A stretch of DNA of 64,000 bases from Natrialba aegyptia DSM 13077. GTDB lineage: Archaea; Halobacteriota; Halobacteria; Halobacteriales; Natrialbaceae. Location of the stretch: positions 506,704 through 570,703 of the forward strand of contig NZ_AOIP01000031.1 of assembly GCF_000337535.1 (NCBI RefSeq). Direction: 5' to 3'. Both the position numbers and the translations under genes were made by a program. Shown here piece after piece: positions 1 through 64,000 of this stretch (position 1 is the first letter of the stretch; every line of letters begins with the position of its first letter). Under the pieces are notes generated by a model. The model did no database searches. It had not been told where the DNA came from and saw nothing but the letters and a program-made list of their open reading frames with translations.

Positions 1-1841
1 GTTTCGCTGACGGTCACGTCATCGTATTCGAACGTCGCGTACGATTGGCCGTGGCCGAACGGGAACAGCGGCTCGATGTCGCGGTCGTCGAAGTACCGGT
101 AGCCGACGAAGACGCCCTCCTCGTACTGAGCGACGTCGTCCGTTCCCGGGAACGCCGTCTGGTCGGCCGTCGGATAGTCCGCAGCCGAACGGCCGAACGT
201 CACGGGGAGGCGGCCGCCAGGATCGGCGTCACCGAAGAGGACCGCTGCGAGCGCCTCGCCGTCCGCCTGGCCCGGATACCACGTCTCGAGGACGGCGTCG
301 ACCGCGTCGAGCCACGGGAGTTCAACGGGCCCGCTGGTCCGGAGGACGACGACCGTCCGCTCGGCGGCTGCGGCGACGGCGTCGATTAACTCGTTCTGTC
401 GGCCGGGGAGTTCGATCGAGTCTCGATCCGTAAACTCCGTCGCGTCGTCCTGTGCGACGACGATCGCACAGTCGGCGTTCGCGGCGGCTGATACCGCCTT
501 GTCGATGCTCGTCCCCGCTGTACTTGCACTTCCATTCGCGTCCGCCGACTCGGAATCGGCGAAGAACGACGACTCTGCAATCGGGTTGACGCCGCGTTCG
601 AACGATGCGTCGGCGGCCCGCGACTCGATCCCCGCGAGCGGACCGGTTTCCGTGAACGGCGAGACCTCCGAGGAGCCCCCGCCGCCGAGTTTGGCAGCGT
701 CGGCGTTCGGTCCGATCACGGCGACCGAGTCGGATTCCGAGAGGGGAAGCACGCCGTCGTTCGTCAGCAGTACGGTTCCCTCGATCGCGATATCCCGGGC
801 TAGCTCGCGGTGTGCCGGCGTATCGAGTTCACCTGTGCTGTCATCGGAGGGGGAACCGGTCTCGAACTCGGCGACATTCTGGCGGCCGGTCGATTCCAGC
901 ACCGAGAGCAATCGCGAGACCTTCTCGTCGAGGATCGATTCGTCGATCTCACCGGACTCGATCGCCTCGCGAAGCGGCTCGCCGAAGTAGGCCGGAACGT
1001 CGGGAATCGGCGGGAAGTCACTACTGGTCCCGTTTGGAGGGCTGGGATCATCGTCGAAGCCGTCCGCATCCAGTTCCGGTAGATACTCCGTCAATTCGAC
1101 GCCCGGCATCTCGAGGTCGAGTCCGGCCCGCGCTGCGTCGACCGTGCTTCGCGTTCCCCACCAGTCCGAGACGACCAGCCCGTCGAAGCCCCATTCGCCT
1201 TTCAGCACGTCGGAGAGCAGGCGTTCGTGGTCGCTCATATGAATACCGTTGACGCGGTTGTACGCCGTCATTACCGCATCAACGTCACCCTCCTCGACCG
1301 CCGCGCGGAACGCGGGCAGATACAGCTCTCGCAACGCGCGCTCGCTGACGTCGGCGCTGACCTCGTACCGATTCGTCTCCTGGTTGTTCGCCACGTAGTG
1401 TTTGACCGTGGCCGAAACGCCCGCAGACTGGATCCCCTCGATGGTTCCGACGCCCATCCGGGCGCTGAGGTGCGGATCTTCGCTGTAGTACTCGAAATTC
1501 CGCCCGCCGGCCGGCGTCCGAATAATGTTGACACCCGGACCGAGCAACACGTCCTGGTCGTGCGCTGCGGTCTCGCGTCCGACCGCCGTTCCGAACTCGC
1601 GGGCGAGTTCGGGATCCCACGACGCGGCGAGTGCGATCGAGGCCGGAAACGCGGTCGCGCGCTCACCCATCGCGCGCACTCCAAGCGGACCATCGACCAA
1701 TGTTACCGGCGGTATCCCGAGTCGGTCGTTCCCGGGAACGTAGCCGGTTGCGGTCCCATCCGGGTCAGCCGTGCCGTGGACGAGCCGGATTTTCTCTGCA
1801 AGCGTCAGCTCCTCGAGCAGCGCCGTTACATCGGAGCCCAT
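1..1841 (-). CDS. GH3 family beta-glucosidase (3' end beyond window)
   Basis: This is the N-terminal ~613 residues of a glycoside hydrolase family 3 enzyme. The family removes terminal beta-linked sugars from oligosaccharides. The frame is open to the window edge, so the C-terminus (fibronectin-III-like part) is missing. The N-terminal TIM-barrel reads from MGSDVTALLEELTL and carries PVTLVDGPLGVRAMG, TVKHYVANNQETNR and LVVSDWWGTRSTV; Asp226 in SDWW is the expected catalytic nucleophile. The alpha/beta sandwich follows, with a GPNAD motif. The ATG at 1841 is the only plausible start, because an in-frame stop lies 11 codons upstream. No Sec or Tat signal is visible, so it is probably cytoplasmic. 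It lies downstream of dphB on the same strand with a 111 bp gap. The family is certain; the substrate cannot be read from sequence. Confidence 0.93.
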   Translation of the reverse strand, partial: MGSDVTALLEELTLAEKIRLVHGTADPDGTATGYVPGNDRLGIPPVTLVDGPLGVRAMGERATAFPASIALAASWDPELAREFGTAVGRETAAHDQDVLLGPGVNIIRTPAGGRNFEYYSEDPHLSARMGVGTIEGIQSAGVSATVKHYVANNQETNRYEVSADVSERALRELYLPAFRAAVEEGDVDAVMTAYNRVNGIHMSDHERLLSDVLKGEWGFDGLVVSDWWGTRSTVDAARAGLDLEMPGVELTEYLPELDADGFDDDPSPPNGTSSDFPPIPDVPAYFGEPLREAIESGEIDESILDEKVSRLLSVLESTGRQNVAEFETGSPSDDSTGELDTPAHRELARDIAIEGTVLLTNDGVLPLSESDSVAVIGPNADAAKLGGGGSSEVSPFTETGPLAGIESRAADASFERGVNPIAESSFFADSESADANGSASTAGTSIDKAVSAAANADCAIVVAQDDATEFTDRDSIELPGRQNELIDAVAAAAERTVVVLRTSGPVELPWLDAVDAVLETWYPGQADGEALAAVLFGDADPGGRLPVTFGRSAADYPTADQTAFPGTDDVAQYEEGVFVGYRYFDDRDIEPLFPFGHGQSYATFEYDDVTVSE

Positions 1842-1952
1842 TTCGATCCGCTCTTGGAGCGGCTGACTGAATAGTCATTCGATCGCCTCTCGGTCGGAGA
1901 CACAAGAGACACTGTACGCACCTGTTCGGGTCCGAACGGCTTCCCTCGGACG

Positions 1953-2789
1953 TTACACAACGTCGAGAGCGTTCCGCTCAGCACCTGCAAGCTCGACGAG
2001 CGCATCGGCTTCGAGTAAATGACACTCGCCGGGGATCACGAGCAGATGCAACGGCTCGCCGAACTCGCGGTCGGCCAACTCGGACATCGTCCCGGCCTCG
2101 ACGAGCGGGTCCGGACTCCCCGCGCGGGCGATGACGACGCCGACGAGTTCGGGATACGCCGCCGCGAGCAGGTCAGCGCCGACGTCGGCAGTCATGAATT
2201 CCTCGTCTTCGTCGTCTCGATTTGCTTTGTCGTCAGAACCTACAGGATTCTGACTGCTGGGTGAACTGTTCCCAACCTTGATATCGAGATAGACGACCGT
2301 ATGAAGCCCGTCCGCGCGATTCTCGTCGATCGTCTCCGTCACGCTCGCCGGCAAGCCGTCGGCTCCGTGGGCGTAGGGAAACGGCAGCGTCGTCGCCGGT
2401 CCGAACCGGTAGTTCTGGAGTCCCGTCAGTGAACTCGTGGCCGTCTGTGCCGTTACGCCGTGGATGACTCGGGTTTCGATTCCGCGGTCGTGTGCCCGCA
2501 AGCGGAGATCGACGTGCGTCGTCGAGATCATCGTATCGCCGGCCGTCAGAAAGGCTACGTCCTCGCTCTCAGCCGTCTCGAGGATGTCTTCGGGGTGTTG
2601 TTCGACGCCGGCGCGGTCGCGGACCTCGATGTCGATGTCGTGGGCCGCTTCGAGTGACGGGACAGTCGTCCCGAGTAACTTGCTCGTGTAGAACTCGGCG
2701 TAGACGCGGTCCGCATCCCGCAAGGCGCCCCGTCCCTCGACGGTGATCGACCGCTCGTCGTAGAGTCCGAGTCCGATGAAGGTGAGCAT
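1953..2789 (-). CDS. dphB: Diphthine synthase (diphthamide biosynthesis methyltransferase)
   Basis: The 278-residue protein belongs to the tetrapyrrole-methylase-fold family that uses S-adenosylmethionine to trimethylate the modified histidine of elongation factor 2 on the way to diphthamide. It starts MLTFIGLGLYDERSIT, the typical Dph5/DphB N-terminus, and keeps the TAGDTMISTTH loop and the IHGVTAQTATSSLTGLQNYRFG segment of the family. The length is normal. The frame is open another 49 codons upstream, but the family N-terminus begins at the ATG at 2789. A short acidic stretch (PVGSDDKANRDDEDEE) near residue 180 is a haloarchaeal-type insertion. The Rieske-protein gene lies upstream on the same strand with an 82 bp gap. 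Confidence 0.95.
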   Translation of the reverse strand: MLTFIGLGLYDERSITVEGRGALRDADRVYAEFYTSKLLGTTVPSLEAAHDIDIEVRDRAGVEQHPEDILETAESEDVAFLTAGDTMISTTHVDLRLRAHDRGIETRVIHGVTAQTATSSLTGLQNYRFGPATTLPFPYAHGADGLPASVTETIDENRADGLHTVVYLDIKVGNSSPSSQNPVGSDDKANRDDEDEEFMTADVGADLLAAAYPELVGVVIARAGSPDPLVEAGTMSELADREFGEPLHLLVIPGECHLLEADALVELAGAERNALDVV

Positions 2790-2871
2790 ACCAGCTACTG
2801 GGCCGTCGCGGTACTTCAGGTGCCGGATTTGTCGCGCCTCTCGCGTCGCGTTGCCGGCGGCTCGCGTGCGC

Positions 2872-3426
2872 TCACAGCGACAGGTGTGAGGTGGACGAGG
2901 GACCACCATCCCCGTCGTCCCCCTCGTCGATCCCACCCTGATGGAGAAACGTCACCTCATCGTCAGTCAAGTACACGTCGCCGCCGTCGACGGCCACCTC
3001 GACCGACGGCAACGTCGTGTCGGCGGCCTCCCCGTTATCACAGTACCCGGAGCACGCATCGAACATCGAGCCGTGTTTCGGGCAGATGATCTGCCCGTCG
3101 CGCATCGCCGCCCCCATCCCCCGATCGAGTCGCTGGAACTCGTGGGTACACTGATTGACCCAGGCTTCGACGGCAGTGCCATTGCCAGCGCCAGCAGCAG
3201 TCCCGCCTCCGTCGCCCTCGGAACTCGTCGTCTCGCCAGCACTTCCAGTCCCAGTACTTCCAACATCCTCACTTCCTCCTCCATCACCCCCAGCATCATC
3301 ACGGCTACCAGCTACAGCATCAGTACAAGGCACGAGAATTACCTCCTCTTTCTCTCCATGTTGGTCACGAACCGTAAACAACCACGACCGCTCTTCGTAG
3401 ACCGTGTCGACAGTCGTCAACCGCAT
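2872..3426 (-). CDS. Rieske [2Fe-2S] domain protein
   Basis: The ~184-residue protein has a Rieske cluster-binding signature: QCTH followed about 20 residues later by CPKHGSMFD, so two Cys and two His ligands are present. Such small soluble Rieske proteins act as electron-transfer ferredoxins or as partners of oxygenases or nitrite reductase-like enzymes; the partner here is unknown. Between the first strand region (VPCTDAVAG) and the cluster loop sits an insertion of about 50 residues made almost only of Gly, Ser, Asp, Glu and Thr, unusual for this compact fold. I chose the ATG at 3426 (MRLTTVDTVYEE) over 3438 by fit to the domain. It is divergent from trm5, with about 70 bp between the starts. 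Confidence 0.82.
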   Translation of the reverse strand: MRLTTVDTVYEERSWLFTVRDQHGEKEEVILVPCTDAVAGSRDDAGGDGGGSEDVGSTGTGSAGETTSSEGDGGGTAAGAGNGTAVEAWVNQCTHEFQRLDRGMGAAMRDGQIICPKHGSMFDACSGYCDNGEAADTTLPSVEVAVDGGDVYLTDDEVTFLHQGGIDEGDDGDGGPSSTSHLSL

Positions 3427-3497
3427 TCGAACGCCCATACGCGACTCTCGTGGACCGGAAACGTCAGCGTTACGGCGACCCGTCGGCGACTATACCC

Positions 3498-4496
3498 ATG
3501 GAAGTGCCGTGCGTCCGCGTCCCGCTCGAAGACGGCGAAACCACGCGCCGTGAACTCGCGGATGCGGACCTGATCGCCGACGACTACGAGCTCACCGTCG
3601 ATGACGGCTCACTCTACGTTCCCGTCACTGATCCTGCCGCCGTCTCCGACGAGTTCGAACTCGTCACCCGCGCAGTCGACGAACGCGAGACGCAGACGAC
3701 ACCCGCCGACTTGCTGGGATTCGATCCTACCTACGAACGACTCGGTGAGGCAGTCCTCCTTGACGAGGATGACGGCGACCGTGCACGGGAAATCTCCGAT
3801 GCGCTTTTTCAGTCCGACCTTCCCGTCGAAACGGTGCTGAACAAGGCCTCGAAGGTCAAAGGCGAAACCCGCGTTCGCGACTGGGACCTCCTCGCCGGCG
3901 AGGACACCGAAGTGGTCCACCGCGAATACGGGTCGGAGTTCCGCCTGGATCTCGCCGAGGTCTACTTTTCGCCGCGGCTCGCGACGGAACGCCACCGCGT
4001 CGCCGAACAGGTCACAGCAGACGAGCGGACGTTCGACATGTTCGCCGGTGTCGGCCCGTTTGTCGTCCCGTTTGCGAAACGCGGTGCGGAGTGTGTCGGC
4101 GTCGACATCAATCCCGACGCAATCGAATACTTGCAGGAGAACGCACGCCGAAACGGGGTGGGGGATCGCGTGACAGCACTCTGTGACGATGTCCGCGCTA
4201 CTGCAAGCGACTACGAAAACTGGGCCGACCGCATCGTGATGAACCTCCCGCACAGCGCCGACGAGTTCATCGACGCCGCAGTTACGATCGCTGGTGACGA
4301 GTGCGTGCTCCACTATTACGATATCCAGCACGAGGACGATCCGTTCGGACCCGGAGAACGCGTTATTCGGCGTGCTGCTGAGCCAGCATACGAAGTCACT
4401 GTCGAGACGCGCCACGTCGTCCGGTCCTATGCGCCACACGAACTCAACGTCTGTCTGGACGTGCGACTCGACCGATCGACTGCGCTACGTAACTGA
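3498..4496 (+). CDS. trm5: tRNA (guanine37-N1)-methyltransferase, Trm5 type
   Basis: This is a 332-residue class I SAM methyltransferase of the Trm5/TYW2 family, which methylates N1 of G37 beside the anticodon to prevent frameshifting. The N-terminal substrate-binding region (LNKASKVKGETRVRDW, then VYFSPRLATERHR) is followed by motif I (FDMFAGVGPFVVPFAKRG), the acidic ribose loop (VGVDINPDAIEY) and the catalytic NLP motif (MNLPHSADEF). The ATG at 3498 begins MEVPCVRVPLEDG, the expected family start; a longer in-frame extension upstream looks non-coding. A tRNA-Thr gene follows 101 bp downstream. Which archaeal Trm5 subtype it is cannot be settled by eye. Confidence 0.9.
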   Translation: MEVPCVRVPLEDGETTRRELADADLIADDYELTVDDGSLYVPVTDPAAVSDEFELVTRAVDERETQTTPADLLGFDPTYERLGEAVLLDEDDGDRAREISDALFQSDLPVETVLNKASKVKGETRVRDWDLLAGEDTEVVHREYGSEFRLDLAEVYFSPRLATERHRVAEQVTADERTFDMFAGVGPFVVPFAKRGAECVGVDINPDAIEYLQENARRNGVGDRVTALCDDVRATASDYENWADRIVMNLPHSADEFIDAAVTIAGDECVLHYYDIQHEDDPFGPGERVIRRAAEPAYEVTVETRHVVRSYAPHELNVCLDVRLDRSTALRN

Positions 4497-4597
4497 TTCG
4501 CACGACCGTAACGATTCGCAATCCTTATGGCTGCTTTCGTTCCTACGAATAAACAGACCTTGCGTCGTGACACGGGGCAAGGGATGAATATGCACGC

Positions 4598-4671
4598 GCC
4601 GGTGTAGCTCAGACTGGCAGAGCGAATCCTTCGTAAGGATTAGGTCGAGGGTTCAAATCCCTCCACCGGCT
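4598..4671 (+). tRNA. tRNA-Thr (anticodon CGU)
   Basis: The 74-nt sequence folds as a complete cloverleaf. The acceptor stem is GCCGGTG pairing with CACCGGC. The D stem is GCTC/GAGC. The anticodon stem is AATCC/GGATT around the loop TTCGTAA, so the anticodon is CGT, reading threonine ACG codons. The T stem is GAGGG/CCCTC with loop TTCAAAT. The discriminator base is T and no CCA is encoded. No intron is present. It stands alone between trm5 and the accessory region that begins downstream. Confidence 0.97.
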
Positions 4672-4848
4672 TCTACCGCAGTACTCACAAACCTATCGCA
4701 GGGGACGTTGATTCCGTCACCCGGGTGGGTGCTCTACTACACTCGATACTGCAACGAGTTGCAATACTCTGCTTCCCAGAGCCAATACTAATAAGCTGAC
4801 TACACACCCCTCAACGCATCAGAAAACGAGTTCGGCGGGCAGACGAAG

Positions 4849-5006
4849 ATGTTCGGCCAAGCCACTGTTCCAGGAGAACGGGCAGATATCCTGACCAACT
4901 CGCTGACTAACTTGAGGTCGAAGAACCACGCAACCGGTGGCAGGTAGCGGATCTCATTGAACTCGATAGAGACTCTCTACAGTGTCCCTTCTACACTCAC
5001 AGATAG
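4849..5006 (+). pseudogene. Possible decayed small gene downstream of tRNA-Thr
   Basis: The ~325 bp between the tRNA and the sulfatase-like gene has no intact gene. Two frames look protein-like and join through a shift near 4925: MFGQATVPGERADIL onward, then EVEEPRNRWQVADLIELDRD ending at a TAG at 5004-5006. The joined reading resembles part of a small winged-helix-like protein, but I do not recognise the family. It overlaps the end of the sulfatase-like gene on the other strand by about 10 bp. The position just 3' of a tRNA gene is a common insertion site. Confidence 0.3.
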
Positions 5007-5923
5007 CCGAGCGCTTCGAGTTGCTCATCGGTATTAGAACCCTCATTTCGGTCCATTAGTGCATCTAAGTCACTCACAGAATATGACTGTCCCTGTCCCA
5101 CGGCAGTCACCCACGGAACTCGTTTGACAGCGGGGACCGGAGAATAGCCGGGGTGCCCATAGACGCCGAGTTCGCCGAGTCCATTCGCGTGATCAGCGGT
5201 GATCGCGATCGTTCCGGATAGATGCGTGAGGAGTGTGTCTACTTCATCAAGGACGGTTAAGAGATTCTGTCCATAGTCGTTCCAGACTTCCGCTCTATCA
5301 AATTCGCCGGATTGGAGACCCAACCAAACCTGGTGCGAGTCACCTCTCCAAACGGGGTTCTCTAGTTCGTATTTCCCTTCGCAATGTAAGAACGGAGCGT
5401 GCGGGGGGATATAGTGGATGACTAACCGTTCTGCATCGCTTTCTCGGTTCGCTCGAAGGGCCTCAGCGGTCACTTCCGCCGGGTCGCAGTGTTTCTCGTC
5501 TTCCTCGACGAAACGCCAGAGTTCGGTCATCTCGTGAAAGCGATTCGGATCAACGCAATCGGAAAATAAGTTTGCAGAGAGATAGTGGATCTTGCTCAGT
5601 TCCTGATCGCTGGCGCTCCCGAAGGCCTTTCTAAACCATTCTGAACTCGTACTTGCACAGGAATAAATCGACGTTGTCGTTTCGAACTCGTCATAAACCG
5701 GATGCTGTGGGGCAAATTCCGCGAAGAGATCGGCCCGGCACGCATCAAGGATAATCAGTACATCCCACTCCTTCTCAATGGGGCGTTCACCGTAGTTTAT
5801 CCGCTTTCCAAGTTGGACTAGCGCGCGTTCTACCGCTTTTTCCGCGGTCAATCGACTTCCCGAGAGAGCCCCATGTTTGTCCACGGCATGTTGGTATTGA
5901 GAAAGAAAATCCGATAGGGCCAT
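4997..5923 (-). CDS. Sulfatase / alkaline-phosphatase superfamily protein
   Basis: The 308-residue protein has the metal-binding signatures of the alkaline-phosphatase/sulfatase superfamily: WDVLIILDACRADLF near residue 55 (metal-binding Asp) and AITADHANGLGELGVYGHP near residue 250 (the second metal Asp/His). It ends LEALGYL, as many haloarchaeal members do. No signal peptide or membrane segment is visible. In haloarchaea such proteins sit near surface-glycan loci, and here it directly precedes the two S-layer genes, so a role in surface sulfate or phosphate decoration is plausible but inferred. The canonical sulfatase CxPxR formylglycine motif is absent; DACRAD occupies that site, so true sulfatase activity is uncertain. 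Confidence 0.8.
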   Translation of the reverse strand: MALSDFLSQYQHAVDKHGALSGSRLTAEKAVERALVQLGKRINYGERPIEKEWDVLIILDACRADLFAEFAPQHPVYDEFETTTSIYSCASTSSEWFRKAFGSASDQELSKIHYLSANLFSDCVDPNRFHEMTELWRFVEEDEKHCDPAEVTAEALRANRESDAERLVIHYIPPHAPFLHCEGKYELENPVWRGDSHQVWLGLQSGEFDRAEVWNDYGQNLLTVLDEVDTLLTHLSGTIAITADHANGLGELGVYGHPGYSPVPAVKRVPWVTAVGQGQSYSVSDLDALMDRNEGSNTDEQLEALGYL

Positions 5924-5974
5924 GGTTAGTGACTAGTATTCAAAATACGATCTTTTCAATGTTCTGCCCCACAC

Positions 5975-5990
5975 ATAATATATTTGATGG
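5975..5990 (-). promoter_or_regulatory. Candidate TATA promoter of the sulfatase-like gene
   Basis: Read on the minus strand, CAAATATATTATG lies about 55 bp upstream of the ATG at 5923. It is the only strong archaeal TATA-like block in this gap. It would give a short leader of about 25-30 nt. Confidence 0.4.
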
Positions 5991-6117
5991 GTGTGGCCAG
6001 GAGTACCGCGATTGCGACTCGGCGATCAGAGTCGCGTGAAGACGCAATATCGCAGATTCGATGCCAGGGCTCGCCGGTTGCTGGTTAGGTTGAACTCTGC
6101 TATTCGATTCGTCTGCT

Positions 6118-6201
6118 ACAGCTGTCGCTGGGTCGTGTAGCGTTCGAAAGAAAAATCGAAGTGCGGCAAAGGCCGGACTGCGTCCGGTAGTTAGCTACTG
6201 C
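6118..6201 (-). terminator. Terminator region of S-layer gene 1 (duplicated)
   Basis: Just after the stop codon the minus strand holds GTAG-CTAA-CTAC, then the perfect hairpin CCGGAC-GCA-GTCCGG (6173-6187), followed about 18 nt later by a T-rich tract. The same 84 bp block, without indels, follows S-layer gene 2 at exactly the same spacing (offset 3864 bp). The end of similarity near 6118 marks one edge of the duplicated unit. Confidence 0.65.
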
Positions 6202-8637
6202 TTAGTTCTGCTTGCGCAGAGCCAGCATGGCAGCGCCGAGGAGTGCGGCGAGAGCGACAGCGACACCGAAGCCGGGCGTTCCGTCACCGTCGCCGTCGGA
6301 GCCGTCGTCGCCATCGTCCGAGCCGGAGTCACCGTCATCCGAGCCGGAGTCGCTACCGGAGTCAGATCCGTCGTCCGAGCCGGAGTCGCTACCGGAATCG
6401 GATTCGTTACCGTCGTCCGAGCCTTCCTCAGCGAAGGTTGTGGTGCCAGTTTCTTCGTTGTCACCGGCAGTAACACTCCACTCAACGTCACCGGCTTCTT
6501 CGGCGGTGAAGTCGAAGCTGTTGCTCCACTCTTCACCAGCGTCGAGCGTGATGTTATCGTTGAACGTGTTTTCGCCGCCGATCACAACGCCGACCTCGAT
6601 CTCGTCAGAGGCCGAGCCGCCAGTGTTGCTGACGGTCACGTCGAGCGTCCCGTTTTCACCGACAGTAACCTCACTCGGAGCGTCGGTGTCCAGTTCGATG
6701 TTTGGTTCCTCAGCATCGACGAGTTCGGAGTCGATTTCGTGTTCAGCGTCGCTGGCAGGGTCCATGACGCGGAGCGTGAACTCAGTTCCTGGTTCGTAGT
6801 CACCGAAGTTGTAGGTTGCCGTGAAGGTGCCGTCCTCTTCGACAACAGCCTCTGGCGACTGCGTGAAGTTACCAACCGAGCGAGCCTGGGTGTTCAGTTC
6901 GGTACCAGGTGCGACGTTGGTCTCACCGCTCAGTTCAGCGCCGTCGATTGCGGGTGCACTCTCTGCGGAGTCGTCCCACTCGACCGAGCGCTCGCTGATC
7001 GAAATCGTGTGTTCGAGGTCGATTTCTTCGTCCTCTTCAAGGAAGAACGCGCTGTCGTCAGCCTCGACGGTCACGTCGAAGCCAGCATCGAGGTCGCTCT
7101 CATCGTAGAGGTCCGAGTTTGCGAGGTCGAGTGCGAAGTACAGTGTGCCGTCGTACTCAGCATCGTCTCCACTGTTGAGGAACTCACCGTACTCGGTGAG
7201 GTCTGTCGGGTTGGGTTCCTGGTTCGGAACGTCCTCTTCTTCGATCTGGATACTGATGCTGTCTGCCAGCTCGCCATCATCGAGCGCGCCAGAGAGACCG
7301 TAGTCCTCAATGGCGACGATGACGCCGTCCTGGTGTGCGAACTCGTTGGTCTCGGTGACCGTCGTTTCGTTGAGGTCGTCAAGATCGCTCAGGCTACCAA
7401 GGTCGTCTTCAGGCACGGTGTGGGTCGTGACATCAGACGGACCATCGTACTCTCCAACGTTGAGGAACGCAGTGTCCGTTTCACCCTGGATATCGTCTCC
7501 GTCGCTGTTGATGCCCGTACCGATCGAGAGTTCGTATTCGGTAGCTGCAAGCGGTTCGCTGAGTTCGCCCTCAACGTTTTCAGACGTGACCTCAACGTCA
7601 TCTTCTTCAGCAGACCAGGCGGCGTCTTCGTCGCCCTGGCCGGCGGTGAAGGTGTTGTAGTTGAGGGTAATCTGATCGAGACCGTCGTCAGACGTGTCCT
7701 CGATGTGGACGAGCGACTCGAATCCGCTGCTGTCCACGTCGCCAACTTTCAGATACGCTTCGTTGGTGTTTTCGAGCTCAACAGGGATTTCAGCGAGATC
7801 GCCCTGTTCGACATTAATGTCAGACTCGACAAGGTCTGCAGCGATCTCTTCGTCAGTGATAGTGATGTTCGCCGTATCTTCGGCGGTCGTGTCACTGGTT
7901 TCGATCGAGAACTCGTAGTCGCCAGCCTCGATGTTGCTAAAGTTAGCCTCGAACGCCTCACGGCCGTCGAGAACAATCTCGTCATCGTCAGTGTCGATGT
8001 AGACGATGTTGTTGTCAGGATTCGCGTCCTCCAGTTCGGACGCGGAGTCGTAGTCAGAGAAGATGCTTGCGAGGTCGTCAGCATCGAGACCACTTGCACT
8101 CACGTTCGTCTGAACGTCACCACGGTCCGAGTCAATCTCGAGTTCCGTCATGGCACTCGAGGACCCTTCGACGTTAGTCACCGTCGAGTCAGCGAACTCG
8201 CCAGTGACACCGTGCGTACGAAGTTCGAACGTGACGATGTAGTCATCGCCAGCCGTTCCGGCGTTATTGACAGTGACGTTGTACGTGCCCGTTTCGAGGT
8301 TGTCCGTGTTGACCTCAACCTCTCCATCTTCAACGTCGAGGTCACGAAGCCAGTCACCATCATCGTCTTCAAGTTCGACAGTGGCATCGTCGAAAGAAAC
8401 TGCGCCACTATCGTCCGATTCGGACGATTCCGTGATGATTGCAGTCTGTCCTTGCCAAACAGCGTCTCCGCTGTTAATTTCCGCTTCTCCGCTGTTAACG
8501 TCGGAGGAGTCTCCAACGTTGTACGCCGCTGCCGCACCCGCGAAGGATGCAGTCATGGCGACGACAGAGAGAACCATAAGCGCGGCCAGGAACACTGCGC
8601 GTCCCTTTTCGCGAACTGAAATTTCGTTTTGTGTCAT
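6202..8637 (-). CDS. S-layer glycoprotein, copy 1 (PGF-CTERM anchored)
   Basis: The 811-residue protein is a haloarchaeal S-layer (cell-surface) glycoprotein precursor, the structural unit of the cell wall lattice. It starts MTQNEISVREKGRAVFLAAL with a Sec signal peptide ending near AGAAAA, followed by the typical mature start YNVGDSSDVNSG. The body is acidic, beta-rich and full of N-x-S/T glycosylation sequons. A low-complexity Ser/Gly/Asp linker precedes the C-terminal TPGFGVAVALAALLGAAM helix and basic RKQN tail. That is the PGF-CTERM signal processed by archaeosortase A. The start at 8637 is set by the signal peptide; an upstream in-frame ATG lies in the leader. A close paralogue lies 1.4 kb upstream on the same strand. 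Confidence 0.95.
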   Translation of the reverse strand: MTQNEISVREKGRAVFLAALMVLSVVAMTASFAGAAAAYNVGDSSDVNSGEAEINSGDAVWQGQTAIITESSESDDSGAVSFDDATVELEDDDGDWLRDLDVEDGEVEVNTDNLETGTYNVTVNNAGTAGDDYIVTFELRTHGVTGEFADSTVTNVEGSSSAMTELEIDSDRGDVQTNVSASGLDADDLASIFSDYDSASELEDANPDNNIVYIDTDDDEIVLDGREAFEANFSNIEAGDYEFSIETSDTTAEDTANITITDEEIAADLVESDINVEQGDLAEIPVELENTNEAYLKVGDVDSSGFESLVHIEDTSDDGLDQITLNYNTFTAGQGDEDAAWSAEEDDVEVTSENVEGELSEPLAATEYELSIGTGINSDGDDIQGETDTAFLNVGEYDGPSDVTTHTVPEDDLGSLSDLDDLNETTVTETNEFAHQDGVIVAIEDYGLSGALDDGELADSISIQIEEEDVPNQEPNPTDLTEYGEFLNSGDDAEYDGTLYFALDLANSDLYDESDLDAGFDVTVEADDSAFFLEEDEEIDLEHTISISERSVEWDDSAESAPAIDGAELSGETNVAPGTELNTQARSVGNFTQSPEAVVEEDGTFTATYNFGDYEPGTEFTLRVMDPASDAEHEIDSELVDAEEPNIELDTDAPSEVTVGENGTLDVTVSNTGGSASDEIEVGVVIGGENTFNDNITLDAGEEWSNSFDFTAEEAGDVEWSVTAGDNEETGTTTFAEEGSDDGNESDSGSDSGSDDGSDSGSDSGSDDGDSGSDDGDDGSDGDGDGTPGFGVAVALAALLGAAMLALRKQN

Positions 8638-8792
8638 GTGTTGTCTGTTTTTATTGTTTGTATGTCGATTCGGGGGCGGACCACCACAGCGGCCACACGC
8701 GGTCGATACGACCACGCGTTGGAGGCCTGAGATGGACTCCCGGTGTAGGGGTATCTGGTCGATTTTAGACACTGTGTAATAAGTCTTCTAGT
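8638..8792 (-). promoter_or_regulatory. S-layer gene 1 promoter and long 5' leader
   Basis: The minus strand has ACTAGAAGACTTATTAC (8776-8792), identical in all 17 bases to the block upstream of S-layer gene 2. The CTTATTAC core is a TATA-like element. It lies ~139 bp before the ATG, which implies a leader of about 110 nt. Long leaders are known for haloarchaeal csg genes. The leader also carries ACCCCTACACCGGGAG, shared in slightly altered form with gene 2. Confidence 0.6.
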
Positions 8793-8977
8793 GTAATAGG
8801 GGGTTCCAGAAAGCAATAGATTCATTTTGGAATAGAATCTCAATAGCTCTCACTACCACGCGGCGCAACATATTAGTAAATCTGTAGCTGAAGACACTCT
8901 GCGGGATTACCCACATCACAGGCTGCATATCTACGCAGAATGTGACCGTTGTCCTGTAGAAGCCGCGAGGTAGGGAG

Positions 8978-9030
8978 GACAGCACCCGGGTAGGGATTGA
9001 GTGCTGTTCCTCTTCTCGCCCGCGCTTTCA
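8978..9030 (-). promoter_or_regulatory. Distal conserved block upstream of S-layer gene 1
   Basis: This block is shared with 12748-12790 upstream of S-layer gene 2: GCACCCGGGTAGGGA-TGAGTG followed by CGCGCTTT. In this copy ACAGCAC and GTGCTGT can pair across it. It lies ~200 bp upstream of the proximal promoter and also overlaps the 3' flank of a broken small gene, so it may be an upstream regulatory site or that gene's terminator. Confidence 0.4.
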
Positions 9031-9043
9031 TATCGATCAATAG

Positions 9044-9334
9044 TCACTCATCTTGACGGGTACCATCACTGGTACCGTCTTTGTGGAGTGCCATCTCACC
9101 ATCAATCGTGGCAGGACGACACTCAAAGCTGCCAGAACCACGGAAATACTCAAGAATATAGCGTGTATCGCCCATGACCGCGCTATGGTTTGTGAACGCC
9201 GATTGAACAATCTCATCTTCAAACTCGTCGTACAATTCCGCGAGAGATAGAGTTATTTACGCGCGCTATGCTGTTCCCGTACTGTGTAGCACCGGTTCGA
9301 AAACTTGTCGTGCTTCTGGCGATAGATCACCCAC
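9044..9334 (-). pseudogene. Broken small gene B between the S-layer genes
   Basis: One frame reads GDLSPEARQVFEPVLHSTGTA, then two stops (TAG at 9266-9268 and TAA at 9257-9259), then continues in the same frame as ITLSLAELYDEFEDEIVQSA and on to ALHKDGTSDGTRQDE and a TGA. The likely start is GTG at 9334, overlapping the end of small gene A, as in a translationally coupled pair. Both halves have coherent acidic haloarchaeal codon use, so this was a gene of ~96 residues until recently. I do not recognise the family. Confidence 0.6.
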
Positions 9335-9698
9335 CGTGTTCCTTCCGGCGTTCCTCCGGGACAACCGTCTCGTATTTCTCCAGCTCACGCTTCCCAAGTG
9401 CGTGGAGAATCCAATCATATACCGCTCGGGGCATGCTCGTCTGGAGAATGTTCTTTTTCGAGAAGTCAACATCTGCTAAGAGTTTGCGGTTTTCATCAAC
9501 GAAAACCGCTGCTGCCTGATGTTCGTCACCGTCAAGATAGTAGATCGTAGAAAAGTCGCCGGACTCACCGATGTTTGTAACATCGCTTGTGCGAGTGACC
9601 GCGATACGGCAGAGCTCTTGGCGCTCCTCGAAATTGAGTCGGCTAACGTCGACCTATGTTTGAGGTCCAGTTGTGAGAAGATCGTAGACTTCGGTCAT
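9327..9698 (-). pseudogene. Broken small gene A between the S-layer genes
   Basis: The frame starts MTEVYDLLTTGPQT, hits TAG at 9654-9656 (codon 15), then runs uninterrupted as VDVSRLNFEERQELCRIAVT through SGDFSTIYYLDGDEHQAAAV to VVPEERRKEHGG and TGA. No ATG, GTG or TTG follows the stop soon enough to rescue the N-terminus. Sequence 5' of the ATG contains AGGTG, a reasonable ribosome-binding site. It would encode ~123 residues and overlaps small gene B by 8 bp. The family is not recognised; no membrane segment or signal is seen. The amber codon is the only visible lesion. Confidence 0.6.
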
Positions 9699-9981
9699 AG
9701 CAACACCTAGTGCTAGCGATGGTCTACTCCTCCGAACACAACACAGCCAAACACTACCTCTGAAATCCAGTGAAGGTCCATTGACGACATAGAGCTATCT
9801 AAAGAGCAGAATAGTAGGGAACTTCCCATAGGTGTCCATGGTTGACAATAACGGATATTCTTTCTCTGAGCCGCCACCATTTGTGAAATACTGCTTGAGT
9901 ATTGCAGATTATTTAACAGGGATCGTACGTCACGGAACGAGGAAAAGTCTAACTCTCTTTTCAGTTCTGTTCGCGAGCGCG
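9699..9981. other. Intergenic stretch without a recognisable gene
   Basis: These 283 bp lie between broken small gene A and the terminator of S-layer gene 2. They are A/T-richer than the surroundings. An open frame on the minus strand here has no haloarchaeal codon bias and no recognisable motif. Any promoter for small genes A and B should lie here, but I cannot point to a convincing TATA box. Confidence 0.4.
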
Positions 9982-10065
9982 ACAGCTGTCGCTGGGTGGT
10001 GTAGCGGTTGAAAGAAAAATCGAAGTGCGACAAGGGCCGGACTGAGTCCGGTAGTTAGCTACTGC
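9982..10065 (-). terminator. Terminator region of S-layer gene 2 (duplicated)
   Basis: This is the counterpart of the block after S-layer gene 1. It has the hairpin CCGGAC-TCA-GTCCGG at 10037-10051, with the stem conserved and only the loop changed, and the same downstream T-rich tract. Similarity between the copies stops near 9982. Confidence 0.65.
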
Positions 10066-12483
10066 TTAATTCTGCTTGCGCAGAGCCAGCATGGCAGCGC
10101 CGAGGAGTGCGGCGAGTGCGACAGCGACACCGAAGCCGGGCGTTCCGTCATCGTCGCCGTCGGAGTCGTCACCGCCACTATCGTCGGAGCCGGAGTCGCT
10201 ACCGGAGTCGCTACCGGAGTCGGACTCGTCGTCCGAGCCGGTGTCGCTACCGGAATCGGATTCGTTGCCGCCATCTTCGACGAAGGAGGTGGTGCCAGTT
10301 TCTTCGTTGTCACCGGCCACAACGCTCCACTCAACGTCACCAGTCTCTTCGGAGGTGAAGTCGAAGCTGTTGCTCCACTCTTCACCAGCGTCGAGCGTGA
10401 TGTTCTCGTTGAGCGTGTTTTCGCCGCCGATCACGACGCCGACCTCGATCTCGTCAGAGGCCGAGCCGCCAGTGTTGCTGACGGTCACATCGAGCGTTGC
10501 GTCTTCACCGACAGTAACCTCACTCGGTGCGTCGGTGTCGAGTTCGATGTTTGGCAGTTCAGCGTCGTAGAGTTCGGACGTGATCTCGTGTTCAGCGTCG
10601 CTGGCTGGGTCCATGACGCGGAGCGTGAACTCCGTCTCAGGTTCGTAGTCGCCGAAGTCGTAGGTTGCCGTGAAGGTACCGTCTTCTTCGACAACAGCGT
10701 CGGGCGAGTGCGTGAAGTTACCAACCGAGCGAGCCTGGGTCCGCAGTTCGGTACCAGGTGCAACGTTGGTTTCACCAGTCAGTTCAGCGCCGTCGACTGC
10801 GGGTGCACTCTCTGCGGAGTCGTCCCACTCAACCGAGCGCTCGTCGATCGAGATCGTGTGCTCGAGGTCGATTTCTTCGTCCTCTTCGAGGAAGAACGCA
10901 CTGTCGTTTGCCTGTGCAGTGACATCGAAGCCAGTGCTGAGGTCGTCCTCATCGTAGAGGTCCGTACCTGCGAGGTCGAGCGCGAAGTAGAGCGTACCGT
11001 TGTACTCGTTATCCTCTCCGCTGTTGAGGAACTCACCGTACTCAGAGAGATCCCGTGGGTTGGGTTCCTGGTTCGGGATGTCTTCTTCTTCGATCTGGAG
11101 ACTGATGCTGTCTGCCAGTTCGCCGTCATCGAGCGCGCCAGAGAGGCCGTAGCCTTCGATGGCGACGATGACGCCGTCCTGGTGTGCGAACTCGTTGGTC
11201 TCGGTGACAACCGTCTCGTTGAGGTCGTCAAGGTCGTTCAGGCTACCAAGGTCGTCTTCAGGCACGGTGTAGGTCGTGATATCGGATGGGCCCTCGTAGT
11301 CCTGGACGTTGAGGAAGGCCGTACCCGTTTCACTCTGGATATCGTCTTCGTCGCTGTTGACGTCCGTACCGAGCGAGAGTTCGTACTCAGTTCCTGCGAG
11401 CGGTTCACTGAGGTTGCCCTCGACGTTCAGTGGCGTGACCTCAACGTCCTCTTCTTCAGCGGACCAGGCTTCGCCTTCGTCGCCCTGGCCGGTGATGAAG
11501 GTGTTGTAGTTGAGAGTGATCTGGTCGTAGCCGTCGTCGGAGTTGTCTTCTATGTGGACGAGCGACTCGAAGCCGCTGTTGTCCACGTCACCAACCTTCA
11601 GGTACGCATCGTTGGTGTTCTCGAGTTCGATCGGGATCTCAGCGAGGTCGCCCTGGCCGACGTTAACGTCGGAGTTGACGAACTCTGCGGAGATTTCCTC
11701 GTCAGTGACAGTGATGTTCGCCGTATCTTCGGCGGTCGTGTCACTGGCATCGATCGAGAACTCGTAGTCGCCAGCATCGATACCGCCGAAGTCAGCGGTG
11801 AACTCGTCACGGCCATCGAGGACGATCTCGTCATCGTCAGTGTCGATGTAGACGATGCTGTTGTCAGGGTTCGCGTCCTCCAGTTCGGACGCGGAGTCGT
11901 ACTGCGTGAAGATACTTACGAGGTCGTCAGCGTCGAGACCGCTCGCGCTCACGTTCGTCTGCAAGTCACCACGGTCTGAATCGATCTCGAGCGACGTGTT
12001 CGAACTCGAGGAGTTTGCAACGTTGGTCACCGTCGCGTCGTCGAACTCGCCGGTGACACCGTGCGTGCGGAGGTCGAACTCGACACGATAATCAACGCTG
12101 GAGGATCCATCGTTATTGACAGTGACGTTGTACGTGCCCGTTTCGAGGTTGTCCGTGTCGACCTCAACCTGGCCGTCTTCAACGTCGAGGTCACGGAGCC
12201 AGTCGCCATCGTCGTCTTCAAGTTCGACAGTTGAGTCGTTAAATACAACTGAGTCACTCTCGGCCGACTGAGACGATTCCGTGATGATTGCGGTCTGTCC
12301 TTGCCAAACAGCGTCTCCGCTGTTAATTTCCATTTCTCCGCTGTTAACGTCGGAGGAGTCTCCAACGTTGTACGCCGCCGCTGCACCCGCGAAGGATGCA
12401 GTCATGGCGACAACGGAGAGTACCATCATTGCGGTCAGGAACAGCGCACGTCCCTTCTCGCTGAAAGTGGTTTCCTTTGTCAT
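10066..12483 (-). CDS. S-layer glycoprotein, copy 2 (PGF-CTERM anchored)
   Basis: The 805-residue paralogue of the preceding S-layer gene has the same architecture. A signal peptide (MTKETTFSEKGRALFLTAMM to AGAAAA) leads to the mature start YNVGDSSDVNSG, a long acidic beta-rich body with N-x-S/T sequons, a Ser/Gly/Asp-rich spacer and the PGF-CTERM anchor TPGFGVAVALAALLGAAM with RKQN tail. The two copies align along their whole length with many scattered substitutions. The differences cluster in surface-type segments (for example TAEDTANITITD versus TAEDTANITVTD, and the Ser/Gly/Asp spacer length). It is transcribed from its own copy of the promoter and leader, so both copies look expressible. 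Confidence 0.95.
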   Translation of the reverse strand: MTKETTFSEKGRALFLTAMMVLSVVAMTASFAGAAAAYNVGDSSDVNSGEMEINSGDAVWQGQTAIITESSQSAESDSVVFNDSTVELEDDDGDWLRDLDVEDGQVEVDTDNLETGTYNVTVNNDGSSSVDYRVEFDLRTHGVTGEFDDATVTNVANSSSSNTSLEIDSDRGDLQTNVSASGLDADDLVSIFTQYDSASELEDANPDNSIVYIDTDDDEIVLDGRDEFTADFGGIDAGDYEFSIDASDTTAEDTANITVTDEEISAEFVNSDVNVGQGDLAEIPIELENTNDAYLKVGDVDNSGFESLVHIEDNSDDGYDQITLNYNTFITGQGDEGEAWSAEEEDVEVTPLNVEGNLSEPLAGTEYELSLGTDVNSDEDDIQSETGTAFLNVQDYEGPSDITTYTVPEDDLGSLNDLDDLNETVVTETNEFAHQDGVIVAIEGYGLSGALDDGELADSISLQIEEEDIPNQEPNPRDLSEYGEFLNSGEDNEYNGTLYFALDLAGTDLYDEDDLSTGFDVTAQANDSAFFLEEDEEIDLEHTISIDERSVEWDDSAESAPAVDGAELTGETNVAPGTELRTQARSVGNFTHSPDAVVEEDGTFTATYDFGDYEPETEFTLRVMDPASDAEHEITSELYDAELPNIELDTDAPSEVTVGEDATLDVTVSNTGGSASDEIEVGVVIGGENTLNENITLDAGEEWSNSFDFTSEETGDVEWSVVAGDNEETGTTSFVEDGGNESDSGSDTGSDDESDSGSDSGSDSGSDDSGGDDSDGDDDGTPGFGVAVALAALLGAAMLALRKQN

Positions 12484-12629
12484 GTTATTGTGTTCGTTGT
12501 GTGACCAGGCAGCCATCCCAGCGGCCCGATCGCCACGACCAACGTGATCGTGTCGATTGGAGATCTGGAATATGCTCCCGGATAGGGGTAACAGGTGGAT
12601 TTTGGATAATACGTAATAAGTCTTCTAGT
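12484..12629 (-). promoter_or_regulatory. S-layer gene 2 promoter and long 5' leader
   Basis: The same 17-base block ACTAGAAGACTTATTAC occurs here at 12613-12629, 130 bp from the ATG at 12483. The leader contains TTACCCCTATCCGGGAG, matching the gene 1 leader. Conservation of these short blocks inside an otherwise diverged leader suggests they are functional. Confidence 0.6.
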
Positions 12630-12747
12630 TCTTACTTTCACCAATCGAAATATATTTGAGTTGCCAGTTAGAAATATAGATGCGGGCGATCGACGCCCAT
12701 GCGCACATCCATCTCGGAATGTGTTGTCTTGGCGCGCGGAGGCCGGG

Positions 12748-12790
12748 GCACCCGGGTAGGGACTGAGTGTTTTCAGCCTCCCGCGCTTTT
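12748..12790 (-). promoter_or_regulatory. Distal conserved block upstream of S-layer gene 2
   Basis: GCACCCGGGTAGGGACTGAGTG followed by CCGCGCTTTT matches 8978-9030 upstream of copy 1. The flanking pairing seen in copy 1 is not complete here, which argues for a sequence-specific site rather than a simple hairpin. Confidence 0.4.
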
Positions 12791-12858
12791 CAATTACTTA
12801 TCGAGCAGCGGCTCATCAATTTCAAGCTGGCCAAGGAGTTATCCACAAGTTGAGATAG

Positions 12859-12981
12859 AGATCGAAAACCGAACGGGCGACCGTCACGAGCGACACACCA
12901 GACAGCGTCGAAGAGATAAACTTCCCCGGAATGATTGAACTCCGGGATTGGTTCATCAACGAGGTAGGAGACCATGACTGA
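12859..12981 (+). pseudogene. 3' remnant of a gene upstream of the HTH regulator
   Basis: A 40-codon frame after a TAG reads RSKTERATVTSDTPDSVEEI, then NFPGMIELRDWFINEVGDHD and a stop that overlaps the ATG of the next gene by 8 bp. That overlap is typical of a coupled upstream partner. Upstream of the TAG the frame is broken and no start codon is available, so only the C-terminus survives. Small partner genes, often toxin-like, are common before this regulator family. The identity of this one is not established. Confidence 0.4.
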
Positions 12982-13399
12982 AAGCACACTCAAAATCACG
13001 TTCCGACAGGCCGACGAGCACCGGACTGCCGCTCGCGAGCGCCTAGAGGAAGCCGAAGCCGGCGGCAGTAGTGACGAAATCGAGCAGGATGTTTGCCACA
13101 TCGTCAACTTCGAAGAGTTCGACGACATCGACTGGCTCATGCGCCGGTCGAACCTCGAGCTGATTGAGGCGACCGTCACGCAGCACCTAGAGAGTATCCG
13201 CCAAGCAGTTGCGGTCGTCGATCGAGATGATCGGGAAGTGCATCGGAATCTGAAAGAACTTGAGGCACTGGGCGTCGTCGAGTTCGACGAAGGCGGCCAG
13301 AGCAAGACGCCGAAGCTACGAGGAGGAGTCGACAACATCGACTTCTCGATCCGGTTCCCGATGGACGGCGACTCGAATGGGACGACTGCTGCAGTGTGA
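12974..13399 (+). CDS. Winged-helix DNA-binding protein (HVO_A0114-like)
   Basis: The 141-residue acidic protein begins MTESTLKITFRQADEHRTAA and contains a winged-helix region in its second half (VTQHLESIRQAVAVVDRDDR, HRNLKELEALGVVEFDEGG). This layout fits the haloarchaeal putative DNA-binding proteins typified by HVO_A0114, which often pair with a small toxin-like gene. Here the partner is only a remnant just upstream. If the pair was a toxin-antitoxin or autoregulatory unit, this would be an orphan regulator. The ATG is supported by a GGTAGGAG ribosome-binding site and by the overlap with the remnant. Confidence 0.7.
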   Translation: MTESTLKITFRQADEHRTAARERLEEAEAGGSSDEIEQDVCHIVNFEEFDDIDWLMRRSNLELIEATVTQHLESIRQAVAVVDRDDREVHRNLKELEALGVVEFDEGGQSKTPKLRGGVDNIDFSIRFPMDGDSNGTTAAV

Positions 13400-13438
13400 A
13401 AAAAGGTTACACTTTGGAGATTTCTAAATTTAGCCGAA

Positions 13439-14251
13439 TTAGATGACGTCGCGATGACGAAGCACGTCAGTCACAACACGGCGAGTCCAGGTGACTCGAC
13501 GATCGAGCGGTACTTCGTAGCGTGTTGATTCAACGGTGAAGCCAGGTTTCTCAAGATCGACCGCAACCTTACCGGTGAATGTCGGGATATCTCCTGCGGA
13601 GAAGGGCCCCCGTTGGAAGTTATATTCGTCCCGATAATTATCTGGAATGAAGTTACGATTGATATACGTCGCGGCGGCGGAGGCTAACCGCGGTGCGTAA
13701 TCGTGCGGCGTCGGATGGACAGCTTGTCCAACGCCATCAGGGCCCCAATCAGAGCCATAGATGCCGAACGAACTGTGGAGATCAAAGAAAACGTCGGGAT
13801 CGTGCTCTTCGACGACATCCCAAATTTCTCGGGCAAGCAGTCTGGTCGGATCGGATCCGATTGTCCACGCACGGTTGAGATTTCCGTTATCGCCGGTGTA
13901 TGTCCGATCCCGGATTGCAGTCTGGTCGGCCTCAGGGATAACAACGAGTTTTCCGGTATCAGGTTGCCACTGAGCGATTTCGTTAGCTGCCATCCAGCCG
14001 CTCGGTTCGTCGCCGTGTTGGCCACCAATGACGAACACCGTCGGACCAGATCTGTTCTCTTCAGTTACATATACCGTCGTTTGTTCTGGCGTTCCGTCTC
14101 TGATTGTATACTGTTCAATCTCATGAGCCGCAGCACTTTCCGACCCAATAACACTAGTTGAGAAAGCGACAGCACTGGTCTTTATGAGAAACCCTCGCCG
14201 AGTCGAGTGATGGGGATTTGCTCCCGATTGCTGTTGTTCCGTATCTTCCAT
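13439..14251 (-). CDS. Tat-exported succinylglutamate desuccinylase/aspartoacylase-like protein
   Basis: The 270-residue protein has a Tat leader (STRRGFLIKTSAVAFSTSVI) followed by an M14-type metallo-carboxypeptidase fold. GGQHGDEPSG supplies the first zinc His and Glu and FFDLHSSFG the second His. These are the hallmarks of the AstE/AspA family. It acts outside the membrane if the Tat leader works. The substrate is unknown; the family deacylates N-acyl amino acids or trims peptides. The gene stands alone, with an A/T-rich gap upstream and convergent to the HTH regulator downstream. Confidence 0.8.
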   Translation of the reverse strand: MEDTEQQQSGANPHHSTRRGFLIKTSAVAFSTSVIGSESAAAHEIEQYTIRDGTPEQTTVYVTEENRSGPTVFVIGGQHGDEPSGWMAANEIAQWQPDTGKLVVIPEADQTAIRDRTYTGDNGNLNRAWTIGSDPTRLLAREIWDVVEEHDPDVFFDLHSSFGIYGSDWGPDGVGQAVHPTPHDYAPRLASAAATYINRNFIPDNYRDEYNFQRGPFSAGDIPTFTGKVAVDLEKPGFTVESTRYEVPLDRRVTWTRRVVTDVLRHRDVI

Positions 14252-14619
14252 ATTTATAGTTCCCTCAAGATACGTTTTAGCACCCCACAGTACGCATTAT
14301 AACAGTTTCTATCTATGGATCATTATTTAGTAGCTATACTAATATTATAAAAAATAATAACATTTATAGGATACTATTGGATCTAAGGAACTGTTCCTAG
14401 AAACGTCCGTGGTCGGTAACGGGGACGTGAACTCCCACATATCTCCTGATCATCCAATATTATGTAAAAATATTAATTAAATATACCATTCTCATATTGA
14501 AGATATTATTTAGGAGATACACTAAATACCTATTTAATTTTCTGCATATAAACCAAATCGCTCTTCTGTAGGAGATCGTTGATACTGCTCAACTGTCGCT
14601 GTAGAATCGAAGAGAGCAA
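14252..14619. other. A/T-rich intergenic stretch
   Basis: This is nearly 370 bp of strongly A/T-rich DNA (runs such as TATTATAAAAAATAATAAC and ATTAATTAAATATACC), unlike the GC-rich genes on both sides. No open frame with haloarchaeal codon use is present. It contains several TATA-like words, one of which probably serves the Tat-exported protein. Such patches often mark inserted or decaying DNA, and an insertion sequence follows immediately. Confidence 0.5.
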
Positions 14620-14641
14620 GGACACCGCGTCAGCGGTGTCC
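14620..14641 (+). repeat. Perfect hairpin in front of the transposase
   Basis: GGACACCGC-GTCA-GCGGTGTCC forms a 9-bp stem with a 4-nt loop, ending 7 nt before the transposase ATG. Structures at this position in insertion sequences can block read-through expression of the transposase; that role here is inferred. Confidence 0.6.
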
Positions 14642-14648
14642 GTTAGGC

Positions 14649-15498
14649 ATGATTCCACTAGATGTGTTTGGGTCGGAATCGGTCGTAGCGGACCTGTTGG
14701 CGCAGGTTCGCTGGCGTAACGGTGTTACTTGCCCTCTCTGCCGTTCTGACCTGACGGTCAAGAACGGCAGCTATGGGCACTTTCAGCGCTATCTCTGTAA
14801 GAATTGCGACCGCACGTTCAAGGATAAGACCGGCACGATCTTTGCCCATTCAAAGGTTGCGCTCAGGAAGTGGCTGTTCTCGATTTACGCGTTTCTCCGG
14901 TTTAGCACGAGTCTTCGCCAACTTCAGCTAGAGATCGATGTTCAGTACAAAACGATCTCCCAGCGCGTCGAGCGCTTCACAAAGGCGCTCGACGCACCGT
15001 CACTTGACCTCGTCGGGCCGGTCGAAATCGACGAGGTCTACGTTTCTGCAGGGTTGAAAGGCCGCGAACGCGACCAAGAGTCGCGCTCGCGTGGCCTGTC
15101 CACGCGTGGGCGAGGATCAGTATGACCAAGACAAACCGCCAGTGTTCACGATCGTCGATCGTGGTACCGACGATCGGTACGTGATCCCAGCGAAATCCGT
15201 CGATGAATCGACGATTCGGCTCCTTCTCGCAAACCGCGAGAAGGAGCCACTAACCATCTACACGGACGGATTTCGTGCCTACGATCCGCTGGCTGAGGAC
15301 GACGTATTCGCGGTCGAATGCGTCGTCCACGGCGACGGCAAATACGCCGACGAAGACGTTCACGTCAACACCTGCGAGAGCCACGGATCGCTGCTGCGAC
15401 TGTGGCTCTCGCCTCATCGAGGCATCTCAAAAGACAAGCTCACACAGTATCTCCGAGCGTTCCAACTTCGACGAAAGTTACTCCGGAAACCAAGGTGA
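14649..15498 (+). mobile_element. IS1595-type transposase gene, frameshifted
   Basis: Two overlapping frames make one transposase of about 280 residues. The first part (MIPLDVFGSESVVADLLAQV) has a zinc ribbon (CPLCRSD, CKNCDRTF) and the first catalytic Asp region (VGPVEIDEVYVSAG). It ends prematurely in RGRGSV-stop. The second frame carries DQYDQDKPPVFTIVDRG, IYTDGFRAYDPL and the His-Ser-Glu-type end (VNTCESHGSLLRLWLSPHRG), as in ISXO2-like DDE enzymes. The frames join at 15115-15121, where a single extra base restores the consensus if removed. No IS1595-family programmed frameshift is expected, so the copy is probably inactive. No matching pair of terminal inverted repeats is visible; the right end may be near TAGCACTTTTAGCC (15657-15670). 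Confidence 0.8.
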
Positions 15499-15606
15499 GA
15501 ACCTCTCAAACACGCTGTCAAAGCTACGCTGTGAAATCAACAAAGTGCTACACAAGAGCGTCTCCAAGTAAATCCGCAGGCAATGCAGCGAAACAACGGC
15601 GTAGTC

Positions 15607-15645
15607 GGCGAATCCGCCGCCACCCTGCGGGGCGGCGGATTCGCC
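15607..15645. repeat. 15-bp perfect hairpin downstream of the transposase
   Basis: GGCGAATCCGCCGCC and GGCGGCGGATTCGCC pair perfectly around a 9-nt loop. There is no T-run after it on either strand, so it is not a classical terminator. It lies ~110 bp after the transposase stop and may be part of the insertion sequence end. Confidence 0.65.
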
Positions 15646-15689
15646 TCGACCACCAATAGCACTTTTAGCCAACGTCACTACCTACCCAG

Positions 15690-15736
15690 TGAAGCGGGAA
15701 ATTTTGGACATAGAGTATCCGCCGTTTCCCGCTTCA
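15690..15736. repeat. 12-bp inverted repeat with 23-nt spacer
   Basis: TGAAGCGGGAAA and TTTCCCGCTTCA are exact reverse complements flanking 23 nt. This could be a terminal repeat of a small remnant element or a binding site. It lies between the insertion sequence and the PQQ-repeat gene. Confidence 0.5.
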
Positions 15737-15865
15737 ACTCCCTAGTTGTAACGGATCAGCTCGATACTGTCTGGCGATTCACCAGAGCCCACTGAAGGGA
15801 GATTTCGGTCGTTCTGGATCTGACAGGAGTTCTGTAGAGATGATTGGTATACTGAAATTGTCTAC

Positions 15866-15903
15866 GGAGAGTATAATTAACCTTGATTGCTCTTTCTGGG
15901 AGG
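15866..15903 (+). promoter_or_regulatory. TATA box and Shine-Dalgarno of the PQQ-repeat protein gene
   Basis: TATAATTAA at about 15869 lies ~36 bp upstream of the ATG at 15906, and GGGAGGG sits just before the ATG. Together they fix the start at 15906 rather than the in-frame ATG at 15840. Confidence 0.55.
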
Positions 15904-15905
15904 GT

Positions 15906-17411
15906 ATGGATGAACACGACAGTAATCCACTCGAAGAGCAATCGTTCCAATCAACTCGTCGTCGCGGGTTCCTGCGCGGTGCTGCGGGTGCGTGCCTCCT
16001 TTCGGGGATCGGTACCGGGATAGCCGCTAGTGGGGAAAGTGACGAGGGCGCGGAATCGAGTGCAGGCGAAGAACTGTGGCGAGTCGATTTCGCTAATTCG
16101 GAACACCTTCGTGGTCCTTCCTTGTCATCCGTAACGGATGGATCCCTCTTCGTGAGTAACCCCGATGCCGTTCATGCACTGTCCGCATCGACGGGCGACG
16201 AAGAGTGGCAATTCGGCGTCGACGACACGAGGTTTCACGATCCGCCGATCGTGGTCGATGGCACCGTCTTTGCTACGACTAACGATCCCTCCGGTCAGGA
16301 AGGAGGGGACGGAAAGGGTACCTCGGTGTACGCGCTGGACGCGGACACGGGCGAACAGAAGTGGCAGTTCGACGAGTACGAGGATACAGTTGCACCGATA
16401 CACGTTGCGGAGAACACCGTCTTCATTCCATCACAATTTTGCGTCTACGCGGTGGACGCGACCACCGGAGAACAACGATGGCAGTTCGAGGTGGGCTACG
16501 GCGTAGAAACCAATCCCAGAACGGACTTCTTCGCCGAGACCGCCACCGGCACACTCTACGTCGCTGATGGTGACGGGAACGTGTTCGCCGTGGACGTGGC
16601 TACCGGCGAGGAAGAGTGGCGCGCCGACGCAGGCACTCGGGTAACGACCGAGTTGTCGGTGGTCGATGGCACGCTGTTCCTCGGTGCATTCGGCAGCGAC
16701 ATGGAACAGCCGACTAACTCCGAACTCCAGTACTACGTTTCTGCGCTGGACGCAGCCACCGGCGACGAACGTTGGCGATTCACGCTGAATCCGGAGCCCG
16801 GTCTCGAAAGCCCGACGCTCGAGTTCGTAACCGTGATCGATGACACGCTCTTTGCCGGGTCGGACGCGTGTGCTGACTATCCCACGTGCGCCAGTCTGTA
16901 CGCCGTTGACGCGGCTTCAGGCGAAGAAAAGTGGCAATTCGAGGCCGATAATTCGGTCGATACGGTGACCGAGGCGGATGGCACGCTCTTCGTCGGAACT
17001 GCGGTTGGGAATGGCGACGACGGCGTCGTTCACGCGGTGGATCCGGAGACGGGTACGGAACTGTGGTGTTTCCTCGCCGGCAATCTGTTGCTCTCACCGA
17101 TAACCGTCATCGAGGATACCCTCTTCGTCGTCAGCAGAACTGATACGGACTTCGAGGACGCTTATCGGTTGAACGCGCTGGATACGGCCACCGGCGACGA
17201 AAAGTGGAACTTCATCGCCGATACCGACGTTGGCGGGCCGAGGTTCGCGGACGGTACCGTCTTCGTTTCAGCCGACCGCGCAACGGTGCACGCGCTGGAT
17301 GCAGGCGTAGAGCGCTCGAACGAAGACGGTGGAACGGACGACGACTCGAGCGAGGATAGCAGAACGGACGAGAACTCGGGCGGGGACACCGAAGACGAAA
17401 CGAACTGCTAG
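15906..17411 (+). CDS. Tat-exported PQQ-like beta-propeller protein
   Basis: The 501-residue protein begins MDEHDSNPLEEQ and has a Tat leader (STRRRGFLRGAAGACLLSGI). The rest is a series of about eight PQQ-like blades of the form ALDAATGDERWRF / DGTLFVGT, spaced ~40-60 residues apart, forming a beta-propeller. The C-terminus is an Asp/Glu/Ser tail ending in Cys. Such proteins (PF13360 type) serve as extracellular binding scaffolds or, if PQQ is bound, dehydrogenases. No clear catalytic Asp/Glu-Cys-Cys motif of quinoprotein alcohol dehydrogenases is seen, so I favour a non-enzymatic or unknown role. Confidence 0.85.
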   Translation: MDEHDSNPLEEQSFQSTRRRGFLRGAAGACLLSGIGTGIAASGESDEGAESSAGEELWRVDFANSEHLRGPSLSSVTDGSLFVSNPDAVHALSASTGDEEWQFGVDDTRFHDPPIVVDGTVFATTNDPSGQEGGDGKGTSVYALDADTGEQKWQFDEYEDTVAPIHVAENTVFIPSQFCVYAVDATTGEQRWQFEVGYGVETNPRTDFFAETATGTLYVADGDGNVFAVDVATGEEEWRADAGTRVTTELSVVDGTLFLGAFGSDMEQPTNSELQYYVSALDAATGDERWRFTLNPEPGLESPTLEFVTVIDDTLFAGSDACADYPTCASLYAVDAASGEEKWQFEADNSVDTVTEADGTLFVGTAVGNGDDGVVHAVDPETGTELWCFLAGNLLLSPITVIEDTLFVVSRTDTDFEDAYRLNALDTATGDEKWNFIADTDVGGPRFADGTVFVSADRATVHALDAGVERSNEDGGTDDDSSEDSRTDENSGGDTEDETNC

Positions 17412-17740
17412 GACGGACGTCCGTATCGGAGATCCCGGTTCCCAGTGTACACTCGGCGTCCTCCGGGCCGATATCCGAGCGCGATAGCCAGTCGACTTCG
17501 AAATCGCTGTCGCGGCTGTTTTTGGCGTGAGAGGAACTCTCAGCCGGGGAACACAATCGACTGAGGTATCACTACAACCACGATCGGCCGACTCGAGCGC
17601 CCAATGGCCGAATACCAGCCAAGGAGGGGCTGAACTAGACGGTGCCCGGCTAGCATAATACTACAAACCAAACACGATCCCAAACACGATCCGAGTGAAC
17701 TGACGAAACGGCGGTGACGGGATTCGTTACCTGACCGTTC
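17412..17740. other. Intergenic stretch without a recognisable gene
   Basis: The gap between the PQQ-repeat gene and the hydrolase gene holds no convincing gene. It contains a short direct repeat (AAACACGATCC twice near 17675-17700). Open frames here are antisense extensions of the neighbouring genes. Confidence 0.4.
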
Positions 17741-17745
17741 CGTCC

Positions 17746-17756
17746 CGGATATAAAT
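17746..17756 (+). promoter_or_regulatory. TATA box of the alpha/beta hydrolase gene
   Basis: GGATATAAATG lies ~62 bp upstream of the ATG at 17815 and is the best archaeal TATA match in the gap. It would give a leader of about 35 nt. Confidence 0.45.
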
Positions 17757-17814
17757 GAGTTCGTTCGTGAAGAATTGAATCTTTGCTCGCGTACGCCGAT
17801 CGTTTGCTTGCGAT

Positions 17815-18735
17815 ATGGCAGGAAACAACAGCCACACTGCGAGCGGAGACGCATCGACACCGGCGACCCGCGATCGGCGGGCGACGGCGGAAACGGACTC
17901 GACGGCGACGACACGGCGATCGCTCCTCGCGGCGACCGGCGCGACGGTCGCGGGGGCGGCGGGACTGTCCGCAACGACGACGACAGCAACGGCAGCGCCC
18001 TGGGATATCGACGTCATCGAAATCGACGAGGGACTGTTCGGGTGGAGCGCCGACGGCAGCCTCCCCGTCGCGGACGAACTGTTCGTCTTCATCCACGGCT
18101 GGTTCGGTGATTCGACCGCCCGCAGCCAGGCCGACGACGTGCTCCAGTCGATCCAGTCCGGTGGCTTCTCGCCCGACGAAAGCGTCGTCCTCGAGTGGCC
18201 CGCGAGCACGGCCAACTACTTCGGCGCGGAGGCGGATACCGAAGACGTGGGCGAAGTCGCCGCCGAACTCGCCGAAGAGTTCTACGACGACGGCGGTGGG
18301 AACATCCGTCTCGTCGGCCACTCCCTCGGCGGCCGGTGCGTACTCTGGACGGCGGACAAGCTCAGCGCCGGCTACGAACTCGAAACGGTCGCTCCGCTGG
18401 GTGCCGCCGCCGACGGCTCCGAGGTTTGCGGTTCGCCGTGGAACGACGGCCTCGACAACGCCTGCGAGGTCCGCAACTACCACTCCGAAAACGACTCGAC
18501 GGTCGGCGGTGCCTACGGCGGCATCGGCGATACGGCGCTCGGAACCGAAGGCGCGGGCTGCTCGCCGGCCGCGAACTACACGGATATCGACGTCACCGCA
18601 AGCGTCGGCAGCCACCTCGCGTACCTCGGCGACTCGACCGTCGGGTCCGATCTCGCCGATGCAATCTTGAGCGGGAGCTGCGACGGTGCCGACGACGATG
18701 ACGATAGCGACGATGACGACGGCGGTTGGTGGTGA
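17815..18735 (+). CDS. Tat-exported alpha/beta hydrolase (lipase-like)
   Basis: The 306-residue protein has a long Tat leader (TTRRSLLAATGATVAGAAGL, followed by a Thr/Ala-rich cleavage region). The mature part is an alpha/beta hydrolase: FVFIHGWFGD gives the oxyanion-hole region and LVGHSLGGRC the nucleophile elbow with catalytic Ser. A late GSHLAYLGD supplies the likely catalytic His. The C-terminus is an Asp-rich tail ending GGWW. The protein resembles secreted haloarchaeal lipases/esterases; substrate specificity cannot be told. The gene is monocistronic and convergent with aspS. Confidence 0.85.
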   Translation: MAGNNSHTASGDASTPATRDRRATAETDSTATTRRSLLAATGATVAGAAGLSATTTTATAAPWDIDVIEIDEGLFGWSADGSLPVADELFVFIHGWFGDSTARSQADDVLQSIQSGGFSPDESVVLEWPASTANYFGAEADTEDVGEVAAELAEEFYDDGGGNIRLVGHSLGGRCVLWTADKLSAGYELETVAPLGAAADGSEVCGSPWNDGLDNACEVRNYHSENDSTVGGAYGGIGDTALGTEGAGCSPAANYTDIDVTASVGSHLAYLGDSTVGSDLADAILSGSCDGADDDDDSDDDDGGWW

Positions 18736-18836
18736 TCGCTATAGACTAGCCACTGTCGTCGGTCGCGGTCGATACTGACCGCGACCAGCGACACACAAGC
18801 AGTTACGGGTGCCGCTACGGATCGATTGGGCCGCGC

Positions 18837-20141
18837 CTACGGTGACAGACGCTGCCGATCTCGCGGGAAGAGGACCGCTTCCCGGATGTTATCGAGTCCG
18901 AGAACCGTCATGATCAGGCGCTCGCCACCCAGGCCGAATCCGGCGTGGGGCGGCATGCCGTATTTGAACATCTTCGTGTAGTACTCGAACTGGTCGGGGT
19001 CGAGGCCCTGCTGTTCGAACCCTTCGATCAGGTGTTCGTGACGGTGCTCGCGCTGCCCGCCCGAGACGAGTTCCATGCGCGGGTGCATCAGGTCGAAGCC
19101 GGTCGAGAGTTCTTCGTCGTCGCCGTGGTCCATGATGTAGAACGGCTTGATCTCGCTCGGCCAGTCGGTGATGAAGTAGTGGCCGCCGACGTCGTCGCCG
19201 AGGGCCTTCTCGCCCTCGGTTGGCAGGTCGTCGCCCCAGACGAGCTGTTCGTCGAGTTCGCCCGTGGCGTTGATGCGCTCGATGGCCTCCTCGTAGCTGA
19301 GTCGGGGGAAGTCGGCCTCGGGGACCTCGAAGTCGTCGGCGAGACCGAGCGCCTCGAGTTCGTCGCCGCAGTTCTCGGCGACGGCCTCGTAGGCGGCCGT
19401 GACGACGCCCTCGGCGACGTCCATGGCGTCGTTCTGGTCGCAGAACGCGCCCTCGAAGTCGATCGACGTAGCCTCGTTTAAGTGCCGCGGCGTGTTGTGC
19501 TCTTCGGCGCGGAAGATGGGGCCGATTTCGAAGACGCGCTCGATGTTCGAGCCGGCGATCAGCTGCTTGAACAGCTGTGGCGACTGGTTCATGAACGCCT
19601 CCTCGCCGAAGTAGGTGATCGGGAAGAGTTCGGTGCCGCCCTCGGTCCCGGTGGCGACGATCTTCGGCGTGTTGATCTCGGTGCAGTGGAACTCGCGGAA
19701 CCGCTCGCGGGCGGCGCGCAGGATCTCGGCGCGGATCTCGAAGACGGCCTGAACCTCGTCCTTGCGCAGGTCGAGCGTGCGGTTGTCGAGTCGCGTCGAG
19801 AGGTCGGCGTCGACCTTGCCCGAGGGGTCGAGCGGCAGTTCGGGGTCGGCGGCGGAGATGACGTCGACCGATTCGGGAACGACTTCGACGCCCGTCGGGG
19901 CGCGCGGTTCCTCCTCGACGGCTCCGGAGACGCTCACGACGCTCTCGCGGGAGACGCCCAGCCCGGTTTCGACGAGGTCGTCGTCCATCTCGTCTTTCTC
20001 GAATTTGATCTGGATCTTTCCGGTGGCGTCTCGGAGGATCAGGAAGGCGATTCCGCCGAGGTCACGGATTTCGTGCACCCAGCCGGCGACCGTCGCGTCG
20101 TCGCCCGGCTCGGCGTCGGCAGTGTAGGTTCTGTCCTGCAT
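18837..20141 (-). CDS. aspS: Aspartyl-tRNA synthetase
   Basis: The 434-residue protein is the archaeal/eukaryotic-type class II AspRS. An N-terminal OB-fold anticodon domain ([20 protein letters not shown]) leads to a catalytic domain with motif 2 ([15 protein letters not shown]) and motif 3 ([16 protein letters not shown]). It also has [18 protein letters not shown], as in this family. It charges tRNA-Asp in the cytoplasm; whether it also charges tRNA-Asn is not decided here. The ATG at 20141 gives [13 protein letters not shown], the normal N-terminus; an in-frame ATG eight codons upstream looks non-coding. Confidence 0.97.
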
Positions 20142-20260
20142 ACCACCCGATTCCCGTCGCCGCAACTTAAGCGCAATCGTTCCGACCCGCCGTTCGGCGT
20201 GTGGCGGTCGGTGGCGAGAGGTCGCGTCCCCGGTCTCGCCGACGGTTCACGCTCCCGCAG

Positions 20261-21607
20261 TTACCGTTCGCGGACCGTCATCGGAATTTCGTCCTTCGGG
20301 CGCGCGGTGATCGTCGCCATCAGATCGAGTTCGGTGCCCGGAACGAGTTCGAGGTGGTAGTCCTGGTAGATCGTCGCGAGCAGTAGTCGGGCTTCGAGCA
20401 TCGCGAAGCGATCGCCGATACACCGGCGGGGACCGGCCGCGAACGGGAAGTACGCGAGTTTGGGAAGTGACTGCTTCAGATCGTCGGTCCAGCGCGCCGG
20501 CCGGAAGGCGAGCGGATCGTCGTACCACCGCGGATCGCGATGGACGACCCACTGGTGCATGCGGACCGTCGCGCCGGGCTCGATCTCGTAGCCGCCGATG
20601 ATGTCCGGCTTGGCCGGTTCGCGGACGATGCCCGGCACCGGCGGGTACAGCCGCATCGATTCCTCGACGACCTGTTCCGTGTACGTGAGGTCGTCCAGAT
20701 CCGCCATCGTCGGCGTGTCGCCGCCGAGCACGTCGTCGAGTTCGTCGACGAGACGCGCCTCGGCCGCCGGGTTCGTCGCGAGGAGGTACGCCGTAAACGT
20801 CAGCGAGAGCGCCGTCGTCTCGTGGCCGGCGAGCAGCAGCGTCACGACCTCGTCGCGGATCTGCTCGTCCGAGAGTTTGGTCCCGTCCTCGTCGGTCACC
20901 TCGAGTAACTTCGAGATCACGTCCCGGTCGGTCGGGTTCGCCCGCCGCTCCTCGATCATCCGATAGACGACGGCGTCGAGAGACTCCCGTGCGCGCTGAA
21001 TGCGCCGGCGCGATGGCGTCGGCACCTGCGACGGGAGCATCATGTGCGAAAGACTCTCGGTCGCCAGCATGAACTCGTCGAGCGCCGAGCCGACGGTCTC
21101 GACATCGTCGTCGATATCGACGCCGAACAGGGCCCGGGCGACGATCTTCAGCGTGACCTCCATCATGTCCTCGTGGAACGGGCGGGTCTCGCCCTCGTCC
21201 CACGTCTCGAGTTTCTCCTCGGTGAACTCGGTCATCATCGAGGCGTACTCCTCGATGCGATCGGGCCTGAACGCGGGCTGGATGAGGTGGCGATTGCGAC
21301 GCCAGACCGCCCCCTCGCTGTTCAAAATCCCGTTGCCCGTCGCCGGCCCCAGCACGTTCTGGAACCGGTCGCCCTTGACGTAGTGCTGGTTGTTCTGCAC
21401 GAGCACCTGCTCGATGTAGTCGGGGTGGTTGAGTTGGTAGACGGGGCCGGTCGGGTCCTCCCAGTAGGCGATATCTCCGTACTCGCGAGCCGTCTCCGTC
21501 ATGAACTCGTAGGGATGGCGGAGAAAGGCGAGTTGATTGCCGACGAGCGGGAGGCCGTCGGGGCCTGGAGGGTGTTCGTCCGTGGCCGCGGATGGTTCGC
21601 TGCTCAT
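20261..21607 (-). CDS. Cytochrome P450
   Basis: The 448-residue protein is a soluble cytochrome P450 monooxygenase. It has the proline-rich N-terminus (PPGPDGLPLVGN), the oxygen-binding I-helix (LLLAGHETTALSL), the ExxR motif (VVEESMRLYPP) and the haem-binding loop (FAAGPRRCIGDRFA, Cys near residue 396). No N-terminal membrane anchor is seen. A ferredoxin or reductase partner is not adjacent. It is divergent from an HTH_10-type regulator, the natural candidate for its control. Substrate is unknown; haloarchaeal P450s of this type are often compared with fatty-acid and carotenoid hydroxylases. Confidence 0.95.
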   Translation of the reverse strand: MSSEPSAATDEHPPGPDGLPLVGNQLAFLRHPYEFMTETAREYGDIAYWEDPTGPVYQLNHPDYIEQVLVQNNQHYVKGDRFQNVLGPATGNGILNSEGAVWRRNRHLIQPAFRPDRIEEYASMMTEFTEEKLETWDEGETRPFHEDMMEVTLKIVARALFGVDIDDDVETVGSALDEFMLATESLSHMMLPSQVPTPSRRRIQRARESLDAVVYRMIEERRANPTDRDVISKLLEVTDEDGTKLSDEQIRDEVVTLLLAGHETTALSLTFTAYLLATNPAAEARLVDELDDVLGGDTPTMADLDDLTYTEQVVEESMRLYPPVPGIVREPAKPDIIGGYEIEPGATVRMHQWVVHRDPRWYDDPLAFRPARWTDDLKQSLPKLAYFPFAAGPRRCIGDRFAMLEARLLLATIYQDYHLELVPGTELDLMATITARPKDEIPMTVRER

Positions 21608-21825
21608 CTGTATCGTATACAACGGGCTCAACGCGCCTATGCCTGTGGCCGAGCATGCTCGGTGTACTTATGCGTGGGCTGCGATGAGTCACGTATGCGT
21701 GGCCACCGACGGACGAGCACGATTCGACGCGATATCCGAGCGGCGGGGACTGACCGCATCCGATACGATCCCGTCTCAGAACCCGTCTTGGAAGCCGGCA
21801 TCCGATCATATCGGAGGAACTGTCC

Positions 21826-22530
21826 ATGAGATACGCGACAGTGACGCTCTTCTGGAACGACGGTCACCCCAGCCCCAGTGATCGCCCCTTCGGTCGCACC
21901 GAGGCGATCTCGATCGAGGCCATTCGGTACCTCAATCCCGTCTCCGAAGACGACGACCGATACGTCGAACTGCTCGAACTCCGGGGCGACCTCGAGCGCG
22001 CCCGAACGCTGCTCGAGGCGTCACCGGACGCCATCGAGTTCGACATCGCCGGCGACGGCACGCGCGGCGTCGCCTACGTCCAACGTCGGACCGTCGGCCC
22101 CGTCGGCGACCTCCTATCGATCCTGCAGACTCACGAACTCGTCGTCGACTGGCCGCTGTCCGCCGTCGATTCGGGGGATGGGCGCGCCCTCGAACTCACG
22201 ATCATCGGCACGGATCGGGCGATCCAGCGCGCGGCCGCGGATCTCCCCGACGGCGTCGTCCTCGATGTCCGGCGGCTCGGTGACTACGACCCGAACCCGA
22301 ATCACGACACCCGATCACGCGGGGCACCCGGTGGATCACCCGTACTCACCGACCGCCAGCGAGAACTCTTCGAACTGGCGTGGAGCGAGGGCTACTACGA
22401 GGTCCCCCGACGGACGACACAGCGCGACCTCGCCGACGAACTCGACCTTGCCACGGGAACCGTCGGCGAACACATTCAGCGGATCGAATCGAAGTTAGCT
22501 GCTGCGTATGCCCGGCCGAGACGACAGTAA
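21826..22530 (+). CDS. HTH_10 (Bat-type) transcriptional regulator
   Basis: The 234-residue protein has an N-terminal alpha/beta sensor region and a C-terminal HTH_10 domain: LTDRQRELFELAWSEGYYEV followed by RTTQRDLADELDLATGTVGE. This is the haloarchaeal bacterio-opsin activator (Bat) DNA-binding family. It lacks PAS/GAF domains, so its input signal is unknown. It is divergent from the P450 gene with a 218 bp shared region, suggesting it regulates that gene. Its end overlaps the 5' flank of the sirtuin gene. Confidence 0.88.
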   Translation: MRYATVTLFWNDGHPSPSDRPFGRTEAISIEAIRYLNPVSEDDDRYVELLELRGDLERARTLLEASPDAIEFDIAGDGTRGVAYVQRRTVGPVGDLLSILQTHELVVDWPLSAVDSGDGRALELTIIGTDRAIQRAAADLPDGVVLDVRRLGDYDPNPNHDTRSRGAPGGSPVLTDRQRELFELAWSEGYYEVPRRTTQRDLADELDLATGTVGEHIQRIESKLAAAYARPRRQ

Positions 22531-22600
22531 GCCCCATCCCGTCACGTTCAATCAGCCCACTCCGATCCCGTTTTTGCCGTTCGAACCCAACCGTCCCAGT

Positions 22601-23461
22601 ATGTCTGGGATGGCTGAACTCGAGCGACTCGCAGCCGACCTTCGAACCGCGGAAACCGCGGTCGCGTTCACTGGTGCGGGGATCTCAGCGCCTTCGGGCG
22701 TGCCGACCTTCCGCGGCGACGACGGCGTCTGGGAGGCGTTCGACGAGGGGCAGTTCACCTACGATCGGTTCCAGCGCGACCCTGCCGGATTTTGGGCGGA
22801 CCGAGTTGAACTCCACCGTACGATGTTCGACGCGGAGTACGAGCCGAACACGGCCCACGACGCCCTCGCCGAACTGAACCGCGACGGGCATCTCGAGGCG
22901 ATCGTCACGCAGAATACCGACGGGTTACACGCGAAAGCGGCGACTACCGCTAGGGGAGACGGCAGTGACAGCGACAATAACAGTGACGGCGACGAGCGCA
23001 CCACCGCCGCCGAGTTCAGCGCGCGCGAGACGATCCTCGAACTCCACGGCAACGCACGACGGGTTCGGTGTTCCGATTGCGGGCGTCGGGAGCCAATGGA
23101 GCCGATCGTCGAGCGGGCCGAAGACGGTGAACTCCCGCCGACGTGCGACTGTGGCGGCACCTACAAGCCGGACGTGGTGCTTTTCGGCGAACGACTGCCG
23201 GAGACGGTCCTCCAGCGGGCGCGCTCGCTCGCCCGCGAGAGCGACGTGTTTCTGGCCATCGGCTCATCGCTGGTCGTCGAACCGGCGGCGTCGCTGCCGC
23301 GGATCGCGGCTTCGAACGAGGCGACGGTGGGGATCATCAATCTCGAGTCGACGCCGGTCGACAGCGTGGCGGACGGCTGTTTGCAGGAGGGCGTGACGAC
23401 GGCGTTGCCACGGTTGCAGGAGCTGGTCGAGTCGTCGGGGTCTGCACAGGAGTCAGCGTAA
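22601..23461 (+). CDS. NAD-dependent protein deacylase, Sir2 family
   Basis: The 286-residue protein has the sirtuin signatures: AFTGAGISAPSGVPTFRG (NAD-binding GAGxS), VTQNTDGLH (catalytic loop), the base His in ELHGNARRVRC, and two zinc-binding Cys pairs (CSDCG and CDCGG). KPDVVLFGERLPE and AIGSSLVVEPAA complete the Rossmann part. An acidic, Ser/Asp-rich insertion sits between the TQN loop and the catalytic His, probably a halophilic surface loop. It would remove acyl groups from lysines of cytoplasmic proteins, such as chromatin proteins or acyl-CoA synthetases. ATG at 22601 is chosen; MAEL nine bases later is possible. Confidence 0.93.
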   Translation: MSGMAELERLAADLRTAETAVAFTGAGISAPSGVPTFRGDDGVWEAFDEGQFTYDRFQRDPAGFWADRVELHRTMFDAEYEPNTAHDALAELNRDGHLEAIVTQNTDGLHAKAATTARGDGSDSDNNSDGDERTTAAEFSARETILELHGNARRVRCSDCGRREPMEPIVERAEDGELPPTCDCGGTYKPDVVLFGERLPETVLQRARSLARESDVFLAIGSSLVVEPAASLPRIAASNEATVGIINLESTPVDSVADGCLQEGVTTALPRLQELVESSGSAQESA

Positions 23462-23510
23462 GCGACGAAACCGAGGACCGAGTAGCAGTAGTCGGTAATA
23501 CGGCTTCGTC

Positions 23511-24308
23511 CTAGACCAGTGAGATCACGATAACGACACTACCGCCACTACCAGCAAGAATACCGACCCCACGTGCTAGTCGCTCACCCCACGAAACGGT
23601 CCGTTCGAGCGAGAGCACAACCGCGATGAGCGCCATCCAAACGATATTCATCGAGCCCACGATCACCATGAATGCGAACAGCGCCCAGCAACACCCAACA
23701 CAGAAGACGCTGAACTGCCAGCTCATCCGGACGGCACCACGGACCCCAGGCCGGTGATGGCCCAGGAGGAACCCGATCGGTGACCGACAATACCGCAGAC
23801 ACCGGTATTTGTATGGTGAAAGCTGGTACCCAGATAAGAGTAGCAACGATCCACCCATCAGGAGCCCGCCGTAGGCGTTCGCGAGGCTGGCAATCGGTAC
23901 CAGCGCATTGACCACAAGCGGGACGATACCTGTCAACGTCCAAGCGAGTGCGTACGTCCCGATAAACGCCCCGACTCGTGTTGCTTTCCCCGCGGCCGTC
24001 GTCCCCTCGAGCGTCTCGGCGTATAGCCGGAAGAGCGGGACCGACGACGGGTACATCATGGCGACCATCATCACCCCCCACATGAGCAGGTACAGGCTGA
24101 TACCAGTCGCGCCGTTCGAGAGCGCCATCGCCTCCGGTGCTCCCGGGTCGGACATGTGCATTTGCATATCCATCTGTCCGCCAGGCATCGGGAGCCAACG
24201 ACCGATAACCGCTGCCCACGCGAGCAGCGCGATTAGGTAGGTAACGAGCGCGACAATCGGGATGCGCCGGTAGGTAATTCGATCCCGGAGTGAGTCGCGT
24301 GTCCCCAT
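23511..24308 (-). CDS. DUF2182 integral membrane protein
   Basis: The ~265-residue protein has six to seven hydrophobic segments (PIVALVTYLIALLAWAAVIG, LYLLMWGVMMVAMMYPSSVP and others) and belongs to the DUF2182 family of putative metal-handling membrane proteins. Met/His-rich segments (GGQMDMQMHMSDPG) lie in the first external loop and MMYPS in helix 2. Its partner DUF1326 gene is 32 bp upstream on the same strand, a pairing widely conserved in bacteria and archaea. The start at 24308 (MGTRDSLRDRITY) is set by the gap to the partner gene. Confidence 0.85.
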   Translation of the reverse strand: MGTRDSLRDRITYRRIPIVALVTYLIALLAWAAVIGRWLPMPGGQMDMQMHMSDPGAPEAMALSNGATGISLYLLMWGVMMVAMMYPSSVPLFRLYAETLEGTTAAGKATRVGAFIGTYALAWTLTGIVPLVVNALVPIASLANAYGGLLMGGSLLLLSGYQLSPYKYRCLRYCRSPIGFLLGHHRPGVRGAVRMSWQFSVFCVGCCWALFAFMVIVGSMNIVWMALIAVVLSLERTVSWGERLARGVGILAGSGGSVVIVISLV

Positions 24309-24340
24309 GATTGATCGACTATATCGCTGTCCTACCGCCC

Positions 24341-24952
24341 TCAGGAGTTCGCCAATTCGAAGTCGCCGAGGTAGGCGTTGTTTCCGGAGACGTCCCACGT
24401 GAACTGGTCATCGTAGGAGACGGTGGCCGTGGTTGACTTCCCGGTCTGTACCTCCGTGCTCTTCGTCAGTGGGTGGGGCGAGATCGTACCGACCTCCTCG
24501 TTGAATCCGACCGCACCGCTCGCGTCCATTTCGATGGCATCCCCGATCTCGACGGAGAAGTCCGCCCCGTTCCGCGAGAAGCTGATCGGAACGGTTGTAA
24601 CGTCGGCGGATCGGACGTGCGTGTCAGCGACGGGTGCCCAGATGCCACCGGCGCGGCCGGAGTAGATGTCCTCGAGGGCCTCGCGCTGGTCGTCGGTAGC
24701 TGTCTCGTCGACGAATAACACGATGTCCCACTCCGTCTCGGGGGCGAACATGACCCCCTCATCGGTCGAAATGAGCATGCCGACATCTACTCCACTCAGG
24801 TCAACATCGCCGTAGTTTCCCTCCTCGATATGCCACGCCAGTGAGACGGTACAGACGTCATCGTCCGGCGGTTCCATCCATACACACTGGCATGCAACAT
24901 CGCAGTTGCAGGCTTCGACGTAGTCTCCCTTGAGGATCCATTCTCGTGCCAT
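24341..24952 (-). CDS. DUF1326 domain protein
   Basis: The 203-residue soluble protein begins MAREWILKGDYVEACNCDVA and has the conserved N-terminal cysteine cluster CNCDVACQC, followed by a beta-rich domain. That is the DUF1326 signature. The Cys cluster suggests metal or redox binding; the function is not established. It forms an operon with the DUF2182 membrane protein, so both probably act together at the membrane. The ATG at 24952 is directly preceded by a leader containing TATA and two GTTTCAC boxes. Confidence 0.85.
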   Translation of the reverse strand: MAREWILKGDYVEACNCDVACQCVWMEPPDDDVCTVSLAWHIEEGNYGDVDLSGVDVGMLISTDEGVMFAPETEWDIVLFVDETATDDQREALEDIYSGRAGGIWAPVADTHVRSADVTTVPISFSRNGADFSVEIGDAIEMDASGAVGFNEEVGTISPHPLTKSTEVQTGKSTTATVSYDDQFTWDVSGNNAYLGDFELANS

Positions 24953-24988
24953 TGACGAACACCGTGTGGTACGCCAGCAAGCACCATG

Positions 24989-25026
24989 ATATAACTATCT
25001 AGTGAAACTATACCACCCGGTGAAAC
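24989..25026 (-). promoter_or_regulatory. Promoter and candidate operator of the DUF1326-DUF2182 operon
   Basis: The minus strand has TTATATC about 37-43 bp before the ATG, the likely TATA box, and two direct copies of GTTTCAC (complements of 25002-25008 and 25020-25026) just upstream, 18 bp centre to centre. Two same-face repeats next to the TATA box look like an operator. Confidence 0.45.
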
Positions 25027-25171
25027 CGTTGGATTGACCACCTGTTCGCCTGCAGATGTACCTCGTCAGTAACCATGCGCGTACGGTATCTCGTTATCCC
25101 ATGCTGACTACGGATTTCGTGACTATCTCTAGATACAGCAATCGTACTACTATCTACATCTACTGTTCGAA

Positions 25172-25879
25172 TTAGGCGTCTGACGCCGCTTCCACCGTCT
25201 CGCGAACCGCCTCGACGCCCTCGTCGTGAGCGAGGTCGCCGACGACGATCACGTCCGCGTACTGGGCCATCGAGTGGGCCGACTCGTAGTCGTGGATGCC
25301 GCCGCCGTAGAACAGTGTCGCGTCATCGACTGCATCCCCTGCGGCTTCAACGACAGCCTCGTCGCCGAGCATCCCGGAATACTCGACGTAGACGATCTCC
25401 TGGCCAAACATCCGTTCCGCGACCTCGGCGTACGCGCCGACATCCTCGGCCGAGAGGTTGCAGTCGGCCTCGGTGTAAGTGGCCACGTCAGCCTCGGGGT
25501 TCATCACGATGTACGCCTCGGTTGTCGTCCGGTCCCAGTCGAGGCCGTTGTCGAGGCGAACCCACTCCTTGTGCGCGCCGGTGATCCAGAACGGCGACCC
25601 GGCGTTGAAGACGGTCGGGATGAGATACCCCTCGAGCGCCCGATTATCGATGACCACGTCGGGACTCGACGGCTCCTGATAGAGCGGTACGTCGTGTTCG
25701 GCACAGGCCTCGACGACGGCTTCCATGTTCTCCTCGGTGATACCCATCGTGCCGCCGACTTCGATCGCGTCGGTGCCGGTCGCACAGAGATCGCCGTAGG
25801 TGACACCCTCGGGGAGGTCCTTGTCGGGATCGATCTTGAGAATGTGGTTCCACTCGTCCCAGGGTGGAGCAGTAGTCAT
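25172..25879 (-). CDS. Phosphoglycerol geranylgeranyltransferase (GGGP synthase)
   Basis: The 235-residue TIM-barrel enzyme forms the first ether bond of archaeal membrane lipids, joining sn-glycerol-1-phosphate with geranylgeranyl diphosphate. It starts [20 protein letters not shown], and carries [21 protein letters not shown] and the phosphate-binding [10 protein letters not shown] and [13 protein letters not shown] segments typical of the GGGPS/PcrB family. It is a normal short group I length. The ATG at 25879 is chosen because the upstream in-frame extension is Arg-rich and lacks family similarity. It is followed closely by no partner gene; thrC lies upstream on the same strand. Confidence 0.93.
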
Positions 25880-26048
25880 ACCGCCCCGTTTCCCGAGAGT
25901 CGAGAAAAACGCTACGAAACGGTCAAGGCGCGGCGAATGCTGGTACGCGAGACCGTACCGCAGCCGTCCGATACCCGCTATAGTAGTCGCTGCACCCCGA
26001 CCGACGACTACGGGATCGGCGCGCAACTCGTTGCAGTTGGCCCTATAC

Positions 26049-27344
26049 TCAGATCCCTTGGCTCATCAGGTGACTGCGCAACACGTCCGCCTCCTTGTTC
26101 CCCGTCCCCGTATTGAGGATGACGACCGTCTCGTCGCCGCTGAACTCGCCGCGCTCTGCGAGTTCCCACGCGCCACTGGCCGCCGCCGCGGCGGTCGGAA
26201 TCATCTCGAGCCCTTCGTGCTGGGCGACCTGCGTCGCCGCGTCCAGGATCTCTGTGTCGTCCGTCGCCACTGCGCCGCCGTCGCTCTCGCGGATCGCCTC
26301 GAGGACCCACGAACTCGCGCCGGGATCGGGAATTTCGATCCCGCCACAGATCGTATCCGGCGTCTCGACCGGTTCGTGTTCATCCCAATCTTCGTCGTAG
26401 GCCTCGACGATCGGCGCACAACCCGCCGACTGAGCCGCGTAGAAGCCGGGGAGTTCATCGGTGAGTCCGAGTTCAGTGAACTCTTGGGCGGCCTTGTACA
26501 TGGCGACGAGGCCGACGCCCCCGCCGGTGGGGTAACAGATCGCGTCGGGAACCTCCCAGTCCAGCTGTTCGACGAGTTCGTAGTACATCGTCTTCGTGCC
26601 CTCGTGGCGGTAGGGGGTGACGAACGTCTGAAGGGGGTACCACTCGTCGTGTTCGGCGAGGCCTTCCTCGAAGGCGGCACCGGCGGCGTCGATCCGGCCG
26701 CCCACGACGTTCATGTCGCCGCCGTGGACGTTGACCATCGCCTTGTTCGTAAAGCCGGAGCGCGAGGGCAGATAGATGTGAGAGTCGAGTCCGGCGCGGC
26801 CGGCGTAGGCCGAGGCCGACTGGCCGGCGTTGCCCGCGGAGGCCAGAGCCACGTCGGTCGCGCCGTGTCGCAGTGCGGCGGTGACGGCGAGGGTCTGGCC
26901 GCGGTCCTTGAACGTCCCCGTCGGATTCCGTCCCTCGTCTTTGATGAGCACGCGTTCGACGCCCATTTCGTCCGCCAGTTTCGGGCAGTCGACGAGCGGC
27001 GTCGCGCCCTCGTCCATCGAAACGGCGCCATCGCGGGTGAACGGCAGCAGTTCCTCGTAGCGCCACAGCGACTCGAAGGGACGCGAGGAGAGCGTCTCGC
27101 GATCGAGCGCAGCGCCGAGAGCGTCGTAGTCGTAGGTCGGATCGAGGATGCCGTCGCAGTCGGCGTTAGGACACCGGTGGGTCGCCTCGTCGGAGTCGAA
27201 ACGAGTGCCACAGTCGCGACACTCGAGGCCGGTAAAGGCGGCTGTCGTTTCGATACCGGCGTCCGTCCCCGCGCCGCCGTCCGTGACTGGCTTCCCGTCC
27301 GTCCCTGCGTCCGAATCGCGATCGGGGTCCGTCTCAGTCGTCAT
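26049..27344 (-). CDS. thrC: Threonine synthase
   Basis: The 431-residue PLP enzyme converts O-phosphohomoserine to threonine. An N-terminal acidic Thr/Asp/Gly-rich leader of ~30 residues is followed by a zinc ribbon ([19 protein letters not shown]) and then the PLP fold: PTGTFKDRG holds the Schiff-base lysine, and [17 protein letters not shown] and [13 protein letters not shown] bind the phosphate. Length and motifs fit the archaeal enzyme. The ATG at 27344 ([12 protein letters not shown]) is used; an in-frame ATG 19 codons upstream precedes an Arg-rich unlikely segment. Confidence 0.93.
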
Positions 27345-27521
27345 ACCCAAGCGTTCGGCGCGTGAGACTAATGGCTTTCCTGTCCGTCGATGGAAGTGCA
27401 CAGTGAACTCGCAACCGCTGGATCGGTGTGTAAACGGTGGTGCCGTGTGGTCTACTCGGCAGCCACAAGTACGAAGTACAATGAGAGTAGCGTCAGCGAT
27501 CGAGTGTCGCGGCGGCGCAAC

Positions 27522-27698
27522 TCAGTTGTCGCCGGTCTTCGACTGCCACTCGTAGTCACGTCGCTTTGCCGACTTGCCGAAGCCACACGAGGAACAAACC
27601 TTCTTTTTCGTGTGGTAGGACTTCTCTCCGCAGCGACGACACTTGGTGTGGGTCGTCTTGTTCTTCTTTCCTTGGCTCGGGGTTCCTGCACCAGTCAT
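27522..27698 (-). CDS. rpl37e: Ribosomal protein L37e
   Basis: The 58-residue protein [20 protein letters not shown] with CRRCG and CSSCGFG is the zinc-ribbon large-subunit protein eL37. All four cysteines are present. It is basic, unlike its acidic neighbours, as expected for an rRNA-binding protein. Its ATG overlaps the stop of the LSm gene (ATGA), the standard archaeal arrangement, so the two are co-translated. Confidence 0.97.
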
Positions 27699-27931
27699 GG
27701 AGTGATCGAAACGACGTTATCGCCGCGTATAATGGTTGTGTCTTCGACCGACTCCGCAGTTGCCGGCTCGGTTTCGTCACTGTCGGCTGCGTTCGTCGCA
27801 TCCTCGAGGACGAGGTTCATATGCTGATCGTAGCCGCCGAGTTCACCGACGTACTCGTCGCCACTCTTGAGTCGCACCGTAACTCGTTCGCCGAGTGACG
27901 CCTCGAGAACGTCAAGCGGTCGTCCACTCAT
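27695..27931 (-). CDS. LSm (Sm-like) RNA-binding protein
   Basis: The 78-residue Sm-fold protein starts [20 protein letters not shown] and has Sm1 ([24 protein letters not shown]) and Sm2 ([12 protein letters not shown]) motifs. Archaeal LSm forms ring heptamers that bind U-rich RNA and small RNAs. A 20-residue acidic insertion sits between Sm1 and Sm2. It overlaps rpl37e by 4 bp, the conserved lsm-rpl37e pair of haloarchaea. Confidence 0.95.
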
Positions 27932-28202
27932 ACGAAAGAGCGCAGGTGATGGACACTTAATCGTACCGGTCCGAATCCGTCTCTTTCGCGCTCGAAACAC
28001 CATTCAGGTAGCGCTGTCGCGGACGATTCTATTTCTGCACCGGTTCGGTCGGAAATATAATGTCGTAGCAACTGAAACGATTTACACACTGATCGTACAG
28101 CCGTCGTGCGATCAGGTATTCACTGGCTTTCAGTGGCGACTATAGCAACCGTGTTGTATCTAACTCAAACTGCTATTTCGTATATCGGCGACGAGACTCA
28201 CC
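27932..28202. other. Intergenic region upstream of LSm
   Basis: No gene is visible. GTCGGAAATATAATGTCG near 28046 and TTCGTATATCGG near 28180 are TATA-like and could serve the LSm operon (minus) and the downstream small genes (plus) respectively, but spacing does not settle this. Confidence 0.35.
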
Positions 28203-28346
28203 ATGAGACGGAGAACGATTTTGCCCGGCGCTGCACCGGAGCATCCATCACGCTCTCCGGTTGCGGGTTGCTGGCGGACTCGTCTCGAGAAGTCGATCGC
28301 GGACGACGCCGTCGGCGCGCCCTATCTACCCGATCCAAACCGCTAA
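28203..28346 (+). pseudogene. Possible remnant of a Tat lipoprotein gene
   Basis: A 47-codon frame begins MRRRTILPGAAPEHP and ends EKSIADDAVGAPYLPDPNR. In the +2 frame of the same stretch, GASITLSGCGLLADSS reads like a lipobox region. Start of one frame plus lipobox of the other would make a normal Tat lipoprotein leader, so this may be a frameshifted remnant. It could also be chance. Confidence 0.3.
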
Positions 28347-28371
28347 GTGGACACTCGTTGAGAGGCCGACT

Positions 28372-28707
28372 ATGGGTGACAAGAAGTTCACGATCCTCGA
28401 GTTACACATCGACGGCGATCAGTTCGCACCGGGTGCGGTCAGCAACGCGCTCCCCTTTGGCGAGTCCGAACCAGAGCACGAACCCGGACCCGCGGAGGCA
28501 GACGAGGCGAGGGAACGCGAAGAGGCTGCAGCCATCGGAGACGAACCGGACGAGGGCGACGGCGGCTCGAGTTCAGGTGCCGTCGGTGCGCTCGTTGCGC
28601 TCGCGTTGCTCGTCGCTGCCGGTGTTGCGGTCAAGAAGTACCGAGGCGACGACGAGGCGGACTCGGAGTACGAGACGGAGACGGAACCCGACATCGTCGT
28701 CAACTGA
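28372..28707 (+). CDS. Small acidic membrane protein, haloarchaeal
   Basis: The 111-residue protein starts MGDKKFTILELHIDGDQFAP, has an acidic low-complexity middle, and one transmembrane helix (GAVGALVALALLVAAGVAVK, residues ~67-86) followed by a short acidic cytoplasmic-like tail. The N-terminal beta-rich motif (LELHIDGDQFAPGAVSNALPFG) looks conserved. I do not recognise a named family. It lies 59 bp upstream of the metalloprotease-like gene and may share its transcript. Confidence 0.7.
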   Translation: MGDKKFTILELHIDGDQFAPGAVSNALPFGESEPEHEPGPAEADEAREREEAAAIGDEPDEGDGGSSSGAVGALVALALLVAAGVAVKKYRGDDEADSEYETETEPDIVVN

Positions 28708-28765
28708 ACGCCAACTGAGCGGACCGAGCCGAACGCTTTTGCGCCTGCCACTCGTACCGACTCCC

Positions 28766-29728
28766 GTGAATCTTTATCGTAGCGCCCGGACCGTCGCCGG
28801 CGCATCCGGGACCGGGGACGACGCGATCGACTGGCAGTCCGCGGCCGACGCTGCGAAGGCGGCGACTGACCCCGGTTCGCTTTCGCTGAGTAGCGGCGAG
28901 CGCGAGGGCTACGCCCGCGACGTTCGGGAGGCCCGAAGCGCCGTGCAGACGGCCGCCGACGTCGAGTTCGACGTGCCGGAGACCATCGAGATCCAGAACC
29001 GCCACCACTGGATCGACGCCAACGTCGCCACCTTCGAGCGCGTGATGGGAACGCTCGAGACCCACACCGAGACGTTCCCCGGCGTCGCCCGCACGATCAA
29101 CACGGGGACGATGACCGTTCTTCTCGCCTTTCTCGGCCGCAACGTTCTGGGTCAGTACGACCCGCTCTTGCTCGCGGAGACGCCCGCCGACGACCACGCG
29201 CTGTACTTCGTTCGGCCGAACATCCTCAACGCCGCCGACGTGCTCGATGTCGATCCGGACCGGTTCCGGCGCTGGATCGCCTTCCACGAGGTGACCCACG
29301 CCGCCGAGTTCGGTGCCGCGCCGTGGCTCTCCGACCACCTCGAGGCGCGCATGGAGTCGGGCATCGCCGCCCTCTCGGACGGCTCGTTCGACCGCGACGC
29401 GTTCCGCGACCTCGACGCCGCGATGACCGTCGTCGAGGGCTACGCCGAACTCTTGATGGACCACGCCTTCGACGACGAGTACGCGGATCTCCGGCGAAAG
29501 CTCGACGCTCGCCGGCAGGGTCGCGGACCGCTGCAGAAACTCTTCCGACGACTCCTCGGTCTCGGCCTCAAACAGCGCCAGTACGAACGCGGCAAGCAGT
29601 TCTTCGAGCACGTCATCGCCGTTCGCGACCTCGAGACGGCCAGCCTGGTCTGGGATCGGCCCGAGAACCTGCCGACCCACGATGAACTCGATTCGCCGGG
29701 GCTGTGGATCCAGCGGGTCGAACGCTGA
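28766..29728 (+). CDS. Zinc-dependent metalloprotease-like protein (F420-associated hydrolase family)
   Basis: The 320-residue protein has a zincin signature WIAFHEVTHAAEFGAAPWL (HExxH near residue 174) inside a mostly helical fold. It resembles the family found near coenzyme F420 biosynthesis genes in Actinobacteria and in haloarchaea, whose substrate is unknown. The start is most likely GTG at 28766 (VNLYRSARTVAG), since no ATG gives the family N-terminus. A basic stretch (RRKLDARRQGRGPLQKLFRR) precedes the C-terminal helix. It is probably cytoplasmic. Confidence 0.8.
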   Translation: MNLYRSARTVAGASGTGDDAIDWQSAADAAKAATDPGSLSLSSGEREGYARDVREARSAVQTAADVEFDVPETIEIQNRHHWIDANVATFERVMGTLETHTETFPGVARTINTGTMTVLLAFLGRNVLGQYDPLLLAETPADDHALYFVRPNILNAADVLDVDPDRFRRWIAFHEVTHAAEFGAAPWLSDHLEARMESGIAALSDGSFDRDAFRDLDAAMTVVEGYAELLMDHAFDDEYADLRRKLDARRQGRGPLQKLFRRLLGLGLKQRQYERGKQFFEHVIAVRDLETASLVWDRPENLPTHDELDSPGLWIQRVER

Positions 29729-29766
29729 GTCGGGCTGTACTCGACTGTCGGGACGCCGGCCGCCGG

Positions 29767-29982
29767 CTATTGCACGATCCAGTGAAGATACCACAACAGG
29801 ACGCTTCCGGCTACCAGGCACCCGAGAATCACCGCTCCAGCGGTTAGCAGCGATGCGCCGCCCTGTAACGCCATCGTGCCGCCAGACAGTCCCACTAGCA
29901 GGACGAACGCGGCTCCGAGCTGTCTGAGGCGGCGCTGATTCCCCTCGTTCGAATCGGAGCGCGGCCCGCGTCGCCGGCTCAT
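29767..29982 (-). CDS. Small two-helix membrane protein
   Basis: The 71-residue protein starts MSRRRGPRSDSNEGNQRRLR and has two hydrophobic helices (QLGAAFVLLVGLSGGTMALQ and LTAGAVILGCLVAGSVLLWY). The N-terminus is basic and so probably inside. Its ATG overlaps the stop of the NTF2-like gene by 4 bp (ATGA), so the two are coupled. Function unknown. Confidence 0.65.
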   Translation of the reverse strand: MSRRRGPRSDSNEGNQRRLRQLGAAFVLLVGLSGGTMALQGGASLLTAGAVILGCLVAGSVLLWYLHWIVQ

Positions 29983-30479
29983 ACCTCGTCCGCGGTACTC
30001 ACGTGCATCGACACGAATTCCCACCCGCGGTCGGTCGTTTCCGTTTCCGTTTCCGTTTCCGTCTCCGCCTCCGCGTCCGTCTCACGCTCGGACGCAGCCT
30101 CGCGTTCGGTCCCCGTAGGCGCTCCGTCCGCCTCGGTATCGCCCGTCGCCGAGTTCACGATCAGCGTGCCGCTCCAGCGCGTCTCGAACTGTCGGCGCTT
30201 GCCGGTTTCAGTGTCCGTCCACGCCATCGCGACCTCGTCGGCGAACGTCGCACAGGAATCGCGTTCGGTGACGACGAGGTGTGAACTCTCGATCGTCCAC
30301 TCCGCGGTCGTTTCGGTCTGCTCGCGGAGGGCAGCCCCGATGTCGTCGTGACCGAACAGCGCCTCGCTGATGGCGAACTTGACCGTGGAATCGCTCCGCC
30401 GAAAGTACGGCACGAGCGGATCGCCGTCACGAAGCGCGTCGTAGTAGTCTCGGATCGTGGCCTCGGCGCTCGCGGTCAT
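29979..30479 (-). CDS. NTF2/SnoaL-like protein with Glu-Thr repeat
   Basis: The 166-residue protein begins MTASAEATIRDYYDALRDGD and has the alpha+beta cone fold pattern of DUF4440/SnoaL-like proteins (LVPYFRRSDSTVKFAIS, VMAWTDTETGKRRQFETRW). An internal tract of alternating Glu-Thr (ETETETETETT) comes from a hexanucleotide tandem repeat at about 30040-30064. The enzymatic role, if any, is unknown. It sits in a three-gene minus-strand run with the neighbours on both sides. Confidence 0.75.
   Translation of the reverse strand: MTASAEATIRDYYDALRDGDPLVPYFRRSDSTVKFAISEALFGHDDIGAALREQTETTAEWTIESSHLVVTERDSCATFADEVAMAWTDTETGKRRQFETRWSGTLIVNSATGDTEADGAPTGTEREAASERETDAEAETETETETETTDRGWEFVSMHVSTADEV
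30036..30066. repeat. Hexanucleotide tandem repeat in the NTF2-like gene
   Basis: GTTTCC is repeated about five times (plus-strand view), coding the Glu-Thr tract on the minus strand. Because the unit is a multiple of three, copy-number changes would alter length but not frame. Confidence 0.7.
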
Positions 30480-30572
30480 GGTTCGTTTCTCGTTCGTCCT
30501 GTCGAAGGCCGGTCTCAAAGGCGCATCGGATGACCGCAGGGTGCCCGCCGCTGGCGCTACCGTCCCGTCGAA

Positions 30573-31124
30573 CTACATAAACCCGCGATCGACCGCGTCC
30601 GTTTCGATCAACTCGTCGAGTTCGGCGTGGAGCAACTCGTCGGCTTCTTCGAAGCGGTCTGCGAGGTCGTCGAGTTCGTCCGGGCGGTCGTACTGGTCGT
30701 ACTCCATCGGACCGAACGCGGGACTCTCCAGGGCGTCCATGACGTCGTCGAAGAGATCCTGGGGTCGCGTCGGCGCGTCCGAGTGCGTCTCGAGAACGGT
30801 CTGGAGGCGTTTCGAGACGGTTTCGGCCTGGTCCTCGTCCTCGGGTGGCGACTGGACGGCGAAGCGACCCCCCGACTCTTCTCGGGGCATGAACGAGCCG
30901 ATTTCGTCGTCGAGATTGCGGGCGACCTGCGTCCCGACGCCGCGGACCTCGTAGGGGTTTTTCGCGTACGTCTTGAGAAAGAAGACGCCGGCGCGGGGAT
31001 GCGCGAGGTACATGTCTTCGCCGACGCCGCCGGCCCGGTCGCCGGCAACTGCACGCCAGTCTTCGGGGTCGACGTTCCGTTCGGTGACATCCTCGAGTAC
31101 GTCCTGCCACTCGCGAATCCGCAT
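30573..31124 (-). CDS. Conserved haloarchaeal protein of unknown function
   Basis: The 183-residue acidic protein starts MRIREWQDVLEDVTERNVDP. It contains a conserved-looking region (GEDMYLAHPRAGVFFLKTYA, NPYEVRGVGTQVARNLDDEI) followed by a helical C-terminal half rich in Asp/Glu (PDELDDLADRFEEADELLHA). No catalytic motif, signal or membrane helix is visible. I believe it is a conserved haloarchaeal family without assigned function. It is first in the minus-strand run that continues with the NTF2-like gene after a 93 bp gap. Confidence 0.7.
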   Translation of the reverse strand: MRIREWQDVLEDVTERNVDPEDWRAVAGDRAGGVGEDMYLAHPRAGVFFLKTYAKNPYEVRGVGTQVARNLDDEIGSFMPREESGGRFAVQSPPEDEDQAETVSKRLQTVLETHSDAPTRPQDLFDDVMDALESPAFGPMEYDQYDRPDELDDLADRFEEADELLHAELDELIETDAVDRGFM

Positions 31125-31228
31125 ATCTCACCGTTGGAACGCGAGGCGAATGAACGTATCGGTCCCGGTGAGCGTCGGGGATCAAAAGGAATACAGTGGT
31201 TCCGCAGTCAGGGCAGGTAAGATTCGGC

Positions 31229-31507
31229 ATGGACAAGATATCCGCTCGCGGTCGTACGGTCATCGAACTATTTCGCGCGCGGCCGGTCTCGAGTTCACTT
31301 CTCTCGGTCGTTCCGCTCGTCCTCGCGGTCGGGCAACTCTGGAATAGTTACGTCAACGACGTGTCTCCGCTCATCGCGGTCGGATTCACGCTCGCGATGC
31401 TCGGATTCACCGTCGTCGCACTGGGCCATCACGCAGCCGCGTATCGGCTCTGGCGACTCGAGTCGGGCGTCGAGCGACAGGGGACCGGCTCTCGAGGCCC
31501 GTTCTGA
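31229..31507 (+). CDS. Small membrane protein, two helices
   Basis: The 92-residue protein starts MDKISARGRTVIELFRARPV and has two hydrophobic helices (SLLSVVPLVLAVGQLW and LIAVGFTLAMLGFTVVALGH) with a basic, exposed C-terminus. No family is recognised. It is divergent from the preceding gene and followed by a 177 bp gap before the nuclease-helicase. Confidence 0.65.
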   Translation: MDKISARGRTVIELFRARPVSSSLLSVVPLVLAVGQLWNSYVNDVSPLIAVGFTLAMLGFTVVALGHHAAAYRLWRLESGVERQGTGSRGPF

Positions 31508-31684
31508 CGCTGGGTGTTGTGGTTCTGATGGATATCTGGCGACTGAATTGTGACGTGGTGAGTGTGCGGTGAGTGCGGACCCGTCACCGTTCCCGTCCCC
31601 GTCCTGAACTCGTACCGTGCCCTCGTTTTCGTCCCCGATCGCGACCGATAGCGTTTTTGATCGTTCGGCCCCTGATAGATAGCC

Positions 31685-34567
31685 GTGCACGTACGCGGAA
31701 CTGTCGCGGGTGACGTCGAGGTGCGGACAGTGTCGACGAGCTACGGCGAGAGCGAACTCGCCGAGGTCCCGGTTCGACTCGCCGTCGAAAGCGACCACCT
31801 CGACGACGTAACGGCGACCACCTCGCCGTTCGATGCGGCTGAGACGGAGACCGATGGTGGGACGCTCAGCGACGGTGCCGCTCGCGCAGCTGACCCGACC
31901 ACGATCACCCTCTGGAACAAGTGGACCGAATCCGCCGAACTGCTCGAACCCGGGATGGAACTGCTCGTCACCGACGCCGAGGAAGACGAGTTCAGGGGCG
32001 AGCAGCGGTACGCGACGACCGGCGATTCATACGTCGTCGTCGCGCCGAGTTTCCACGTCAACGTGACGGCGATCCGCAGCTGGGTGGAGTGTCCGCGCCT
32101 CTACTATCTGAACAAGCTCTCCGGCGTTCCGCTCAACTACCCGGTCGTGAAGGGGACGCTCGTCCACGAGGTCTTCGGTGACCTGCTGCGCGGGCGCGAT
32201 CTGGAGGAATCCATCGACGCCCGCGTGGAAGAGCGCGGGCTCGAACTCGGGTTGCTCGGCGAGACGGCCGACGCGGTCGCCGAGGACGTTCGAGAGAACG
32301 CGACGGCGATCGAGGGCTGGCTCGAGCAGGGTCGCCTGACGGCGGAGAACGAAGAGACGGCTGTGACAGCCGACGACGACTCGGAGGCGGCGTTTACGCC
32401 CGCGGAGAGTAGCTGGCGGTCCGAGCAACTGCTCATCAGCGAGACCTTCGGCATCCGCGGGCGCGCCGACGCCGTCCGCCGCGGCGCGCCGGTCGAACTC
32501 AAGACCGGCAAGAACCTGAAAAAGGAGCCGCGGTTCAAGGACAAGGTGCAGGCCGCCTGCTACGCGCTCTTGCTCGAGGAACACGGCGGCGACGTCGACA
32601 CCGGTACCCTCCTCTACACCAAGAATTCGGCACTCGACCGCAACGAGGAGACCGGCGATCTCACCCCCGCAAAGGAGTTCTCGATGGGCGACGGCCTCCT
32701 CAAGTTCGTCGTCCGCCTGCGCAACGAACTCGCCGCGATGGAGGTTTCGGGAGACGTACCGACCGGCTACGAGGGCTCGGCCAAGTGCGAGTACTGCTTC
32801 GAGCAGGACACCTGCATGGTCGTCTCGGGCCGCCTCGACCAGGAGTCGAAGGCCGGCCAGATCGGCCAGGCGCTCCCCGCCGCGGAACGCGAGTACTTCG
32901 AGCGCTTCTACCGCGCCATCGAGGCAGAACGGCGGGCGGTCCACCGCGAGTTCGCCAAACTCTGGGAGCAGGACGCCCAGGAGCGGGCCGACGACGACCG
33001 CGCGCTGATCGACCTCGCGTTCCTCGAGAGCACCGAACTCGCGGAAGGCCGCTGGGAACTCCGCGCGCGTCGAACCGGCGGTGCGACATCGAAACTCCGA
33101 GAAGGGGACCTGGTGCTCGCGAGCGACGGCCACCCCGTTCGCGGCAGCGCTGAACTCGCCCGCATCGAACGGTTGGACGAGGACGAGATCCTGCTCACGG
33201 CGGACGAGCCGGTCGAAGTCACCAGGCTGGACGTCTATCCCTCCGAACTCACGACCGATCGGCTCCTCGCCGCGTTACACGATGCGCTCCTGAAAGGGGA
33301 CGAGCGCCAGAAGGACGTGCTGTTCGATCGCGCCGAGCCCGAGTTCGAGCCGCTCGAAGAGACGTTCATCCCGAACAACGACGCCCAGGACGAGGCCGTG
33401 CGGAAGGCCGTCGGTGCGGACGACTGCGCGCTGATCCACGGGCCGCCCGGCACGGGCAAGACGTACACCATCGCTCGCGCGATCCGCGCGATGGTCGAGC
33501 GCGGGGAGCGCGTCCTTCTCTCGGCGTTTACGAACCGCGCGGTCGATAACGCCTTAGAGGCGCTGCTCGACCAGCTTGACGGAGTGATCGAAGAAGAACG
33601 GATCGTCCGCGTCGGCTCCGAGAGCGGCGTCCGCGAGGACATGCAACCCTACCGGCTCGATCGAGCGGGTGAACCCGGCGAGCGCGCCGCCACGCTGCAG
33701 AACGCACAGGTCGTCGCGGCGACGACTGCGACCTGCGGCTCGCGGGTCATGAAAGAACAGCGTTTCGACGCGGCGCTGGTCGACGAGGCCGCACAGCTCA
33801 CCGAGCCCGGCACGCACGCGGCGATCAACCTCGCGGATCGGTTCGTTCTGGTCGGCGACCACGAGCAGTTGCCGCCGGTCGTCCAGTCCGAGGGAGGGAC
33901 ACGACGCGTCTCGAGCGGTGCGAACGGCGACGAGCCCCGCGCGGCGGACCTCACCGAATCGCTGTTCGAACGGCTCGTCGATCGCTACCCTGAGGCGGGC
34001 GTCATGCTCACCAAGCAGTACCGAATGAACCAGCGCATCCAGGCGTTCGCCTCGCAAGAGTTCTACGACGGCAAGCTCCGCCCTGCGACCGGCGACGTTG
34101 CGGGACGGACGCTCGACGATCTCTCGGGCGTCGCCCGCGAAGATCTGCCACCTGAACTCCGGGATGCCGTCACGTTCGTCGATGTCGACGGCGACGGCAG
34201 CCGGTACACGGACGGCGAGGAAGCGGCTCGCATCGCGGAGATGGTCGAAGAGTACCGGGCCGCCGGCCTCGACGCTGCGGATATCGGCGTCATTGCGCCG
34301 TTTCGCGCGCAGGTCTCGGAGCTGTCGAAGCACGTGCCGGAGGAGGTCGCGGTCGATACGGTCGACCGGTTCCAGGGCTCGAGTCAGGAGGTCATCATCG
34401 TCTCCTTCACCGCGACGGATTCGCTCGAGGGACCGATCTTCGAGGACTACCGGCGGATCAACGTCGCGCTGACGCGTCCGAAGCGCGCGCTCGTCCTCGT
34501 CGGCGACGCGAACGCGCTCGCGACCGACCCGGTCTACTCGCGGATGCTCGAGTGGGCGCGACGCTGA
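31685..34567 (+). CDS. Dna2-like nuclease-helicase (Cas4-type nuclease + SF1 helicase)
   Basis: The 960-residue protein joins a Cas4-like PD-(D/E)XK nuclease to an SF1 (Upf1/Dna2-like) helicase. In the nuclease part, Cys near residue 135 (WVECPRLYYL) and the CEYCFEQDTC cluster (~368-377) would hold a 4Fe-4S cluster, with GRADAVRRGAPVELKTGK giving the catalytic Asp, Glu and Lys. In the helicase, GPPGTGKTYT (Walker A, ~585), DEAAQ (Walker B, ~700), GDHEQLPPVV, KQYRMNQ and VDRFQGSSQEV are all present. The likely role is processing of replication or repair flaps. No cas genes are near. The start is GTG at 31685. Confidence 0.93.
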   Translation: MHVRGTVAGDVEVRTVSTSYGESELAEVPVRLAVESDHLDDVTATTSPFDAAETETDGGTLSDGAARAADPTTITLWNKWTESAELLEPGMELLVTDAEEDEFRGEQRYATTGDSYVVVAPSFHVNVTAIRSWVECPRLYYLNKLSGVPLNYPVVKGTLVHEVFGDLLRGRDLEESIDARVEERGLELGLLGETADAVAEDVRENATAIEGWLEQGRLTAENEETAVTADDDSEAAFTPAESSWRSEQLLISETFGIRGRADAVRRGAPVELKTGKNLKKEPRFKDKVQAACYALLLEEHGGDVDTGTLLYTKNSALDRNEETGDLTPAKEFSMGDGLLKFVVRLRNELAAMEVSGDVPTGYEGSAKCEYCFEQDTCMVVSGRLDQESKAGQIGQALPAAEREYFERFYRAIEAERRAVHREFAKLWEQDAQERADDDRALIDLAFLESTELAEGRWELRARRTGGATSKLREGDLVLASDGHPVRGSAELARIERLDEDEILLTADEPVEVTRLDVYPSELTTDRLLAALHDALLKGDERQKDVLFDRAEPEFEPLEETFIPNNDAQDEAVRKAVGADDCALIHGPPGTGKTYTIARAIRAMVERGERVLLSAFTNRAVDNALEALLDQLDGVIEEERIVRVGSESGVREDMQPYRLDRAGEPGERAATLQNAQVVAATTATCGSRVMKEQRFDAALVDEAAQLTEPGTHAAINLADRFVLVGDHEQLPPVVQSEGGTRRVSSGANGDEPRAADLTESLFERLVDRYPEAGVMLTKQYRMNQRIQAFASQEFYDGKLRPATGDVAGRTLDDLSGVAREDLPPELRDAVTFVDVDGDGSRYTDGEEAARIAEMVEEYRAAGLDAADIGVIAPFRAQVSELSKHVPEEVAVDTVDRFQGSSQEVIIVSFTATDSLEGPIFEDYRRINVALTRPKRALVLVGDANALATDPVYSRMLEWARR

Positions 34568-34669
34568 CTGACGTTCCGGCGAAGACGGCCGGTGAACTCA
34601 GTCGCAGTCGCAGTGGTCCCGCCCTCGGTTCCCCTCTATCTTTACCGCGGTCGGCAGTGTGGATCTCCT

Positions 34670-35710
34670 ATGCCCGATCGGAGCATCCGGAACCCGGTAC
34701 CGCGCCAGCGTCGCCCCAGCGCCCGCGCCGTCGTCCAACTCGTCACCGCCATCGCGCTCGTGTCCATCGCGACCGGCGTCCTCGCCATCCTCACGCAGCC
34801 AGCGCTTCAGACCGGCGGCCCGCTCGGTGCGCTCCGGTCGGTCGCCGAGTTCAGCGGCACGCTGCTCGGGTTCGCCCTGCTGGTCACCGCCTGGGGGATG
34901 CGCCGGGGCTATCGGCTCGCGTACCTGGCCGCGTCGGTCCTCGTCGTCCTCGTGGCCGCCCACGGTATCGTCCAGTCGCGGTTGCTCTCGGTTCCGCTGG
35001 TCGTCCTTTCGATCGGCGGGCTCGTCGTCCTGGCCGTCACGAGCGCCCGGTTTACTCGCTCGAGTTCACTGACGCCGACGCAACTCGGCAGCCTCGTCGC
35101 GATCGTCGGCGTGTGCTGTTACGGCATCGCCGGCGCGTACACGCTTCGACACGATTTCAGCGAGTTACACACCGTGGTCGATGCGACCTACTTCACCATC
35201 GTGACGGTGAGCACGGTCGGCTACGGCGACGTGCACGCGACGAGCGAGGCCGGTCGGCTGTTCGCTATCTCGCTGGTCCTCCTCGGACCGGCGACCGTCG
35301 CCGTCGCCGCCGGGAGTCTGTTCGGCCCGATTCTCGAGGCGCACCTTCGGCGGACCGGCCGGCGAGCGGCGGCCCGGGGTCGCTCGACCGCCTCGCGCGA
35401 GCGCATCGTCGTTCTCGGGGCCGCCGAACCGGTCGCCGGTGTCGTCGACGAACTCGCGACGCGGGAGTCGTCGGTCCTCGTCGTCACGGCGGATGAGAAC
35501 GCTGCGCTTCTGGCACGAGAGCGCACGGATGTACAAATCGTCGTCATTACCGACGAGGCGGCGGGCGGGACGCTCGAACGGGCCGGCGCGGATGTCGTTA
35601 TTTCACCCGAACAGTTGGTGACGAACGCGGCGGTCGACGCGGCGCTCGGAACGGAATCGGACGACGATTACGCCTCGTCGCTCGCGTCGGCGGCTTCCCA
35701 CAGCGGATAG
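34670..35710 (+). CDS. Potassium channel protein (ion-channel domain, TrkA-like C-terminus)
   Basis: The 346-residue protein has about five hydrophobic helices, then a pore loop with the selectivity filter TVSTVGYGD and a last helix (LFAISLVLLGPATVAVAAGS). The C-terminal cytoplasmic part (RIVVLGAAEPVAGVVDELAT, SSVLVVTADENAALL) resembles a degenerate RCK/TrkA-N Rossmann domain; the glycine motif reads GAAEPV rather than GxGxxG, so NAD binding may be lost. It passes K+ across the membrane. The last 43 bp overlap the convergent AIR-synthase-like gene. Confidence 0.88.
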   Translation: MPDRSIRNPVPRQRRPSARAVVQLVTAIALVSIATGVLAILTQPALQTGGPLGALRSVAEFSGTLLGFALLVTAWGMRRGYRLAYLAASVLVVLVAAHGIVQSRLLSVPLVVLSIGGLVVLAVTSARFTRSSSLTPTQLGSLVAIVGVCCYGIAGAYTLRHDFSELHTVVDATYFTIVTVSTVGYGDVHATSEAGRLFAISLVLLGPATVAVAAGSLFGPILEAHLRRTGRRAAARGRSTASRERIVVLGAAEPVAGVVDELATRESSVLVVTADENAALLARERTDVQIVVITDEAAGGTLERAGADVVISPEQLVTNAAVDAALGTESDDDYASSLASAASHSG

Positions 35711-36663
35711 AGGTCGTCCTGAACCGGTTCCGTGATCGTCTCGTCGCCGAGCTCGAGCGCCGGGCCGGCGTCGGCTGCGGGCTCGCGAACGGTGCCGATC
35801 GATTCGGCCTCGATACCCGCCGCCGCGAGTTCGGCGAGGCAGTCCGCGGCCGAGTCCGACGAGACGGTCGCGAGAAGCGCCCCGGAGCCGAAGATGCGGA
35901 GCGGGTCGACGCCCGCGGCCGCACACAATTCGGCGGTCTCCTCGCGGACCGGAATCGCGTCCGGATCCACGTCGAGACGGACGCCGGACGCGCGAGCGAG
36001 TTCGACGAGCCCGGCGGCGACACCCCCTTCCGTCGGGTCGTGCATCGCCGTCGCGAACTCGCGGACGATACGGGCGTCGGGAACGACGCTGATCTCGTCG
36101 AGGAACGACGCGGCGCGGTCGCAAACCGCACCTTCGACGCCGAGTTCAGCGCCGAAGTCCGCCGCGAGAACGGCAGTTCCTTCGACGCCGGCGGCTTTCG
36201 TGACGATGACGCGGTCGCCGGGGGACGCGCCGCCGGTCGGGATGAACTCGGCGGCGGCACCCATGGCGGTCAGCGAGACGAGCGGGCGGGTTAACTGATC
36301 GACGTACTCGGAGTGGCCGCCGACGATCGATGCGCCGACTTCGCTGGCGGCGGCATCGAGACCGGTCGTGATCGTTTCGATCGGGACGCTCTCGTCGGGA
36401 AGCAGGATGACGACGGTGAGCCAGCGCGGGTCCGCGCCCGAGGCGGCGATATCGTTGCAGGCGACGTAGACGCCGAGCGAGCCGACCTGCGACGCCGCGA
36501 GGGAGATCGGATCGGAACTGACGACGAGGTCGCCGCCGGGCCAGTCGATGGCGGCGGCGTCCTCGCCGTTTGCGGGGCCCTGCAGGATCGTTTCGTCCGC
36601 GTCGGCCCCCGTCCGATCGAAGACGTGTGCGAGCAGCTCGTCCGGAGACACCTTGCCGGGCAT
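35668..36663 (-). CDS. AIR synthase-related protein (HypE/ThiL-like fold)
   Basis: The 331-residue protein starts MPGKVSPDELLAHVFDRTGA and has the PurM/HypE/ThiL ATP-binding fold: GEDAAAIDWPGGDLVVSSDP, NDIAASGADPRWLTVVILLP, GGHSEYVDQLTRPLVS and MHDPTEGGVAAGLVELA. The last resembles the HypE-type HDPTEGG motif. Close archaeal relatives are annotated only as AIR-synthase family proteins, so the substrate is unknown. No hydrogenase genes are near. It overlaps the convergent channel gene by 43 bp at its 3' end. Confidence 0.85.
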   Translation of the reverse strand: MPGKVSPDELLAHVFDRTGADADETILQGPANGEDAAAIDWPGGDLVVSSDPISLAASQVGSLGVYVACNDIAASGADPRWLTVVILLPDESVPIETITTGLDAAASEVGASIVGGHSEYVDQLTRPLVSLTAMGAAAEFIPTGGASPGDRVIVTKAAGVEGTAVLAADFGAELGVEGAVCDRAASFLDEISVVPDARIVREFATAMHDPTEGGVAAGLVELARASGVRLDVDPDAIPVREETAELCAAAGVDPLRIFGSGALLATVSSDSAADCLAELAAAGIEAESIGTVREPAADAGPALELGDETITEPVQDDLYPLWEAADASDEA

Positions 36664-36745
36664 GTCACGAACTGGGAGGATCGGGGGTTTGTACCTGTCG
36701 CTGTTGACAGTCGAGGGCTGTTGAACGGACGGGGTTCCGACATCC

Positions 36746-36778
36746 CGGTGAGTGACCGGTGAGTGACCGGTGAGTGAC
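36746..36778. repeat. Three tandem copies of an 11-bp unit
   Basis: CGGTGAGTGAC is repeated three times head to tail in the gap between the AIR-synthase-like gene and the LLM oxidoreductase gene (both minus strand). The unit is not a multiple of three and lies outside genes; it may be slippage or an operator array. Confidence 0.75.
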
Positions 36779-36797
36779 CGGCGACACGGAGCAGGTG

Positions 36798-37808
36798 CTA
36801 GGACGCGTCGTCGGGTGCCAGCACGTCCATCGTCCGCTCGATATCCTCCCGGTCGGCCCCGCGCGGGAAACTGACGGCGACCGAATCGACGCCCTCGACC
36901 GCCTCGTACCGGGAAACCTGCTCTCGCACCGTCTCGGGGTTGCCAGCGGCACAGAGGTCGTCCAGAATCGCCTCGTCGACGAGTTCGAGTGCGCGCTCGC
37001 GCTCGCCGTTCTGCCAGGCGTCGTGGATGTCGGCGGCTTCGTCGTACCCCTGGCGCTCGAGCGCGTCGCGGTAGAAGGTGCCCATGCCGCCGACGTAGAA
37101 CGCCGTGTGCTGGCGCGCGAGTTCGCGAGCGCGCTCGGCGTCCTCGAGCGCACAGCACGTGACGCCGGTCGTGACCTGCACGTCGTCGGGGTCGCGGTCA
37201 CCGAGTTCAGCGCCGCGTTCGATGTCGTCGATACGGTCCGAGATGCCCTCGGGCGTGAGCATGATGCCGTGCCACCCGTCGGCGAACCGACCGGCGAGCT
37301 CGACAGCTTTGGGTCCCATACCCGTCACTTCGACGGGCGGAGTGGGGTCCGGCGGCGCAGAGCGCAGTCGAAAGCCCGACAGACTGAACTCGTCGCCGTC
37401 GTATTCGACCGGTTCGCCCGCGAGCACTTGCTTGACGATGTCGACGGTTTCTCGCGTTCGCTTGAGCGGGTTGCCGTACGCGACGCCGTGCCAGTTTTCG
37501 ATCACGACGGGGCCGCTCGGTCCGAGACCGAGACGAAAGCGGCCGTCGGAGACTTCCTGGAGCGTCGCCGCCGTCTGACCGAGTAGTGCGGGTGAGCGCG
37601 AGTAGGTGTTGACGATGCTCGTCCCGATGTCGATCGTCTCGGTTCGTTCGGCGATTGCGGTCAGAACCGTCACTGCATCTCGCCCCCAGGTTTCGGGGAG
37701 CCAGGCGCAGTCGTACCCACCGGCTTCGGCTGTCTGAGCGTACTCGACGAGCGAATCGACGCTCGGCTGGGCGGCGACCGGCAGGTGAACGTCTCTGTCA
37801 GTCATCAT
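36798..37808 (-). CDS. F420-dependent LLM-class oxidoreductase (Mer-like)
   Basis: The 336-residue TIM-barrel protein belongs to the luciferase-like monooxygenase class that includes methylenetetrahydromethanopterin reductase (Mer) and F420-dependent dehydrogenases. It starts MMTDRDVHLPVAAQPSVDSL and carries the substrate/F420-binding segments AEAGGYDCAWLPETWGRDAV, TETIDIGTSIVNTYSRSPAL and FRLGLGPSGPVVIENWHG. Haloarchaea use F420 and folate-type C1 carriers, so a Mer-like or general F420 role both fit. A second ATG follows the first; either may be used. Confidence 0.82.
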   Translation of the reverse strand: MMTDRDVHLPVAAQPSVDSLVEYAQTAEAGGYDCAWLPETWGRDAVTVLTAIAERTETIDIGTSIVNTYSRSPALLGQTAATLQEVSDGRFRLGLGPSGPVVIENWHGVAYGNPLKRTRETVDIVKQVLAGEPVEYDGDEFSLSGFRLRSAPPDPTPPVEVTGMGPKAVELAGRFADGWHGIMLTPEGISDRIDDIERGAELGDRDPDDVQVTTGVTCCALEDAERARELARQHTAFYVGGMGTFYRDALERQGYDEAADIHDAWQNGERERALELVDEAILDDLCAAGNPETVREQVSRYEAVEGVDSVAVSFPRGADREDIERTMDVLAPDDAS

Positions 37809-37931
37809 TGATCATAGACGAAGGACGGCTTTTTGAGTGTATGGGAACTGCTGACGATAGCGAGCGGGGTTTAGCCAACGCTCGCTCGCAGAACCACGAG
37901 CGAAGACACCGCCAGTAGCACCGTCAACCCC

Positions 37932-38708
37932 TCAGATCTCGCGGTCCTCGCTGATCTGCGGCACGCCTTGGACGGTAATCGTCTCGCCGACGACGTACGA
38001 CGATGCCGGACTGGCGAGGAACTGGGCGACGTCCGCGATCTCTTCGACGGTACCGATGCGGCGCGCGACCGCCTCGCGGTCGATGTTCTCCGCGGAGACA
38101 CCCATCTGGCTCTCGACGCCCGGCGTCGCGACAAACCCCGGCGCGATGCAGTTGACGCGCACGTCGTCGTGGGCCCACTCGTAGGAGAGCGTCGTCGTGA
38201 GGTTGACGACCGCGGCCTTGGCCGCCCCGTAGGGGCTCATCAGCGGCGAACCGCGCTGGCCGGCCACGCTCGCGAGGTTGATGACCGAGCCACCGCCGTC
38301 CTTGAGGTGCTCGGCCGCCGCGTGCGTACAGTTGTACGTGCCGTGGAGGTTGATATCCACGATGGTCTTCCAGCCGTTCGGTGACACGTCGTCGAAGTCG
38401 GCCATGAACGACGCGCCGGCGTTGTTCACCAGCACGTCGAGTTCACCGAACTCGTCGACGGTCGCCTCCACGAGTGCCTCGACGGCCTCGCGGTCGGTCA
38501 CGTCGCATTCGACGGCCAGCGCCTCGCCGGGGCGCTCGCTTTCGGTGATCGCCGCCGCGACCGGGTCGACGTTGCCCTGCTCGCGCGAGCAGAGGACCAC
38601 GTCGACGCCGTCCGCGGCGAACCGCTCGGCGATCGCCTTCCCGATGCCGGAAGAAGAGCCGGTCACGAGCGCGACGTCGCCGTCGACGCCGAACTGCGTT
38701 GTGCTCAT
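37932..38708 (-). CDS. SDR family oxidoreductase (FabG/3-hydroxyacyl type)
   Basis: The 258-residue short-chain dehydrogenase starts MSTTQFGVDGDVALVTGSSS with the TGSSSGIG cofactor loop, NNAG, the catalytic Ser (INLASVAGQRGS) and YxxxK (YGAAK), and a C-terminal PGFVATPG loop. An Arg/Cys after strand 2 (LCSREQG) suggests NADP preference, an inference. It likely acts on 3-hydroxy/3-oxoacyl-CoA or a ring alcohol in the catabolic island that starts here. Its upstream region has inverted and direct copies of TAACAATG. Confidence 0.9.
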   Translation of the reverse strand: MSTTQFGVDGDVALVTGSSSGIGKAIAERFAADGVDVVLCSREQGNVDPVAAAITESERPGEALAVECDVTDREAVEALVEATVDEFGELDVLVNNAGASFMADFDDVSPNGWKTIVDINLHGTYNCTHAAAEHLKDGGGSVINLASVAGQRGSPLMSPYGAAKAAVVNLTTTLSYEWAHDDVRVNCIAPGFVATPGVESQMGVSAENIDREAVARRIGTVEEIADVAQFLASPASSYVVGETITVQGVPQISEDREI

Positions 38709-38800
38709 ACGCGACCACCCGACTGCCGTTGTTTTCCTACCATTGTTAGCAACGATATGTGGTAGGCAGACATTGTTAATAAAAGTAGGCAAACAACCCG
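38709..38800 (-). promoter_or_regulatory. Upstream region of the SDR gene with repeated TAACAATG boxes
   Basis: On the minus strand TTTTATTAACAATGT and GCTAACAATGGT lie about 40 bp apart, both upstream of the ATG at 38708. TTTTATTAAC may be the TATA box. Related words occur upstream of other genes in the island (see finding). Confidence 0.35.
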
Positions 38801-38995
38801 CACTGTTAAGTGTTGCCGCCGGGAGTCACGATCACACGGCGGCCCGAGTTCACCGCCGACGGAGCACCTGTGGATGACAGCACCGATTCGCGACACGAGT
38901 GCGGACGAGTGGAGAGAGCGACATGAGACGAACCGAGCGACGGGGACGGCACGGGTACGGTCACGGGAGCGGGGAGCACGCCGGGAGATGGGACG

Positions 38996-39748
38996 ATGAG
39001 TGACGAAGCCGCCAGTACCGACTCCGGCGTCAACGGACGGCGGGAGAGAACGAACAGGGACTGGCAGGCCGTCTTCTGGGATATCGGCGGCGTCATCCTC
39101 GAACTCGAGTCCGTTCGGGCCGCTCACGCGACCGTCATCGAGGAGTTCGTCGAGCGGAATGAACTCGACATGTCGACCGCGGAGGCAGTCGAGACCTGGC
39201 GGTCAGCCGTCGGCGAGTTCTTCCGCGAACGCGACGGGACCGAGTTCAGAGCGGCCCGGGACGGCTACGCGAAGGGGTTCGAGGCGGTCGCGGGCGAGTC
39301 GCTTGCGACGGGGGAGTGGCGACCGGCATTCGAGGAAACGGTCCGGTCCGCCATCGAACCGGTTCCGGGTGCCGTCGAGGCGATCGAACGACTCGCCGCG
39401 CGAGACCTTCACGTCGGCGTCATCAGCGATGTCGACGACGACGCCGGCCGGGAGATGCTCGCCCAGTTCGGCGTCCGCGAGCGGTTCGATTCGATTACGA
39501 CCTCCGAGGAAGTCGGACGCACCAAACCCGATCCCGAAATCTTCGGGACGGCGCTCGAGAAGGCCGGCGTCGACCCGGATCGGGCGCTGATGATCGGCGA
39601 CCGGTACGACCACGACGTGAAGGGTGCCGACGAGGCGGGGATGCACGGGGTCGCGTTCGGGGCTGCCGACGGGCCGGCGGTCGCCTACCGGATCGCGTCG
39701 CCGCTCGAAGTGCTCGAAATCGTCGCTGAGGAGGCCCCTGGGAAGTGA
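38996..39748 (+). CDS. HAD family hydrolase
   Basis: The 250-residue protein is a haloacid-dehalogenase superfamily phosphatase with FWDIGGVIL (motif I nucleophile Asp; the usual second Asp is Gly), GVISDVDDDAGREML (motif II), KPDPEIFGTALEKAG (motif III Lys) and MIGDRYDHDVKGADEAG (motif IV). The cap is helical. An Arg/Asp-rich ~20-residue N-terminal extension precedes motif I. Replacement of motif I's second Asp is seen in some HAD subfamilies but weakens a prediction of phosphatase activity. It is followed by the kinase-like gene. Confidence 0.88.
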   Translation: MSDEAASTDSGVNGRRERTNRDWQAVFWDIGGVILELESVRAAHATVIEEFVERNELDMSTAEAVETWRSAVGEFFRERDGTEFRAARDGYAKGFEAVAGESLATGEWRPAFEETVRSAIEPVPGAVEAIERLAARDLHVGVISDVDDDAGREMLAQFGVRERFDSITTSEEVGRTKPDPEIFGTALEKAGVDPDRALMIGDRYDHDVKGADEAGMHGVAFGAADGPAVAYRIASPLEVLEIVAEEAPGK

Positions 39749-39815
39749 ACATTGTAAGTCTCTTTTCGCGGCGTAACTATTTTCGTTAAGAAGAACGACG
39801 GTGGTCGTACCGACA

Positions 39816-39908
39816 ATGTCGAGCGCAACCAGCGATTCGATATCCGCACGCGTACCGGTCGCCGAGAACGACGCTTCGCTTCCCGAAACGACCGCGCGAG
39901 CGCCATGA
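39816..39908 (+). CDS. Possible 30-codon leader ORF upstream of the kinase-like gene
   Basis: ATG at 39816 opens MSSATSDSISARVPVAENDA and ends with a TGA that overlaps the kinase-like ATG by 3 bp (ATGA). The frame has haloarchaeal codon use. It may be a translated leader coupled to the next gene, or an unrelated short frame. A T-rich TATA-like word (ACTATTTTCG) lies ~45 bp before it. Confidence 0.35.
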   Translation: MSSATSDSISARVPVAENDASLPETTARAP

Positions 39909-40966
39909 GCGACACCTACTACGAGCGCCTCGTCGACGAGGACGCACTGGTTGCCTACCTCTCCGACCACCTCGAACCCGTCGAGGACTACGAGATCAGC
40001 CGCCACCAGGAGGGCCACTCGAACGAAACCCTGTTCGTCACCTGGGGCGATCGCGAACTCGTCATCCGTCGCCCGCCGCCGGGCGAGACCGCGGACACCG
40101 CACACGACGTATTGCGCGAGTTCCGCGTGACGGACGCCGTCGCCGACACCGACGTTCCCGTTCCCGAACCCGTGCTCGCCTGCGACGACCACGACGTCAT
40201 CGGCAGCGACTTCTACGTCATGGAGCACCTCGAGGGGGACGTGCTCCGGGAGGGCGAGCCGACACGATTCGCCGACCCCGAGCACCGCGAGCGGATCGGC
40301 GAAGAACTCGTCGACACGCTGGCGTCGATCCACGGCGTCGACTACGAGGCCGTCGGACTCGACGAGTTCGGTCGGCCGGCGGGCTACACCGACCGGCAGG
40401 TCGAACGCTGGGGTCAGCAACTCATGTGGGCTTTCGAGGTGACGGCCGACGAGCGCGAGGTGCCCGCCCTCTACGAGGTCGGCTCCTGGCTGCAGGAACA
40501 CGTACCCGAGTCACACCCCCACACGCTCGTCCACGGCGATTACAAGCTCGATAACGTGGTGTTCGGTCCCGACGAGCCGCCCGAGCTGATCGGCGTCTTC
40601 GACTGGGAGATGGCCACGCTCGGCGATCCGCGGGCCGACCTGGGCTGGATGCTCTCTTACTGGCGCGACGCGAAGGACCCCGAGCCGGCGATCCCGGAAC
40701 TCACCAACCGGTTCATGGAGCGCAAGGGGTACTCGACTCGCCGCGAACTCGTCGCACGCTGGGAGTCACGGACTGGATTCGAGTTCGAACACGAGCGGTT
40801 CTACCGCGCGCTGGCGGTCTACAAACTGGCCGGACTCGGCGAGATGTTCTTCCGGCGGTATCTCGAGGGTAACAGCGACGATCCGATGTATCCGCAGATG
40901 GAAGACCGCGTTCCGGCGCTCGCCGCGCGCGCACAGCGGATTATCGAGGGCGACGAACCGCTCTAG
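39905..40966 (+). CDS. APH-family phosphotransferase (acyl-CoA dehydrogenase N-terminal-like)
   Basis: The 353-residue protein has an aminoglycoside-phosphotransferase/choline-kinase fold: HQEGHSNETLFVTWGDRELV (P-loop-like), VIRRPPPG with the ATP Lys/Arg region, LVHGDYKLDNVVF (Brenner motif, catalytic Asp) and GVFDWEMATLGDPRADLGWM (metal Asp). This subgroup corresponds to the N-terminal domain fused to acyl-CoA dehydrogenase in ACAD10/11, which phosphorylates 4-hydroxyacyl-CoA. Its place beside hydroxyacyl-CoA genes fits that, by inference. Confidence 0.88.
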   Translation: MSDTYYERLVDEDALVAYLSDHLEPVEDYEISRHQEGHSNETLFVTWGDRELVIRRPPPGETADTAHDVLREFRVTDAVADTDVPVPEPVLACDDHDVIGSDFYVMEHLEGDVLREGEPTRFADPEHRERIGEELVDTLASIHGVDYEAVGLDEFGRPAGYTDRQVERWGQQLMWAFEVTADEREVPALYEVGSWLQEHVPESHPHTLVHGDYKLDNVVFGPDEPPELIGVFDWEMATLGDPRADLGWMLSYWRDAKDPEPAIPELTNRFMERKGYSTRRELVARWESRTGFEFEHERFYRALAVYKLAGLGEMFFRRYLEGNSDDPMYPQMEDRVPALAARAQRIIEGDEPL

Positions 40967-41119
40967 GGGGTGGCATCGAGCGGTCGCAACGGGGACGACG
41001 GCGAATGGCGGCGATCATCCCTGCCACACCATCGTACAACTGTTATCTCGACCATTTTTAGCTTAACGATGGTAACCGCCGTCGGTGGAGTTAAGACGCT
41101 CCCAGCCGACGACACAGTC

Positions 41120-43078
41120 ATGTCATTCGACAGCATCGACCGCGTCGCCGTCCTCGGCGCGGGGAACATGGGCCACGGTATCACCGAAGTGACCGCCATG
41201 GGCGGCTACGAGGTCACGATGCGCGACATCGAGCAAGAACTCGTCGACGACGGGTACGAGCAGATCGCCTGGAGCCTCGACAAACTCGAGGAGAAAGACC
41301 GGCTGGGCGAGTCCGCCGACGCCGTTCTCGACCGGATCGAGACGACCACCGATCTCGAAGCGGCAGTCGCCGACGCCGATCTCGTTATCGAAGCCGCTCC
41401 CGAAAACCTCGAGCTGAAACACGACATCTTCAGCGATCTGGAAGCGTTCACGACCGAGGACACGCTGTTGGCGACCAACACCTCGAGCCTGCCGATCACG
41501 GACATCGCCGAGGTCCTCGACTCCCCCGAACGGGTCCTCGGCCTGCACTTTTTCAACCCGCCGGTGAAGATGGACCTCGTCGAGGTCATCTACGGGCAGG
41601 AGACGACCGACGAGGTCGCGGACGCCGGCTACGAGTGGGTCGAGTCGATCGACAAGACGCCGATCTACGTCCGCAAGGACGTGCGCGGCTTCGTCGTCAA
41701 CACCATCGTCGGCCCGTTCGGCGGCGAACCCGCGTTCATGGTCTCGGAAGGCGATGCGACCGTTCGCGAGGCCGACGCGACCATGGCCCACGAGCGAGGG
41801 TACCCGATGGGGCCGTTCGAACTCGCCGACCTGACCGGCATCGACGTGGGCTATCACGTCCGCAAGGAGGGCGGCAATCCGATCCCACCGATCACCGAAG
41901 CGAAGGTCGAGGCCGAAGAACTCGGTCAGAAGACCGGAAAGGGATTCTACGACTACGAAGACGGCGACGGCGCGGACTACCAGCCCGACGACGCGGGCGA
42001 CTTCGACTGGCTCCGCGTCGAAGCGCGCATGGCAAACCGCGCCGCGTTCCTCGTCGGCGAGGGCATCGCCACGCCCGAGGAGGTCGACACCGGCGTCCAG
42101 CTCGGCCTCGGCTTCCCCGAGGGCATCTGCCGCCGCGCCGACAAGCTCGGACTGGACGCCGTCCTCGAGAAACTCGAAACGCTCCACGAAGAGACCGGAG
42201 CCGACCGATTCGAACCGCACTCGTATCTCGAAGAACTCGTCTCCGAGGGCAACACCGGCGAGGACGCCGGCGCGGGCTTCTACGAGTACGACGGAGACGA
42301 CGGCGCGCTCGACTCCTACCACAACATCAACGTCGAACTGGAGGAGGGCGTGCTCGCAATCGAACTCGACCGCCCATCGCGGATGAACGCCATCTCGAAC
42401 GACCTCCTCGCCGAACTCGACGACCTGCTCTCGACGGTCGACACCGACGACGTGCGCTGTGTCACCGTCGAGGGCGTCGGCGACCGCGCGTTCAGCGCCG
42501 GGGCCGACATCACCGGTTTCGGCGGCGCGGACCCGACCGACGTGATGGACGTAACGCCCGCCTTCGAGACGGTCAACGACTTCCCGCGACCCGTCGTGGC
42601 CAAGATCGACGGCTACTGTCTCGGTGCCGGCCTCGAACTCGCACTCGCCTGCGACCTGCGACTCGCCACCGAACGGTCCTCCTTCGGCGCTCCCGAGATC
42701 GGGCTCGGACTGATCCCCGGCGGCGGCGGCACGCAGCGACTCCTGCGGGTTCTCGGCGAGACTCGCGCGAAAGAACTCGTCTTCCGCGGCAACCACATCG
42801 ACGCCGAGCGCGCCGAAGAATGGGGGCTGATTAATCGTGCGGTCGACCGCGACGAGTTCAGCGACGCGGTTGCGGACTTCGTCGACGACCTGCGAAACGG
42901 CCCGCCGATCGGTCTCAAGGTGGCAAAGAAGGTGATGAACGAGGGCGAGGATGCGAGTCTGGAGGCTGCGCTCGCGATGGAGAGTCAGGGCTTCGGGCTC
43001 CTGTTTACGACCGAGGATATGCGCGAGGGGACGGCCGCCTTCGCCGAGGATCGAGAGCCCGAGTTCAGCGGCGAGTAG
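41120..43078 (+). CDS. Fused 3-hydroxyacyl-CoA dehydrogenase / enoyl-CoA hydratase
   Basis: The 652-residue protein has an N-terminal 3-hydroxyacyl-CoA dehydrogenase (VAVLGAGNMGHGITEVTAMG for NAD; NTSSLPITDIAEVL; HFFNPPVKMDLVEVI with the catalytic His) and a C-terminal enoyl-CoA hydratase/isomerase (FSAGADITGFGG oxyanion loop; APEIGLGLIPGGGGTQRLLR). Domain order is dehydrogenase then hydratase, the reverse of bacterial FadB, as often in archaea. It would hydrate and oxidise enoyl-CoA intermediates from fatty-acid or phenylacetate breakdown. The ATG at 41120 matches the GAGNMG N-terminus; an in-frame extension upstream is non-coding. Confidence 0.95.
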   Translation: MSFDSIDRVAVLGAGNMGHGITEVTAMGGYEVTMRDIEQELVDDGYEQIAWSLDKLEEKDRLGESADAVLDRIETTTDLEAAVADADLVIEAAPENLELKHDIFSDLEAFTTEDTLLATNTSSLPITDIAEVLDSPERVLGLHFFNPPVKMDLVEVIYGQETTDEVADAGYEWVESIDKTPIYVRKDVRGFVVNTIVGPFGGEPAFMVSEGDATVREADATMAHERGYPMGPFELADLTGIDVGYHVRKEGGNPIPPITEAKVEAEELGQKTGKGFYDYEDGDGADYQPDDAGDFDWLRVEARMANRAAFLVGEGIATPEEVDTGVQLGLGFPEGICRRADKLGLDAVLEKLETLHEETGADRFEPHSYLEELVSEGNTGEDAGAGFYEYDGDDGALDSYHNINVELEEGVLAIELDRPSRMNAISNDLLAELDDLLSTVDTDDVRCVTVEGVGDRAFSAGADITGFGGADPTDVMDVTPAFETVNDFPRPVVAKIDGYCLGAGLELALACDLRLATERSSFGAPEIGLGLIPGGGGTQRLLRVLGETRAKELVFRGNHIDAERAEEWGLINRAVDRDEFSDAVADFVDDLRNGPPIGLKVAKKVMNEGEDASLEAALAMESQGFGLLFTTEDMREGTAAFAEDREPEFSGE

Positions 43079-43188
43079 TGCCCGTCGGCCGTTCGACACT
43101 CAGACGGGCTGCTGTACCGATACCGATTTCTCGGCACAACCCAGGACGGGGTCGCAACTTCGCCGGCACTGGCTGACAGCAGTCCGTC

Positions 43189-43728
43189 TCACTCGGCGCT
43201 GTCGTCCTCGCCCAGGTCCTCGTAGATCCGCGGATCGGTTTTGAACTTGAGGACGTTGTGGACCGCCGAGTTTCGGACGTTCGCGATAACGTCGCCGTAC
43301 TCCGTGTAACAGTCGTGAATCCACCGCGAGACCTGCTCGCGATTGCGGAACATCATCACCGTCTTCCACTGGTACTCGCCGTCGGAAAGGAAGAAAAACA
43401 GCGTGTGCTTGTCCCGCTTGATGTGCTCCATCGCATCCCGCCAGCGCTCGGCGAAGTTTTCGGCGTTGAACTTGAACTCGAACAGCGCGAAGATGTAGTA
43501 CTCCTCGTTGGGGATGATCGCCTCCCGGAAGACGCCTTCGTCGCGCATCCGCCGGATGGACTCGCTGACGGTGACGTGTGACACGTCGATGTCGTACTCC
43601 TCCTCGAGTACCGTCGTCAGTTCCCGCGAGGACAGTTGTGGATCGTTCGAGAGTTCACAGAGGATCGCGATGTCGCGGTCTTTGAACTCCCAGTTCGGTG
43701 CATCGTCGGGCGTGGATTCGGGTGTCAT
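43189..43728 (-). CDS. Winged-helix transcriptional regulator, Lrp/AsnC-like
   Basis: The 179-residue protein has an N-terminal winged helix (DRDIAILCELSNDPQLSSRE, TVSESIRRMRDEGVFREAII) and a C-terminal alpha+beta domain of ~100 residues (ENFAERWRDAMEHIKRDKHT, TVMMFRNREQVSRWIHDCYT) which could bind a small ligand or form dimers. It sits between the HACD/ECH fusion (convergent) and MaoC. It is a candidate regulator of the island. The ATG at 43728 (MTPESTPDDAPNWEFKDRDI) is chosen from domain content. Confidence 0.8.
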   Translation of the reverse strand: MTPESTPDDAPNWEFKDRDIAILCELSNDPQLSSRELTTVLEEEYDIDVSHVTVSESIRRMRDEGVFREAIIPNEEYYIFALFEFKFNAENFAERWRDAMEHIKRDKHTLFFFLSDGEYQWKTVMMFRNREQVSRWIHDCYTEYGDVIANVRNSAVHNVLKFKTDPRIYEDLGEDDSAE

Positions 43729-44458
43729 TTGTAGTCGTCGATCGGTGTCGCCGTAAGTTCGGTTTGCAGTCGTCGGTGAGTACCGGCGCTGAACTCGACT
43801 GACCGGCCTACTACCGAGTTCAGTTCGCTGCAACTCGATGCCATCTGCTGTCAGTCGCTGCTCTGCCCCGGTCGTTCGTTCGAGTACTGTGTTTAGTTTC
43901 CATTGTAAAGTCAGTTTGGGAATGCACAGCTGACAGTACTGTGGGGTATTAGAGAAGGAATCAGAAATAATATTGGAAATCGATCGATCCTGAATAGGCG
44001 GTACTCTGTTCTATAATCCATATAATAGGGATATTTCTGGATGTGTTTATATACACTACATTATTTTGTCCGAATAGCATCAATATAAATATCCTCCTGT
44101 CTAGGCCGGATGATAAAGATCAGATAAATTTGTATTACTAGTAAATTATGAACCTGTGAGGCCACCATCAGCGTTCATTATTCTTGTCGGTGCCAACTCG
44201 CCGAACCTTCGACGGCGTCGTGCCGGAACGCCCTGATCTATTCTCGTAGCCTCCGCTCCGGAGACCTGCGCGACCACCGCCGCTGAACTCGCCAGCAGTT
44301 GTTCGCCGGTGCGACCGTCCGCGGTTCGCAATCGAACGGTTCCCTCGGGCGGAGTTTCGTCGCGTGCGGTCCTCGCTTCGCTGTCGCCACCGGCGCTGAA
44401 AGCGTTCTCCTCGTCGGTCGCGACGACGGCGTTCTCGTCGCGGACGCCTCCCGTCCGA
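43729..44458. other. 730-bp gap, A/T-rich core, no intact gene
   Basis: From about 43920 to 44150 the DNA is A/T-rich (for example TATAATCCATATAATAGGG and TTATATACACTACATTATTT) with no open frame. From 44159 to 44458 it is GC-rich. On the minus strand one frame runs through this segment (FSAGGDSEARTARDETPPEG, EQLLASSAAVVAQVSGAEAT) to a TAA near 44146. It has no start codon near its beginning and resembles the 3' extension of MaoC's operon. It may be a degraded gene; I do not recognise it. Confidence 0.4.
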
Positions 44459-44926
44459 TTATTCCGCTGTCTCGGTTTTGATGAGGAACTTCATGTCGCC
44501 CTCGAAGACGACGGTGTCGTCCTGGTTCGTCATCACCGTATCGAGGACGACGAGACCCGCGTCGTCGCGGCTGCTCACGCCCTTCGTCTCCGTAACCTCG
44601 ATGTCGAGCGAGAGGGTGTCACCGATGTAGACCGGGTTCGGCAGATCCATGTAATTCATCCCGAGGAAGGCAAATGCCGTGCGCTCGACGATGCCGGTGC
44701 GATAGACGAACCCCGTCGCCTGGACGAACGTCATCGGTCCGTGAGCGATACGTCCCTCGAAGGGGCCGTCCTCGGCATAGTCCTTGTTCGTATGCAGTTC
44801 CGTCCAGTCACCCGACAGCGCCGAATGCATGACGAAATCGGCTTCCGTGACGGTTCGGCCGACGCTCTCGAACTCCTGGCCCACTTCGAAGTCCTCGAAG
44901 TGGTGTGGCTCGTAACTGTATGCCAT
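44459..44926 (-). CDS. MaoC-family (R)-specific enoyl-CoA hydratase
   Basis: The 155-residue hot-dog protein starts MAYSYEPHHFEDFEVGQEFE and has the MaoC active-site segment TEADFVMHSALSGDWTELHT (Asp and His), with IAHGPMTFVQATGFVYRTGI. It hydrates enoyl-CoA esters; in bacteria a MaoC-type domain of PaaZ hydrolyses the oxepin-CoA ring, so this free-standing protein could take that part in phenylacetate breakdown. That assignment is inference from context. Confidence 0.87.
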   Translation of the reverse strand: MAYSYEPHHFEDFEVGQEFESVGRTVTEADFVMHSALSGDWTELHTNKDYAEDGPFEGRIAHGPMTFVQATGFVYRTGIVERTAFAFLGMNYMDLPNPVYIGDTLSLDIEVTETKGVSSRDDAGLVVLDTVMTNQDDTVVFEGDMKFLIKTETAE

Positions 44927-45068
44927 ACGTAGACCTTCTAACCAACCCACAAATAGTTTACCACGTACCTGATTCGGGTGCGACGCGGCGCTAGATTGAT
45001 CCCGGACCCCTCTGCTGTCGCCGCTCCCGTCTCCGCGCTATCATCGCCACGCAGTGACGCTCGCTCGA

Positions 45069-46355
45069 TTACCGGTGGTCGTAGACCCGTTTGACCTTGC
45101 CGACCTCCGTCCGTTCGATGCTCCCGGGGTCGACGAGTTCGAGTTCGTCCGGCGTGAACGAGAGCACGTTTTCGAGCCGCGTGAGTATCCGATCGCGCAA
45201 CTCGTTTCGGTCGGCCACCGGATCGGTTTCGTGCTCGATCGTGAGCTCCAGTCGATCGAGGTTGTCCTCTCGATAGAGGTCGATCCGGTAGTAGGGGGCG
45301 ACGGAATCGAACTCGAGGACCACGTCCTCGATCTCGCTCGGATAGAGGTTGACGCCGCGGACGATGAGGAGGTCGTCCGCACGACCGGTGACGTTATCCA
45401 TGCGAACCATCGTTCGCCCGCAGTCACACTCCTCGGTGGTGAGCGTCGTCAGATCGCCGGTCCGATATCGCAGTACCGGGAGCGCCTCCTTCGAGAGGGT
45501 GGTCAGCACGAGTTCACCTTCCTCGCCCTCGGGCAGTGGCTCGCCGGTGGTGGGGTCGACGACTTCGGGGTAGAAGTGGTCTTCCCAGATGTGGAGGCCG
45601 TCCTGGGCGTCGTGGCACTCGACCGAGACGCCGGGGCCGATGATCTCCGAGAGGCCGTAGATGTCGATGCCGGTGACGCCGAGCCGGTCTTCGATTTCCT
45701 CGCGCATGGGGTCGGTACAGGGTTCGGCACCGAAGATAACGGTCGAGACCGGCAGGTCGGCGACGTCGATTCCCATTTCGGCGGCCGTCTCCGCGAGATA
45801 CAGCGAGTACGACGGCGTGCAACTGAGCGCGTCGCTCTCTAAGTCTCGCAGGAGTTCGACCTGTCGCTGGGTCTGGCCCCCGCCGATCGGAATGACTGTC
45901 GCCTCGAGTTCTTCGATGCCGTAGTGGAGTCCGAGGCCGCCCGTAAAGAGTCCGTAGCCGTAGCCGTTCTGGACGGTATCCCCCGGTTCGACCCCCGCTG
46001 CGGCGAGCGATCGGGCGACGACCTCGCTCCAGACGGCCACGTCCTCGTCGGTGTAGGAGACGATTTTCGGCTTCCCGGTCGTCCCGGAGGAAGCGTGAAT
46101 CCGGCACACGTCCGCGTCGTCGACGGCGAACAGGCCGTCCGGGTACTCCGCCCGAAAGTCTTCTTTCGTCGTGAACGGTAGCTGCTGGATATCATCGACC
46201 GTCTGGATATCGTCGGGGGAAACGCCGGCGGCGTCGAGTTCGTCGCGGTAGAACGCCACGTTGTCGTAGGCGTGGCGGACCGTCTCTCGAAGCCGTTCGT
46301 TCTGCAGCGCTCGAATCTCCGAACGGGGGGCCGTCTCTGTCTGCGTGTGACTCAT
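45069..46355 (-). CDS. paaK: Phenylacetate--CoA ligase, copy 1
   Basis: The 428-residue adenylate-forming ligase activates phenylacetate (or a related aryl acid) with ATP and CoA. It has the PaaK-type N-terminus (RLRETVRHAYDNVAFYRDEL), the P-loop IHASSGTTGKPK, YGLSEIIGPGV, and the C-terminal RYRTGDLTTL, TGRADDLLIVRGVNLYPSEI and GKVKRVYDHR with the A10 lysine. The second copy at 55.7 kb is strongly similar along its length. It is divergent from the ABC solute-binding gene, with both promoters in the shared gap. The start at 46355 follows from the TATA position. Confidence 0.93.
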   Translation of the reverse strand: MSHTQTETAPRSEIRALQNERLRETVRHAYDNVAFYRDELDAAGVSPDDIQTVDDIQQLPFTTKEDFRAEYPDGLFAVDDADVCRIHASSGTTGKPKIVSYTDEDVAVWSEVVARSLAAAGVEPGDTVQNGYGYGLFTGGLGLHYGIEELEATVIPIGGGQTQRQVELLRDLESDALSCTPSYSLYLAETAAEMGIDVADLPVSTVIFGAEPCTDPMREEIEDRLGVTGIDIYGLSEIIGPGVSVECHDAQDGLHIWEDHFYPEVVDPTTGEPLPEGEEGELVLTTLSKEALPVLRYRTGDLTTLTTEECDCGRTMVRMDNVTGRADDLLIVRGVNLYPSEIEDVVLEFDSVAPYYRIDLYREDNLDRLELTIEHETDPVADRNELRDRILTRLENVLSFTPDELELVDPGSIERTEVGKVKRVYDHR

Positions 46356-46380
46356 CCTCACTCCCCACTCTAGAGTCCCT

Positions 46381-46390
46381 CGATAAAAAT
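46381..46390 (-). promoter_or_regulatory. TATA box of paaK copy 1
   Basis: On the minus strand ATTTTTATCG lies ~26-35 bp upstream of the ATG at 46355, the spacing for a leaderless transcript. Confidence 0.6.
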
Positions 46391-46570
46391 CATGGGGTAT
46401 GCACACACGGATTGTGGATTGTGGTAACGATCATAGTGCGGGGAGCAAAGTGGGCGAGGGAAGCTGACAGCGGCTCTCTCGCGGGACTAACGAGGACGAC
46501 CCGGGTCAGCGAGCACGAATCGGGCGCGTATCACCGTCAGGACCTTATAAAACCGCCACAAGCGGGGGTC

Positions 46571-46581
46571 GATTTTTATAG
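46571..46581 (+). promoter_or_regulatory. TATA box of the ABC transporter operon
   Basis: GATTTTTATAG is centred ~27 bp upstream of the ATG at 46604, so transcription should start at or next to the start codon (leaderless). A second TATA-like CTTATAAAAC lies at about 46543. Confidence 0.55.
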
Positions 46582-46603
46582 GGTGGTGAAATCAATTGGT
46601 GGT

Positions 46604-47872
46604 ATGTCTCAGGGTGACATATCACAGGGGAGCAGGCGTGACGTTCTTCGAGCACTCACGGCCGGGAGCGTCGTCGGCGTTACCGGACTCGCCGGCTGTA
46701 TCGGCAGTCCCGACGAGGTCGGCAACGGCGACGACGAAAACTTCGATACCGTCCAGTTCGGCGTCCTCGAGCCGTTCACCGGCGCGTTCACTGATCTCGC
46801 CGAAGAACGACACCAGGGAACCGAACTCGCGATCCAGCAGATAAACGAGAGCGACGAGTACGACTTTACGATCGAGTACGACGACTACGACACGCAACTC
46901 GACCCGGCGACGGCGACCCAGCGGGCCGATCAGGCGGTCCAATCCGACGGGGCGCAGTTTCTCACCGGCTGCATCTCGAGTTCGTCGGCGCTCGCTATCA
47001 ACGACTTTGCGCGCGAGAACGAGGTCGTCTACACGCCGGGCGCGGCGGACGTGTCGATCACGGGCGAGGAGTGCAATCAGTACGTGTTCCGGTTCGAGAC
47101 GAGTACGGCACAGATCGCCGAAGTGATGTCTCAGTGGACCGCCGACGAACTCGGCGATCGGATCGTCTACCACATCGCGGACTACGCGTACGGCGACTCC
47201 GTGCTGGAGGAGGTCGAAGCGCGGATGGAGTCGATCAGCGACTCCTACGAGCGCGTCGGCGTGACCCGGTCGGATCAGGGCTCGAACGACTTCGAGGCGT
47301 TCATCAGCCAGATTTCGAACGAAAGCGACGAGGCGGACGCGCTCATCGTCGGAATGACAGGATCCGACCTGGCAACCTTCCTCTCGCAGGCGCGCTCGCG
47401 CGGCCTCCAGAACGAGATTCCGATCGTCACGACGACCGGCTCGTTCCGGTCGATCCGATCGGGGGCCGGCGACGGGACCTACGACATCTACAGCGGCGTG
47501 CGATACGTGCCCGAACTCGAGACGGGAGATAACCAAGAATTCGTCGAGGCCTACGAGAGCGAGTACGACGGCGACGTACCGGATAATTTCTCGCGCGTGG
47601 GCTACGAGTCGGTTCGGATGGTCGCAAACGGCATCCGCGAAGCCGGTTCCCGCAATCCGACGACGGTCGCGGAGACGCTGTCCGGCATGGAACACGAAAC
47701 CATCTTCGGGCCGAACGAGTTCCGCGAGTGCGATCAGCAGGCGTCGAATCCGGTCTGGATGGGCGAGTGCGTCGAACCGGAGTCGGGCGACCTCGCCACG
47801 GTCGACCTCCTCGAGGAACTCTCCGGAGCGGACGCAGCGCCCGACTGTGCGGAGACGGGGTGTGACCTGTAG
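46604..47872 (+). CDS. ABC transporter solute-binding lipoprotein (Liv type)
   Basis: The 422-residue protein begins MSQGDISQGSRRDVLRALTA with a Tat leader and a lipobox (GVTGLAGC), so it should be lipid-anchored outside the membrane. The mature part is a type I periplasmic-binding fold: VLEPFTGAFTDLAEERHQGT, CISSSSALAINDFAREN, RFETSTAQIAEVMSQW and NFSRVGYESVRMVANGIREA. This family binds branched-chain amino acids, amides or aromatic acids. Its place in the phenylacetate island suggests an aromatic or branched acid. It is the first gene of a four-gene transporter operon. Confidence 0.9.
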   Translation: MSQGDISQGSRRDVLRALTAGSVVGVTGLAGCIGSPDEVGNGDDENFDTVQFGVLEPFTGAFTDLAEERHQGTELAIQQINESDEYDFTIEYDDYDTQLDPATATQRADQAVQSDGAQFLTGCISSSSALAINDFARENEVVYTPGAADVSITGEECNQYVFRFETSTAQIAEVMSQWTADELGDRIVYHIADYAYGDSVLEEVEARMESISDSYERVGVTRSDQGSNDFEAFISQISNESDEADALIVGMTGSDLATFLSQARSRGLQNEIPIVTTTGSFRSIRSGAGDGTYDIYSGVRYVPELETGDNQEFVEAYESEYDGDVPDNFSRVGYESVRMVANGIREAGSRNPTTVAETLSGMEHETIFGPNEFRECDQQASNPVWMGECVEPESGDLATVDLLEELSGADAAPDCAETGCDL

Positions 47873-47943
47873 TATGGACCGGCACGATCCATCGACTGTG
47901 AGGCCAGATCCAACGCCGCTGTCACGGGTGAACTCGATAACCA

Positions 47944-49956
47944 ATGGCTAGTGAACTCCTGCAACTGCTGGTCGACGGGTTGACGATCGGCGTCGTGTAC
48001 GTGCTGTTGGCCGCGGGGTTGTCGGTCATCTTCGGCGTGATGAACGTCATCAACTTCGCCCACGGGGAATTGTTCGCGCTGGGTGCGTACTTCGCGTTGG
48101 CGCTCATCGCGCCGTTTGGCGGCTCGGCGTTTTTCGTCGCACTGTTCGTCGCACCGCTTCTCGTCGGGATCATCGGGGTCGGAATCGAACGCTTTACTGT
48201 GCGGCCGTTGTACGGCCGGAACCCGTTGTATCACATTCTGTTGACGTTCGGCCTCGTGCTGGTCATCAACGATCTGATTTACCTGATCTGGGAACCCGGA
48301 AGCGTCACCCTTCCGCTTCCGGAGATGCTCTCGGGGTCGATCGCCGTGCTCGATGTCACCGCCAGCGTGTACAACCTGTTCATCATCGTCCTCGGCGCGC
48401 TGATGGCGATCGCCGTCTGGGCGATGTTCGAGTTCACGAAGTACGGGTTGATCGTCCGCGCCGGTGCCCAGGACCGGCAGATGGTCCGGAATCTCGGGAT
48501 CGATATCGACCGGTACTACTCGCTCGTGTTCGGGATGGGGGCAGCCCTGGCCGCGTTCGCCGGCATCATCCTCGGCGGGTATCAGACGGTCAATCCGACG
48601 ATGGGGATGTCCGTCATCATCCCGGCGTTCGTCATCGTCGTTCTCGGCGGGCTCGGAAGTTTCAGGGGAGCCGTCGTCGGGGGACTCTTCGTCGGTCTCG
48701 TACAGACCGCACTCCGGATGTACGCGCCGATCTTCGAGGGGACGGGTATCTTCCTGCTCATGATCGGCGTGCTCCTCGTTCGGCCACACGGCCTCTTCGG
48801 TACCGACGCCGCCGAGGAACACACCGGCGATCTTCTCTCGGGACCGCGCGGCGGCTTTCTCGACTCACAGACCCGCACGCGGCTCGGACTCGCCATGGTC
48901 GGCCTGCTGGCACTGGTCCCCCTCGGCGCGGGAACCCTCTACTCCACCTACGCCGTCACGCTCGTGATCGAGATCATCATCTGGGGCCTGTTCGCCCTCA
49001 GCCTCGACTTCGTGATGGGGTACACCGGCCTGGTGTCGCTCGGCCACGCCTTATTCTACGGACTCGGTGCCTACACGGTCGCGCTCGGACTGTCCCACGT
49101 CAGTCAGTCCGCGTTCGTCGTGATCGGACTCGCGATCGTCCTCTCGGCGGTGATCGCCTGGGGTATCGGCTTCCTCTCGATCCGCGTCTCGGGCGTCTAC
49201 TTCGCGATGATCACGCTCGGATTCGCCGAATTATTCTACAACATGCTCGGTCAGCTCGATATCACCGGCGGCTCCGACGGCCTGTTCGGCCTCTCCACCT
49301 ACTACGGTCTCGCCGGCATCGGCGTCGAACTCGACGAGATCGCCGTCTTCCTCGGCCCGGTCGCGATCACCGGCCAGTCACTGTTTTACTACATCGCGCT
49401 TTCGGCGCTCGTCGCCTCGTTCCTCCTCACCCGACGGATGCTGAACTCGCCCTTCGGCGCGGTTCTCAAGTCCATCCGCGAGAACGAACAGCGGGCGACG
49501 TTCATCGGCTACGAGACGACCGTCTACAAACGGCGGGCGTTCGTCGTCAGCGGCGCGCTGGCCGGGCTCGCCGGCGGACTCTTCACGCTTAACGCGGGCT
49601 ATGCGACGCCGTCGCTCGTGGATTGGCTCAACTCCGGCGAAGTCATCGTCATGGTCATTCTCGGGGGGATGGGGACACTCTACGGGCCGATCATCGGCTC
49701 GGGCATCTTCTTCGGCCTCGAAGAGTTGCTCACCGGCTTTACGGACCGGTGGCGACTGGTCCTCGGGACGATCTTCGTCCTGTTCGTTATCCTCCTCCCG
49801 GGCGGGCTGGTCTCGCTTCCGAGCCGGCTCGCGCCGGCCCTGCCCGGGACGCCGGGTCGAGGACCGAACTCGGAGCCGGAGCCAAAGCCGGAATCTAACC
49901 CGGATCCGGAACCAGCGACGGACGTCGACGACGCACACACCAGGGGTGACGATTGA
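47944..49956 (+). CDS. ABC permease, fused LivH-LivM
   Basis: The 670-residue membrane protein joins two permeases that are usually separate. The first half is LivH-like (GLSVIFGVMNVINFAHGELF, GVGIERFTVRPLYGRNPLYH, FRGAVVGGLFVGLVQTALRM). The second is LivM-like from about residue 320 (GYTGLVSLGHALFYGLGAYT, SIRENEQRATFIGYETTVYK, GGMGTLYGPIIGSGIFFGLE). The EAA-type loops of both are present, so one polypeptide may form the whole channel. It ends in a Pro/Glu/Asp tail. It overlaps livG by 3 bp. Confidence 0.93.
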   Translation: MASELLQLLVDGLTIGVVYVLLAAGLSVIFGVMNVINFAHGELFALGAYFALALIAPFGGSAFFVALFVAPLLVGIIGVGIERFTVRPLYGRNPLYHILLTFGLVLVINDLIYLIWEPGSVTLPLPEMLSGSIAVLDVTASVYNLFIIVLGALMAIAVWAMFEFTKYGLIVRAGAQDRQMVRNLGIDIDRYYSLVFGMGAALAAFAGIILGGYQTVNPTMGMSVIIPAFVIVVLGGLGSFRGAVVGGLFVGLVQTALRMYAPIFEGTGIFLLMIGVLLVRPHGLFGTDAAEEHTGDLLSGPRGGFLDSQTRTRLGLAMVGLLALVPLGAGTLYSTYAVTLVIEIIIWGLFALSLDFVMGYTGLVSLGHALFYGLGAYTVALGLSHVSQSAFVVIGLAIVLSAVIAWGIGFLSIRVSGVYFAMITLGFAELFYNMLGQLDITGGSDGLFGLSTYYGLAGIGVELDEIAVFLGPVAITGQSLFYYIALSALVASFLLTRRMLNSPFGAVLKSIRENEQRATFIGYETTVYKRRAFVVSGALAGLAGGLFTLNAGYATPSLVDWLNSGEVIVMVILGGMGTLYGPIIGSGIFFGLEELLTGFTDRWRLVLGTIFVLFVILLPGGLVSLPSRLAPALPGTPGRGPNSEPEPKPESNPDPEPATDVDDAHTRGDD

Positions 49957-50819
49957 TGGCACTCGAGTCGAGCGAACCGAGCGAACCGAACGAATCGAAC
50001 GAATCGACCGATCCAACCGAACCGAGCGACCCGATCGAAACGACCCAGCAACGCACGGACAACCCGCTGCTTCAGACCGAGAATCTGGTCAAGCGATTCG
50101 GCCAGTTCACCGCGACGGACCGCATCGACCTGACGATCGAACGCGGCGAGTTCAGGAGCGTCATCGGGCCGAACGGGGCGGGCAAAACGACCCTGTTTAA
50201 CCTCATCACCGGCGCATTGCCCGTCACCGAAGGCGCGATCTACTTCGACGGCGCGGACATCACGACGCTGTCGCCGTCGGCGCGGGTCCGTCGCGGCATC
50301 GGCCGCTCGTTCCAGATCTCGAACGTCTTCGGCGGGCTCACCGTCCGCGAGAACGTCAGGCTGGCAATCCAGTCGGTCGCTCGCGACGAGTATACCGCCG
50401 TCGAATCGCTGTTCAAACCGACCGACCGCTACGACGAATTGAACGACCGAACCGAGGCGATCCTCGACCGCATCGGCCTCGCTCACGTCGCCGCCGAACA
50501 GGCGAACGCACTCGCCTACGGCGACAAGCGACGGCTCGAAATCGGCGTCGTCCTCGCGACCGATCCCGAACTCGTGCTGTTCGACGAACCGACCGCCGGC
50601 ATGAGCGTCGAAGAGACCCGGGAGACGATCGACCTGCTCGAAGCGGTCCTCGTCGACCAGACGCTGTTGCTCATCGAACACGATATCGAACTCGTCATGG
50701 AACTCTCAGACCGCATCACCGTGTTGAACGGCGGGCAGATACTCGCGGAGGGAACGCCCGCGGAGATCGCCGCGAACCAGGACGTGCAAAACGCCTACCT
50801 CGGGGGGATGACCGAATGA
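49956..50819 (+). CDS. livG: ABC transporter ATPase, LivG type
   Basis: The 287-residue ATPase has an unusual N-terminal leader of ~30 residues, mostly Glu, Ser, Pro, Asn and Thr, and then the nucleotide-binding domain: VIGPNGAGKTTLFNLI (Walker A), SFQISNVFGGLTVRENV, LAYGDKRRLEIGVVLATDPE (signature) and LVLFDEPTAGMSVEE (Walker B). It powers import with LivF. The leader is coded by a 9-bp-like tandem repeat (about 49970-50045). ATG at 49956 follows the permease stop. Confidence 0.93.
   Translation: MALESSEPSEPNESNESTDPTEPSDPIETTQQRTDNPLLQTENLVKRFGQFTATDRIDLTIERGEFRSVIGPNGAGKTTLFNLITGALPVTEGAIYFDGADITTLSPSARVRRGIGRSFQISNVFGGLTVRENVRLAIQSVARDEYTAVESLFKPTDRYDELNDRTEAILDRIGLAHVAAEQANALAYGDKRRLEIGVVLATDPELVLFDEPTAGMSVEETRETIDLLEAVLVDQTLLLIEHDIELVMELSDRITVLNGGQILAEGTPAEIAANQDVQNAYLGGMTE
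49970..50045 (+). repeat. Degenerate 9-bp tandem repeat in the 5' end of livG
   Basis: Units of the form GAGCGAACC / GAACGAATC / GACCGATCC run in frame as SEP-SEP-NES-NES-TDP-type triplets. The repeat adds a flexible acidic leader to LivG that the family does not normally have. Confidence 0.6.
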
Positions 50820-51538
50820 GCGCCGACCCGCTCCTGTCGGTCGACTCGGTAGACGCCGGCTACGGCGACACGCAGGTGCTGTGCGACCTCTCGCTCTCGG
50901 TCGAGGCGGGCGAAATCGTCTCGCTCGTCGGCCGCAACGGTGCCGGGAAGACGACGACGCTCCGAACGATTATGGGGATTCTCCAGCCGACGAGCGGGCA
51001 CGTCACGTACGACGGAACCGACATTTCCGCACTCGACGCAACGGAAACCGCTCAGCAGGGTCTCGCACTCGTCCCGGAGGAACGCCGAATCTTCCCCGAC
51101 CTGACCGTCACGGAAAACCTCGAACTGGCGGCCCACGGCGGCACGGCGGACGGTGACTCACTCTCCGTCGCCGAAGTTCTCGAGATGTTCGAGAACCTGC
51201 GAGAGCGTGCCGGAAACGCCGGGTCATCGCTTTCCGGCGGAGAACAACAGATGCTCGCAATCGCCCGTGCGCTCGTCAGCGGCGCGGATGTCGTCCTGCT
51301 CGACGAACCGACCGAAGGGCTCGCCCCCTACATCGTTCGGGACGTGATGGACATCGTCGCGGCTCTCAACGACCGCGGAATCACCGTCCTGCTCGTCGAG
51401 CAGAACGTCCAGGTTTGTCTCGAACTCGCCGACCGCAACTACCTCGTCGACCAGGGGCAAATCGTCTACGAGGGCACGGCCGCTGAACTCGGGGCCAACG
51501 AGGACGTTCTCGACAGATATCTCGGTGTGACCGTCTGA
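50816..51538 (+). CDS. livF: ABC transporter ATPase, LivF type
   Basis: The 240-residue ATPase has VSLVGRNGAGKTTTLRTIMG (Walker A), LVPEERRIFPDLTVTENLEL, LSGGEQQMLAIARALVSGAD (signature) and VVLLDEPTEGLAPYIV (Walker B), typical LivF. It overlaps livG by 4 bp (ATGA). It completes the importer. Confidence 0.95.
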   Translation: MSADPLLSVDSVDAGYGDTQVLCDLSLSVEAGEIVSLVGRNGAGKTTTLRTIMGILQPTSGHVTYDGTDISALDATETAQQGLALVPEERRIFPDLTVTENLELAAHGGTADGDSLSVAEVLEMFENLRERAGNAGSSLSGGEQQMLAIARALVSGADVVLLDEPTEGLAPYIVRDVMDIVAALNDRGITVLLVEQNVQVCLELADRNYLVDQGQIVYEGTAAELGANEDVLDRYLGVTV

Positions 51539-51586
51539 GCCGTCTCTATTTTCCGCCGGGTGGCTGACTGCTGACAGCGACCGACA

Positions 51587-52018
51587 TCACGGTTTGTACA
51601 CCCGCCCCCGGAACGTTGCAACGCGGTCGTCAGTTTCCTCGGTCGCGTCGGCGACGACGACCTCGTACTCGGCGGTGCGGCCACCGTCGTGAGTCTCCCG
51701 AGCCGTTGCGGTGAGAACGGTTCCGACCTCGACGGCCTCCAGGTACGAGACGTTCGTCTCGAGCGCGACCGCGGTCTCGCCGTCGGCGTTCGACGCCGCG
51801 GCGAACGCCGCATCGGCGAGCGAGTAGATCGCGCCGCCGTGTGGCGTGCCGTGGAAGTTCGTCAGGTTGTCGGTGATCTCGAGACGCGTTCGTGCGGTGC
51901 CCGCCCCGAGTTCGGCGAGTTCGATACCGAGGGTCGCACAGTAGGGGTCGCTCTCGATCTGTCGTCTGATCGCGTTCGCGTTCGCGTCCGCATCCGTCTC
52001 TGCGTCTCGCGGTGCCAT
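51587..52018 (-). CDS. paaI: PaaI-family thioesterase, copy 1
   Basis: The 143-residue hot-dog thioesterase starts MAPRDAETDADANANAIRRQ and carries NLTNFHGTPHGGAIYSLADA with the catalytic His-Gly-Gly and Asp region. PaaI enzymes hydrolyse dead-end CoA thioesters of the phenylacetate pathway. It is convergent with livF and downstream of the HTH_10 regulator on the same strand. A second PaaI lies at 57.1 kb. Confidence 0.9.
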   Translation of the reverse strand: MAPRDAETDADANANAIRRQIESDPYCATLGIELAELGAGTARTRLEITDNLTNFHGTPHGGAIYSLADAAFAAASNADGETAVALETNVSYLEAVEVGTVLTATARETHDGGRTAEYEVVVADATEETDDRVATFRGRVYKP

Positions 52019-52068
52019 ACGCTGGCACAGCGATGCGGAAACGGAAGTATCTACCGGCGGAGCGCTGA

Positions 52069-52707
52069 TCACCCGAAGAGTTGGCCGAAAAGCGCCGCCT
52101 CGCCGCGGCGGAGTCGTTCGAGGAACGCCGACTTGCTAATGTCGAGTTCGTCGGCGACGGCCTCCGAGGACGTTTCGCGCGGAATCGCGAAGTAGCCCAT
52201 CGCGACCGCGGTGCGGATGCACTCTTCCTGGGCCGGCGTGAGATCCCACCGGTGGCCGGGCGATTCTCTGGCCTCCGCTTCGAGCGGGTAGACCCGTTCG
52301 AGGCGGACGCCGACGGTTTCGCCGGCCGCCGCCATGACGCCCTTGAGAACGTCGCGGCCGACGACCGCACCGGTGATCGTCGCCGCGCCGTCGCGGTATC
52401 GGAGCGTTTCGATGATGAGGCCGCCGTCGATCAGTTCGTGGACGACGCACGGATGCTTCGACAGGCAGCGGTACCGGTATCGGCCGTCCGTTCGAGAGAC
52501 GTGCAGGTACAGGAGTCGGTCGTCGGCGTCCAGCGTCTCGACCAGTTCCTCCGACTGTACCGCCGTGAACTGTAGCAGATCGTACCCGTCGCTGCGACGC
52601 TGTGGCGGTTTGGCGTCGACCTCGATTCCGGTCGCTCGCGTCGCCGCCGCGAGCGGACAGTCGTCGTTTTGCACGCGGAACTCGACCGCGAGGCACTCGT
52701 CAATCAT
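52069..52707 (-). CDS. HTH_10 (Bat-type) regulator beside paaA
   Basis: The ~212-residue protein has an N-terminal sensing region (ECLAVEFRVQNDDCPLAAAT, LLYLHVSRTDGRYRYRCLSK) and a C-terminal HTH_10 domain (LTPAQEECIRTAVAMGYFAI, SEAVADELDISKSAFLERLR). It is divergent from paaA with a 94 bp shared region, making it a strong candidate for paa control. ATGs exist at 52719 and 52707. The TATA box centred near 52740 would place transcription at about 52714, between them, which favours 52707. Confidence 0.88.
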   Translation of the reverse strand: MIDECLAVEFRVQNDDCPLAAATRATGIEVDAKPPQRRSDGYDLLQFTAVQSEELVETLDADDRLLYLHVSRTDGRYRYRCLSKHPCVVHELIDGGLIIETLRYRDGAATITGAVVGRDVLKGVMAAAGETVGVRLERVYPLEAEARESPGHRWDLTPAQEECIRTAVAMGYFAIPRETSSEAVADELDISKSAFLERLRRGEAALFGQLFG

Positions 52708-52729
52708 CCCCAGTAGCATGATCTATTAT

Positions 52730-52746
52730 CTGGAATATATTTAAAA
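52730..52746 (-). promoter_or_regulatory. TATA box of the HTH_10 regulator
   Basis: On the minus strand TTTAAATATATTCC lies here, ~26 bp before the expected start near 52714. It is one of the clearest TATA boxes in the window. Confidence 0.6.
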
Positions 52747-52772
52747 CCCCCGTATGTGGTGGTCAATTGCTA

Positions 52773-52782
52773 AGGATATAAC
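52773..52782 (+). promoter_or_regulatory. TATA box of the paa operon
   Basis: GGATATAACC is centred ~25 bp upstream of the ATG at 52802, the spacing for a leaderless transcript of paaA. Confidence 0.55.
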
Positions 52783-52801
52783 CCGCGTCTAGTGTGATAC
52801 G

Positions 52802-53743
52802 ATGAACATCGACACGGTCAAAGAACGCGCGGGGCCGCGGGAGTTCAGCCCGGCGGACGAACTCCCGAGGGAGTACCGGGAGGCGGCGACCCGGATGATC
52901 GAGTTCCACGCCAACAGCGAGATCATGGGGGCGTATCTGGAACGGCCGTTCATCCGGCAAGCGCCGAGTATCGACCGGAAACTGGCCTTTTCCGCGAAGG
53001 TGCAAGACGAGATCGGTCACGGACAGTTGCTCTACCGCGCCGCGGAGTCCCTCGGCGTGAAGACGCGCGAGGAGATGCTCGATGACCTCGCCAACGGCGA
53101 CGGGAAATTCTTGAACTGTTTCCACTATCCGATGGAGAGCTGGGTCGAGACGCCGATGATCGCCTTTTTCGTCGACGGCGCGGCGATGCGCCGGCAGGCG
53201 ACACTCCGGCGAACGAGCTGGGAGCCGTACGCTCACGCGATGGACAAGGTGTGTTTCGAGGAGGGCTTTCACGTCAAACACGGCGAGGACATCCTCAAGG
53301 AACTCATGTCCGGATCGAAGAAAGAACAGCAAATGACCCAGGAGGCCTTCGAGGAGTGGTGGCCCCGCATCATCCAGTTCTTCGGGCCGACCGACGACAA
53401 GAGTACCCACCACGATTTCGCCGCCTCGGTGGGGCTAAAACAGCAGTCCAACGACGACCTGCGCAACGCCTTCCTCGATCAGTACATCCCGAAGGCGCGC
53501 AAGTACGGGCTCGAGATCCCCGACGAACCCCGGATTCGCGAGCGCGACGACGGCACCTACGCGGTCGAGGAGGACGACCTGAATTGGGACGAGTTCTTCA
53601 CGATCGCGAAGAACGAGTTCGAGCCCGGACTGGGCCAGATCAACGGGCGAAAGACCGCACAGGAAGCGGTCGACTGGGTCCGCGAAACGATCGAAAACGA
53701 CGCCTCCGCCGCCGGCGGCCACGCGCCGCAGGCGGCCGACTGA
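52802..53743 (+). CDS. paaA: Phenylacetyl-CoA epoxidase subunit A (PaaA)
   Basis: The 313-residue protein is the catalytic, diiron subunit of the ring-1,2-phenylacetyl-CoA epoxidase. It starts MNIDTVKERAGPREFSPADE, and has MIEFHANSEIMGAYLERPFI, VQDEIGHGQLLYRAAE (ExxH) and CFEEGFHVKHGEDILKEL (ExxH), which supply the iron ligands. The length fits the family. It is the first gene of the paaABCD run, in which B, C and D follow with short gaps or overlaps. It acts in the cytoplasm on phenylacetyl-CoA. Confidence 0.97.
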   Translation: MNIDTVKERAGPREFSPADELPREYREAATRMIEFHANSEIMGAYLERPFIRQAPSIDRKLAFSAKVQDEIGHGQLLYRAAESLGVKTREEMLDDLANGDGKFLNCFHYPMESWVETPMIAFFVDGAAMRRQATLRRTSWEPYAHAMDKVCFEEGFHVKHGEDILKELMSGSKKEQQMTQEAFEEWWPRIIQFFGPTDDKSTHHDFAASVGLKQQSNDDLRNAFLDQYIPKARKYGLEIPDEPRIRERDDGTYAVEEDDLNWDEFFTIAKNEFEPGLGQINGRKTAQEAVDWVRETIENDASAAGGHAPQAAD

Positions 53744-53745
53744 GC

Positions 53746-54063
53746 ATGATCTGGGAAGTCTTTCGCCAGGAGAAGGCGGGCGAGTATCACACCCACTGTG
53801 GCAACGTCCACGCGCCGGATCGGGAGATGGCAAAGCAGTTCGCCGCCGTCCAGCACGGCCGGCGCAAACCGACGAACAGCCTCTGGGTCGTGCCCCAGGA
53901 GGAAGTCGGCGAGATCGACGGCGAGGACGTGGCCTTCGGCGGCACCACCGACAAGAGCTACCGCTGGGCGACGGCCTACAACACCACCGGAGCCGACGCT
54001 CGGGAGGTCGTCGAGTCCGAGGACGAACAGGCGACCGCCGAGAAACAGCGGGGTGACGACTGA
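53746..54063 (+). CDS. paaB: Phenylacetyl-CoA epoxidase subunit B (PaaB)
   Basis: The 105-residue protein starts MIWEVFRQEKAGEYHTHCGN and has the PaaB-type stretch HAPDREMAKQFAAVQHGRRK and NSLWVVPQEEV. PaaB is a small structural subunit that bridges PaaAC heterodimers. It starts 2 bp after the paaA stop, and its stop shares one base with the ATG of paaC. An acidic tail ends the protein. Confidence 0.95.
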   Translation: MIWEVFRQEKAGEYHTHCGNVHAPDREMAKQFAAVQHGRRKPTNSLWVVPQEEVGEIDGEDVAFGGTTDKSYRWATAYNTTGADAREVVESEDEQATAEKQRGDD

Positions 54064-54974
54064 TGGCGGCCGCACCCGACGAGTTCAGCGGACCGGACGA
54101 CCTCGAAGAGCGCGAGCGGACGGCGCTCGAAACGCTCTGCAAGCGTCTCGCGGACGACGAGTTCGTCCTGGCAGAGCGCTACACGGAGTGGCAGGTCCGG
54201 GCACCGACGCTCGAATCGGATCTCGCGCTCGCGAACAACGCGCAGGACGAACTGGGTCACGCTCGCCTGTGGTACGACGTGCTCGGCGATCTCGGCTTCG
54301 GGGAGCGGGAGCTGGTCTACGAGCGCGACCCCGACGACTTCCGGCACAGTACGCTCGTCGAACGCCCCTTCGAGGACGGCAACTGGGCCGATCCCGTTCT
54401 CCGGTCGTACCTCTACGACGTCGCCGAGGAACTGCGACTCGAGGCGCTTGCGGACTCCTCGTACCCGAAAATCGCCGACCGCGTCGAGAAGATTCGGAGC
54501 GAAGAAAGCTACCACCGCGAACACGCCCAGAACTGGCTCGAGCGCCTCGCCGACGACGAGGAGAGCCGCGAACGCCTGCAGGCGACGCTCGACGAGTTGT
54601 TTCCGCATGCACTCACGCTCTTCGAGCCGTGCGCGCCGCCACGCGACGCGAACGAGGCGAGCGGCGACAAGCCGCGAGCAGTCGACCCCGGGATCGAAGC
54701 CGATATCGTCGACCTCGGTCTCCGCACCGCGACGCTCGAGGAACTCGGCGAGGAGTGGCTCTCGATCGTCGTTCCGTACCTGGAGTCGCTCGATCTCGCA
54801 GTTCCGATCGACGGTGACGACGGCTTCGAAGTGACAGCAGCTGCACTGCCCGACGAGCGCGGCCGCGACGGCACCCACACCGACGCGTGGGCCGAACTCT
54901 ACGACGAGTTCACCCGCACCTATCGCGAACTCGGTCGCGACGAACCGACCACGATCATGGACGCTCCCGAATGA
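54063..54974 (+). CDS. paaC: Phenylacetyl-CoA epoxidase subunit C (PaaC)
   Basis: The 303-residue protein is the structural partner of PaaA with a ferritin-like fold. It has FVLAERYTEWQVRAPTLESD, NNAQDELGHARLWYDVLGDL and EESYHREHAQNWLERL. PaaC keeps helices of the diiron fold but does not need the metal. It is ~50 residues longer than bacterial forms because of acidic inserts. It is followed by paaD after 25 bp, containing a small run of GAGAACGA repeats. Confidence 0.95.
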   Translation: MAAAPDEFSGPDDLEERERTALETLCKRLADDEFVLAERYTEWQVRAPTLESDLALANNAQDELGHARLWYDVLGDLGFGERELVYERDPDDFRHSTLVERPFEDGNWADPVLRSYLYDVAEELRLEALADSSYPKIADRVEKIRSEESYHREHAQNWLERLADDEESRERLQATLDELFPHALTLFEPCAPPRDANEASGDKPRAVDPGIEADIVDLGLRTATLEELGEEWLSIVVPYLESLDLAVPIDGDDGFEVTAAALPDERGRDGTHTDAWAELYDEFTRTYRELGRDEPTTIMDAPE

Positions 54975-54999
54975 GAACGAGAACGAGGACGAGAATTCA

Positions 55000-55485
55000 A
55001 TGAGTAGCGATATTCAAGACCACGATCCAGCCCCAGACTCGGACTCGGACTCGGACCCAGACCCGGACTTCGACCCCGACGCCGAAACTGGCGCGACGCC
55101 CTGTGCGTACACCGACTACCGATCCGGTGAGGCCGACGATAACCTGCCGGCAACCGGCGCGGACGCGGCCGGCCTGGAGGCCGCCGTGTGGGACGCCCTC
55201 TACGAAATCGAGGACCCGGAGATGCCGGTTAGTATCGTCGATCTCGGGCTGATCTACGGGGTGTCAGTCGACGACGAGGACGGCGTCGCAACCGTCGACA
55301 TGACGCTGACGTACTCCGGCTGTCCGGCCCGAGACATGTTGACAGAGGAGGTCGAAGAGGTGGTGGCGGCCGTCGACGGCGTGGAGGAGGCGACGTTGCG
55401 TCTCGTCTGGAGCCCGGAGTGGACCGTCGAGTTCGTCACGGAACGGGGCAAAGACGACCTGCGGGAGTTCGGGTTGAGCGTATGA
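55000..55485 (+). CDS. paaD: PaaD, MIP18/DUF59 domain (without zinc ribbon)
   Basis: The 161-residue protein has an Asp/Ser/Pro leader (DSDSDSDPDPDFDPD), then a DUF59 (MIP18/SufT-like) fold: LYEIEDPEMPVSIVDLGLIY, TLTYSGCPARDMLTEEVEE and VWSPEWTVEFVTERGKDDLR. Bacterial PaaD ends with a Cys4 zinc ribbon after such a domain and is thought to help Fe-S or diiron maturation of the epoxidase. Here the protein ends after DUF59, and the ribbon is coded by the next gene, which overlaps by 4 bp. Confidence 0.93.
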   Translation: MSSDIQDHDPAPDSDSDSDPDPDFDPDAETGATPCAYTDYRSGEADDNLPATGADAAGLEAAVWDALYEIEDPEMPVSIVDLGLIYGVSVDDEDGVATVDMTLTYSGCPARDMLTEEVEEVVAAVDGVEEATLRLVWSPEWTVEFVTERGKDDLREFGLSV

Positions 55486-55649
55486 GACGGCTGGATCCGA
55501 GCGTCACGACGAGCGGGGACGCGGCGGGTGCGGAGTGTCCCTACTGTGAGTCGACGAACACCGTCCGCGAACATCCCAAGGGCCCGTCGCTGTGCCGGTC
55601 GATGCACTACTGCAACGAGTGCGAGCAGCCGTTCGAGAAGTTCGAGTAA
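55482..55649 (+). CDS. Small zinc-ribbon protein (PaaD C-terminal domain homologue)
   Basis: The 55-residue protein MRRLDPSVTTSGDAAGAECP has CPYCESTNTVREHP, then SLCRSMHYCNECEQPFEKFE. This is the Cys4-type ribbon that forms the last ~50 residues of bacterial PaaD. Its ATG overlaps the paaD stop (ATGA), so the two halves are made together. It could be a split of the ancestral fused gene; some haloarchaeal annotations may label it as another Paa subunit. Confidence 0.85.
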   Translation: MRRLDPSVTTSGDAAGAECPYCESTNTVREHPKGPSLCRSMHYCNECEQPFEKFE

Positions 55650-55736
55650 GTGGATACAGATAGCGATCCGCCAACCCGTCACGAGTTCCGTCGGCTCAAC
55701 TATTTTGGTACTTGTTATCGTACCTCTGTCTAAGCC

Positions 55737-57017
55737 ATGGCGACCACCGAAACGCTCGCTCGGGAGGACCTGCGCGCAAAACAACGGCAACGACTCCGCG
55801 AAACCGTCGCGTACGCCGCCGAGAACGTCCCGTTCTACCGAAGAAAATTCGACGACGCCGGCGTCTCGCCGTCCGAGATCGACTCGCTCGAGGCTATCGA
55901 GAACCTGCCGTTTACGACGAAGGAGGACTTCCGCGCCGAGTATCCCGACGGCCTGTTCGCCGTCGATACTGCCGAGATCCGGCGAATTCACGCCTCTTCC
56001 GGAACAACCGGGAAACCCAAGATCGTCGGCTACACCGAGCGGGATCTCGATCGCTGGCACGAGGTCATGGCCCGGTCGCTGGCGGCGGCTGGACTCGACG
56101 ACACAGATACCGTCCAGAACGCCTACGGCTACGGACTCTTTACGGGCGGTCTCGGCTTTCACGGCGGGGCCGAGGAACTCGGTGCGGCGGTGATTCCGAC
56201 GAGCAGCGGCAACACCCGACGACAGGTCGAACTCGCGCGCGATTTAGGCAGCGACGCGCTCTGCTGTACGCCCTCCTACGCCCTCTACGTCGCCGAAACG
56301 GCCGAAGCGATGGGGATCGATCCGACGAGTCTACCGCTCTCGACGGTGCTCTACGGAGCCGAGCCGTGTACGGAGCCGATGCGCGAGAAAATCGAGGACC
56401 GGCTCGGCGTCACCGGCATCGAGAACTACGGCCTCTCGGAGATCATCGGCCCCGGCGTCGCCGCCGAGTGCCGCGCGGCCCAGGACGGCATGCACATCTG
56501 GGAGGACCACTTCTACCCCGAAATTATCGATCCCGCGACCGGCGAAGTGCTGCCCGACGGCGAGGACGGTGAACTCGTGTTGACCACCCTCTCGAAGGAG
56601 GCGCTCCCGGTACTGCGATATCGAACCGGCGACCTGACCAGTCTCACATACGAGGAGTGTGTCTGCGGCCGGACGATGGCGCGCATGGACGGCGTCACCG
56701 GCCGCGCGGACGACCTCCTCATCGTCCGCGGCGTCAATCTCTACCCGAGTCAGATCGAAGCCGTGATCCTCGAGTTCGATGCCGTCGCCCCCTACTACCG
56801 GATCGACCTCGATCGGGACGACGGCCTCGACACGCTCGCTCTGACCGTCGAACTCGAGGCGGAGTACGACGGCGACCGCGAGGCGCTCCGCGAGAAGATC
56901 CGCGAACGGTTGCACAACGCGCTGTCGTCCACGCCGGACGAACTCGAACTCGTCAAGTACGGCTCGATCGAACGCACAGAGGTCGGCAAGGTCAAACGGG
57001 TCTACGACCACCGCTGA
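55737..57017 (+). CDS. paaK: Phenylacetate--CoA ligase, copy 2
   Basis: The 426-residue PaaK paralogue begins MATTETLAREDLRAKQRQRL and shares with copy 1 the signature IHASSGTTGKPK, FTTKEDFRAEYPDGLFAVD, YGLSEIIGPGV, RYRTGDLTSL and GKVKRVYDHR. It follows the PaaD ribbon gene by ~87 bp with a possible own promoter (ACTATTTTGGTA). Its link to paaABCD makes it the likely phenylacetate-activating enzyme; copy 1, next to the importer, may act on another aryl or branched acid. Confidence 0.95.
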   Translation: MATTETLAREDLRAKQRQRLRETVAYAAENVPFYRRKFDDAGVSPSEIDSLEAIENLPFTTKEDFRAEYPDGLFAVDTAEIRRIHASSGTTGKPKIVGYTERDLDRWHEVMARSLAAAGLDDTDTVQNAYGYGLFTGGLGFHGGAEELGAAVIPTSSGNTRRQVELARDLGSDALCCTPSYALYVAETAEAMGIDPTSLPLSTVLYGAEPCTEPMREKIEDRLGVTGIENYGLSEIIGPGVAAECRAAQDGMHIWEDHFYPEIIDPATGEVLPDGEDGELVLTTLSKEALPVLRYRTGDLTSLTYEECVCGRTMARMDGVTGRADDLLIVRGVNLYPSQIEAVILEFDAVAPYYRIDLDRDDGLDTLALTVELEAEYDGDREALREKIRERLHNALSSTPDELELVKYGSIERTEVGKVKRVYDHR

Positions 57018-57079
57018 GAGCGGCGTGGAACCCGTCGCCGACTGGCACCTTTATTACGGTTCACGTGACAGTGTGGTGC

Positions 57080-57466
57080 ATGGACACCGAAGCCTTCTTC
57101 GAGGGGATGCCCTTCGCCTCCCTGCTCGGCATCGACGTCACCGACTGCGCCGACGGCCACGCCGAAGGCGAACTCGAGATGAGCGACGAACTCTCCTGGA
57201 ACGAGGATCGCTTGATGGCCCACGGCGGCGTCACGTTCACGCTCGCGGACACCGTCGGCGGCGCGGCGCTGGTCTCGCTCGTCGACCAGCCGGTGCCGAC
57301 GATCGACATTCGGATCGACTACCTCTCGGCCGGCACGGGCGACCTCTACGCCGAAGCGGACGTCGTTCGCTGCGGCAGCGACGTCGGCGTCGTCGACGTC
57401 GACGTCTACGCGGCGGACGACGACACGCACATCGCGGACGCACGCGGCGTGTACAAGACGGGATAG
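57080..57466 (+). CDS. paaI: PaaI-family thioesterase, copy 2
   Basis: The 128-residue hot-dog thioesterase begins MDTEAFFEGMPFASLLGIDV and has LSWNEDRLMAHGGVTFTLAD with His-Gly-Gly. It belongs to the same clan as copy 1 but differs in sequence. It lies 62 bp after paaK copy 2. It would clear stalled aryl-CoA or acyl-CoA thioesters. Confidence 0.92.
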   Translation: MDTEAFFEGMPFASLLGIDVTDCADGHAEGELEMSDELSWNEDRLMAHGGVTFTLADTVGGAALVSLVDQPVPTIDIRIDYLSAGTGDLYAEADVVRCGSDVGVVDVDVYAADDDTHIADARGVYKTG

Positions 57467-57480
57467 CGGAGCGGAGTTTC

Positions 57481-58491
57481 TCACTCACGAAGCGCCGGCG
57501 CGACCTCGTCGCCGAGGCGGCGGACGCAGTCGATCATCGCCTCAGTATCGACGCCCGGGTAGTACGTTCGGAGGATGAAGTGGCTATCGTCGCCGAGCGC
57601 GTCCCGGTAGCTCTCGAGTTCAGCGGCGACCTGCTCGGGCGTGCCGAATATCGCCTGTTCTTTCAGCTCCCGCTTGCGCTCCTCGTCGAGTTCGTCGACG
57701 GATTCGCCGGAGAAAATCTCCGCGTAGCGCCGCTGCAGGTAGAAGTATCCCTCTCGCATCGCCTCCCAGGCCTCCTCGCGAGAGTCGCCCACCCAGCCGT
57801 GCTGGAGCGCGTAGATCGTGAACTCGCCGTCGATGTCTTCCTCGTCGCGAACGCGGCGGATGTCCCGGACGCGCTTGCGGACGCCCTCGATCGAGAGCGA
57901 CGAGGGGGCACACCAACCGTCGGCGGTGCGGGCGGCCCGGCGAACGGCGGGTTTGGCCGCCCCGCCGAGCATAATCGGGACTGTATCGTCGGCGGGTTTC
58001 GGCGTGATCGAGACATCGGCCGGCACGTCGTGAAAGTCCGACTCGTAGTCGAGTTCGCCCGCGCTCCAGGCACCGCGGAGGAAGGGGACGAGGTCGGCGA
58101 GTCGCTCGCCGCGCTCCTCGCGCGGGACGCCGAAGATATCGAACTCGTGCGGGTTCGAGCCGATCGCGAGGCCGAGGGTGAGCCGGTCGTCGGCGAGCAG
58201 GTCGACCGTGGCCGCGTCTTCGGCTAGCCGGATCGGGTCGTACAGCGGGCCGAGCGCGACGCAGCTGCCGATCTCGAGCCGGTCGGTTTCGGCGGCCATC
58301 GCGCCGAGGGTCGGCATCGTTCCGGAGAGGTAGTCGTCCGCGGCGAAGTGGTGTTCGGAGACCCACGCGCTGTCGAGTCCGGCGGCCTCGATCTCGCGGG
58401 TCAACGCGAGGATCTCGTCGTAGCGTTCGCTCGCCGTTCGCTCGTCGTCCGGTCGCTGCTGGCCGGTAAACAGTCCGGTTCCGAGTTCCAT
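57481..58491 (-). CDS. LLM class flavin/F420-dependent oxidoreductase
   Basis: The 336-residue luciferase-like TIM barrel starts MELGTGLFTGQQRPDDERTA and has WVSEHHFAADDYLSGTMPTL, SCVALGPLYDPIRLAEDAAT, GLAIGSNPHEFDIFGVP and PIMLGGAAKPAVRRAARTA. The cofactor may be FMN or F420. It is convergent with PaaI copy 2. The ATG at 58491 sets a normal length. An upstream in-frame extension is antisense to the epimerase gene and is not used. Confidence 0.85.
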   Translation of the reverse strand: MELGTGLFTGQQRPDDERTASERYDEILALTREIEAAGLDSAWVSEHHFAADDYLSGTMPTLGAMAAETDRLEIGSCVALGPLYDPIRLAEDAATVDLLADDRLTLGLAIGSNPHEFDIFGVPREERGERLADLVPFLRGAWSAGELDYESDFHDVPADVSITPKPADDTVPIMLGGAAKPAVRRAARTADGWCAPSSLSIEGVRKRVRDIRRVRDEEDIDGEFTIYALQHGWVGDSREEAWEAMREGYFYLQRRYAEIFSGESVDELDEERKRELKEQAIFGTPEQVAAELESYRDALGDDSHFILRTYYPGVDTEAMIDCVRRLGDEVAPALRE

Positions 58492-58574
58492 GCTATCGGT
58501 ATACAGGTCAGCCGTCTTAATAGTAGTTGAGGCGGTGATTCGTCGGCCTGACGACTGGGGCCCTGGCTCGAAAA

Positions 58575-59540
58575 TCAGACCGGTTCGAGGCCGTGCTCCT
58601 CGCGCAGGACGTTGATATACTTCCGGAAGCCGGATTCGAGGTCGTACTCGGGGTCGTAACCGAGGTCCGCCTGGGCCTTGCTCATGTCCAGATTCTGGGT
58701 CCAGGGGAGCTCGCCGTCGTCCGAGACGTCGATGTCGGCGTCGGGCATCACCGACTCGACCGCTTCGGCGGCCTCTCGGACGGTGGCGAGGACGCCGCGG
58801 ACGTTGTAGACGCGCTGGGAGAGTTCGTCCGCGGGCGTGAACGCGGCCTTGCGAAACGCCTGTGCGATGTCTTCGACGTGTTGCCAGTCGACGTACTGAT
58901 CGCCGTACTCGACGCTGTATGATTCGCCGAGCGCGGGCTTTTCGACGATGTTTGCCAGGAATGCGGAGCCGCCGGTTTCGCGGTAGGGGCCGTAGGCGAC
59001 GGTCGGCCGGAGCGCGACGTGGTCGAGGCCGTAGTCCTCGTGGTAGACCCGCGCCTGGTGTTCGTTGTACTCCTTGGTCGCGCCGTAGAGCGTGTCGGGA
59101 TAGACGAGTTCGGTTTCGTCGATCCACTCGGCGTCGTAGTTGTCCGGGGGCGCGTAGGCGGCCGCCGAGGAGGCCCACGCGACGCGTTCGACCTGGTCGT
59201 CGAGCGTGCGAGCGGCCTCGAAGACGTTGTTCGTCCCCAAAATGTTGACCTCGCCGGCCGCGCGCGGATTTTCGCGCGCGGTGGTCGTCAGCAGCGCCGC
59301 GAGGTGGACGATGTGCGTCGCGCCGGTTTCTTTGACCGCCCGGACGACATCTGTGGGGTCGGCAACGTCGCCGCGCCGCACGGTCACGTCGTCCGCGACG
59401 CCGAGTTGTTCGAGGATCGTCGTGTCCGTCGAGAGGTCGTAAGCCACGACATCGTGGCCGTGTTCGAGCAGGTCCCGTGCGACGTAGGACCCGATGAAGC
59501 CGGTTCCGCCGGTTACCAGTACGGTCGTTTCGTCTGTCAT
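58575..59540 (-). CDS. NAD-dependent epimerase/dehydratase
   Basis: The 321-residue extended SDR has VLVTGGTGFIGSYVARDLLE (NAD loop TGGTGFIG), THIVHLAALLTTTARENPRA and the catalytic YGATKEYNEHQ with Tyr-x3-Lys. It resembles nucleotide-sugar epimerases and related dehydrogenases. In an island of aromatic degradation it might act on a ring-cleavage alcohol, but the fold does not tell. Its stop is ~84 bp from the start of the LLM oxidoreductase gene. Confidence 0.88.
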   Translation of the reverse strand: MTDETTVLVTGGTGFIGSYVARDLLEHGHDVVAYDLSTDTTILEQLGVADDVTVRRGDVADPTDVVRAVKETGATHIVHLAALLTTTARENPRAAGEVNILGTNNVFEAARTLDDQVERVAWASSAAAYAPPDNYDAEWIDETELVYPDTLYGATKEYNEHQARVYHEDYGLDHVALRPTVAYGPYRETGGSAFLANIVEKPALGESYSVEYGDQYVDWQHVEDIAQAFRKAAFTPADELSQRVYNVRGVLATVREAAEAVESVMPDADIDVSDDGELPWTQNLDMSKAQADLGYDPEYDLESGFRKYINVLREEHGLEPV

Positions 59541-59605
59541 GTATCGTGGTATGTTGAATGGGTACGTATAGCTTGGTGATTCGTCGGGTAGTGGCCCGTG
59601 AGTTG

Positions 59606-61315
59606 CTATTCGTGGAGTCCCCCGACCGAGTCGTAGAACGAGGAGGACAGGGTCGCGGCCATCTCCGCCTCGCGGTCGATGCGCACGTCGATGACGTGGG
59701 GTACGTCGGCCGTCTTCGCTTCCTCGAGGACGCTCTCGAGGGCGGTCGGATCGGTCACGCGCCGACCGACCGCGCCGAAGGCCTCGGCGATTTTCGGAAA
59801 GTCCGTGTCGTTGAACTCGACGCCGGCGATGTCACCGTCCTCGCCTTGCATCTGGCGGACCATCCCGAGGCTGGTGTCGTTCAGGATGACGACCGTCGGC
59901 GCGACGCCGTACTCGACGGCCGTCTCGACGCTGTTCATCGTCATCGAGAAGCCGCCGTCGCCCGCGACGGCGATAACGTCCGTGTCCTCGCCCGTCGTCA
60001 GCGCCGCCGAGACTGCGGCGGGGGTCGCCCAGCCCATGCCGCCGACGCCGCCGCTGCCGAAGTAGGTGCGGACGGCCGGCGTCTGCAGGTAGTTCAGCAG
60101 CCAGAATCGGTTGTTTCCGGAGTCGGCGGTGACGATCGTCTCCTCGTCGACGACCGACTGAATCGCCGCGACGGCGCGCTGGGGCGCGATCGGCACCGAG
60201 TCGTCGGTGCACGCGGGAGACTCGAACCACTCGCGGGCCGCCGTGGCGCGTTCGATCGCCCACCCTGTGGACGCTTCGCCGGCCTCGGCGACCGCCGCCA
60301 GACTCTCGCTCGCGTCGCCGATGAGCCCGACGTCCGCGGGGTAGACCCACCCCGCGTTTCGCGTGTCGATATCGGCGTGAACGATCGTCTGCTCGTCGGG
60401 CCGGATGAAAGAGGGTGCCTGCCAGTTGGTGTCCATCGGGTTCAGTCGACAGCCCACGACGAACAGGGTGTCCGCCTCGCTGACGACGCGATTCGCGCCC
60501 TCGTGGCCGAACGAGCCGATGACGCCGGCGGCGCGGTCGTTCGTCTCCGGGAACGTCGACTTCCCGAGATAGGACGTCACGACGGCACAGTCGTAGGCGT
60601 CGGCGACCGCCGCGAGTTCGTCGTAGGCCTGCGCGGCGTGGACGCCGTTGCCCGCGATGACGACCGGCCGCTCGGCCGCTTCCAGGGCCTCGACGGCCGC
60701 GGCCACGTCCGTCGCGGTCGGCGCGGCGTTCCAGGTTCGCGTCTGCGTTCGCGCGTCCCACGTCGCCGGCGTCGGATCGGTCGGAACCTCGTCCGTGATC
60801 GCATCGCCGTCGAAGATCACCGCCGTCGGGCCGGGGCGGCCGGCGACGGCGTGTTTGAACGCGAGTTGCGTCGAGCGAACGGTCTCGGTCGGCGTCCGCG
60901 GGAACCACCACTCCTTGCTCACGCCGTCGAGGATGTCCGGGAGACTAAACCCGCCGTAATCGCCTCGTGCCTGCTGGTACGGCGCGAGCGTCGAGTACTC
61001 GCCGCGCTCGGAGGCCTCGGTGAGGACGACCATCGGCGAGGAAGCCAGCCGCGCCTCCATCTGGCCGATCATCCCGAGGCTCCCGATCCACGGCCCCTGC
61101 CCCGTCAGGACGCCGGGACGGCCCGTGAGACGCCCGTACATCTCGGCCATCACGCTCGCCTCCCGCTCGTCGCGCGGCCGCACGAGTTCAACGTCACCGT
61201 CGGCGTCCGGGATGTGATCGAGCAGTTCGATGACGCGCCCGCCCGGATAGCCGAAGACGTACTCGACGCCGAGCGAATCGAGCGTGTCGATGAGTTCGGC
61301 TGCTGTCGTCGTCAT
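59606..61315 (-). CDS. ThDP-dependent enzyme, acetolactate synthase-like
   Basis: The 569-residue protein starts MTTTAAELIDTLDSLGVEYV and has the three-domain ThDP fold: EYVFGYPGGRVIELLDHIPD with the pyrimidine-binding Glu in RDEREASVMAEMY; a middle Rossmann-like domain (PVVIAGNGVHAAQAYDELAA); and the ThDP/Mg motif VAGDGGFSMTMNSVETAVEY ending VVILNDTSLGMV. The family includes acetolactate synthase and benzoylformate or indolepyruvate decarboxylase. No small regulatory subunit gene is adjacent, so an acetolactate synthase role is unlikely. Its ATG overlaps the stop of a small upstream frame by 4 bp. Confidence 0.87.
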   Translation of the reverse strand: MTTTAAELIDTLDSLGVEYVFGYPGGRVIELLDHIPDADGDVELVRPRDEREASVMAEMYGRLTGRPGVLTGQGPWIGSLGMIGQMEARLASSPMVVLTEASERGEYSTLAPYQQARGDYGGFSLPDILDGVSKEWWFPRTPTETVRSTQLAFKHAVAGRPGPTAVIFDGDAITDEVPTDPTPATWDARTQTRTWNAAPTATDVAAAVEALEAAERPVVIAGNGVHAAQAYDELAAVADAYDCAVVTSYLGKSTFPETNDRAAGVIGSFGHEGANRVVSEADTLFVVGCRLNPMDTNWQAPSFIRPDEQTIVHADIDTRNAGWVYPADVGLIGDASESLAAVAEAGEASTGWAIERATAAREWFESPACTDDSVPIAPQRAVAAIQSVVDEETIVTADSGNNRFWLLNYLQTPAVRTYFGSGGVGGMGWATPAAVSAALTTGEDTDVIAVAGDGGFSMTMNSVETAVEYGVAPTVVILNDTSLGMVRQMQGEDGDIAGVEFNDTDFPKIAEAFGAVGRRVTDPTALESVLEEAKTADVPHVIDVRIDREAEMAATLSSSFYDSVGGLHE

Positions 61316-61515
61316 GTGTTTGCGGTGGTTGGAAATGCCGTCTCCGCTGTCTCTGCCGTCTCTGCGGCTCGGCCAGGAGTCCCACGAACGGACGCACTGT
61401 CGTCTCGAAGGCGGCTCACGGACCGACCCTGCTCCCGTGCGATCGGATTCTCCAGCGTGTTGCCAGGCGGGATGAACTCGTCCGCGCGGACGAGAAACTC
61501 GGCGAGTGTTGGCAT
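61312..61515 (-). CDS. Small ORF coupled to the ThDP enzyme
   Basis: The 67-codon frame begins MPTLAEFLVRADEFIPPGNT and ends AETAETAETAFPTTANT with a TGA overlapping the next ATG (ATGA). Codon use matches neighbouring genes. The repeat of Ala-Glu-Thr near the end reflects a short GCAGAGACG-type repeat. Function unknown. It could be a leader or a small partner. Confidence 0.45.
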   Translation of the reverse strand: MPTLAEFLVRADEFIPPGNTLENPIAREQGRSVSRLRDDSASVRGTPGRAAETAETAETAFPTTANT

Positions 61516-61631
61516 GCATGCGCTCTGTCGAGCGCCGGTAACTTTGTTCTACCGGTGCGGTATGTTCACGCAGCTATCGGAGTGTGGTACCATTCCAAAT
61601 CGTTATGTGATCGGCCGCGCGTGTCCTGCGT

Positions 61632-62129
61632 ATGACGAGTCCGACAATGCCAGCGATACGCGTCGATCACGTCGGAATCGCCGTCGACTCCGTTCCCGAC
61701 GCCGAAGGGTTGCTCTTCGCGTTCGGCTGCGAGAAAATCCACGAGGAACGAAGCGAGTACGGCGAGTTCACCTGGGCGACGTACGTCCTCGGCGACGCGT
61801 CCCGACTCGAACTGATCGCGCCCGACGACGGGACGAACTCGTTTCTGACGGATTTCCTCGAACGGAACGGGCCGGGGCTGCACCACGTCACGCTCGAGGT
61901 CGCCGATCTCGAGGCGGCGGTGGAGGCGCTCGATGCGGCCGGCGTGTCGGTCGTCGACCGGCAGACGTTCGAGCACTGGCACGAGGCGTTCGTGACGCCG
62001 CAGAATCCGACGGGCGTCCTGTTTCAGTTGATGGAGTACCGGGAGGGGTACGCCGACGATCGCGCGGCCGGAGATCGATTGTTCGTGCACGGTGTGCCGG
62101 TACCGGACCGGCGGGACTCGACGCGGTAA
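61632..62129 (+). CDS. VOC family (glyoxalase-fold) protein
   Basis: The 165-residue protein has the paired beta-alpha-beta-beta-beta VOC fold: IRVDHVGIAVDSVPDAEGLL (metal His), SRLELIAPDDG (metal Glu), GLHHVTLEVADLEAAVEALD (second His) and TGVLFQLMEYREGYA (second Glu). The closest type is methylmalonyl-CoA epimerase-like. It lies divergent from the ThDP enzyme and upstream of the EthD gene. An ATG six codons later (MPAIRVDHV) may also serve. Confidence 0.85.
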   Translation: MTSPTMPAIRVDHVGIAVDSVPDAEGLLFAFGCEKIHEERSEYGEFTWATYVLGDASRLELIAPDDGTNSFLTDFLERNGPGLHHVTLEVADLEAAVEALDAAGVSVVDRQTFEHWHEAFVTPQNPTGVLFQLMEYREGYADDRAAGDRLFVHGVPVPDRRDSTR

Positions 62130-62242
62130 CGCCGCTACGGGTCGTCGCGGACCGACCGCGGTCCGCCGTGAGCGCACCGCGGGGTGCATTTCACGGGAAC
62201 AGGTACCATGATTTATTGTACTGTACGAAAAAGGGGCTCGTG

Positions 62243-63034
62243 ATGTACAAGCACGTCGCCCTGCTGGTTCGACAGGAGGGACTGTCTCACGAGGAGTTCG
62301 TCGACCACTGGCAGACCACCCACACGCCGATCGCCCGCGAGATCGAGGGCGTCGTCCGGTACCAGCAGGTCCTCCCGACCGACCCCGAGAACGCCGAGTT
62401 CGACGGCCTGGCTGAACTCTACTTCGAGGACCTCGAAGACCTCTATGCCGCCCTCGGCAGCGAGGGTTCACGCGACTACGACCCGGACCAGGGCAAAGCC
62501 AAGGAGGCCCGCGAGGACGTGAACAACTTCCTCGCCGTCGAAGAGCGACCGCGGTTCATCGGCGAAGAGATCGTCCAGAAAGACGAAGTCGGCGGCGACA
62601 GCGTGGAGCGTAGCTCCACGAGCAACCGGACGAAGTCCGGTGACACCGACGGCCTGTACAAACACTCGGCGTTCCTGGTTCGCAAGGAGGGCATGACCCA
62701 CGACGAGTTCGTCGACTACTGGCAGACCACTCACACGCCGATCGCCCGCGAAATCGAGGGCGTCGTGAAGTACAACACCGTGATCCCGACCGATCCCGAG
62801 CACGCCGAGTTCGACGGCGTCGCCGAACTCTACTTCGAGGACCTCGAGAAGCTCTACGACGCGCTCGGCAGCGAGGGATCGCGCGATTACGACCCCGCCC
62901 GCGGGAAGGCAAAGGAGGCCCGCGAGGACGTGAACAACTTCCTCGCCGTCGAAGAGCGACCGCGGTTCATCGGCCGGGAACGACTCGTCAAAGCCGACGG
63001 GGAACGCGTCGGAACCGGCGGCGGCCGGAGGTGA
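62243..63034 (+). CDS. Tandem EthD-domain protein
   Basis: The 263-residue protein is two EthD (dimeric alpha-beta barrel) domains in a row: MYKHVALLVRQEGLSHEEFV and LYKHSAFLVRKEGMTHDEFV, each going on with HWQTTHTPIAREIEGVV or the Tyr version. They end NNFLAVEERPRFIG twice. Single-domain EthD proteins work as dimers, so the tandem may be an intramolecular dimer. The domains are 137 residues apart. The linker (EVGGDSVERSSTSNRTKSGD) is made by two hairpins. EthD proteins accompany ring hydroxylases and catabolic operons. Confidence 0.88.
   Translation: MYKHVALLVRQEGLSHEEFVDHWQTTHTPIAREIEGVVRYQQVLPTDPENAEFDGLAELYFEDLEDLYAALGSEGSRDYDPDQGKAKEAREDVNNFLAVEERPRFIGEEIVQKDEVGGDSVERSSTSNRTKSGDTDGLYKHSAFLVRKEGMTHDEFVDYWQTTHTPIAREIEGVVKYNTVIPTDPEHAEFDGVAELYFEDLEKLYDALGSEGSRDYDPARGKAKEAREDVNNFLAVEERPRFIGRERLVKADGERVGTGGGRR
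62501..62563 (+). repeat. Direct repeat, first copy (EthD gene)
   Basis: This 63-bp segment of the first EthD domain is identical to 62912-62974 in the second. The exact match inside more diverged flanking coding sequence suggests recent gene conversion or recent duplication. Confidence 0.8.
62602..62641 (+). repeat. Paired hairpins coding the EthD linker
   Basis: CGTGGAGC-GTA-GCTCCACG (62602-62620) and ACCGGAC-GAA-GTCCGGT (62625-62641) are two perfect stem-loops with 3-nt loops, five bases apart and in frame. They code the linker SVERSSTSNRTKSG between the EthD domains and resemble an inserted palindromic element. Confidence 0.7.
62912..62974 (+). repeat. Direct repeat, second copy (EthD gene)
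   Basis: Identical to 62501-62563, offset 411 bp (137 codons). Confidence 0.8.
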
Positions 63035-63037
63035 GCG

Positions 63038-63625
63038 ATGCCCGACTTCGACACCCAGGTCCGCGACGCCCTCCCCGAACTCGAGCACGTCGAGAGCGAC
63101 GACCTCCGCGAGCGCATCGTCGAGGCGTGGGTCCTGGGCCTCGACCGCGGCGGCTGGCGGGACGTGACGGACATCCCCTACGCCTGGAACATCCACGAGG
63201 TCACCAACGTCGAGCACGTCCGCGGCGTCACGCGCATCGCGGTCGATGCCGCCACTCAGCAACGCGAGTTCCACGACGCCGATCCCGATCTCGACACCAT
63301 CGTCGCGGCCGCCCTCCTGCACGACGTGGGCAAGTGCTACGAGTATCCAGATTTCGTCGACGACGAGTTGCTCGACGACCCGTCCCCCCGCTACGTCAGC
63401 GACGAAATCCCGCACTCGATTTCGGGGTACGCCCTCGCCCACGAGGTCGGCTGTCCCCTGTCGGTCCAGCGCGCCATCCCGCACTTCCTGGGCGAAGTAC
63501 CGACCCGGACGCTCGAAGCTGAACTCGTCAAGAGCGCTAACTCGGCGTCCTCGAACGCGATCACCCAGGCCGCGATGGGGCTCACGCTGCAGGAGTGGGT
63601 CGAGGAGTACTCGCAGACGGCCTGA
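63038..63625 (+). CDS. HD-domain protein
   Basis: The 195-residue protein starts MPDFDTQVRDALPELEHVES and has the HD metal phosphohydrolase signature: a first His in VEHVRGVTRIAVDA and ALLHDVGKCYEYPDF (HD). A later HEVGCPLSVQRAIPHFLGEV fits the helix with further His ligands. Its ATG lies 3 bp after the EthD stop, so they are co-transcribed. The substrate is unknown. Confidence 0.88.
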   Translation: MPDFDTQVRDALPELEHVESDDLRERIVEAWVLGLDRGGWRDVTDIPYAWNIHEVTNVEHVRGVTRIAVDAATQQREFHDADPDLDTIVAAALLHDVGKCYEYPDFVDDELLDDPSPRYVSDEIPHSISGYALAHEVGCPLSVQRAIPHFLGEVPTRTLEAELVKSANSASSNAITQAAMGLTLQEWVEEYSQTA

Positions 63626-63678
63626 ACGCCGACCGGTGACGGATTCGATCGGACAATCGACGGTCGACTAATCGAGTG

Positions 63679-64000
63679 TTACTGTTCGGTATCCGAACCC
63701 CCATCCGCGATGGTTTCCGTCGGCTGTTCCGGGCTCCCGGTGATCCGTCCGAGATCCAGTATCATCCGGATGTCGTCGTCGAGTTCAGCGTACTCGCTCG
63801 TCGTCGTCACGAGCGAGACGCCGACGAACACCGCGACGGCGACGATCGTCGCGACCTGTCCGCCGAGGAAGCCGTAGGGGAGCGACAGTCCCAGATACTC
63901 AACCCCGTAAGCCAGCAAGATCGTGAGGACGAGTCCCGATCCGCCACCGGCGAGCGCCCCCTCGGCCGTCGCACCGCGCCAGTTGTACGCGATCGCGACG
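63679..64000 (-). CDS. Sodium:solute symporter family, C-terminal end (5' beyond window)
   Basis: The visible ~107 residues are the end of a SSS-family transporter: VAIAYNWRGATAEGALAGGG, then the hydrophobic LVLTILLAYGVEYLGLSLPY and QVATIVAVAVFVGVSLVTTT, and a short acidic cytoplasmic tail ending GGSDTEQ. The YNWRGATAEGALAG element is the loop before the last helices of the SSF fold. The frame remains open to the window edge. The solute is unknown. Confidence 0.82.
   Translation of the reverse strand, partial: VAIAYNWRGATAEGALAGGGSGLVLTILLAYGVEYLGLSLPYGFLGGQVATIVAVAVFVGVSLVTTTSEYAELDDDIRMILDLGRITGSPEQPTETIADGGSDTEQ

Follow-up and report, generated by a model that had tools for sequence, protein, structure and literature searches.

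Distinct control regions over a shared coding block in a tandem pair of S-layer glycoprotein genes of Natrialba aegyptia

S-layer proteins form the main cell wall of haloarchaea and are receptors for haloarchaeal viruses. An earlier note on the DNA described here held that most haloarchaea rely on one main S-layer glycoprotein gene (csg); this stands as a tendency, but several of the genomes in our comparison carry two to five csg-like genes, and two S-layer proteins per strain have been described (PMC8640222, PMC9973310). A tandem S-layer pair is itself a known kind of arrangement. Haloarcula hispanica has two S-layer glycoproteins, csg1 and csg2 (G0HV85 and G0HV86), according to a statement in PMC8640222 that cites Lu et al. 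2015. In Haloferax gibbonsii LR2-5, passages in PMC7921747 and PMC9973310 report that both members of a pair of S-layer glycoproteins (HfgLR_04635 and HfgLR_11210) were detected by mass spectrometry, and that one of them probably serves as the receptor of virus HFTV1, its loss or change giving resistance and its deletion being non-lethal. Exchange of csg has been described in Haloquadratum walsbyi, where the S-layer gene on island GI1/DV2 is replaced between close strains (PMC3119063), and recombination within S-layer genes is known from Haloferax (PMC5867893).

The stretch of Natrialba aegyptia DSM 13077 DNA that we analyzed, 64,000 nucleotides in length and referred to here as the window, contains two complete S-layer glycoprotein genes on the minus strand with about 1.3 kb between them. 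The upstream member, csg2 (10066..12483), encodes 805 residues that are 84% identical to the 811-residue product of the downstream member, csg1 (6202..8637), and both reading frames are intact. Each protein has a signal peptide and a PGF-CTERM anchor, as the earlier note had read them, and both features pass the curated cut-offs: the halo signal peptide model TIGR04207 scores 46.1 and 40.1 bits in Csg1 and Csg2 against a cut-off of 24.6, TIGR04126 (PGF-CTERM) scores 41.5 and 42.8 bits against 24.5, and PF18204 (PGF-CTERM) likewise lies above its cut-off in both. The scores for NF041335 (ArtA-dependent S-layer glycoprotein), 69.9 and 64.4 bits, fall below the equivalog threshold of 1100 bits, and we assign the two proteins to the same superfamily but outside that equivalog. 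Both are acidic, with 26–27% Asp plus Glu, and contain 9 (Csg1) and 13 (Csg2) N-X-S/T sequons that are partly copy-specific. A search of solved structures by sequence matched nothing useful for Csg. The AF2 model of Csg1 (mean pLDDT 77) ranks the Haloferax volcanii S-layer protein (7ptp) first in the PDB with an E value of 1.2e-19; the TM-score is 0.28, with 14% sequence identity in the structural alignment, so the match reflects an array of Ig-like domains rather than a rigid overlay. Csg1 is thus predicted to have an Ig-like domain array as in the H. volcanii protein.

A third paralogue, csg3, which the earlier note overlooked, lies on another contig (G000:C25:4258-7449, equivalent to L038:4258-7449, minus strand) and is 61% identical. 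The core promoter and leader described below are present at all three genes, so that the promoterless donor copies expected for antigenic variation through silent cassettes are lacking among them. The third paralogue adjoins a gene for a fibronectin-III protein, as does a csg of Natrialba genome G003 (L041), which suggests that csg loci are conserved at two or more places in Natrialba, the second being near dph5/trm5. Downstream of csg1, a gene at 4997-5923 (minus strand) with a sub-threshold sulfatase match also adjoins csg in N. taiwanensis and in Natrialba genome G002; no DNA-level match to it was found in the other Natrialba genomes. Just past the 5′ flank of csg2, at about 14556-15790 (plus strand), is an IS1595-family transposase split into two open reading frames (14649-15125 and 15091-15498), and the same region holds a repeat of about 230 bp with many copies in Natrialba genomes. 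Elsewhere in the family, L049 (G028:C2:320000-339999) carries five consecutive csg-like PGF-CTERM genes, and pairs occur in L047 and L048.

That the pair could be an assembly artefact, made from two strain variants or a misjoined repeat, is improbable in the extreme. Assemblies do break at csg genes in Natrialba genomes G001 and G002, but here a single 592-kb contig runs through both copies, and the independent assembly of N. taiwanensis DSM 12281, the closest match in named collections and a member of the same genus, agrees with it in gene order, in flanks and in the differences specific to each copy.

Across 2694 alignment columns, starting at the promoter block and ending about 100 nt beyond the stop codon, the two genes have 85% DNA identity. 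The core promoter block ACTAGAAGACTTATTAC (8776..8792 at csg1 and 12613..12629 at csg2, both minus) is identical in the two copies and has no further occurrence in the 4.6-Mb genome; a reversed-pattern control has none at all. Both leaders contain the element TACCCCTA (8746..8753 in csg1 and 12583..12590 in csg2, minus), which we place, from its spacing to a TATA-like box, probably at the transcription start or close to it, and the distal motif CACCCGGGTAGGGAYTGAGTG is common to both. Past the stop codon, the 3′ untranslated and terminator blocks (6115..6201 and 9979..10065, minus) align without gaps until similarity ceases about 100 nt beyond it. Alignment and genome search thus bear out what the earlier note had said of the identical 17-base promoter block, the shared leader and distal motifs and the indel-free terminator.

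The same note concluded that whole transcription units had been duplicated and kept. A plain tandem duplication of this kind, promoter to terminator, would account for the 85% identity over the unit, the gap-free 3′ part and the common orientation of two copies 1.3 kb apart. The shared motifs, on the other hand, are present at unrelated csg genes as well. The pattern CTTATTA-N20-25-TACCCCTA has 22 matches in 17 of 41 genomes, every one directly 5′ of an S-layer signal-peptide open reading frame, and the reversed pattern has a single match; the pattern can serve as a homology-free marker for locating S-layer genes. In other haloarchaeal families, TACCCCTACCC sits 78–126 nt 5′ of the csg start codon and the TATA box differs (CATTTATAA). 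The promoter block and leader together read as a general csg signature, spread over the whole order and many haloarchaeal genera, which the earlier note had not seen, and not as a mark of duplication, so the shared 17-base block is a poor guide to the date of a csg1/csg2 duplication.

The region shared at high identity begins inside the coding sequence. A homogenized coding block, 85% identical between the copies, starts at about codon 24 and reaches as far as the terminator (6115..8565 in csg1 and 9979..12414 in csg2, both minus), as delimited by a contrast in synonymous divergence and by unrelated flanks. Between csg1 and csg2, dS is 1.15 in codons 1–24 and 0.19 in codons 25–75, and ranges from 0.19 to 0.54 over four segments of codons 25–740; the fall from 1.15 to 0.19 places the 5′ breakpoint in the signal peptide. 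The leaders 5′ of it are of at least three types in the genus. Type I is found at csg1, N. taiwanensis csg1 and the genes G001a, G003a and G004, type II at csg2, N. taiwanensis csg2, G002a and G001b, and type III at G003b, G006 and G002c. The csg1 and csg2 leaders are 57% identical to one another, whereas the csg1 leader is 76% identical to those of the G003 and G004 csg genes and the csg2 leader 87% identical to that of G002. The 260 bp above the promoter follow the same pattern, with 27% identity between csg1 and csg2, 62% between csg1 and G003 and 66% between csg2 and G002.

Trees of the leaders and of the proteins disagree accordingly. The leader tree recovers type I and type II clades with moderate support (89/89 and 88/87), and a clade uniting the csg1 and csg2 leaders is rejected (AU test, p=0.0002); in the protein tree, Csg1 and Csg2 are sisters with support of 100/100. 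With the N. taiwanensis orthologue set aside, the proteins of the G003 and G004 genes that share the csg1 leader type are 41% identical to Csg1 where complete. The two control regions belong to different, older lineages. Because they are not each other's closest relatives and the DNA above the promoter block is unrelated between the copies, the duplication of whole units is not supported, and we regard it as very improbable.

The same discordance between promoter and coding region is found in two other Natrialba genomes, G001 and G002, in both cases on contigs broken inside csg. In G002, two csg genes have 97.6% identity over their first 255 coding nucleotides but 53% between their leaders (types II and III). 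In G001, a gene with a type I leader and one with a type II leader run into identical sequence inside the signal peptide, and their two contigs stop at one and the same base, which is what a collapsed repeat would produce. Genome G003 provides a counter-example: its two csg genes, with leader types I and III, are only 44% identical, so homogenization is not universal. As far as the literature examined goes, discordance of this kind within one genome is new. The csg of Natrialba genome G006 (L044) is 56% identical to a protein from another genus (the G025 csg, L018) and 33–39% identical to other Natrialba csg products, which suggests transfer between genera.

Different control-region lineages over an 85%-identical coding block, with the same discordance in two other genomes, argue that the unit was not duplicated whole and that the coding block was exchanged or homogenized. 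We consider it probable that coding blocks were exchanged or homogenized between csg loci beneath promoters that each locus retained, gene conversion being the simplest route. Efficient gene conversion has been reported in haloarchaea (PMC11276520, PMC8223754), and it is the likeliest route in these polyploid organisms. The csg1 and csg2 copies alone fix neither the direction nor the mechanism, as promoter replacement after duplication of the whole unit predicts the same discordance. Such a capture, in which the whole unit or its coding part was duplicated and the 5′ region of one copy then replaced with no conversion of the coding block, also fits the 5′ side of csg1, which is collinear over about 1.2 kb with the csg context of G003. 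That stretch includes a decayed gene (9040..9690, minus), a frameshifted remnant whose intact homologue, of 209 residues and with no Pfam match, lies directly 5′ of a csg in G003 (L041, about 4250-4880, plus); the gene is broken in N. taiwanensis too. Its intact form next to the G003 csg identifies the 5′ flank of csg1 as a csg context of older date. Promoter capture would nevertheless require independent events in three lineages (the window and N. taiwanensis, G001, and G002) with the same breakpoint near the signal peptide, and we judge it unlikely.

In the exchange that we favor, csg1 and csg2 would be two working members of a small Natrialba S-layer gene family, whose loci keep an old promoter and leader while the coding block, from signal peptide to terminator, is swapped or homogenized between them, presumably by gene conversion. 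The coding block of one copy would have replaced that of the other before the split from N. taiwanensis, after which, with purifying selection acting on both, the copies would have evolved apart as distinct orthologues and exchanged no more than small patches. Fixed control regions over exchangeable coding blocks would offer a concrete route to the extreme divergence of S-layers between close species, since a new S-layer type could reach all loci with regulation preserved.

The history since that split can be followed in N. taiwanensis, which has the same tandem csg pair and was the only addition from the contig search. In a four-sequence site test with the window genes, 365 sites support orthology, 9 paralogy and 6 the crossed arrangement, which rules out recent concerted evolution of the whole csg1 and csg2 genes. 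Orthologues are thus the closer pairs in the comparison with N. taiwanensis (365 to 9 sites), and paralogues against more distant Natrialba (84% versus about 41%). Since the N. taiwanensis pair are clean orthologues, recent exchange must have been small. Exchange-like patches are short and confined to the neighborhood of the 5′ end of the coding region. Recombination between the copies, which the earlier note had proposed, accordingly fares well as a past process and poorly as an ongoing one. One further run of 10 identical sites at the 3′ end (p=0.0005) was discarded, as it falls in a Ser-Asp repeat of uncertain alignment with an N in the N. taiwanensis copy; an apparent frameshift in N. taiwanensis csg2 likewise adjoins an N (L039:5680) and is not evidence of a pseudogene. 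The dN/dS ratio is approximately 0.1 between orthologues, in keeping with the earlier view that both copies were kept, and approximately 0.24 between paralogues, and several copy-specific glycosylation sequons are retained in both genomes. These values and sequons indicate that both copies have been maintained and have drifted apart since homogenization.

Each gene is preceded, 130–220 bp above its promoter, by a hairpin that lies on the divergent strand with respect to csg. The csg1 hairpin (8962..9029, plus) has the conserved loop GGGTAGGG followed by a T-run and is a putative terminator of a small divergent RNA; the csg2 hairpin (12726..12790, plus) has the same loop on a different stem. 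Across copies, the loop GGGTAGGG(A) is constant while the stems vary, and a T-run comes next in nearly all. Trained on 11 copies, a covariance model searched against 100 genomes returned 12 sites at E<=0.01, distributed over 7 of the genomes. Every site sits upstream of a csg gene, with none elsewhere; one of the 12, at N. taiwanensis csg3, is outside the training set. A further copy without the T-run was spotted by eye in genome G022 of another genus (E=0.17). The hairpin is absent from type III genes (G003b and G006) and from most other genera examined, an Rfam search at both window hairpins gave no family match, and as far as the literature examined goes this csg-only hairpin was previously undescribed. 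Summed over the hairpins, the fold energy is −403.6 kcal/mol on the divergent strand and −359.4 kcal/mol on the csg strand, the divergent strand being more stable because its G-U pairs become A-C mismatches on the other. Single-sequence z-scores for the window hairpins are modest (−2.7 and −1.9), and the RNAalifold covariation term is weak (−0.13). Misalignment of the variable stems by MAFFT is the probable cause of the weak term, and we give more weight to the single-sequence folds and to the comparison of strands.

It is quite possible that the hairpin serves only to terminate or insulate stray transcription that leaves the csg promoter region in the divergent direction, with a loop that has no partner. 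A GC hairpin with a T-run, present in nearly all copies when read on the divergent strand, is what a terminator would have, and with no gene converging on the site, the only transcript for it to end would be a short divergent one. Terminators have no need of a conserved loop, however, whereas here GGGTAGGG(A) persists across changing stems, and the G022 copy has no T-run. Read on the csg strand, the loop and the leader element form a direct repeat, so the repeated CCCTACCCGGG could instead be a DNA operator for a putative csg regulator, which would bind both the upstream copy and the copy at the start of the transcript. We hold this to be possible but doubtful, as the spacing between the two copies varies from about 174 to 254 bp, the stems are preserved through changes on both sides and the total pairing energy favors the divergent strand. 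The conserved loop GGGUAGGG is also complementary to the conserved csg leader start CCCUACCC, and, leaving aside the complement of the loop itself and a single unrelated site, a 12-nt core finds no better partners in the window than the two csg leaders, in a comparison made post hoc. A tentative and rather unlikely reading is that at type I and II Natrialba csg genes, a divergent small RNA would pair through its loop with the start of the csg mRNA and control all copies, over a coding block that is itself swapped or homogenized. If true, this would be RNA-based control of S-layer synthesis able to act on all csg copies at once. The restriction of the hairpin to csg makes the regulation of one of the cells' most abundant proteins directly testable.

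Under coding-block exchange, the two genes, each with its own predicted transcription start and its own upstream divergent-strand hairpin, would likely provide one lattice type, or two compatible subunits, under two regulatory inputs, and would then be differentially expressed. The presence of two S-layer glycoproteins in one haloarchaeon is shared with H. hispanica, whose consecutive accessions, compared through the accession statement, suggest neighboring genes. It is shared also with H. gibbonsii LR2-5, where, unlike the tandem Natrialba genes, the locus tags of the pair are far apart, and where the passages describing the pair report no hairpin or promoter analysis. In H. walsbyi, the S-layer coding sequence likewise differs sharply between close strains within the same genomic context; there, however, the breakpoints lie outside csg and lateral transfer was proposed, with no homogenization within a genome. 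The H. volcanii csg (PDB 7ptp) differs in being a single main gene with 14% identity to Csg1 in the structural alignment, and it shares with the Natrialba proteins the signal peptide, the Ig-like domain array and the PGF-CTERM.

Follow-up and report, generated by a model that had tools for sequence, protein, structure and literature searches.

A 45-nt double-hairpin element in the linker of a tandem EthD gene of Natrialba aegyptia and its family in the Halobacteria

The window, the whole stretch of 64,000 nt of Natrialba aegyptia DSM 13077 that was analysed, carries at 62243-63034 (+) a gene of one uninterrupted open frame, 263 aa long, with two EthD stretches (Table 1). Both family profiles match the protein in two stretches each and well above their curated cut-offs: PF07110 with 88.9 bits (E 5e-25; cut-off 22) and TIGR02118 with 90.5 bits (cut-off 30.5), which places the gene among the EthD family reductases. 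The halves are 84% alike over 300 nt at an offset of 411 nt, the 137 codons given by the earlier note. A structure predicted with AlphaFold2 from 20 aligned relatives models both EthD domains confidently (171 of 263 residues with pLDDT >=90) and gives a pLDDT <50 for residues 118-131. No tRNA was found between positions 58000 and 64000, around the gene.

Table 1. Features of the tandem EthD gene and of the element in its linker (positions in the window).
Feature	Position	Strand	Remarks
Tandem EthD-family gene	62243..63034	+	263 aa, stop included in coordinates
First EthD half	62243..62599	+	through the GAC codon preceding the insert
GAC (Asp) codon	62597..62599	+	directly 5' of the insert; commonest 5' neighbour in the family
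45-nt double-hairpin element	62600..62644	+	in frame, peptide SVERSSTSNRTKSGD; empty sites in relatives; covariance-model match
Hairpin 1	62602..62620	+	8-bp stem, loop GTA; variable stem within the family
RGCA spacer	62621..62624	+	conserved, separates the hairpins
Hairpin 2	62625..62641	+	7-bp stem, loop GAA; conserved CCGGAC/GTCCGG, covarying outer pair
Terminal GAC of the element	62642..62644	+	
Second EthD half	62645..63034	+	

The linker between the halves is occupied by an insert of 45 nt, or 15 codons, with GAC at its end, which is placed between two codons and leaves the reading frame intact. Hairpin 1 is written CGTGGAGC-GTA-GCTCCACG (8 bp, 3-nt loop) and hairpin 2 ACCGGAC-GAA-GTCCGGT (7 bp, 3-nt loop). 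When 62600-62644 is folded as single-stranded DNA, the structure consists of just these two hairpins, with an energy of -16.2 kcal/mol (z -6.2), and none of 200 shuffles was equally stable; the two perfect stem-loops described from the letters by the earlier note are thus recovered.

A search for the EthD gene found it in 37 of 61 genomes, from which 30 tandem loci were fetched (L004-L033). In 25 of them, including four species of the window's genus, the linker is short, GDTDG-like and free of any palindrome. An insert of 15 residues at this point is confined to five of the 30 (L004, L005, L006, L007 and L021); an additional carrier, L069, belongs to the genus of L007. The insert of L021, from another family of the order, is a different one, placed at the identical codon junction. 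In a tree built from 31 EthD proteins after removal of the linker, L021 stands far from the other carriers, and the presence of the insert takes three changes, at least two of them forced by well supported branches. The plain GDTDG linker is widespread in the order, same genus included: the tandem duplication preceded the insert, and the 45 nt were a later addition.

The longest perfect run between the two halves does measure 63 nt (62501-62563 vs. 62912-62974), as had been noted, although it is not special: in relatives, such runs range from 19 to 78 nt, the longest being that of L014, which has no insert. As runs of up to 78 nt occur in insert-free relatives, the 63-nt run is better read as exchange between the halves than as the mark of a young duplication. 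Across the window gene and L004-L033, the position of the perfect runs differs between species, which suggests that the two halves of one gene still exchange sequence.

The insert belongs to a family with a constant layout, AG-(8-bp stem, 3-nt loop)-RGCA-(7-bp stem, 3-nt loop)-GAC, 45 nt long with a variant of 48 nt; the inserted unit runs from AGC to YGAC. Among the 92 coding copies, hairpin 1 is best read with an 8-bp stem and a 3-nt loop in 81, of which 42 are perfect, and with a 9-bp stem and a 4-nt loop in nine. For covariation, a gap-free alignment was made in which each of 38 host clusters is represented by a single copy; the other three of the 41 clusters have no fitting 45-nt copy and were excluded. 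The two-hairpin structure pairs 96.7% of the 570 stem cells, against 29-39% in slid structures. Both sides had changed in 73 cells, against 22 in shuffles, and one side only in none. In hairpin 2, covariation is seen at the outer pair (A with T, G with C), whereas the inner six pairs are invariant but fixed by the search pattern: the pattern used to gather the loci prescribes hairpin 2, and its constancy is hence partly imposed.

Pairs were also counted over 89 of 91 coding copies, leaving out two without the usual stem geometry. This gave 1291 Watson-Crick, eight G-T and 45 other cells; among the last, 22 are C-T at the outermost pair of hairpin 1, and 12 are A-C mismatches (one of them C-A), which are as common as G-T. 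Changes in the stems replace complete Watson-Crick pairs, and G-T is nearly absent, a behaviour that points to DNA hairpins. GNA loops with a closing C-G pair give DNA hairpins an unusual stability; the loop of hairpin 2 is GNA in 66 of the 89 copies. A search of four loci against the curated families of Rfam gave no match to the element: only a tRNA and a ribosomal leader were hit, elsewhere in L122. Each hairpin pairs with itself and the ends of the element stay unpaired, so the terminal inverted repeats that join the ends of a MITE are lacking.

With a covariance model of the family (R1), a match at E <=0.01 was obtained in 198 of 243 genomes of the order, a lower bound, as stricter filters were used and at most 25 candidates were scored per genome; about two of 243 genomes would be expected by chance at this E-value. 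In one genus (g23), 13 of the 14 genomes listed have 12 to 25 matches. The EthD insert itself scores 68.8 bits (E 4.5e-13), and the genome of the window holds a second match (E 4e-4), in frame. This second copy (L234, G000:C15:262092-262140) lies in a nitrite/sulfite-reductase-like gene and its hairpin 2 has decayed; the nitrite/sulfite-reductase-like gene of L189 carries an intact copy at a different position.

The exact pattern, run over 84,980 species with one genome apiece, was found in at least 119 stretches. Among the 80 matches listed, 78 are haloarchaeal by name; the other two, in Amycolatopsis (L105) and in a bacterial bin (L150, below the coding threshold), are taken as chance matches. 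The same pattern had no match in viral contigs, which disfavours carriage of the element by viruses. The hairpin-2 pattern with one mismatch matched look-alikes in 105 of the 293 genomes searched, but the control was noisy: read backwards, it matched in many genomes too, so that many single hits are due to chance. Reading of 20 regions picked from these look-alikes, next to the loci returned, revealed the 45-nt double-hairpin unit in frame within unrelated genes; the claims on the family rest on the covariance model and the exact pattern, not on the one-mismatch pattern. Since the exact pattern misses units in which both hairpins have changed, the family is larger than counted. In the non-coding arrays of L091 (around 5968, minus strand), L174 and L110, both hairpins vary from unit to unit and the spacers RGCAR and YGACAG are constant.

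After removal of matches closer than 120 nt to the end of a locus, of duplicates and of L001-L003 and L203, 142 distinct contexts were counted. Judged by the codon statistics of the flanks, 92 are coding in the element's own frame, S/T-x-N/S-R-T-x-S-G-D. Another four (L103, L142, L176 and L182) are on the strand opposite to a gene, with the codon phase unchanged, and none of the 142 is above the coding threshold in any other phase. The remaining 46 fall below this threshold and comprise non-coding copies as well as some truly coding ones (e.g., L129 in uL2). The four antisense copies encode a quite different peptide, VAGxxPAASxTS.

With L105 dropped, 91 sense coding copies share a single codon phase in 41 host-gene clusters. 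Together with the 198 genomes, this bears out the statement of the earlier note that short palindromic elements form Ser/Arg/Thr-rich linkers within the reading frame of other proteins of haloarchaea. Four hosts were matched to solved structures (uL2, DnaK, the adenylosuccinate synthetase PurA and Mre11); others were named from our own reading of the sequence: nicotinate phosphoribosyltransferase, MutS, isoleucyl-tRNA synthetase, a P-type ATPase, a mercuric-reductase-like flavoprotein, a sirtuin and a TFS-like protein. The largest cluster (26 of the 91 copies) consists of histidine kinases, in which the unit is repeated at 45-nt steps after the N-box. In L066 (978-1166), L067, L145, L118 and L154, these arrays follow the N-box of the ATPase domain directly, and SVEHG itself is repeated.

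Filled and empty sites differ precisely by the element. The uL2 of L122 (Halomicrobium katesii) aligns with L2 from Haloarcula (PDB 1s72) with one clean gap of 15 residues. The uL2 loci L237 (G197) and L239 (G133) are 97.45% identical over 3765 nt, and the 45 gap letters in total are the element; this difference could reflect a precise loss rather than a gain. In PurA, two insertion sites exist; L127 carries the element at one and L158 at the other, and each lacks it at the site occupied in its counterpart. From a comparison with 50 queries, only the pairs named in this text were used; many of the queries returned tandem neighbours or distant paralogues only. The uL2 protein was found in 190 of 195 genomes and, among the places listed, is longer by about 15 residues only in G197, G200, G026 and G159, which represent four families. 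In G159, the 45-nt insert occupies the shared junction with stem 1 recognizable and stem 2, on our own reading, no longer so. Loss combined with recombination between lineages could explain some of the shared sites without new insertions.

The insertion sites have a preferred neighbour: GAC precedes the element at 35 of 50 non-kinase sites, compared with 8.0% of the host codons (2109/26485). As regards the target site duplication of a MITE, GAC stands at both ends of the element at these 35 sites, and a different 5' triplet at the other 15 means that a fixed duplication of 3 nt does not hold throughout. Nor is one needed, given the ATC that precedes the copy in nicotinate phosphoribosyltransferase. 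The preference for GAC may in part be a survivor bias, the loops of halophilic proteins being rich in Asp.

The sequence comparisons above, with a constant geometry, precise filled and empty sites, same-phase, in-frame residence in many conserved proteins that are unrelated to each other and repeated occurrence at identical codon junctions in distant lineages, make it very probable that the linker insert is one copy of a palindromic mobile element that is dispersed in the Halobacteria and inserts precisely, mostly behind GAC. The element would depend on paired DNA for its movement, insert with sharp ends and add 15 codons (16 in some copies) without changing the frame. The folded single strand, or a cruciform, might be recognised by a recombinase or transposase; template switching might serve as well. 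The GAC target would be read as Asp, whose codon is common in surface loops; proteins would accordingly tolerate copies of this phase and orientation, and others would be purged. Insertions that land in acidic loops would survive because they add 15/16 codons, are stop-free in the frame set by GAC and have a target that codes for Asp. Target and selection together would account for the one-phase, mostly one-strand pattern, and a mechanistic strand bias possibly acts alongside them. Once inserted, a copy would be at best neutral and its palindrome would decay. Resident copies have indeed lost pairs (L006, L007, L234 and the uL2 of G159), which suggests that the host does not need them. That such minimal DNA-hairpin elements, which by landing behind GAC would place new copies between codons of surface loops, have repeatedly hit the same junctions of essential genes such as that of uL2 across the order, and so remodel core haloarchaeal proteins by natural in-frame linker insertion, seems to us an even call.

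How the element would be moved is the subject of a more specific proposal. Y1 (HUH) transposases act on single-stranded hairpins and insert behind a short target. An enzyme of this IS200/IS605 kind acting in trans would fit the two hairpins, their fixed polarity, the favoured short 5' neighbour with its terminal copy of the trinucleotide and the lack of a consistent target duplication. Moreover, palindrome-associated elements of Haloquadratum are described, in the passages of PMC3119063, as related to IS605-type transposons. Against it, no such gene was recognised beside ten non-coding or weakly scored copies, where the first 60 residues of the coding-looking frames were read by eye; the proposal is possible but less likely than not. 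A master copy adjoining a transposase was likewise not recognised among the frames beside these ten copies.

An origin in the histidine kinases is rather improbable. The units would be by-products of the growth of a 45-nt kinase repeat (N-box SVEHG plus STSNRTxSGD) that escaped by ectopic recombination, as the weight of the kinase cluster, its frequent tandem arrays and the closeness of the EthD peptide SVERSSTSNRTKSGD to the kinase unit SVEHGSTSNRTQSGD would allow. However, stem 1 is unlike the N-box in most other hosts, non-coding arrays with both stems altered exist, and ectopic recombination leaves the sharp insertion into genes without homology unexplained.

Selection on the mRNA, for stability or for a translation pause between domains, would make the copies functional regulatory structures. 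The insert does fold well as RNA (-24.8 kcal/mol, z -5.25) and its paired positions covary, but RNA selection tolerates G-U, and no stem cell of the 570 had changed on one side only. Because such selection would also prefer G-U over A-C, the equal rarity of G-T and A-C in the 89 copies places the constraint at the DNA level, where the hairpins probably matter; G-T being nearly absent and resident copies decaying, an RNA function is very unlikely.

It is hardly credible that the peptide is what was selected, as a flexible Ser/Asp/Gly linker useful in high salt and spread by recombination: the sense coding copies do give a hydrophilic peptide with the ending S/T-x-N/S-R-T-x-S-G-D, predicted to be disordered in the EthD model, yet the residues of stem 1 vary while its base pairs are kept, and copies are also extragenic and antisense to genes.

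Practically untenable is the proposal of the earlier note that the palindrome was the bridge when a single EthD gene was duplicated in tandem and in frame. In spite of an element precisely between the halves and a 63-nt repeat resembling a recent duplication, the 25 tandem loci with a plain linker, same-genus orthologues among them, rule out such a bridge, and insert-free relatives with likewise long perfect runs suggest half-to-half exchange. Of the two circumstances named there as speaking against it, unrelated linkers in the tandem genes of other genera do occur, whereas the stem-loops are by no means restricted to this gene.

Like the mobile element proposed here, REP palindromes are small and occur in many copies, and they are mobilised by REP-associated transposases. 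They are extragenic and 20-40 bp long (PMC3733652), whereas a large share of the haloarchaeal copies seen here is intragenic, with the fixed spacers RGCA and GAC. The PATEs of Haloquadratum walsbyi, with which the likeness is by description, are also haloarchaeal, transposase-free and palindromic near their termini, and a terminal-only version measures 52 bp; in-frame coding copies of this kind do not figure in the passages of that paper on PATEs (PMC3119063). Palindromic repetitive elements with coding potential in Methanocaldococcus jannaschii (Suyama et al. 2005, cited in PMC2229807) are archaeal palindromes fused into protein genes; the likeness, taken from this citation only, is between the repeats of one methanogen and an order-wide haloarchaeal family.

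The closest parallel in behaviour is offered by the Rickettsia palindromic elements (RPE), which, according to the cited passages, reside in frame in many unrelated conserved proteins, are tolerated as an extra peptide and also occur outside genes; the haloarchaeal element has in-frame copies in 41 host-gene clusters. RPE are long stem-loops with terminal inverted repeats, of 105-146 bp (PMC2229807) or about 150 bp (PMC10969869), and are found in Rickettsia. The element described here has 45/48 nt, two separate hairpins (8-bp and 7-bp stems, each with a 3-nt loop) and a favoured site behind GAC, and its listed matches are haloarchaeal by name but for two of 80. It is RPE-like in behaviour, unlike RPE in length, geometry and sequence, and unrelated to them. 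An earlier description of the family in haloarchaea was not found in the full text of open-licence PMC papers.

The family thus represents an archaeal counterpart of RPE that is about three times shorter, spans a whole order and has among its hosts a ribosomal protein with a relative of known structure. It illustrates how a single event can give a protein a short disordered loop while the frame is preserved. How such elements move becomes a testable question in Haloferax, Halorubrum and other tractable, harmless laboratory organisms. In annotation, inserts of 15 residues with this form in haloarchaeal proteins are to be read as copies of the element and not as features of the protein.

A second, non-coding motif was observed in some of the loci: GAGGCTGGGGAGGCGTGAGGTGCGG, followed after 10-30 nt by GGTGGGACTCAAAGGGGCAG, for example in L104 (4917, minus strand), L112 (364, minus strand) and L132 (2863). 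It occurs in 24 places in L084-L202, mostly in Halorubrum loci, and is often adjoined by the double-hairpin element in either orientation.
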